Shown here: in pieces, positions 1-23,281 of the stretch
Layout of the letters: each line of letters opens with the position of its first letter
How positions within the stretch are numbered: the first letter of the stretch is position 1
Source: a virus
Strand: one strand, 5' to 3'
IMG/VR virus record: IMGVR_UViG_3300030118_004370
Coordinates: 1-23,281 of that record
DNA: 23,281 nucleotides
Notes under the pieces: generated by a model
What the model saw: the letters and a program-made list of their open reading frames with translations, nothing else
Told to the model about the DNA's origin: nothing
Database searches by the model: none
Made by a program: the position numbers and the translations under genes

Positions 1-2
1 AA

Positions 3-23
3 TTAGCACTTGCAAGAGACTAG
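3..23 (+). CDS. C-terminal end of an upstream gene (partial)
   Basis: Two frames are open from the left edge. One ends at the TAG at 21-23 (…LALARD) and the other at the TGA at 32-34, which abuts the next ATG. The first looks slightly more like the tail of a capsid-type protein and has codons like its neighbours, so it is given here. By gene order the missing gene should be a capsid or head protein, but that is inference only. Confidence 0.3.
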   Translation, partial: LALARD

Positions 24-34
24 GATTTAAATGA

Positions 35-646
35 ATGAGTTTGGTATCTGTATCAGTATTAAAAGAGTATCTACCAGAGATACAAGGATCTAGTATTGAT
101 GCAGATCTAACCTCACTTATTTCTCGTGTAGAGGGTTTTATTGCTCGCTATTTGGGTTTTCCCCTAGCAGATTCTGCTACGTCTTACGGTTTAGATTCGT
201 CTACGTATACAATATTTGCTGATAAACCTATGTACGGACTTGAATATGTATTACAATCACCGATCAAGCCTATCATCTCGATTACGTCTATTCATTCTGA
301 CGTTAATCGGGTATATGGTTCTGATACTCTGATAGAAGGATCTCAATATGAGATAGACAAAGAACTAGGAAGAATCATCCTCAAAGATACTTCTCCTGAT
401 TCTTTTGATACTGGTTTCAGAGCGATCAAAATTGTCGGTTCTTTTGGCTTCAGTACATCAAATCCACCATCGGATCTTGTGCATGCTATTTGTGTGTATT
501 GTGCTCATTTACAACGTGCAAAAAGCAATCAAGGAAACGTATCTATCACTCAAAGAAATAGCACAGTTACATTATCACCTAGAACAATGCCTTTAGAAGT
601 TCGAGAGATATTAAGAGGATATAGAAATGTCTCAACTATCTTTTGA
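35..646 (+). CDS. Head-tail connector (adaptor) protein, HK97 gp6-like
   Basis: A 203-residue protein. The N-terminal half is helical, with a motif of the kind seen in HK97 gp6 / SPP1 gp15 adaptors: residues 24-45 (LTSLISRVEGFIARYLGFPL) followed by a Y/G-rich loop. A central beta segment (about 70-145) contains the family-like pattern of a surface loop that starts with a hydrophobic patch and ends in an I-V-GSFGF strand. A helix (about 146-165) then carries H/C/Y residues. Such adaptors form a ring under the portal. It comes first among the connector genes and overlaps the next gene by 20 bases. ATG 35 follows TAGGA at 21-25; an ATG at 31 is out of frame. The family call rests on fold pattern and gene order, not on an alignment. 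Confidence 0.72.
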   Translation: MSLVSVSVLKEYLPEIQGSSIDADLTSLISRVEGFIARYLGFPLADSATSYGLDSSTYTIFADKPMYGLEYVLQSPIKPIISITSIHSDVNRVYGSDTLIEGSQYEIDKELGRIILKDTSPDSFDTGFRAIKIVGSFGFSTSNPPSDLVHAICVYCAHLQRAKSNQGNVSITQRNSTVTLSPRTMPLEVREILRGYRNVSTIF

Positions 647-1016
647 CGATTTTTTAAGGCGAGTAAGAGAAGCAGATAACAGACTTCTCCAAGAGTTAGA
701 ACGGGTCCTTATTCGATCCGCTCTAAGAATGGAAAGAGATGCAAAGATCAATGCAACCTCTTACCCAAAAGTTCAAACAGGAAGACTTAGATCTTCTATT
801 ACGGGTCTTGTAGATGCTCCTCTGGGTTCTCCTAGAGTAGTACTAAGAGCAGGCGGATCTACCTCTGGATCAGATGTGGATTATGCTGAGTTTGTTGAAT
901 TTGGTACTCGGTTTATCAAGCCTCGTTTGTTTTTGGGTAGGGCTGTCAATGCAGAATCTGAACGTCTTCCTGATAGGTTATCTTCTCTTCTTAATGTTGC
1001 TTTGGGAGCAGATTGA
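627..1016 (+). CDS. HK97 gp10-like tail completion / connector protein
   Basis: A 129-residue protein with a clear HK97-gp10 signature. An N-terminal helix is followed by TGRLRSSI (residues 51-58), a beta hairpin, YAEFVEFGT (about 87-95), then a proline and RLFLGRA (about 99-107) and a closing helix. This family links the head to the tail or completes the tail in siphoviruses. It overlaps the upstream gene by 20 bases, and its TGA overlaps the next ATG (TGATG), indicating translational coupling. The gene lies between the adaptor and the tail terminator, as in lambda- and HK97-like phages. Confidence 0.85.
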   Translation: MSQLSFDDFLRRVREADNRLLQELERVLIRSALRMERDAKINATSYPKVQTGRLRSSITGLVDAPLGSPRVVLRAGGSTSGSDVDYAEFVEFGTRFIKPRLFLGRAVNAESERLPDRLSSLLNVALGAD

Positions 1017-1468
1017 TGGCTGATATCATACATGTACAAGTATTGTCTAGATTGAAGACGTTAACGGCTGCTGATTTTTCAAGCGGTTTTTCCGGTCTTG
1101 ATCTATCCGGCCGTGTTGTTATTGGTGCTGTTCTCAATGCTCCACAGGTTCCTTCTGCTAGTATCGTCTTTATTGATACCATAGAACAACAAGGAAGAAC
1201 ATTAGGAAGATATATAGGTGAATCTGTATATCAAATTGTATGTTATGCAGGTGGATCAAATCTAGAAACTAGAATAAAGAATGCTATGAATCTAGCCGGA
1301 GATATTCAAAAAGCGATTACTTCAGATCGTACACTAGGATTATCTGGTCTCACTCAAGATGTAATTGTTAATTTTACTGCTCTTGATGGTGAGGAATATG
1401 GTATATCTAACACTGGGATCTCTTTGCTAGAAGTAAGGGTTTCTCATCAATCTCAATTCGGTGTATAG
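1016..1468 (+). CDS. Tail terminator / tail completion-like protein
   Basis: A 150-residue alpha/beta protein beginning MADIIHVQVL. I chose ATG 1016, which overlaps the upstream TGA and has GGGAG at 1004-1008 seven bases upstream; a TTG at 1013 would add one residue. The N-terminal helix (…VLSRLKTL), central strands (VYQIVCYAGG, residues 71-80) and final strand (ISLLEVRVSH) suit the gpU/DUF3168-like terminators that cap the tail tube. The position just after a gp10-like gene and shortly before the tail tube supports this. No catalytic residues are expected. Assignment is by context and secondary-structure pattern. Confidence 0.6.
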   Translation: MADIIHVQVLSRLKTLTAADFSSGFSGLDLSGRVVIGAVLNAPQVPSASIVFIDTIEQQGRTLGRYIGESVYQIVCYAGGSNLETRIKNAMNLAGDIQKAITSDRTLGLSGLTQDVIVNFTALDGEEYGISNTGISLLEVRVSHQSQFGV

Positions 1469-2224
1469 ATGAGTTGGTATAACAAAGATTTTAAAAGAAG
1501 ACTGCCTTTGGTTATTGATACCTCTGCAACTGCAAAGGGTACAATAGAATTCTCTTTTGTTGTTCCTGAAGACTATGATGATTTTTGGGACAATGTTAGA
1601 TCAGATGGTTTTGATGTTGTACTTGCTGATAAGAATGGTGAAGCATTCACGTTTCAGAGATTCACATGGAATGCAACAACAAGATCAAGTCTCTTTAGAG
1701 TAGCTGGTTTTTCAATGACAGAAGCAAATGTTATGCATGTCATTTTTATTTATTGGGATAATCCTGATCAAAGTGTAGATCTATCTAGTAGTGTTTCAAC
1801 AACATCACCTAAAACAACCTTTGCTTATTTGGGTGCTCCCTTTGGCAATGTTGTTAACTTTCAAGGTAGATCCGGATTGTCTACTGTTCCTACTACTATT
1901 TTTCAAAAAGATCCTGATGAGAAAATGGATATATGGTTCCCTGTCTCTCAGTTACTTGCACCTCGATCCCTTCCATACAATGAAAGATTAGATCTAAGAG
2001 GTATTGATTATATAGATGTGAATGTTCTAGATTCTTCTGCAGCAAATCAAACAGCCATGTACGCACTTGGAGAGAGTAGGATTGTATCAGGTTGGGTGCG
2101 TGCTAGAATACAAGCAGGATCAGACAATACTGATTATGTCATTAGATTAAAAGTTTTTACTTCAGATAATGAAGTATTTATATTATCGTGTTTATTACAA
2201 GTTAGAAAATTACTACCATCTTAG
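1469..2224 (+). CDS. DUF2341-like beta-rich virion protein
   Basis: A 251-residue protein starting directly after the upstream TAG. Residues 1-110 follow the DUF2341 pattern: an opening W-Y…R-R-L-P-L-V-I-D strand, a central SDGFDVVLADKNGEAFTF segment (about 45-62), and IYWDNPD near residue 95. In known DUF2341 proteins the matching tail is a YYGNP-type motif. The rest is beta-rich with no recognisable domain. DUF2341 occurs in cell-surface proteins and phage structural proteins and is probably a carbohydrate- or protein-binding beta sandwich. Lying between the tail terminator and the tail tube, it is likely a decoration or tail accessory protein. The exact role is unknown. Confidence 0.55.
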   Translation: MSWYNKDFKRRLPLVIDTSATAKGTIEFSFVVPEDYDDFWDNVRSDGFDVVLADKNGEAFTFQRFTWNATTRSSLFRVAGFSMTEANVMHVIFIYWDNPDQSVDLSSSVSTTSPKTTFAYLGAPFGNVVNFQGRSGLSTVPTTIFQKDPDEKMDIWFPVSQLLAPRSLPYNERLDLRGIDYIDVNVLDSSAANQTAMYALGESRIVSGWVRARIQAGSDNTDYVIRLKVFTSDNEVFILSCLLQVRKLLPS

Positions 2225-2233
2225 GAGGTTATC

Positions 2234-3190
2234 ATGCCATTACAATTTGGACGTGGAGCATTTATTAAATTAGGAGAAGAATCAACATATGGAACCATAG
2301 CAGGGGCCATGGGTGTTGATAATAGAATCATATCAGCAAGTTTTCAGAAGACACAAGAGAAGGAGAGAAAAACACATCTATCTCAATCCGGTGGTGGTGG
2401 TTTTCAGAATGGTCATTTCGAAGCATTCTTAAACTGTGGGGGTTCTATTGATCTTCCTTTGCTTTATGAAGGTACGGGGATGCTTATTAAAGCCGCTGTA
2501 GGTAATGCTACAACATCGGGATCCGGACCTTATGAACATCTTTATATTCCAACTGCTGACGGTACAGTCCCATCTTTATCTATTGCTCTTCAAAGAGGTA
2601 CAGGGATCAGCAATTCAAAAGAAATCTTCTTAGGTTGCAAGGTTGCAAGTATGAATATCTCAGGATCGGCAGGAGAAGAGATAACCGCATCATTTGAGAT
2701 TATTGCACAAGATTCACAAACCAGAGCAGCTGCATTAACTTCATCATTCGGATCTGGTCGTCAAATGTTTCATTTTGAATGCGGTAATCTTTCCTATAGT
2801 GGTAACAGTTTTGCGATGAAATCTTTTGAATTCACACTTGATAATAAGTTAGAACGTCGTAATGTATTAGGAGATAAGAAGACACTCGAACCAGTTGTAT
2901 CTGATGTTAAAGACGTTACTCTATCCGTTACTCTAGAGATGGAAGATAATCTATTGTTTGATAACTTTATAGCAGGAACACAATCTGATGCAGTGTTTAC
3001 TTTGACAAATAGTGACGGTGATGCCTGTGAGATTACGATTAGAAATGCCTACGTGGTTGATTATGATGATGCTATTAATACCTTTGGACCGATTGAGAGA
3101 ACGATGACTTTTGTAGGTGAATCTGATGCAGTTGATGAAGCAATACAGATCAAGATAACAAATCAACAGGCTTCTGCTGTTGCAAATTAA
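2234..3190 (+). CDS. Major tail tube protein
   Basis: A 318-residue beta-rich protein preceded by the strongest Shine-Dalgarno site of the structural region (AGGAGGT, 2223-2229), as expected for a protein made in hundreds of copies. The N-terminus (GRGAFIKLGEESTYGT, residues 6-21) matches the usual opening of phage tail tube proteins, where an I-x-x-E-x-T-Y-G-T segment follows an initial G-rich strand. The C-terminal half contains a strand pattern (KSFEFTLDNKLERRNVLG) with an internal NKLERR turn seen in tube proteins. It lies just upstream of the chaperone/tape-measure block, the standard location. Its stop TAA overlaps the next ATG by one base. Confidence 0.8.
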   Translation: MPLQFGRGAFIKLGEESTYGTIAGAMGVDNRIISASFQKTQEKERKTHLSQSGGGGFQNGHFEAFLNCGGSIDLPLLYEGTGMLIKAAVGNATTSGSGPYEHLYIPTADGTVPSLSIALQRGTGISNSKEIFLGCKVASMNISGSAGEEITASFEIIAQDSQTRAAALTSSFGSGRQMFHFECGNLSYSGNSFAMKSFEFTLDNKLERRNVLGDKKTLEPVVSDVKDVTLSVTLEMEDNLLFDNFIAGTQSDAVFTLTNSDGDACEITIRNAYVVDYDDAINTFGPIERTMTFVGESDAVDEAIQIKITNQQASAVAN

Positions 3191-3441
3191 TGATCTCTAA
3201 TCTGATCAAAACAATATTAAAAAAACTAGAATGCAATCTTATAGATCTTGAAAGATACAGTGGGATTGAATATTCTATTTTGTGGAGAATGCTAAATAAC
3301 AATCAAGATCCTACAGATTGGGAGATCCAACAACTAGAAAAGGTATTATCTAAGAAAACAGATTATAAACAATCATACATAGATAAAAGATTAAAAAAAT
3401 ATAAGGACAGGAATCATGCAAATATTAAAGGAGATCGCTGA
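3190..3441 (+). CDS. Small helix-turn-helix-like protein
   Basis: An 83-residue, lysine-rich, all-helical protein. Residues 4-48 look like an XRE-type helix-turn-helix: a first helix, then NLIDLERYSGIEYSILWRML as the likely turn and recognition helix, then a WEIQQLEKVL helix. The C-terminal 35 residues are basic. The start overlaps the tail-tube stop by one base and the 3' end overlaps the chaperone by 26 bases, so it is tightly coupled to the late operon. A DNA-binding-like protein is not usual between tube and chaperone. It may be a small regulator or a structural helical protein that only resembles an HTH. Confidence 0.55.
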   Translation: MISNLIKTILKKLECNLIDLERYSGIEYSILWRMLNNNQDPTDWEIQQLEKVLSKKTDYKQSYIDKRLKKYKDRNHANIKGDR

Positions 3442-3934
3442 AGCATCTACATTTCAAGTAGAATGTTTCGGTGGTAAATTGCTTATTGAAGGAAGAATCT
3501 TAACAGCCCCCGAAATAGAACAGATTGGGCTAGGATCTTCTCTTTTGGCTCAAGAGGTCTTGATGAATAACAAACAGCAAGGACTCAGCAACATCGATCA
3601 AATAAGAGAAAAAGCAGATAAAGAAGGAATGGAAGGACTAGACGAAACAGAACTTCTTCGACTTCTAGACTTTGCAAAATCGATCAGACCAGAAACCATG
3701 GCGAGGATATCAGAAGATCAAGATAAGATTCTTTGTAAGGTTATCAAAAGAGCTTCTCAAGATGGCGTAACGTGGGAGAATATAACCCTTTGTCATGCTA
3801 TGGAGCAAATGAACGCAGATCAAAATGTTCTATGGGTAGGAGTATTCACTTCAGAAGATCGTAACAACATCATAAATAAGGCTATGCAGGGTCAGCAGGA
3901 GGCAGTAGAACGGTTGCAACGATTTCAAGGATGA
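3416..3934 (+). CDS. Tail assembly chaperone, G-like (short form)
   Basis: A 172-residue acidic, helical protein between the tail tube and the tape measure, the position of lambda gpG and its analogues. It opens with a short beta region (FQVECFGGKLLIEGRIL), as many chaperones do, and continues as helices. It probably binds the tape measure protein and keeps it soluble during tail assembly. The stop TGA is at 3932-3934. The coding signal continues past it in the +1 frame to 4151 (see the next entry), so this is the short product of a programmed frameshift pair. The call rests on position, length and the frameshift extension. Confidence 0.75.
   Translation: MQILKEIAEASTFQVECFGGKLLIEGRILTAPEIEQIGLGSSLLAQEVLMNNKQQGLSNIDQIREKADKEGMEGLDETELLRLLDFAKSIRPETMARISEDQDKILCKVIKRASQDGVTWENITLCHAMEQMNADQNVLWVGVFTSEDRNNIINKAMQGQQEAVERLQRFQG
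3909..3934 (+). other. Programmed +1 frameshift window
   Basis: The zero frame ends in codons …CGA TTT CAA GGA TGA and the downstream coding frame is +1. The two frames overlap only between 3909 and 3931, so the shift must occur here. The best candidate is TTT at 3923-3925 followed by C: tRNA-Phe with anticodon GAA can re-pair perfectly on UUC after a one-base forward slip. The early stop at 3932 may stall ribosomes nearby. No -1 type heptamer (X XXY YYZ) joins the two frames. The exact site is inferred, not seen. Confidence 0.5.
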
Positions 3935-4151
3935 TCCAAACTATGTATTTCTTATTGATCTTGTTGCTCGTACATATGGGAAACTTCCTTCAGAGGTTCT
4001 TCGGTTGGACTTTGATGATCTGTATATATGCGTACATTGTATTATACAAAGGTCAAAACGGTTTAATCAGATTCTGAGGAAGCAGAGCAAAGGAAAAAAT
4101 AGCATGTTGTTTCCAATTATTAATCTCTCAGATCTTACCGATATGATATAA
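3909..4151 (+). CDS. Tail assembly chaperone T-like extension, +1 frame
   Basis: This frame opens after a TAG at 3906-3908 and closes at TAA 4149-4151. It has no good start of its own. From 3933 it reads DPNYVFLIDLVARTYGKLPS, which matches the usual opening of a chaperone T domain (a helix ending in a G-K-L/x-P-S-E turn) and continues as helix to a basic C-terminus. If ribosomes shift +1 at the UUU-C at 3923-3926, the fusion is 170 residues of the G form plus 74 residues from AAG 3927 to codon 4146-4148, about 244 residues. A -2 shift would also join the frames. The extension stops 20 bases before the tape measure start. Confidence 0.72.
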   Translation, partial: NGCNDFKDDPNYVFLIDLVARTYGKLPSEVLRLDFDDLYICVHCIIQRSKRFNQILRKQSKGKNSMLFPIINLSDLTDMI

Positions 4152-4171
4152 TAGGATGCAAAGAGGTTATC

Positions 4172-6460
4172 ATGGCTCAAAATCTAGTAGAATATGTTTT
4201 AGATATAAAGACAAAGGCAGCGGAAAAAGGTCTTGATAATGTTGTTGATGCTTTGGAAGACGTTGAGAAAGAACTGAAAAAGACACAAAGAGAAAGTGTA
4301 GATACATCTTCTTCTTTTAATAAGTTGAAAAAAGCCGGCATGGCTGTTGGAAAGGTTACGGCTGTTATGGCTGCTGTTGGTGTTGCTGTATTGGCAGCAG
4401 GAAAAGCCGCTTTTGAGGCATCTAAGAAGGTTACAGATCTAGTCAATGAATTAAATGATTTGTCTGTTAGAAGTGGGGTATCTGCGAAAACAATACAAGG
4501 ACTTCGACAGGCTCTTTTATCCAGTGGTCAATCTGCTGAGGGTCTTAATGAAATACTTGGTGCTATCTCTGGACAGTTCGCACAACTAGGAACAGAAGGA
4601 TCAGCGGTTGAAAAAAAGTTTCTTTCTTTTGGTGTTGCTGTAAGAGATACAAATGGAGACCTACGATCAAACAATGATATTCTTCTAGACTCTATCAAGT
4701 TATTACAAGGGATCTCTGATTCTTCTGATAGATCAAGAGCATCTGTTGCGTTATTTGGTGAAGCGGGTGCAAAGTTAAATCAAGCACTTGCAGCGGGTGA
4801 TTTTGAAAAGTTCTTATCATTTACAGAGAAGTTCGGAATAGATGCAGGACCAGAAGCAAGTAAAGCAGCTGCACATTTTCAATTTGTGTTATCTGGACTT
4901 GGTACGGTATTAAATGGAACACTTCAAAAGTTTGTGACTGCTACAGATGGACAGAATAGATTCATACAAAGCATGATCAAATTGGGCGGTATTGTAGCAT
5001 TTACAGGATCACTTATAGAATCCTTTGCTGATGAAATAGAATTTTTAACTGATAAACTTCTAGATCTTCTTAAGTTTGGAATCAAGCAAACAATAGTAAT
5101 TCTAACAGGTCCTTTTGCTCTTGCATTAGGATCAATCATCAACAATCTAGAACTGTTTGGAATACAAGTTGATTTTGTGAATAAAGCCATGTCTAGTCTT
5201 GCAAATTTTACGATTAAAACAGTAGATCCTACAAATAGACTATCAAACGCAATAGACAAAGCAAAAGGAGACTTGAAAGAATATAACGAAGCGATGGAAG
5301 GTGTTAATATTAATCTAGATGGATTTGGTAAGGGAACAGCACAAGCATCTTCTGAAATGGACAATCTAGGAAAAAGCACCCAAAAAACAACAGAAAAGAT
5401 CCGGACTTTAAATGATGTTCTCAATGATCTATTTGGTCGATTTGTATCGTTTGACATAAATAAATTTGTATCTGATTTCGCTATTGGTTTTGCTGCTATT
5501 GATAAGATTATAAACAAATCATTTGATGGATCTAGAATTGACCTGTTTGCAAACACGCTTAGAAAAAAACTATTAGATACGGTTTCACTTAATGCTGAAG
5601 CAGGCATGTTGGATGGTCAAGCGTTTGGAGAAATAACGATAGAAGCGACTAAATTTACAAGATTTGAAGAGTTTTTAAATAAAATGAAATTAGGTGTAGC
5701 AGAGATATTTTCTATTGCTGTAAAGGGCTTAGGGCAGTCTGCATCTAAGATATCAGGAGCATTGAGTAAAGGACTTTCAGCAGGTGCAGCTCTAGCGGTT
5801 ACAGGAGTTCTAGCAGTTCTTAAAATCGCTCAAGGACTGGGTCAAAGAGGATCAACTGTTGCAGAGATAGAAAAGAGTGTTGAAGAAGATATCAGAGCGA
5901 GGGCAAAGGCTATAGAGTTGGGTTTGCGTGCATTGCCTAGGATACTCTTCCAAGTGTTACCTCCTCTCTTTGTTGAGTTTGCTGATCGTGTTGTATTCGG
6001 ATTCTTCAAGGGAATCGCTGAGTTTGTTAGACAGATCATAGATGGTATCAAGAGCATCTTTACAAGAGAAGGAAGACAGAACCTAGGAAAGAATATTAAA
6101 GAAGGACTGAAGGCAGGTTTTGAAGAGTTTTTTCGACGCGTTAATGTTGTAGGTAGTATTTTATCAGGAGGATCGAAACGCGGTGGTGGTCCATTTATTC
6201 CTTCTGCTAGAGGTGGTATTAAGTTTACCGGAGCAGACGAAGGATTAGCGATGCTTCACAGAGGAGAGTTCGTCGTACCCGAAACGGGTCAAATGCCCCA
6301 AGCAGTACAGAGAACTATGGGCATGGGTCAAGGTGGTATAAATATAACGATCAATGCTTCAGTAGTTGAGAGTAATGCTGTTGATGAGTTGGTTAGACAG
6401 ATAGAGAGAAGGTTTCAAACATTCGGATCTTCTACTTCTCCCTTATTTGGAGGTCGATGA
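4172..6460 (+). CDS. Tail tape measure protein
   Basis: A 762-residue protein. Residues 8-48 are a lysine/glutamate-rich coiled coil. Residues 50-85 are Ala/Gly/Val-rich and hydrophobic (for example AVMAAVGVAVLAAG), and further hydrophobic segments lie near 305-330 and 525-555. The C-terminus has the G-rich tape-measure ending: GGGPFIPSARGG near 670, then LHRGEFVVPETG and GGINITINASVV. Tape length sets tail length; at about 0.15 nm per residue (established for lambda-like phages) this predicts a tail of roughly 115 nm. AGAGGTT lies just upstream of ATG 4172. The gene follows the frameshifted chaperone, which is diagnostic. Confidence 0.93.
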   Translation: MAQNLVEYVLDIKTKAAEKGLDNVVDALEDVEKELKKTQRESVDTSSSFNKLKKAGMAVGKVTAVMAAVGVAVLAAGKAAFEASKKVTDLVNELNDLSVRSGVSAKTIQGLRQALLSSGQSAEGLNEILGAISGQFAQLGTEGSAVEKKFLSFGVAVRDTNGDLRSNNDILLDSIKLLQGISDSSDRSRASVALFGEAGAKLNQALAAGDFEKFLSFTEKFGIDAGPEASKAAAHFQFVLSGLGTVLNGTLQKFVTATDGQNRFIQSMIKLGGIVAFTGSLIESFADEIEFLTDKLLDLLKFGIKQTIVILTGPFALALGSIINNLELFGIQVDFVNKAMSSLANFTIKTVDPTNRLSNAIDKAKGDLKEYNEAMEGVNINLDGFGKGTAQASSEMDNLGKSTQKTTEKIRTLNDVLNDLFGRFVSFDINKFVSDFAIGFAAIDKIINKSFDGSRIDLFANTLRKKLLDTVSLNAEAGMLDGQAFGEITIEATKFTRFEEFLNKMKLGVAEIFSIAVKGLGQSASKISGALSKGLSAGAALAVTGVLAVLKIAQGLGQRGSTVAEIEKSVEEDIRARAKAIELGLRALPRILFQVLPPLFVEFADRVVFGFFKGIAEFVRQIIDGIKSIFTREGRQNLGKNIKEGLKAGFEEFFRRVNVVGSILSGGSKRGGGPFIPSARGGIKFTGADEGLAMLHRGEFVVPETGQMPQAVQRTMGMGQGGINITINASVVESNAVDELVRQIERRFQTFGSSTSPLFGGR

Positions 6461-7317
6461 TGGGTAATGCAAAGTTTTATTATTTCCCAGAGCCTGATGC
6501 TAGATCACTTAGAACAATAGATCTAGGTGAGAAGTTAGGAGAACTGTTTTCTGAATATCAATATGATGTAGCAGAATCTATTTCGAGGGGTGGAAGAAGA
6601 TATCTATCTCACGGATTGCAAAGGGAGTTTGTAACGATTCAACGCGATCGGCTCATTTTAGGAGAAGATGTAGCTGTTAAACTAGAATCGATGCAGAATC
6701 ACCTAGATAGAGGCGGTTATGTTTCTTTTTGTGCTGATTCAGATAAAGCCTACATTCATCCTTTTCTTAATACAGTTGAGCAAAATTCTGCTACTCAGTT
6801 ATTAGGATCAAACCCTTTCAAAGATATTACAGGTGCAAATCTTCCTGTTACGGGTGATTATGTGACAATACAGACAGATTCGCCTACATCCATCATTGAG
6901 AAGTCAAAGATCGCTAGTGTTGATGGCTCCTTCTCTTCTTCTACAGGTGGAAATATTACATTTAATCCAAAGATGGCATATACATATCCAGAGAGATCAT
7001 TTCTTAGATATTATCGTTTTTATCCTACATTAAGAAGAGCAGCCTCTGACATAGGGCAAAACATTATAACAAATGAGAACGGTCGTTTGTTCTCTCTTAA
7101 TGTACGATTGTATCTAGATACGCATACATTATTTAACTTTCATTCTGGATTCGATGGTATAGATAGATCTCCAAACTTCAAACCTTCAGAAGTTCCTACT
7201 GCTTCAGGTGGTTCTAATCCGTTTACAAATGTAGGAGGTATATCTAGTACAGACAGAATACAAGGTCTTGCAATACTTAACGAGATAGCAAGACAACAAG
7301 GTAAGAGTATAGTATGA
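6460..7317 (+). CDS. Tail-tip (distal tail-like) protein
   Basis: A 285-residue beta-rich protein directly after the tape measure, the usual place of a minor or distal tail protein that joins the tube to the hub. Two adjacent ATGs occur (6457 and 6460). GGAGGT at 6449-6454 is five bases from 6460 and only two from 6457, so I chose 6460, which overlaps the tape-measure TGA (TGATG). A strand-rich core with Y/F-rich motifs (FLRYYRFYPTLRR near 187-199) and a C-terminal helix (LAILNEIARQQ) can be seen. No enzyme motif is apparent. The name rests on position. Confidence 0.6.
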   Translation: MGNAKFYYFPEPDARSLRTIDLGEKLGELFSEYQYDVAESISRGGRRYLSHGLQREFVTIQRDRLILGEDVAVKLESMQNHLDRGGYVSFCADSDKAYIHPFLNTVEQNSATQLLGSNPFKDITGANLPVTGDYVTIQTDSPTSIIEKSKIASVDGSFSSSTGGNITFNPKMAYTYPERSFLRYYRFYPTLRRAASDIGQNIITNENGRLFSLNVRLYLDTHTLFNFHSGFDGIDRSPNFKPSEVPTASGGSNPFTNVGGISSTDRIQGLAILNEIARQQGKSIV

Positions 7318-9764
7318 GTTGGGATCTTGAATTTGTCGGGTCTTTAAACAGATCTTCTCTATATGTACGATATAGATTAGAGTTTGTTGGTGTTCTCAAT
7401 GCTCTAGGAGAACCTTTTTCTGTTGAGGATGATGCGGGTAATATTCAGATTGCTAGAGGTTCTGTAAGGATAACAGGATCAAGAGTAATACCTCAAAGAT
7501 GGTCTGTGTCTTTTGGTGGATTTTCTCTTCAGTTGTCAGGAGATATTAGATCGATATTACCAAAGATGAGAAGAGGACAGATCGCAGTTCTTCAATGTTC
7601 GATTAATAGGCAAGGATTCAGAAACCTAGCAATAGGATCATTAGATACGATATCAGGTCAAAGAGGTCTATTTTCGTTAGGATTTAAGGATCTATTATCT
7701 GCTTTGCAAACCTCACTTGATACCAGAGCAGGAACAGTTTTTTCAGATACAGATCCTCCTCATTTCTCTCTATTTTATGAAGTAGGACAAACAACAACAA
7801 CTACAGCCACTTTTGGAGGTTCTGATGGTACTTTGAATCTTACAGATGCATCTTTTTTTAAGAAACAGACAGGATCAAAGGGTATTGCTAGAATTACAAA
7901 TGGAGCAATAGACTTTTATGTATTTTGGACAGGCTCAACAAGTACAACCTTAACAGGATGCACTACAGCAGAATATAACAATACATCTAGAGTATCAGCA
8001 CCTTCAGGATCTACAGTTAAATATTGTGCATGGCTACAAGGAGAACCATATGAGATCCTTGCAAGTATCCTTACAAGCACAGGAACAGGAAACAATGGAG
8101 AGTTTGATGTTTATCCTGTTGAGTGGTCTATCGGTGGTAAGATTGACAAACAGATCTTTGATGTATCAGATGCCAAAAGAGCAAGCAAAGAGATAACAAG
8201 ATCAGGAGATGCTGATTATGATATAGGTTTTGCAGTGGAATCTCCTTTATCAAATGGATTCAGATCTATTGTAGATATCTTTTTGACAGTGGGTATTTTT
8301 CCCGTTTACAGACAAGATTCTATATCAATCAGAGCATGTACAGATCCAGAAGGAATAGAGACACGAAAAACACCGGATCTAAGAGCAGAGATATCTGACT
8401 ATGATATTATTGATGTACTATCACATGATTTCTTTTCACCCGATATATCGAACATATATAGAACAACATATATCAAATACAACTTTACAAATGTTTATTA
8501 TTCCGGTGGTGTTTACAATGGATCAAGGGTTGATTCTCTTCCTGCTCTTTCAGAAATAGAACGTGATTTTAGTTTATATTATCTTGCAGATCCAGACAAT
8601 AGACAGTCTCAAGCTCTTCAAGATTTACGTAGATTAAGAGTTTGGGATCTATACATTTCTGAAAGATTATCTGTTAGATTACCTCTTCGATTTGCTACAC
8701 TTGTAGCCGGTGATATTGTAACCTTCAGATCCAACTATGTAGAACACTTGTATGATACATTAGATCCTATTTACAAAGGAAGATATTGCATGGTGTTAGG
8801 TTGTGATTACTCGATTGATGCTCAAGAGTGTACGGTTACATTAGGAATTCCATCGCCCAAAATGCAAAGAACAGAAGACACAGAAGATTCAGATGGTGCT
8901 TATAGTGGATGGTTACCAAACTCAACATATAACAATACACAGATGTTTATATGGCTTTCTGCTGATGTAAATTTAAATCTATCGGGTTCTGATGTTAGTA
9001 CTTGGATAGATAGACAAAATGCATTTTCATTCTCAAATCAAGCAGGTAATAACAACAATTATAATACAGGTGCGGGAACACCATCTAGATCGATTACAGT
9101 ATCAGGATTTTATTTTGCTAGATTTGCATTTGGTGATCATGAGTTCCTTGCTACAGATTACAATTCAAAAATGGATCTATCGGGTACAGATGGAATTTGT
9201 GTAGCTATGTTAATGCGTGCTTCTGCTGATCCAATTGGTGACACTGATTTTTCAGGCGGTAGTTACTACAAGGCCCCTTTGGTAAACTGTGGTAGATCTT
9301 ATCAGTTACATCTCTTAGATTCCTTCTCAGGCTCAACTTATACGAATGCAATAGGCTACGATAACAACAGTAATACTTTTCATCAAGATAATCAGATCGC
9401 TCCTCCTGATACAAATTGGAAGATTGTTATATATTCTTCTGCTGATGTTGGTGGTTATAGTGGTGAGGAAGGATTATATGTCAATGGAACGAGAGTTAAC
9501 ACCTCAGATTTTCCCCCAACAAATACAGATATATCTTTATCTCCTAACTTCAGAATAGGAAGAGATCCAGATATAAACTATGCAAATCAAACACAGCAAT
9601 TTAATTTCGCTTTTGGCTCTTTTGATCTTGCTGAGTTACTAACATTCTCAATACCTCTTCATGATGCAGAACGTGAAAAGGTAGAGGGTTATATCGCACA
9701 CAAATATAAACTCACTGCTCTTCTTCCTGCTTCTCATCCATATAAAAACACTGTTCCAACATAA
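7314..9764 (+). CDS. Tail hub protein with C-terminal LamG-like domain
   Basis: An 816-residue protein starting in an ATGA overlap. Residues 1-170 are beta-rich. About 177-260 forms a small inserted beta domain with T-rich strands and an IDFYVFWTGSTSTTLTG segment of the kind found in phage hub proteins. About 260-520 completes the hub region. From about residue 544 (IWLSADVNLNLSGSDVSTWI) to the end is a concanavalin A / LamG-like domain, ending in EREKVEGYIAHKYKL and a final HPYK motif typical of phage tail LamG modules. The hub part should cap the tube and the LamG part probably binds host-surface glycans or protein. The fusion is clear from the continuous reading frame. Confidence 0.75.
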   Translation: MSWDLEFVGSLNRSSLYVRYRLEFVGVLNALGEPFSVEDDAGNIQIARGSVRITGSRVIPQRWSVSFGGFSLQLSGDIRSILPKMRRGQIAVLQCSINRQGFRNLAIGSLDTISGQRGLFSLGFKDLLSALQTSLDTRAGTVFSDTDPPHFSLFYEVGQTTTTTATFGGSDGTLNLTDASFFKKQTGSKGIARITNGAIDFYVFWTGSTSTTLTGCTTAEYNNTSRVSAPSGSTVKYCAWLQGEPYEILASILTSTGTGNNGEFDVYPVEWSIGGKIDKQIFDVSDAKRASKEITRSGDADYDIGFAVESPLSNGFRSIVDIFLTVGIFPVYRQDSISIRACTDPEGIETRKTPDLRAEISDYDIIDVLSHDFFSPDISNIYRTTYIKYNFTNVYYSGGVYNGSRVDSLPALSEIERDFSLYYLADPDNRQSQALQDLRRLRVWDLYISERLSVRLPLRFATLVAGDIVTFRSNYVEHLYDTLDPIYKGRYCMVLGCDYSIDAQECTVTLGIPSPKMQRTEDTEDSDGAYSGWLPNSTYNNTQMFIWLSADVNLNLSGSDVSTWIDRQNAFSFSNQAGNNNNYNTGAGTPSRSITVSGFYFARFAFGDHEFLATDYNSKMDLSGTDGICVAMLMRASADPIGDTDFSGGSYYKAPLVNCGRSYQLHLLDSFSGSTYTNAIGYDNNSNTFHQDNQIAPPDTNWKIVIYSSADVGGYSGEEGLYVNGTRVNTSDFPPTNTDISLSPNFRIGRDPDINYANQTQQFNFAFGSFDLAELLTFSIPLHDAEREKVEGYIAHKYKLTALLPASHPYKNTVPT

Positions 9765-9775
9765 AAGAGAATACA

Positions 9776-9949
9776 ATGAAAGAATATTATTGGTGTAGAA
9801 TACTACTATCAAACAATGAGTTTTATTATATCTATGCAGTTAAAGAGGCTGCTATAGAGATTTATGCCAAACAAGGTTTTGAGATCAATATAGACCCGTC
9901 ACAGGTTCCAAAAAAAATAAGAGAAGAGAAAGGAGAAGAATATGATTAG
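9776..9949 (+). CDS. Small hypothetical protein (57 residues)
   Basis: A short gene beginning MKEYYWCRILLSNNEFYYIY and ending with a K/E-rich tail. It has a good start context (AAAGAGAATACAATG) and ends in an ATGATTAG overlap with the next gene, whose Shine-Dalgarno AGGAG lies inside its 3' end. Codon use matches its neighbours. Aromatic residues are enriched at the N-terminus, with no predicted membrane segment or known motif. It sits between the hub gene and the putative lysin, so it may belong to either the tail-tip or the lysis group. Function unknown. Confidence 0.7.
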   Translation: MKEYYWCRILLSNNEFYYIYAVKEAAIEIYAKQGFEINIDPSQVPKKIREEKGEEYD

Positions 9950-10526
9950 ATACTCAATAGATAAACCACCCTGTATATTAAAAGCAGAAAATTTGGGCTT
10001 TGCTACGTTCAAAGGCAAGTATGATTTAAATATCATCGCCTGTAGGAACATGAAAGAAAGACCAGATACTTTTCAAGATACAATGCATGTAATATACTGG
10101 GATCAGAAGTGGATAGAGTATGTCTTTCCTTGTACAACGCACGCAGGACAACACTATCTTTTAAATCCATCAAGATCGGCAGGTGTTGCAATCCTCAAGC
10201 ATAACCATCAATACAGGTCCTCTTTCAAGATTGGAATGAGATCAAGCGGCTATGAGTGCCTTGTTCCTTGTAAACAAATACTTGTCTGGAGAGATGGAAA
10301 TAGAGACGATGTTATTGAGTATGGTGGATTGGATCACGATTCAGCAGGCATTCAAATTCATCGTGCAAATGCTTCTAATACCTCTTTAAAGGTAGGAAGA
10401 TATTCTGCCGGCTGTGTTGTTCTACAGACAGGATTTAATGATTTTATGGATCTATGTCACAAGCAAGTACAGAATAGAAAAGGATCTACATTTACACTTA
10501 CAATATTAAAGGGGATACACTTATGA
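9942..10526 (+). CDS. Putative lysin with YkuD (L,D-transpeptidase)-like motif
   Basis: A 194-residue protein. Residues 136-158 hold GIQIH (His140), then 14 residues later VGRYSAGCVV with Cys158. The His-(17-18 residues)-S-x-G-C arrangement is the catalytic signature of YkuD-type L,D-transpeptidases and related peptidoglycan enzymes. Upstream pieces, a TTHAGQHYLLNP segment (65-76), IGMRSSGYECL and WRDGNRDD (116-123), match a phage and bacterial family in which the same order occurs before the H…SAGC motif. No signal peptide is evident, so export would need a holin. The next genes are small membrane proteins, consistent with a lysis cassette. Whether it cuts or cross-links peptidoglycan is unknown. 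Confidence 0.6.
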   Translation: MIRYSIDKPPCILKAENLGFATFKGKYDLNIIACRNMKERPDTFQDTMHVIYWDQKWIEYVFPCTTHAGQHYLLNPSRSAGVAILKHNHQYRSSFKIGMRSSGYECLVPCKQILVWRDGNRDDVIEYGGLDHDSAGIQIHRANASNTSLKVGRYSAGCVVLQTGFNDFMDLCHKQVQNRKGSTFTLTILKGIHL

Positions 10527-10915
10527 AAATACCGTATGCAACACTATCAAAAGTCTTGATGGATCAAATCTATAATACATACATACAAATAAGAGCTGCA
10601 AAAGAAGAAGATTCTGATGGCGGTAAAAAAGTAACGAGAAAAGAAGTATGGGATCTTGTATCAAACTTTATCCTAGTTACAGGTATGAAGATGGAAGAGT
10701 TGATATCTATAAACAATGGTATGAATTACAATGTGCGTTTTAGATGGAAAGTGATACAAGTTATTGTAAAAAGTTTAAATGATCTACCAGAAGCATTTGA
10801 AGAAGCAAAAGCCGACGATAACAAGATAGATAAACAGGAAGCGATCGAAATAGTAGGTCAAATATTGAAAAAATCTATTCCTGAGATTCTTAATCTTGCA
10901 GAGGATGAATTATAA
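10523..10915 (+). CDS. Hypothetical helical protein with EF-hand-like loops
   Basis: A 130-residue protein coupled to the upstream gene by an ATGA overlap. It is almost all helix. Residues 30-41 (DSDGGKKVTRKE) resemble an EF-hand loop with D at positions 1 and 3, V at 8 and E at 12, but G at 5 and K at 6 are poor. A second, more degenerate loop with I at position 8 and E at 12 lies near 97-108 (AKADDNKIDKQE). Such loops could bind calcium or could be chance acidic turns. It lies between the putative lysin and the holin-like genes. Function unknown; an accessory lysis role is possible. Confidence 0.6.
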   Translation: MKIPYATLSKVLMDQIYNTYIQIRAAKEEDSDGGKKVTRKEVWDLVSNFILVTGMKMEELISINNGMNYNVRFRWKVIQVIVKSLNDLPEAFEEAKADDNKIDKQEAIEIVGQILKKSIPEILNLAEDEL

Positions 10916-10922
10916 TAGAGGC

Positions 10923-11150
10923 ATGGATATCTCAACTCTATTAAATGCTGTAACAGGTCAGTTTGGTGCTTTGTGCCTTGCCTGTGTTGTTTTGTGGAAC
11001 TTCATGCAATCACAGAAGCAATACATGGAGAGACTGTATAAGGATAACAAAGAAGATCGAGAACTCTATAGAACTACTCTCACAAATCTATCACAGAAGA
11101 TTGATCGTATCGGTGAGGATGTAGCAGAAATTAAGAGGGAATTGAGATAA
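10923..11150 (+). CDS. Holin-like small membrane protein (BhlA/UviB type)
   Basis: A 75-residue protein from ATG 10923. An N-terminal amphipathic stretch is followed by one membrane segment (GQFGALCLACVVLWNFM, about residues 12-28) and a long, highly charged helix predicted to be a coiled coil, ending in DVAEIKREL. This layout is typical of BhlA/UviB-type holin-like proteins. Starts at 10905 or 10896 (TTG) would add 6 or 9 residues. None has an ideally spaced ribosome site, so the start is uncertain. It is followed by a second protein of the same shape. Confidence 0.6.
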   Translation: MDISTLLNAVTGQFGALCLACVVLWNFMQSQKQYMERLYKDNKEDRELYRTTLTNLSQKIDRIGEDVAEIKRELR

Positions 11151-11407
11151 TGGAAATGATATACGATATTCTTCTTAATGCGGGTCCTATTGGGTTACTC
11201 GCTTTGTATGCTATTTATTCAAACTCTCAAAGCGAGAAAAAGATCGAAATGCTTCTGCAGCAAAAAGAAGAGAAAGAAGAACAGATTAGGAATAGATGGA
11301 TTGCAGTGGTTGAGAAACTACAGAAAGAAAGAGACGATATTGAGAAAGATATTGCCAGAAGATTAGAACACATTGAGAAGATGATGGAGAAGCAGCATGA
11401 AAAATGA
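11150..11407 (+). CDS. Second holin-like membrane/coiled-coil protein
   Basis: An 85-residue protein that starts in a TAATG overlap with the upstream holin-like gene. One N-terminal hydrophobic segment (ILLNAGPIGLLALYAIY, about residues 7-23) is followed by a strongly charged coiled coil with KEEKEEQIRNRW and EKLQKERDDIEKD blocks. The two adjacent proteins share architecture but little sequence, suggesting a holin/antiholin or holin/accessory pair. A spanin-like role is less likely because no lipobox cysteine or periplasmic partner is seen. Function is inferred from shape and position. Confidence 0.6.
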   Translation: MEMIYDILLNAGPIGLLALYAIYSNSQSEKKIEMLLQQKEEKEEQIRNRWIAVVEKLQKERDDIEKDIARRLEHIEKMMEKQHEK

Positions 11408-11669
11408 AACTGAAAATCGTGCATGTGCTCTAGAACTCAATAATGTAATCTACGAGTTACAATCACAAGGTCATTCTGATAACGCAATAGCAAACGGCAT
11501 TTTATTTGCTCTAAGTATTCACATTATTAATGCTCGTTTTTCGCTTAATGAAATTATAGAACAACTCACAAAACTATTTTACAACATAAAAACAGAACTT
11601 GGTAAATTAGATGATGATGATCAAATAGATATAGAACAAACAAAACCAGTTAATTCTCAATGGGATTGA
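11397..11669 (+). CDS. Hypothetical acidic protein (end of lysis/late operon)
   Basis: A 90-residue protein overlapping the upstream gene by 11 bases. It is helical, with an amphipathic core (AIANGILFALSIHIINARFSL, about residues 29-48, interrupted by charged or polar residues) that is not clearly a membrane helix, and a very acidic tail (LDDDDQIDIE). No known motif is visible. It is the last gene before the terminator at 11712, so it closes the structural/lysis transcript. Function unknown. Confidence 0.6.
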   Translation: MKNETENRACALELNNVIYELQSQGHSDNAIANGILFALSIHIINARFSLNEIIEQLTKLFYNIKTELGKLDDDDQIDIEQTKPVNSQWD

Positions 11670-11711
11670 TGGATTGCTCCTTTAAAAAAAACTTTTCTGT
11701 TCTTGGTTTTT

Positions 11712-11737
11712 CCTCCTACTCCTTTGGGAGGTTTTTT
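11712..11737 (+). terminator. Rho-independent terminator of the late operon
   Basis: A CCTCC / GGAGG stem (11712-11716 and 11727-11731, with an internal CTCC…GGAG pairing) closes a short loop and is followed by six Ts at 11732-11737. It lies 43 bases after the stop of the last lysis-region gene and before a good promoter, as expected for the end of the late transcript. Confidence 0.75.
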
Positions 11738-11754
11738 CTTTTTGTTGTCAGTTT

Positions 11755-11783
11755 TTGTAGTCTGCAATATATTGTTATATAAT
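11755..11783 (+). promoter_or_regulatory. Sigma70-type promoter for the fibre operon
   Basis: A -35-like TTGTAG (11755-11760) and a perfect -10 TATAAT (11778-11783) are separated by 17 bases. The start of transcription is expected near 11790, about 17 bases before ATG 11807. A 10-base palindrome, CAATATATTG (11765-11774), lies in the spacer and could be a regulator site. It is the only promoter seen between the two terminators at 11712 and 13998. Confidence 0.6.
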
Positions 11784-11806
11784 ACCAAAAAGAACAGGAT
11801 TGAGAT

Positions 11807-12217
11807 ATGGGAATGAGTGATGCAAGATCTACAGGATCAGTTTCAGGTATAGGCAATACATACGATATAGAAAAGAAGATTGAGATTGATCTCGGGTATA
11901 CACCTAGGACAGCCCGTTTTATTGCTCACGTATCTTTGATAAATATACAATGTTCAAATGCTTCTCATTCTAATCATCCATCTGAGATAACTGTCTGTAT
12001 TTCTGAAGATGCATTAGGTGATCAAATGGTTCTGACAGATACAACTACAGATCTTCAAAGAGGTCTTACTGATACAAACTCCTCAACAGGAATCATTAGA
12101 ATAGATGGCATCATCTCATTAGATACTGCTGATACAGTCTATGCACATGTAAAAACAAATCAAGGAACTCTAACGATTGATCAGATAGTCATAACCTATA
12201 ACGACGGGAAGAAGTAA
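11807..12217 (+). CDS. Hypothetical beta-rich virion accessory protein
   Basis: A 136-residue, Thr/Ser/Asp-rich, beta-strand protein with no signal peptide or membrane segment. ACAGGAT lies upstream of ATG 11807; a second ATG at 11813 would remove two residues. The sequence alternates hydrophobic strands (IVITYNDGKK at the end) with short polar loops, like small phage fibre or decoration domains. It is the first gene of a three-gene operon whose other members are fibre-like, so a tail-fibre accessory role is likely. I do not recognise the family. Confidence 0.6.
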   Translation: MGMSDARSTGSVSGIGNTYDIEKKIEIDLGYTPRTARFIAHVSLINIQCSNASHSNHPSEITVCISEDALGDQMVLTDTTTDLQRGLTDTNSSTGIIRIDGIISLDTADTVYAHVKTNQGTLTIDQIVITYNDGKK

Positions 12218-12219
12218 AC

Positions 12220-12480
12220 ATGGCTATAGGTAACGCATTTAATAGAAGCGGTGGGACTGGATCAAGCGGTGGCGGTGGTTCTTCTGATGGTACGATCAAA
12301 GAGGTAACATTTACAGATCAAACCTCTCTAACGATTACACACGATTTTGAAAATATTCCTACAGTGATAATTATAGATTCTTCCGGTTATCTCGTACATG
12401 CTGAAGTGAGACATGCTTCAAGCAGTCAAATATTGATAAATTTTTCAGATTCTTTATCGGGTACAGTGATTATAAGATAA
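12220..12480 (+). CDS. Short fibre protein with C-terminal tip domain
   Basis: An 86-residue protein. Residues 9-24 are a Gly/Ser linker (RSGGTGSSGGGGSSDG). Residues 25-86 form a compact beta domain with TITH, VIIIDSSGYLVHAEV and FSDSLSGTVII segments. The same domain recurs at the end of the 473-residue fibre encoded downstream (TINHALSEKFVHVSVYDSND … LVHASV … SDALTGVTVVV), so it is a duplicated tip module. It starts two bases after the upstream stop. It may be a separate tip subunit or a trimerising cap for the long fibre. Function is inferred from this internal homology. Confidence 0.65.
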   Translation: MAIGNAFNRSGGTGSSGGGGSSDGTIKEVTFTDQTSLTITHDFENIPTVIIIDSSGYLVHAEVRHASSSQILINFSDSLSGTVIIR

Positions 12481-12519
12481 TATAGTAGTGTCTTTAACCC
12501 TAACAAAAAGGATATTACT

Positions 12520-13941
12520 ATGCCATTTAATAACTATGCACCTCAATATATCTTCAAAGGACAAGTTCAGTCTGATACTGCTCCCAGTAACAACAATGAT
12601 CTAGTCCGTAAACAAGATGTATCTGGTCTTTCTTTCATCTCCTCGATCGCTTCTGGATCATCATCCTATCTATCTGTTTCTGGTGGTGAGTTATCCGTAT
12701 CATCTCTTTTGATATCTGATGTACATGTAGATAACTCTCAATCGTCTCTAGCAAACTTTATTTCAAACGAATCTTCTACAGCTGCAAATTTGAAAAAAGG
12801 CGACTTCTTGGTTTTGACTGCTGCCACAGGTGGAGCAGAAACCTATATCGTATCAGGTGCTGATGGATCAAATGCTTCGAATTATACAGAGGTCGAATCC
12901 GGTCTAACTTCTGCTGAGATCGTTGCAAAACTTTCAGCGGGTGCAGGGATCAACATTGCTGCAAATGGTACAATCTCAAGCACAATCACACAATACACTG
13001 ACACAAATGCAAGAGCCGCTCTTTCTGGTGGTGCTGGTATTTCCTACAATAATTCTACAGGTCAAATCTCTTCAAGCATTACACAATACACAGACGCAAA
13101 TGCTAGATCCGCTCTTTCTGCAGGAACAGGACTAACCTATAACTCTTCTACTGGTCAATTTGCTTGTAGTATTACACAGTATGCTGATTCTGATGCTCGT
13201 GCTGCTATCAGTGCAACAGGTAACATTAGTTATAACAATGCAACAGGTGTAATCTCAACCTCTCTAACTCAATATACAGATGCTCTTGCTCGTGCTGCTC
13301 TTTCAGCCGGTGCAGGAATCTCTTATAACTCTTCAACAGGTCAAATCTCTTGTAGTATCACACAATACACAGATGGAGATGCAAGAGCTGCTTTTTCTGG
13401 TGGAAAGGGTATCAATTTAGATGGTGCCGGTGCTTTGACTGTAGATTTTTCTGAGTTCTCAACTACAGACATGGTAGAAGGTCTTAAGTTATATTTCACT
13501 GATGCTCGTGCTAGAGATGCTTTTAGTTATGGATCTGGTATTGCTCATGATGGATCGGGTGTTCTGTCTGTTGATTTGGGGGCTTCTTCTGGTTTGGCTT
13601 TTGCTTCTGGTGCTTTGACTGTTAAGGTCGGTGATGGGCTTGAGATTGATGGATCTAACTCTTTAAAGGTTGACGCAGGAACTGGGCTTGCTATTGATGG
13701 ATCAGATCAGTCTGTAATGATTGACAACAACTATTTCAGAAAGGTTTTCTCTAACCAATCTTTTACAGCAAATTCAGCAAAAACAATTAATCATGCTTTG
13801 AGTGAGAAGTTTGTGCATGTCTCTGTTTATGACAGTAATGATAATCTAGTACATGCATCTGTATCTCTTACAGATGCGAACAATCTTACTATTACAACAA
13901 GCGATGCGTTGACAGGTGTAACCGTAGTTGTTAGTATATAA
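12520..13941 (+). CDS. Tail fibre protein with 31-residue repeats
   Basis: A 473-residue protein led by AAGGAT. After an N-terminal region of about 155 residues come four and a half tandem repeats of 31 residues (156-310) with consensus ITQYTDxxARAALSxGxGIS and YNSSTGxIS. A more divergent YFTDARARDAF repeat follows, then G/S-rich segments and a C-terminal tip domain (about 405-473) shared with the 86-residue protein just upstream. Repeats of this type build triple-beta-helix shafts in phage fibres. The N-terminus should attach to the virion and the tip should contact the host. It is the last gene before the terminator at 13998. Confidence 0.8.
   Translation: MPFNNYAPQYIFKGQVQSDTAPSNNNDLVRKQDVSGLSFISSIASGSSSYLSVSGGELSVSSLLISDVHVDNSQSSLANFISNESSTAANLKKGDFLVLTAATGGAETYIVSGADGSNASNYTEVESGLTSAEIVAKLSAGAGINIAANGTISSTITQYTDTNARAALSGGAGISYNNSTGQISSSITQYTDANARSALSAGTGLTYNSSTGQFACSITQYADSDARAAISATGNISYNNATGVISTSLTQYTDALARAALSAGAGISYNSSTGQISCSITQYTDGDARAAFSGGKGINLDGAGALTVDFSEFSTTDMVEGLKLYFTDARARDAFSYGSGIAHDGSGVLSVDLGASSGLAFASGALTVKVGDGLEIDGSNSLKVDAGTGLAIDGSDQSVMIDNNYFRKVFSNQSFTANSAKTINHALSEKFVHVSVYDSNDNLVHASVSLTDANNLTITTSDALTGVTVVVSI
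12985..13449 (+). repeat. 93-base tandem repeats in the fibre gene
   Basis: Repeats start at 12985, 13078, 13171, 13264 and 13357 and are exactly 93 bases apart, each beginning with an Ile/Leu codon and ACA/ACT CAA TA. The fifth is partial and grades into a divergent copy. They are coding repeats in frame, so copy number can change without breaking the gene. Confidence 0.8.
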
Positions 13942-13954
13942 AATAGTTGTTTCG

Positions 13955-13976
13955 TTATAATTGCCTTTGATTATAA
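13955..13976 (+). other. AT-rich hairpin after the fibre gene
   Basis: TTATAAT (13955-13961) and ATTATAA (13970-13976) form a perfect 7-base inverted repeat with an 8-base loop, 14 bases after the fibre stop. It has no T run of its own. It may assist termination at 13998 or be an operator. Confidence 0.4.
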
Positions 13977-13997
13977 TGACTCCGTTTTTCTGGTTAG

Positions 13998-14029
13998 AAC
14001 TCCTCTGGATTATCCAGAGGAGTTTTTCT
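13998..14029 (+). terminator. Strong rho-independent terminator
   Basis: A perfect 11-base stem, 13998-14008 with 14014-14024 (core CTCCTCTGG / CCAGAGGAG), encloses the loop ATTAT and runs into TTTTTCTTTTT. This is the best terminator in the window and ends the fibre operon. Confidence 0.9.
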
Positions 14030-14050
14030 TTTTGTATTTTTTATTAATAT

Positions 14051-14082
14051 ATGTTGATTTATTTTCAACATTGGATTATACT
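14051..14082 (+). promoter_or_regulatory. Palindromic promoter for the replication operon
   Basis: The perfect inverted repeat ATGTTGA-N7-TCAACAT (14051-14071) contains the -35-like TTGATT (14054-14059). The -10 TATACT (14077-14082) follows after a 17-base spacer. An identical 21-base palindrome occurs at 16726 with its own -10. A protein bound to the palindrome would cover the -35 box, so this is probably a repressible or activated early promoter. The leader to ATG 14115 is short. Confidence 0.65.
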
Positions 14083-14114
14083 AAATTCACTAACCAAAAC
14101 CAAAGGAGTACAAC

Positions 14115-14432
14115 ATGATCACATTCACATATCAGTTTGACCAAAATGGTGTATGGATTCACAAATCTAGTATAGGAGAAGAGGAGTCTAGCACACACTA
14201 TGATAATCCAAAGAACGCAGCAGAAGTTTGTTATCTTCTTCTTACAGGTGTTAATTTAATGCTTATGAATAATGAAGAATGCACAGAGAAGAACCCACAA
14301 GGGGATCACAACGACCTTCTGAAGATTGCAATCAACTACAACTATGTAAAAGATAAGCATCCTCTTTTCGAGTCTGTATTCTATGAAGAGATCAATCTAG
14401 CCATACTTATTAAAGGAGGTATTGATGAGTAA
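14115..14432 (+). CDS. Hypothetical early protein (105 residues)
   Basis: The first gene after the palindromic promoter, led by AAAGGAGTACAAC, the same ribosome-site cassette as at 16781. It encodes an acidic protein (E/D-rich, pI clearly low) with an N-terminal beta pair (FTYQFDQNGVWIHKSS) and a helical body with two hydrophobic patches (VCYLLLTGVNLML near 36-48). There is no enzyme motif. It overlaps the replication gene by 8 bases, suggesting co-translation. Function unknown; being first in the replication operon suggests an early host-directed role. Confidence 0.65.
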   Translation: MITFTYQFDQNGVWIHKSSIGEEESSTHYDNPKNAAEVCYLLLTGVNLMLMNNEECTEKNPQGDHNDLLKIAINYNYVKDKHPLFESVFYEEINLAILIKGGIDE

Positions 14433-15429
14433 ACAATATACAATGATATTCAAAGATGAAATACATCAAATCAGAACATTAAATTCAAGTGGTAAGCATT
14501 TATTTTTAACATTATGCTTACATACTAAATTTCAAATCAAAGAAGAAGAAGGGAAACAATACAGAATAAGAAAGTGTTTTCCTTCGTATGATCGTTTGAT
14601 GAATCTAACAGGATGTTCAAGAGGTTATGTGGGAAAAGGAATTGCAAATCTCAAAGAGAACGGTTTTTTAACTTCACAACAAAGAGCCGGAACAACAGCT
14701 ATTTTTACAATCAAAACAGAAGTCTACACAGTAGAGACTTCAGAGAATGAATCTACTTCAGAAGTCTACACTGTAGAGACTACTGAAAACCACACAGTAG
14801 AGACTAGTGAAAAACACACAGTAGAGACTAGTGAAAAACACACTGTGTGTAAACATATCAAAAATAATGAACAAAAAGATTTATCAGAAACTGTTAACAG
14901 ATTGATATTAACAGATAAGCAAAAAGAAATAATAAACAAATTATCTTCTTATTTTGGATGGAAAGGAAAGAACTATATTGAAGACCTTGAAAAGGTTCTT
15001 CCTGCAGATTGTTCTGATTATTTGACTGATGAGTTAATGCTGATCGGTGCATACAATCTAAGAATGAAGAAAGAAGGCGGTAGGGTTTGGACTGGTAATT
15101 ATATAGTCAAAGGGATCTTTTATTGGATTAAGAATGGTAAGGGTAAATCATCAAAACCTAATGTACACACAGCCATGTTAGTTGAAGAGGTACATGATAA
15201 GATTCTGCAATTTAAGAAGCAGAAACAGCCAAAAACAGAAGAACCTGATTTAAAAGTTATAAATACAGATGAAGGACAAGAGGATTTTGATTGGCTGCTA
15301 GATCACAATATAAAAAAATATACTTCGTATCCATCTATATCTAACAAAACAATGATTGAAAATATGAAGACCTCACCACATTGTCATGACCTCAACCTTC
15401 AAAAGATAAAAACAGCTATAGGAGAATAA
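14425..15429 (+). CDS. Replication initiator-like protein (winged helix, DnaD-like)
   Basis: A 334-residue protein from ATG 14425, with AAAGGAGGT ending four bases upstream; TTG 14422 is not needed. Residues 53-82 (PSYDRLMNLTGCSRGYVG … NLKENGFL) are a winged helix-turn-helix typical of phage replication initiators. Residues 99-142 are a run of YTVETSEK/HTVETSEK repeats encoded by DNA iterons. The C-terminal part has a Y-x7-W segment (NYIVKGIFYWIKNG) like the DnaD-type helicase-loading domain. It likely binds its own gene as origin, as lambda O does, and loads a helicase. No helicase gene is seen in the window. Confidence 0.7.
   Translation: MSKQYTMIFKDEIHQIRTLNSSGKHLFLTLCLHTKFQIKEEEGKQYRIRKCFPSYDRLMNLTGCSRGYVGKGIANLKENGFLTSQQRAGTTAIFTIKTEVYTVETSENESTSEVYTVETTENHTVETSEKHTVETSEKHTVCKHIKNNEQKDLSETVNRLILTDKQKEIINKLSSYFGWKGKNYIEDLEKVLPADCSDYLTDELMLIGAYNLRMKKEGGRVWTGNYIVKGIFYWIKNGKGKSSKPNVHTAMLVEEVHDKILQFKKQKQPKTEEPDLKVINTDEGQEDFDWLLDHNIKKYTSYPSISNKTMIENMKTSPHCHDLNLQKIKTAIGE
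14721..14848 (+). repeat. Iterons inside the replication gene: putative origin
   Basis: The core GTAGAGACT recurs at 14731, 14773, 14797 and 14821. The last two copies belong to an exact 24-base tandem repeat (14791-14814 and 14815-14838). The first two copies sit in near-palindromic AGTCTACAC…GTAGAGACT blocks of 19 bases (14721-14739 and 14763-14781). A small palindrome, ACACA-C-TGTGT (14838-14848), closes the array and AT-rich sequence follows. This arrangement resembles the lambda origin inside gene O. Confidence 0.6.
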
Positions 15430-15430
15430 A

Positions 15431-15751
15431 ATGAAAAGTTTATCAAACATTATCAAAGCAGAATACCCTGAGAAACTAGAAGAATATGAAAGAATCGAAG
15501 CAGAAGCAAAGAAGAAATTACAAAGTGATCTTGCTCTTTCTGTTGGTGATTTGGTCCGCTTCAGGAAAAAAGAATTGTCTATGGTTCAAATTGTGGGTAA
15601 GATATTATCAATCAAAGAAAACACTTATCATGTCAAGACGTTTTTTCCGTTCGGTGGTATTGATGAATTCTATCTTGATATCAAGGAGATTAAGAAATAT
15701 GATACAACATCGTATAGCAACAGCAATCAAAAAGATAGAAACGATCAATGA
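15431..15751 (+). CDS. Hypothetical protein, SH3-like beta core
   Basis: A 106-residue protein one base after the replication gene stop, led by ATAGGAGAATAAA. Residues 6-32 are a charged helix. Residues 36-88 look like a small five-strand barrel: VGDLVRFRKKELSMVQIVGK, then ILSIKENTYHVKTFF, then EFYLDIKEIKKY. That resembles SH3-like or KOW-type folds used for nucleic-acid or protein binding. The C-terminus is polar and overlaps the HNH gene by 53 bases. Function unknown; operon position suggests a replication or DNA-metabolism partner. Confidence 0.6.
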   Translation: MKSLSNIIKAEYPEKLEEYERIEAEAKKKLQSDLALSVGDLVRFRKKELSMVQIVGKILSIKENTYHVKTFFPFGGIDEFYLDIKEIKKYDTTSYSNSNQKDRNDQ

Positions 15752-16364
15752 CAGTATCAACTTTTATGAGATTGCAAAAAAAGAACAACAGGAAGCACTT
15801 AATAATCTCATATCGTCCTATTTGCAAGAATGCACGGCACAGGATGATAAAGAATCTGTATCTAGTTTGATTCGTTATCTATATTGGTACACTGATATTA
15901 CAGCGATGAAAATTAGCGATCTGACAGGAGTAGATAACAGAGCATTAACAAAAAGAGCAGGTTCCCTGATTCTTTCTGCAAAGTGTCAAAGATGTGGATC
16001 AACCTATGCCAGAGAGAAAACATCTAGAACAGATCAAGGTTCTCCTATTTGCCCAAACTGTATTCATGCTGATGCTCTAGATAGTCACAAGGCATTCTTA
16101 GAAGATTGGATTGATAATTCATGGGCTACGCATAAAAATCCCAGAATGGATCAAGGAACATATGCGGCCTATCTCCATTCTGCACACTGGAAGAAGACCC
16201 GATCAGAAGCACTCATGAGAGCTGGATATAAATGTCAAGCCTGCTCTACAAAGGAGGAAATACTAGACGTTCATCATAACTGTTATGACAGATTAGGAGC
16301 AGAAGAACCTCAAGATCTGATCGTTCTCTGTCGTACCTGTCATGCAAAGGTTCATAATAAATGA
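15699..16364 (+). CDS. HNH endonuclease with extra zinc ribbon
   Basis: A 221-residue protein from ATG 15699, with AAGGAG (15683-15688) ten bases upstream. The open frame runs back to 15486, but that part lies in the preceding gene and has no ribosome site. Residues 66-90 resemble a helix-turn-helix. Cys96-x2-Cys99 and Cys118-x2-Cys121 form a zinc ribbon. The HNH core spans 179-219: Cys179-x2-Cys182, VHHN (191-194), then Cys211-x2-Cys214 and His219. Such enzymes nick or cut DNA and serve phage packaging, repair or homing. Being far from the terminase, a role in replication or homing is more likely. Confidence 0.8.
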   Translation: MIQHRIATAIKKIETINDSINFYEIAKKEQQEALNNLISSYLQECTAQDDKESVSSLIRYLYWYTDITAMKISDLTGVDNRALTKRAGSLILSAKCQRCGSTYAREKTSRTDQGSPICPNCIHADALDSHKAFLEDWIDNSWATHKNPRMDQGTYAAYLHSAHWKKTRSEALMRAGYKCQACSTKEEILDVHHNCYDRLGAEEPQDLIVLCRTCHAKVHNK

Positions 16365-16708
16365 CTTGTTTAATATCTACAAAACGAAAAGAAGAAGATG
16401 GATCATATTCAGTATTATGTACCTGTTTATCATGTGGTTATAGTGTAAGAGTAGATCACAAGTTTGATATGATTATTTGCCTATCCTGTGGCTCTAAGTT
16501 GTACAAAACAAAGTATCTATCACAGAAAGCACTGAAGCAAAGAATCAAAGAACTTAGATCAGAACTAGAACAGGAACTAGACGCTACTGCTAGAACTGTT
16601 GTAGCTGGATTCTCTCCTGCAAAGCCTTTTCAATCCTACAGAAAGAACAAACAACGATTGAAGAGGATCGCCGCTCTTCCTCAAAAAATAAAAAAAGATA
16701 AGAAATAA
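16361..16708 (+). CDS. Small zinc-ribbon protein
   Basis: A 115-residue protein in an ATGA overlap with the HNH gene. Residues 20-44 hold two CxxC-type pairs (CTCLSCG and CLSCGS) that form a likely zinc ribbon. The rest is a basic helical tail rich in lysine and arginine (QRIKELRSELEQEL, and an end with KKDKK). It probably binds nucleic acid or a protein partner. It is the last gene of this operon; no clear terminator follows, and the next promoter begins at 16726. Function unknown. Confidence 0.65.
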   Translation: MTCLISTKRKEEDGSYSVLCTCLSCGYSVRVDHKFDMIICLSCGSKLYKTKYLSQKALKQRIKELRSELEQELDATARTVVAGFSPAKPFQSYRKNKQRLKRIAALPQKIKKDKK

Positions 16709-16725
16709 TAGTTTTTTATAAATAA

Positions 16726-16756
16726 ATGTTGATTTATTTTCAACATATGTTATACT
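16726..16756 (+). promoter_or_regulatory. Second palindromic promoter, small-gene operon
   Basis: The same 21-base palindrome ATGTTGA-N7-TCAACAT (16726-16746) holds TTGATT (16729-16734), and TATACT (16751-16756) follows after a 16-base spacer. The ribosome site of the next gene, AAAGGAGTACAACATG, is identical to that after the copy at 14051. The two promoters are therefore duplicated modules and are likely controlled by one regulator. Confidence 0.65.
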
Positions 16757-16780
16757 CATTATATACCAAAGGAGTACAAC

Positions 16781-16972
16781 ATGAATCATTTTATCGCTAT
16801 TGATGTACAAGACCAAAATCACAACAGCCTTCTCATTAGTTGTTCCATGAATGTAGTAATTGCATTCTGCGAACTTCATAATCTGCAAATCATTGATCAA
16901 ACTTTTATACCTGAGTTTGATGATAATGATGAATGCACAGGTGAAAATATCTTAATCATAACCGTACAATAA
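16781..16972 (+). CDS. Hypothetical early protein (63 residues)
   Basis: The first gene after the second palindromic promoter, with the ribosome site AAAGGAGTACAAC. It is a small acidic protein predicted as two or three strands and one helix (FIAIDVQDQ at the start, ENILIITVQ at the end), like a compact single domain. There is no known motif. A gene in the first position after an early promoter often acts on the host, but nothing here shows which process. The next gene follows after 15 bases. Confidence 0.6.
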   Translation: MNHFIAIDVQDQNHNSLLISCSMNVVIAFCELHNLQIIDQTFIPEFDDNDECTGENILIITVQ

Positions 16973-16987
16973 CCAAAGGAGTACACA

Positions 16988-17287
16988 ATGAAAACTATAG
17001 TAAAAGAATTTATGTGTGGAAAAACAGAGATAGGAAAATATGGATCAAAATTTTGTATTGTATTTTATTTGAATGATGTAGAAAAATGTTTTTTTGCTCA
17101 AACAAAATCAGAACTAAAACAACTTTTTCGAGAACTAAAAAAGCACACCAAAAACATAGAAATAAATCCTCCTGAATACTGGATCAAAGAACTAGAAGAA
17201 TATAGAGACTGTGGTTCACATAGCACTAGCTCTATGATTCATTTTTCAGAATGGTTTGAAAACTTCCAATATCAATTAAATCAATAA
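16988..17287 (+). CDS. Hypothetical early protein (99 residues)
   Basis: An alpha/beta protein led by AAAGGAGTACACA. A starting strand, a cysteine-containing middle (FCIVFYLNDVEKCFF, about 24-38), a lysine-rich helix (SELKQLFRELKKHTKN) and an aromatic C-terminal helix (FSEWFENFQYQL) can be seen. No catalytic motif is evident. It belongs to the run of small genes under the palindromic promoter, each with its own ribosome site. Function unknown. Confidence 0.6.
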   Translation: MKTIVKEFMCGKTEIGKYGSKFCIVFYLNDVEKCFFAQTKSELKQLFRELKKHTKNIEINPPEYWIKELEEYRDCGSHSTSSMIHFSEWFENFQYQLNQ

Positions 17288-17302
17288 CCAAAGGAGCAAA
17301 CA

Positions 17303-17548
17303 ATGAACTATATAGACAAACTAAGAGCAGATATTCAACAACTAGAAGAACAGATCGAGGTTCTCAGTGCAAAGATACCTGATGCAATCTTTAAGGGCAC
17401 TCCTCAAGATCTCCAAGGTCTTCTGTTTAAAATAGACAGACTTAAGAGTAGATTGATATCAGAACAGCAAAGCCTTATCAGATCATTATCAAGTAGATTA
17501 CAATCAGAATCAGATAGATTAGATCGTATGTTAGGAGTGTCAAAATGA
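17303..17548 (+). CDS. Hypothetical coiled-coil protein (81 residues)
   Basis: An almost fully helical protein. Two heptad stretches (LRADIQQLEEQIEVLSAKI, and a second from about residue 41 to the end) are joined by a loop with a GTPQ turn, so it is probably a dimeric coiled-coil hairpin. It is led by AAAGGAGCAAACA and ends in an ATGA overlap with the next small gene. There is no enzyme motif. Such proteins often act as host-protein binders or scaffolds, but no target can be proposed. Confidence 0.6.
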   Translation: MNYIDKLRADIQQLEEQIEVLSAKIPDAIFKGTPQDLQGLLFKIDRLKSRLISEQQSLIRSLSSRLQSESDRLDRMLGVSK

Positions 17549-17661
17549 ATATGATTGACTTTGCAAACGCATGTCTAGAGCATCGTACAGAAATATATAC
17601 ATTTCTCTTCTCTCTTTTTCTTATCTCTTCTCTTTTCCTTCTAGGAGCAAACAATGAATAG
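17545..17661 (+). CDS. 38-residue membrane peptide
   Basis: This very short gene opens in an ATGA overlap with the gene before and has AGGAG at 17533-17537. It encodes an N-terminal polar part, then one strong hydrophobic segment (IYTFLFSLFLISSLFLLG, residues 17-34) and a short GANNE end. Its stop overlaps the next start in an ATGAATAG junction, and its last codons contain the next gene's ribosome site. The arrangement and hydrophobic helix support a real inner-membrane micropeptide, perhaps a superinfection or host-membrane effector. Confidence 0.5.
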   Translation: MNMIDFANACLEHRTEIYTFLFSLFLISSLFLLGANNE

Positions 17662-17866
17662 CAACAATAGATACATCATATCTAAAAACAAAGATGGATA
17701 TACAATATGGGAAAAGCCAATGGTTATTTTTTTTCGACCGAACAGTAATCAACTGCAATTCGTAAGGACTTATAAGACTCTTGCTTCAGCAAGGAAGTAT
17801 ATACAAACTAACAATGATGATAAATATAGATCTCAGATTCAATATGTAGGAGAAAACAATGAATAG
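17654..17866 (+). CDS. Hypothetical protein (70 residues)
   Basis: A small basic alpha/beta protein starting in the ATGAATAG overlap, led by AGGAGCAAACA. It begins with a strand pair (NRYIISKNKDGYTIWEK), has a middle FFRPNSNQLQFVRTY strand and one helix (LASARKYIQTN). This resembles small sheet-helix domains of phage accessory genes, but I do not recognise the family. Its end supplies the AGGAG for the next gene and overlaps it by 8 bases. Confidence 0.6.
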   Translation: MNSNNRYIISKNKDGYTIWEKPMVIFFRPNSNQLQFVRTYKTLASARKYIQTNNDDKYRSQIQYVGENNE

Positions 17867-18074
17867 ACCAAACATAGAAAGATTCACAATAAAAGAGTGT
17901 GAAGAACATATCAAAGATCTCTATGTAGCTATCAATGTATATACGTTAAAACTTCATACCATAAAAGACATGAAAGAAGGAATTGAAGCCGCTTGTACTC
18001 AGATACAAATGTATAGAGAACTAGATGAAACCTATCAACAACTTACAAAACTACTTAAACAACTAACCAATTAA
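17859..18074 (+). CDS. Hypothetical helical protein (71 residues)
   Basis: A small, mostly helical protein, roughly neutral, with a likely coiled coil (TIKECEEHIKDLYVAINVYT, then TYQQLTKLLKQL). It starts in an ATGAATAG overlap with the gene before, whose 3' end holds its ribosome site. No motif is recognised. It is one of the helical small proteins of this operon (with those at 17303 and 18090), which share a style but not clear sequence identity. Confidence 0.6.
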   Translation: MNRPNIERFTIKECEEHIKDLYVAINVYTLKLHTIKDMKEGIEAACTQIQMYRELDETYQQLTKLLKQLTN

Positions 18075-18089
18075 CCAAAGGAGCAAACA

Positions 18090-18482
18090 ATGAATAATCA
18101 ACTACTGCAAGCACTCTCTGCATTTATGGATCAAGCAGATCATGCATATCAATCAGATCAATATGAACACCTAAACAAGGCATTTGAGCATCTTAATAAA
18201 CTCTATGAAGAACTAGCAGACAAAACAGATGTTGAAGAACTTGCTGAAGAAGTAATTCAAGATCAAAAGACAAAACGATTGATGAAGATACTTGATGAAA
18301 TTGAAGATCGAAAAGCAACTATTAAAGAATGTTCTGATGAAATATCAAAGATTGATGGAGATTCTGATCACTTTCAGATCAATAAAAAAGAGTTCAGAAT
18401 GAGAACAGTTACAATCTTTAACCAACGTGAGATCATCAAACTATTAGAATCTTATATCTTAATAGACAGTAATATAGCATAG
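18090..18482 (+). CDS. Hypothetical acidic helical protein (130 residues)
   Basis: A strongly acidic, all-helical protein led by AAAGGAGCAAACA. The first 75 residues are helices with aromatic and acidic surface (QADHAYQSDQYEHLNKAFEH). The middle (TKRLMKILDEIEDRKATIKE) is a charged coiled coil, and the C-terminal part a shorter helix. High acidity makes a DNA-mimic or protein-scavenging role conceivable, but this is speculation. Its stop lies 9 bases before the SWIM-domain gene. Confidence 0.6.
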   Translation: MNNQLLQALSAFMDQADHAYQSDQYEHLNKAFEHLNKLYEELADKTDVEELAEEVIQDQKTKRLMKILDEIEDRKATIKECSDEISKIDGDSDHFQINKKEFRMRTVTIFNQREIIKLLESYILIDSNIA

Positions 18483-18491
18483 GAGCAAACA

Positions 18492-18845
18492 ATGACTAAG
18501 CAGGAAATCATAGAACACCTCAATCAGTATGTTGATCAGATTGTCGAGCAACACAAGTTTGAACTCTTCTCTCGATATGTCAAAAGTAAGAAGGTGCAAT
18601 TTGTAGCTTGTTCTGTTGCTCCTAATCTAGAATATACCTACATGACAGGAAAGACCGTAACAGGTGGATATACTGTAGAGATATTTGATCGGCAGGGTAA
18701 AAGACAGCCGCAAAGAATGTCTTGTACTTGTGCAGATTGGACTCATAGACTGAAGAAACAGCAAAAGCCATGTAAGCATATATTCGCATTTGTTGAAAGA
18801 TACCAGAGCAAAAGAACCCATATAAACAACCAAATAGGAGAATAG
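18492..18845 (+). CDS. SWIM zinc-finger protein
   Basis: A 117-residue protein led by AGGAGCAAACA. An N-terminal helix (1-30) is followed by a strand region (VQFVACSVAPNLEYTY) and the SWIM motif: Cys78-x-Cys80 then Cys94-x-His96 (CTCADWTHRLKKQQKPCKHI, residues 78-97). SWIM domains bind DNA or proteins and occur in ATPases, transposases and eukaryotic regulators. Here the domain stands almost alone, so it is probably a small DNA-binding or adaptor protein. The stop is one base before the next ATG. Its target is unknown. Confidence 0.75.
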   Translation: MTKQEIIEHLNQYVDQIVEQHKFELFSRYVKSKKVQFVACSVAPNLEYTYMTGKTVTGGYTVEIFDRQGKRQPQRMSCTCADWTHRLKKQQKPCKHIFAFVERYQSKRTHINNQIGE

Positions 18846-18846
18846 A

Positions 18847-19083
18847 ATGAAACTCATAAAAGAACTTCAAGATCTAGGATGTTGTTTGATAATAGATAAA
18901 AACCCTTCAAAGGGAAATCAATATTCTACAACTTATTTCCGAGCAAAAATAATTCATTCTTCTCGAATCTTTAATATCACATCAAGAACAGGTGTGATTA
19001 GTCAATATCATATTGATCATAAAGGTTTTGATACTGAATATCAGGTTTACAAATACATATTAAATACAATCAAAGGAGAATAA
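18847..19083 (+). CDS. Hypothetical protein (78 residues)
   Basis: A basic alpha/beta protein led by ATAGGAGAATAG. It opens with a helix (KLIKELQDLGC), then strands (CLIIDKNPSKGNQYSTTYFR, IIHSSRIFNITS), and ends in …YKYILNTIKGE, the last codons of which are the next gene's ribosome site. The fold may be a small three-strand domain. No known motif. It is the first of three successive genes ending in IKGE. Confidence 0.6.
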   Translation: MKLIKELQDLGCCLIIDKNPSKGNQYSTTYFRAKIIHSSRIFNITSRTGVISQYHIDHKGFDTEYQVYKYILNTIKGE

Positions 19084-19084
19084 A

Positions 19085-19252
19085 ATGAAATCATGGCTAA
19101 TACAAGTACCCAATAAATCATATCTACAAAAAGAAATTGACTACATTATGAAAAAAGAAGGTTTTACATCTTACGATGATCCTACAGTTTTTTCCATAGA
19201 AGCCTACTCTATAACGTACACAATAACATTCTACACAATCAAAGGAGAATAA
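19085..19252 (+). CDS. Hypothetical protein (55 residues)
   Basis: A short gene between two copies of the AAAGGAGAATAAAATGAAA junction. It encodes MKSWLIQVPNKSYLQKEIDY, a helix and a strand-rich end (SITYTITFYTIKGE). Its size and codon use match its neighbours and it fills the space exactly, with one base between stops and starts on both sides. No motif is seen. The IKGE end is dictated by the embedded ribosome site rather than by function. Confidence 0.6.
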   Translation: MKSWLIQVPNKSYLQKEIDYIMKKEGFTSYDDPTVFSIEAYSITYTITFYTIKGE

Positions 19253-19253
19253 A

Positions 19254-19538
19254 ATGAAACTCATAAAACTAACACAACGAATATTTAATTTAGAAGAGCC
19301 TGAAATAGTATCTGTGTATATCAATATTGATCATATTACTGTCATCGAAGAGGCATGTTTAAGACATAAAGAAAAATACAAACATCAAACAAGAATACAT
19401 CTAAATCATATTGATGCTGTACAAGAAGTTTGTGAAGATATAGAAGAGGTCATTAGAAGAATACACCTTCAAACTATCAAATGGGAAGATGGACAGTTTT
19501 TTATCAATGGTGAACTTCAAGCAATCAAAGGAGAATAA
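19254..19538 (+). CDS. Hypothetical protein (94 residues)
   Basis: An acidic alpha/beta protein led by AAAGGAGAATAAA. It has an N-terminal strand-helix (KLIKLTQRIFNLEEPEIVSV), a strand with THV-like residues (YINIDHITVIEEACLRH), a His-containing middle (TRIHLNHIDAVQEVCED) and a C-terminal QFFINGELQAIKGE. No catalytic motif is clear. It is the third gene of the IKGE series. Function unknown. Confidence 0.6.
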   Translation: MKLIKLTQRIFNLEEPEIVSVYINIDHITVIEEACLRHKEKYKHQTRIHLNHIDAVQEVCEDIEEVIRRIHLQTIKWEDGQFFINGELQAIKGE

Positions 19539-19539
19539 A

Positions 19540-19803
19540 ATGAAACTCAATCTATATATTCAAAAACTACTTAGAGCAATTATTTGTAAAAAAGGAAGAC
19601 AGGAAACCATCGATCTATTTAAGATTGAAAGAACTACTTTGTATAAGTGGGAAAATAACAGTAAATATACTTTTAAAAATATTACAAATCTTGATGTTAT
19701 TTGTATTAAATACTGTGAGGTATTCCCAAAAGAAGATCTCAAAGAAGTATTCATGCAGGGTCTAGTGTTTTACATGGAAGATGCTTTGAAAGATAAAGTA
19801 TAA
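19540..19803 (+). CDS. Helix-turn-helix regulator-like protein
   Basis: An 87-residue protein from ATG 19540, led by AAAGGAGAATAAA. An open frame back to 19489 lies inside the preceding gene and has no ribosome site. Residues 19-40 (GRQETIDLFKIERTTLYKWENN) form a clear helix-turn-helix, with IERTTLYKW as the recognition helix. Flanking helices complete a small XRE- or transposase-like fold. It is the last gene before the terminator at 19828. It may be the regulator that binds the palindrome at 14051 and 16726, but this is untested. Confidence 0.65.
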   Translation: MKLNLYIQKLLRAIICKKGRQETIDLFKIERTTLYKWENNSKYTFKNITNLDVICIKYCEVFPKEDLKEVFMQGLVFYMEDALKDKV

Positions 19804-19827
19804 CAATATATTGTCATTCTTCTTATA

Positions 19828-19856
19828 AAAGGCTAGTCTATACTAGTCTTTTTTTA
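19828..19856 (+). terminator. Rho-independent terminator of the small-gene operon
   Basis: A 10-base stem, AAAGGCTAGT (19828-19837) with ACTAGTCTTT (19842-19851) and one G-T pair, encloses the loop CTAT. A run of seven Ts covers 19849-19855. It follows the HTH gene by 24 bases and precedes the ParB-like gene. Confidence 0.85.
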
Positions 19857-19869
19857 TAGGGAGTTCTTT

Positions 19870-20364
19870 ATGCCAAAGAAGAAAAAAGAGAGCATAGGAG
19901 AATATGTAGATATTGATTCACTTGTTGAATGGGAACACAATCCCAGAATAAACACTGAAGCAGTTTCTAAGGTTGCGAGGTCTATAGAGCGTTTTGGTTT
20001 TGCTTCTCCTGTAATAGCACGAGAAGAGGACTCGATGGTTATTGCAGGTCATACGAGAATTGCAGCAGCACGTAGTCTCGGATTATCCACAATTCCAGTA
20101 CGATATATGAAACTATCGAGAACAGAAGCAGAACTCTTTGCTATTGCTGATAATAAGTTAGGAGAGATAGCAGATTGGGATCAAATAAAATTAGATGAAT
20201 TATTATCTTCATTAGATCAAAAAGAACTTGATATAATAGGATTATCAGATGAAGAAATTGATCATTACTTGAATATAGATTTAGATATCTTTCCTGATCT
20301 ATCAATCGATGAAGAAAAACCATTAAAAGAAAAAAGGTGTCCACACTGCGGAGAAATATTGTGA
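19870..20364 (+). CDS. ParB-like nuclease-domain protein
   Basis: A 164-residue protein led by GGGAG. The ParB/Srx domain spans residues about 12-100: HNPR at 23-26, the FGFASPVIARE strand, AGHTRIAAARSLGL (59-72) with GHTR (60-63) in place of ParB GERR, and FAIADNKLGE (90-99). A C-terminal region ends in a CxxC pair, CPHCGEIL (157-164). Phage ParB-like proteins of this type often sit beside DNA methyltransferases or other DNA-modification genes, as here. It may guide or regulate modification or nick DNA. It overlaps the Mom-like gene by four bases. Confidence 0.85.
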   Translation: MPKKKKESIGEYVDIDSLVEWEHNPRINTEAVSKVARSIERFGFASPVIAREEDSMVIAGHTRIAAARSLGLSTIPVRYMKLSRTEAELFAIADNKLGEIADWDQIKLDELLSSLDQKELDIIGLSDEEIDHYLNIDLDIFPDLSIDEEKPLKEKRCPHCGEIL

Positions 20365-20933
20365 TAAAAGTTGCAAGAATAAGCCAAAAAGACGCACTTA
20401 AAACTTGTAAAAGATATCATTATACTAAGAAGGTTCAAGGTGCAACACATTATTTTGGTGTATGGGATCAAGAACAATATATCGGTTGTGTTGGTTTAGG
20501 TTATGGAGCTTCTCCATTATTAGGAAGAAGAGAAGGATTCGAAACAAATGAAATTTGTGAATTGTTAAGAGTAGCTTTTAGCGGAAAACAAAAACACCAG
20601 ACATCAATGTATATAATGAAAGTAATTAAATTATTCAAAGAAAAAAATAAAACTATCAAAGCGATTTATTCTTTTGCAGATACAGGACAAAATCATAAAG
20701 GTATAATATACCAAGCAATGAATTTTATATATATAGGATTAAGAAAAGGATCTACACCTAAATATAAAATAGGCAACAAAATATATCATGCAAAAACAAT
20801 GACTAAAGAAAGAATGAAAAATGCTATCAAAATTCCTAATACAGATAAACATCTTTATATTCTTCCTCTGTGTAGATCAGCAAGGAAAAAACTTAATAGA
20901 ATAAAAAAAGAATATCCAAAGGCGGAGGGTTAA
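20361..20933 (+). CDS. mom-like: Mom-like DNA-modification protein (GNAT fold)
   Basis: A 190-residue protein starting at GTG 20361, in a GTGA overlap with the ParB-like gene; GGAG at 20350-20353 supports this over the GTG at 20337. Residues 29-72 hold strands ending in NEICELLRVAFSG. Residues 100-126 contain YSFADTGQNHKGIIYQAMNF then IYIG, matching the SYAD…GHxGxIYQAxNWxYxG signature of the phage Mu Mom family. Mom adds a carbamoylmethyl-type group to adenine and protects DNA from restriction. This version would modify the phage's own DNA. Its stop lies inside the tRNA-like element. Confidence 0.75.
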   Translation: MIKVARISQKDALKTCKRYHYTKKVQGATHYFGVWDQEQYIGCVGLGYGASPLLGRREGFETNEICELLRVAFSGKQKHQTSMYIMKVIKLFKEKNKTIKAIYSFADTGQNHKGIIYQAMNFIYIGLRKGSTPKYKIGNKIYHAKTMTKERMKNAIKIPNTDKHLYILPLCRSARKKLNRIKKEYPKAEG

Positions 20934-20987
20934 CAGTAACAATATAGCGACCAGTTATATATATAGGTGCAATTCCTATTCTCCGCT
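20922..20987 (+). ncRNA. Degenerate tRNA-like cloverleaf before the terminase
   Basis: The sequence folds as a cloverleaf. Acceptor: GCGGAGG (20922-20928) pairs with TCTCCGC (20980-20986), six Watson-Crick pairs and one G-U. D-like arm: GTTA/TAAC. Anticodon-like stem: 20943-20947 with 20955-20959 and a seven-base loop CGACCAG. T arm: ATAGG/CCTAT with loop TGCAATT, keeping G53, T54, C56, A57, A58 and C61. Base 55 is G, base 33 is G, the D-loop GG is missing, and there is no CCA. It overlaps the last codons of the Mom-like gene. It may be a decayed tRNA or a tRNA mimic. Confidence 0.45.
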
Positions 20988-21021
20988 CCTTTATTAAAAA
21001 ATATATAAATATAGGTGTCAA

Positions 21022-21486
21022 ATGTCTAAAGTTGGAAGACCGTCAAAATTGAATGAGATTGTTATTCAAATGCTTGAAAAGGCTTATAGTTTGGGTATGT
21101 CTCCAAAACTAGCATGTCACCATGCTTCTGTATCTCAATCCTCATATAATACTTGGATGCAAAGAGGAGAGAAGGATCGATATGATGATAAAGAAACCAT
21201 CTATGCAGATCTGAATAGGAGAGTAAAAAAAGCAAAGTCAAATCATGCACTTGCAAATCTTGCATTGATTCAGAAGGCAGCCAAAGAGCAAAAACAATGG
21301 ACTGCTGCGGCATGGCTCCTCGAAAGAGTACACAAGGAATATCAAAAACAACCGGAACAGATTGTCGAGGTGAATGTAGATAATAGACAGTTATCAGTTG
21401 TTCAGTTAATGAAGGAGTTACAAAGTTCTGATGAAGAGATCAAAGAGTTGATTGCTAGACCTGTGATAGATCTAGATGAGGAGTAG
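21022..21486 (+). CDS. terS: Small terminase subunit
   Basis: A 154-residue protein led by AGGTG. Residues 4-40 (GRPSKLN… ACHHASVSQSSYNTWMQRG) form the helix-turn-helix opening common in phage small terminases. It is followed by a long helical oligomerisation region (RRVKKAKSNHALANLALIQKAAKEQ) and an acidic C-terminus that would contact the large subunit. It recognises the packaging site and loads DNA into the motor. The upstream cloverleaf and the repeated ATATAGGTG (20961 and 21009) lie near its start. The gene order before the large subunit supports the call. Confidence 0.8.
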   Translation: MSKVGRPSKLNEIVIQMLEKAYSLGMSPKLACHHASVSQSSYNTWMQRGEKDRYDDKETIYADLNRRVKKAKSNHALANLALIQKAAKEQKQWTAAAWLLERVHKEYQKQPEQIVEVNVDNRQLSVVQLMKELQSSDEEIKELIARPVIDLDEE

Positions 21487-21489
21487 AGA

Positions 21490-21795
21490 ATGAATTCATC
21501 TATAAAGAGTGTGCATTTTTCGAAATGGTTGAGAAAGAAGATTGGATCTAGAGTTCATTTCTGTAGAAAATATGGGTGGAAGTCTAGAGAAATACTTAGA
21601 TGGACACAAGGTGATAACTTCCCAAAAGGACCCGCACGAGCACAACTTATTTATGATCTACATTTGCATATTGATCAAGAATATACATCGTTACTAGCAG
21701 AGTGTGATGAACAACTTATGAGAGACTACAAAGTATACAAATATGAACAGGAAAAAATTAGAAGACAATCTGAAAAAGAAACAACAACTGATTGA
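21490..21795 (+). CDS. HTH protein between the terminase subunits
   Basis: A 101-residue basic protein three bases after the small terminase gene. Residues 18-48 (GSRVHFCRKYGWKSREILRW … NFPKG) look like an XRE-type helix-turn-helix. The rest is a charged helix (RDYKVYKYEQEKIRRQSEKE). Its 3' end overlaps the large subunit by 53 bases. A DNA-binding protein in this place is uncommon. It could assist packaging-site recognition or be a late regulator. Confidence 0.6.
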   Translation: MNSSIKSVHFSKWLRKKIGSRVHFCRKYGWKSREILRWTQGDNFPKGPARAQLIYDLHLHIDQEYTSLLAECDEQLMRDYKVYKYEQEKIRRQSEKETTTD

Positions 21796-23218
21796 GTATG
21801 CAAAGAACTATCCTCTATCTGTTTCTCTTCTTTGGGTTCCTCATTGCCATAACTACACAGGCATAACAGGAGAACGGGATCGGGGTTGTGGTCGTCCTAT
21901 GAAAAGAATCAAAGGAGATCTATATAGGTGCGATCATTGTGATATTACAGAGAAGAGAACCTCACAACAGCATTCTCTACTTTCATTAGGTCAAGAAGCT
22001 ACTTTGCTGTCAGGCGGCAATAGGGCGGGCAAAACAGAGGTGGGTGCATGTCTATCTGTTGCCGCTGCGAGCGGTTCAAAGGAGCAATATGTTAGGGATT
22101 GGTTACAACTTAATAACCTACCTCTTGATCTAGTTCCTGAAAATCCATCAACTGTTTGGTGTGCTTCATTGAGTTATAAAGACGGTCTAGAATACCTTAG
22201 ACCAAAACTAGACAAATATCTTCCTGTAGGCACAAAGAAAACACGTTGGACTTCTCAAGATCGGGCAGTTGCTATTCTTCCTAATGGTGGCAGGATCGTT
22301 TCTATGAGTTGTGATTCAGGTCGTGAGGGTTTTCAAGGCGGATCTGTCTCTATGGTTTGGATTGATGAAGAACCTAATGATGAGGGTATATTTCACGAGT
22401 GTTTATTGCGTACAGTAGATCTTAAAGGAAAAGTGATAATAACAGCTACACCTCTCAAAGGCTTATCGTGGATGTTTGAAAGATTTGTTGAGAATCCTGC
22501 AAAGGGTTTTGAAGTTGTGAAAATATCCGGTCTTGATAATCCTTATGTATCATCCTTCAAAATGAGAAGAACCGTTTCACACCTTACAGAAGCATCTCAA
22601 AGATCTAGATTGTTTGGTGAGTTCTCAAGTCAATCCGGTCTAGTTTATCCAGAGTTCTCCAAAGATACACACTTGATAAATATAGAAGAGATTCCGGATC
22701 ACTGGAGAAGATATATATCTATTGACTTTGGATCTTCACATCCCTTCTGTGCGTTATGGGTTGCTGAAGCCCCTGCAGGTTATTACTCTTCTGATACTAC
22801 TTTGATTGTATATCGTGAACTCTATTGGGTGAATCATACAACGATAGAATCAGGTAGAGAGATCAACAGAATCAACAAGTTACATAATGAAGAGATACAT
22901 TGGTATGTAGCAGATCCGGAAAGCAAGGATGGGCGTCTCACACTGGGAAGAGAATGCAATATAAGAACATTACCTGCTCCAAAACATTTGGGTGTGAATG
23001 AGGGGATCAATATGGTTAGAGAATATTTACAGATTGATAAAGAGGGGAAATCTAGACTTTTATTTACTAAGGATGTAAAAAATACTTTAAGGGAGTTTAG
23101 GCTGTATAAATGGGATCACAAGTCAAAAAAGGACGTAGTAAAAAAATCATCGGATCATGCTATGGACAGTTTAAGGTACATGATCATGCAATACATGAGA
23201 TATAATGCACATCAATAG
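21743..23218 (+). CDS. terL: Large terminase subunit (ATPase-nuclease)
   Basis: A 491-residue protein. Before the ATPase, residues 35-66 hold Cys35, Cys49, Cys63 and Cys66 (an HCHNYTG … GCGRP … YRCDHC pattern) that could bind zinc. The ATPase has Walker A GGNRAGKT (91-98), Walker B SMVWIDEEP (203-211) and TATP (234-237). The RNase H-like nuclease has IDFGSSHP (Asp328), ADPESKD (Asp391) and DHAMDSLRY (471-479). It pumps DNA into the prohead and cuts it. The start at 21743 overlaps the HTH gene by 53 bases and no better in-frame start is seen before the ATPase. Confidence 0.95.
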   Translation: MNRKKLEDNLKKKQQLIEYAKNYPLSVSLLWVPHCHNYTGITGERDRGCGRPMKRIKGDLYRCDHCDITEKRTSQQHSLLSLGQEATLLSGGNRAGKTEVGACLSVAAASGSKEQYVRDWLQLNNLPLDLVPENPSTVWCASLSYKDGLEYLRPKLDKYLPVGTKKTRWTSQDRAVAILPNGGRIVSMSCDSGREGFQGGSVSMVWIDEEPNDEGIFHECLLRTVDLKGKVIITATPLKGLSWMFERFVENPAKGFEVVKISGLDNPYVSSFKMRRTVSHLTEASQRSRLFGEFSSQSGLVYPEFSKDTHLINIEEIPDHWRRYISIDFGSSHPFCALWVAEAPAGYYSSDTTLIVYRELYWVNHTTIESGREINRINKLHNEEIHWYVADPESKDGRLTLGRECNIRTLPAPKHLGVNEGINMVREYLQIDKEGKSRLLFTKDVKNTLREFRLYKWDHKSKKDVVKKSSDHAMDSLRYMIMQYMRYNAHQ

Positions 23219-23227
23219 GAGAATACA

Positions 23228-23281
23228 ATGAAACGTGTTTTAATTGCTTGTGAATACTCAGGAAGAGTTAGAGAGGCATTA
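23228..23281 (+). CDS. Probable DNA (cytosine-type) methyltransferase, N-terminus only
   Basis: This gene is cut by the window edge. It is led by ATAGGAGAATACA and starts MKRVLIACEYSGRVREAL, which matches the opening strand and glycine-rich SAM-binding loop (…VLxACExSGRVRxAF…) of a common phage methyltransferase-like family. Only 18 residues are visible, so catalytic residues cannot be checked. It would add to the ParB/Mom-like modification group. Confidence 0.65.
   Translation, partial: MKRVLIACEYSGRVREAL

Follow-up and report, generated by a model that had tools for sequence, protein, structure and literature searches.

The window analysed here, that is the whole stretch of 23,281 nucleotides (bases 1-23,281 of a virus record totalling 32,210 bases), very likely encodes a compact phage DNA-glycylation module with three components: a ParB-like protein, the enzyme Mom and, overlapping mom at its 3' end, a tRNA-Gly-like RNA dedicated to the module. 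Computation established these components and the order in which they are conserved, as well as the structure and tRNA-Gly identity of the RNA; the locus is laid out as follows.

19870-20364, + strand: ParB-like protein gene, 164 aa (Pfam ParB_N, PHROG, fold match)
20335-20361, + strand: C-terminal tail RCPHCGEIL of the ParB-like protein, containing the CPxC knuckle (alignment of 43 ParBs)
20361-20364, + strand: four-base overlap GTGA of the ParB stop and the mom start (sequence)
20361-20933, + strand: Mom-like GNAT-fold enzyme gene, 190 aa, GTG start (Pfam Mom, PHROG, model)
20922-20989, + strand: tRNA-Gly-like RNA (leave-window-out covariance model, cloverleaf fold, relatives)
20950-20952, + strand: anticodon ACC (Gly) within the loop CGACCAG, with G, not U, at position 33
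21022-21486, + strand: terminase small subunit (PHROG 4102, E 3e-24)
21743-23218, + strand: terminase large subunit (Pfam Terminase_6N, E 1e-7)
23229-23281, + strand: gene start of 18 codons, MKRVLIACEYSGRVREAL, truncated by a 10-N run in the record

A Mom-type DNA-protection module beside the packaging genes had been put forward in the first-pass annotation and is supported by the present analysis, the arrangement recurring in relatives; the four-base overlap between the ParB-like and Mom-like genes was likewise confirmed in the sequence. The RNA is unannotated and had been overlooked in that earlier reading.

The Mom-like enzyme and its ParB-like partner

The identification of both proteins, previously made from the sequence alone, was upheld in profile searches. 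The Mom-like protein yielded a full-length match over the cut-off to Pfam Mom (PF25680; E 2.8e-36, residues 10-195) and a match to the PHROG Mom-like family (E 1.3e-40). Its AlphaFold model (pLDDT 94) had as best fold match the crystal structure of Mu Mom, 8BV8 (Z 19.3, 180 residues, rmsd 3.3), with other GNAT proteins trailing at Z 12.5; the matches listed included GNAT acetyltransferases and no FemX-type aminoacyl-tRNA transferase, a result that does not discriminate between these activities. The 8BV8 entry is titled in the PDB as the inactive S124A mutant, and sequence comparison places the change at Mu residue 124. Residue S82 of the window Mom aligns with this catalytic S124, was invariant in the first alignments and, across 56 Moms, sits at a position with 90% conservation or more. 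The window Mom sits on a long branch, scanning viral contigs with this single protein revealed no close relative, and the Mom alignment (A5) was too diverse for use as a search query. Elsewhere in the family, near-alike 260-aa Mom genes are found across Bacillota genera (L131-L139), accompanied by neither ParB nor RNA, which suggests a recently moving element.

The ParB-like protein matched Pfam ParB_N (PF02195; E 2.7e-7, over the family cut-off) and the PHROG ParB-like family (E 7e-41), and its predicted structure matched the N-domains of ParB, Noc and KorB. It consists of a ParB/Srx N-domain, with the motif AGHTRIAAA, and a C-terminal CPxC knuckle, in which C157, P158 and C160 are nearly invariant across the 43 aligned ParBs; L152, ahead of the tail, is among the most conserved positions in the Mom-linked proteins. 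The sequences of Mom-adjacent ParBs are diverse, yet the CPxC tail is common to them. Among the window-like Moms in IMG/VR, the nearest ones almost always have an overlapping ParB upstream, and in the 70% non-redundant set ParB was present in 84 of the 92 loci having either ParB or the RNA. ParB is thus a conserved partner of the Mom clade of the window, which makes it plausible that it directs or regulates Mom.

We considered whether the CPxC tail might be a Mom-specific, Com-like Zn finger, an idea weakened by the occurrence of the same tail in ParBs beside C5 methylases: at four loci (L350, L355, L367 and L369), stand-alone genes for CPxC-tailed ParBs are followed by C5-cytosine methylase genes. 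ParB is also fused to, or located beside, other phage DNA-modifying enzymes, and ParBc genes adjoin CmoX in phages (PMC12783734). Because tailed ParBs precede C5 methylases and ParBc genes neighbour CmoX, a role as a general accessory shared by phage DNA-modifying enzymes is favoured, on comparative grounds, over Mom-specific regulation. A different possibility is that ParB neither delivers nor controls Mom but is a nuclease or nickase, forming the restriction half of a system that attacks unmodified DNA. Nicking or nuclease activity is indeed found in some ParB/Srx proteins, and the Moms of jumbo phages are fused to nucleases (PMC5512222, PMC7824862). However, the predicted fold resembles CTP-binding ParB clamps, and the presence of the same tailed ParB beside C5 methylases fits a general accessory; neither point is decisive, and we regard a nuclease as unlikely while still a serious contender. 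The role of ParB is accordingly the least certain part of the reading of the locus as a DNA-glycylation module; should that reading be true, ParB-like proteins would be linked with DNA modification in the role of a common partner.

The tRNA-Gly-like RNA in the window and in its relatives

The window RNA folds as a cloverleaf (z -2.9) in which the acceptor stem, anticodon arm and T-arm are all present, and it was the sole match in 36 kb to a covariance model built from relatives with the window excluded (27.2 bits, E 0.0014). It is an AU-rich, low-scoring member of its family: ARAGORN called no tRNA at this position, and the Rfam tRNA model scored it at 19 bits, under the cut-off of 29. As neither ARAGORN nor the Rfam gathering score recognizes it, we refer to it as tRNA-Gly-like rather than as an ordinary tRNA gene. 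The RNA nevertheless carries the full bacterial tRNA-Gly identity set, which comprises G1-C72, C2-G71, G3-C70, U73, C35 and C36: the acceptor stem is GCGGAGG/TCTCCGC (GCG/CGC ends), the discriminator U73 lies at 20987 and a CC is encoded at the very end (20988-20989). Features associated with translation are missing, with G33 in place of U33 and a D-loop, ACAG, devoid of G18-G19. The T-stem includes the pairs A49-U65 and A51-U63, which also occur in S. aureus non-proteinogenic tRNA-Gly, for which weak EF-Tu binding and a role in cell-wall synthesis have been inferred (PMC4052509).

The same RNA element overlaps or abuts mom in ~160 further loci, mostly on metagenomic contigs, and displays very strong covariation. 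Among cultured phages with the module, Arthrobacter phage Martha has the RNA at L004:6577-6649. Most elements carry one extra base between the T-arm and the acceptor, and so escaped a rigid tRNA scan; a relaxed scan of all mom 3' ends detected the element in the majority of viral loci with a linked ParB, against a background of matches in 1.1% of control tiles. Across 67 aligned elements, 80% of cells were paired (versus 59% in shuffles; 95% in the acceptor stem) and 308 cells showed double changes (versus 109 shuffled). A second set comprised 73 loci, of which 65 were on contigs new to the analysis; all 73 had ParB upstream and one RNA match at the mom 3' end, and covariation recurred in these mostly held-out loci (255 double-change cells versus 80 shuffled). 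All matches of the 67-element covariance model in 1.6 Mb adjoined mom, among them one tRNA-Gly on the opposite strand beside mom and one located 255 nt downstream. The RNA 5' end lies between -156 and +36 nt relative to the mom stop (median -91), and the Mom residues encoded inside the RNA are poorly conserved, which points to the RNA as the target of selection. Two atypical placements were noted: in locus L246, RNA copies at 1891-1964 and 2944-3017 lie near the 5' ends, not the 3' ends, of two tandem mom genes, and in Microbacterium phage Dropshot (L005:6651-6725, - strand) an annotated tRNA-Gly(ccc) is found beside mom on the opposite strand.

Glycine identity extends throughout the family. 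U73 was found in all 67 elements and GCG/CGC acceptor ends in 65 of 67, with NCC anticodon loops in the held-out matches, counts that taken alone are biased because the first scan selected on U, a leading G and CC (C35/C36). The cleanest test, which needs no selection criterion, is the run of a model built from the mom side only on three whole bacterial genomes, where all eight matches were tRNA-Gly genes. Similarly, all calls that name an amino acid at mom 3' ends, made in several relatives by ARAGORN, a program that uses no information on Mom, are tRNA-Gly; C35/C36 were required for selection in neither of these two analyses. Conversely, U33 was present in just 23 of 67 elements, the D-arm is missing in many, most relatives have a conserved T-stem non-pair, and no tRNA was called at the Rfam gathering score in 18 sources of elements. 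Judging from these sequences, the window RNA and its relatives are probably non-translating.

Three other origins of the RNA have to be weighed against a dedicated glycine donor. Were it an ordinary translation tRNA-Gly of the phage codon-supply type, located near mom by chance, the canonical look of some copies named by ARAGORN would be expected, as would the tRNA-Gly amid other tRNAs at loci L129 and L222. Yet nearly all elements overlap the mom frame at one place, most are missed by both ARAGORN and Rfam and lack translation features (the scarce U33, the frequently lost D-arm and the T-stem mismatch), and the element is always of the glycine type and absent from ParB-methylase loci, all of which renders chance proximity improbable. 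A cis-acting, never charged signal that serves to process the mom mRNA or to control its translation would account for the position of the element inside the mom transcript and recall the tight control of Mu mom by Com and Dam/OxyR. Such a signal would have no need for glycine identity bases, an NCC anticodon or an encoded CC(A), however, and the model recognized only tRNA-Gly genes in the three genomes, so that we consider a cis signal highly improbable. Finally, tRNA genes are frequent integration sites of temperate phages, which then carry a part of the gene, and the RNA could be the relic of an attachment site at a host tRNA-Gly gene. This explanation is barely credible, given that the elements form whole cloverleaves in which every helix shows compensatory changes, that they are placed between mom and terminase, and that no integrase is annotated next to them in the annotated records examined.

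The glycine-donor reading is also consistent with the partner that the RNA follows. When 80 ParB loci were picked on ParB alone, ignoring Mom, 52 proved to be fused to methylases and five had an adjacent Mom; the RNA was present in exactly those five and absent from the ParB-methylase loci. In the 70% non-redundant set, 80 loci had ParB and RNA, eight only the RNA, four only ParB and 65 neither, the count of 80 not being evidence of 80 independent events because most belong to one clade. The association of ParB with the RNA mainly reflects shared clade membership; a phylogenetically independent sign test gave p 0.25, with low power, as only five independent contrasts were available. A tRNA-Gly adjoining mom is also seen on several scattered branches beyond the ParB clade, one example being locus L180, where Mom shares 49% identity with the Mu protein. 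The tRNA-rich viral contig L222 bears two mom plus tRNA-Gly cassettes (2-863 and 2477-3336), the second with a fragmented Mom gene. The RNA was not found at the ParB-linked moms of Paenibacillus, Yersinia and phiEf11 type, nor at Mu mom, indicating that some systems do without it; where it is missing, tRNA-Gly of the host may take its place.

A proposed route of glycine to phage DNA

We infer a series of steps that covers processing and charging of the RNA, its poor use by EF-Tu and the ribosome, the product in the window phage and the role of ParB. The ParB-mom-RNA transcript would be processed as a tRNA precursor, and the RNA, whose acceptor, discriminator and anticodon bases mark it as tRNA-Gly, would be charged by the host glycyl-tRNA synthetase. 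Owing to its altered T-stem, D-loop and anticodon loop, the RNA would be used poorly by EF-Tu and the ribosome, leaving the charged glycine reserved for Mom. Mom, as a GNAT-fold transferase, would then transfer the glycyl group to the N6 of adenine in phage DNA, to which ParB would bring it or on which ParB would control it, and the resulting bulky adenine would block restriction. As a chemical proposal, rearrangement of the N6 glycyl might yield the glycinamide form known from Mu.

To our knowledge, the donor used by Mom has long been an open question. The embedding of the RNA at mom makes it the simplest account that Mom of the window's clade uses a phage-supplied glycyl-RNA, and the sequences suggest that the enzyme takes glycine from a tRNA provided by the phage itself. 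For Mu, one sentence in a meeting report (meeting held in 2025, published in 2026) says that hypermodification of adenosine in the phage DNA depends on tRNA-Gly for glycyl transfer (PMC12908700); the tRNA-Gly in the mom genes of many phages independently points to glycyl-tRNA, in agreement with that report.

Among the closest known systems is Mu Com-Mom, with which the window shares the fold and catalytic Ser of Mom, a small gene that lies directly upstream of mom and overlaps it, and dependence on tRNA-Gly (reported for Mu, presumed for the window); the upstream gene, however, is Com in Mu and ParB here, and Mu mom lacks a detectable tRNA-Gly-like RNA. The S. aureus FemX/FemA/FemB system resembles the proposed module in that a dedicated tRNA-Gly with weak EF-Tu features feeds a transferase (PMC4052509), but its acceptor is peptidoglycan instead of DNA and its tRNA lies outside the enzyme gene, whereas the window RNA is embedded in mom. 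Phage ParB-methylase fusions and ParBs beside CmoX similarly combine a ParB domain with DNA-modifying enzymes (PMC12783734), the partners in the window being Mom and a tRNA-like RNA, which the ParB-methylase loci lack.

On balance, we lean towards a wider interpretation, namely that the locus represents a widespread class of phage DNA modification, with its own tRNA-Gly-like donor embedded in the enzyme gene, adapted to charging rather than to translation, and with ParB as the DNA-loading subunit. If so, the modification of DNA would rely on aminoacyl-tRNA chemistry and on a tRNA made for the purpose, and we know of no earlier case of a DNA-modification system carrying its own tRNA. A search of the literature on Mom with ParB, or Mom with a phage tRNA, returned no account of the module, coverage being incomplete, and we provisionally regard it as undescribed. 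The loci offer many natural enzyme-RNA pairs for testing.

Genomic surroundings of the module

The large terminase subunit is the next large downstream gene in many relatives (phrog_2 in at least 33 of 70), the downstream terminases varying in type and including many families besides phrog_2. The 18 codons that close the window (MKRVLIACEYSGRVREAL) had earlier been termed methyltransferase-like and are too short to classify; an N6_N4_Mtase DNA methylase (E 2e-31) starts just past the N gap, outside the window, and is followed by a portal protein gene. The gap consists of ten N at record positions 23282-23291, directly after the window, and the last kilobase of the record (L002:12156-13137) is near-identical, with substitutions, to window positions 35-1016. 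Together, the gap and the end repeat would fit either a scaffold assembled across related strains or a genome that is circularly permuted. Upstream of the ParB-like gene, the junction sequence ATCAAAGGAGAATAAAATGAAA is common to the starts of three consecutive small genes (19066-19090, 19236-19260 and 19525-19545).
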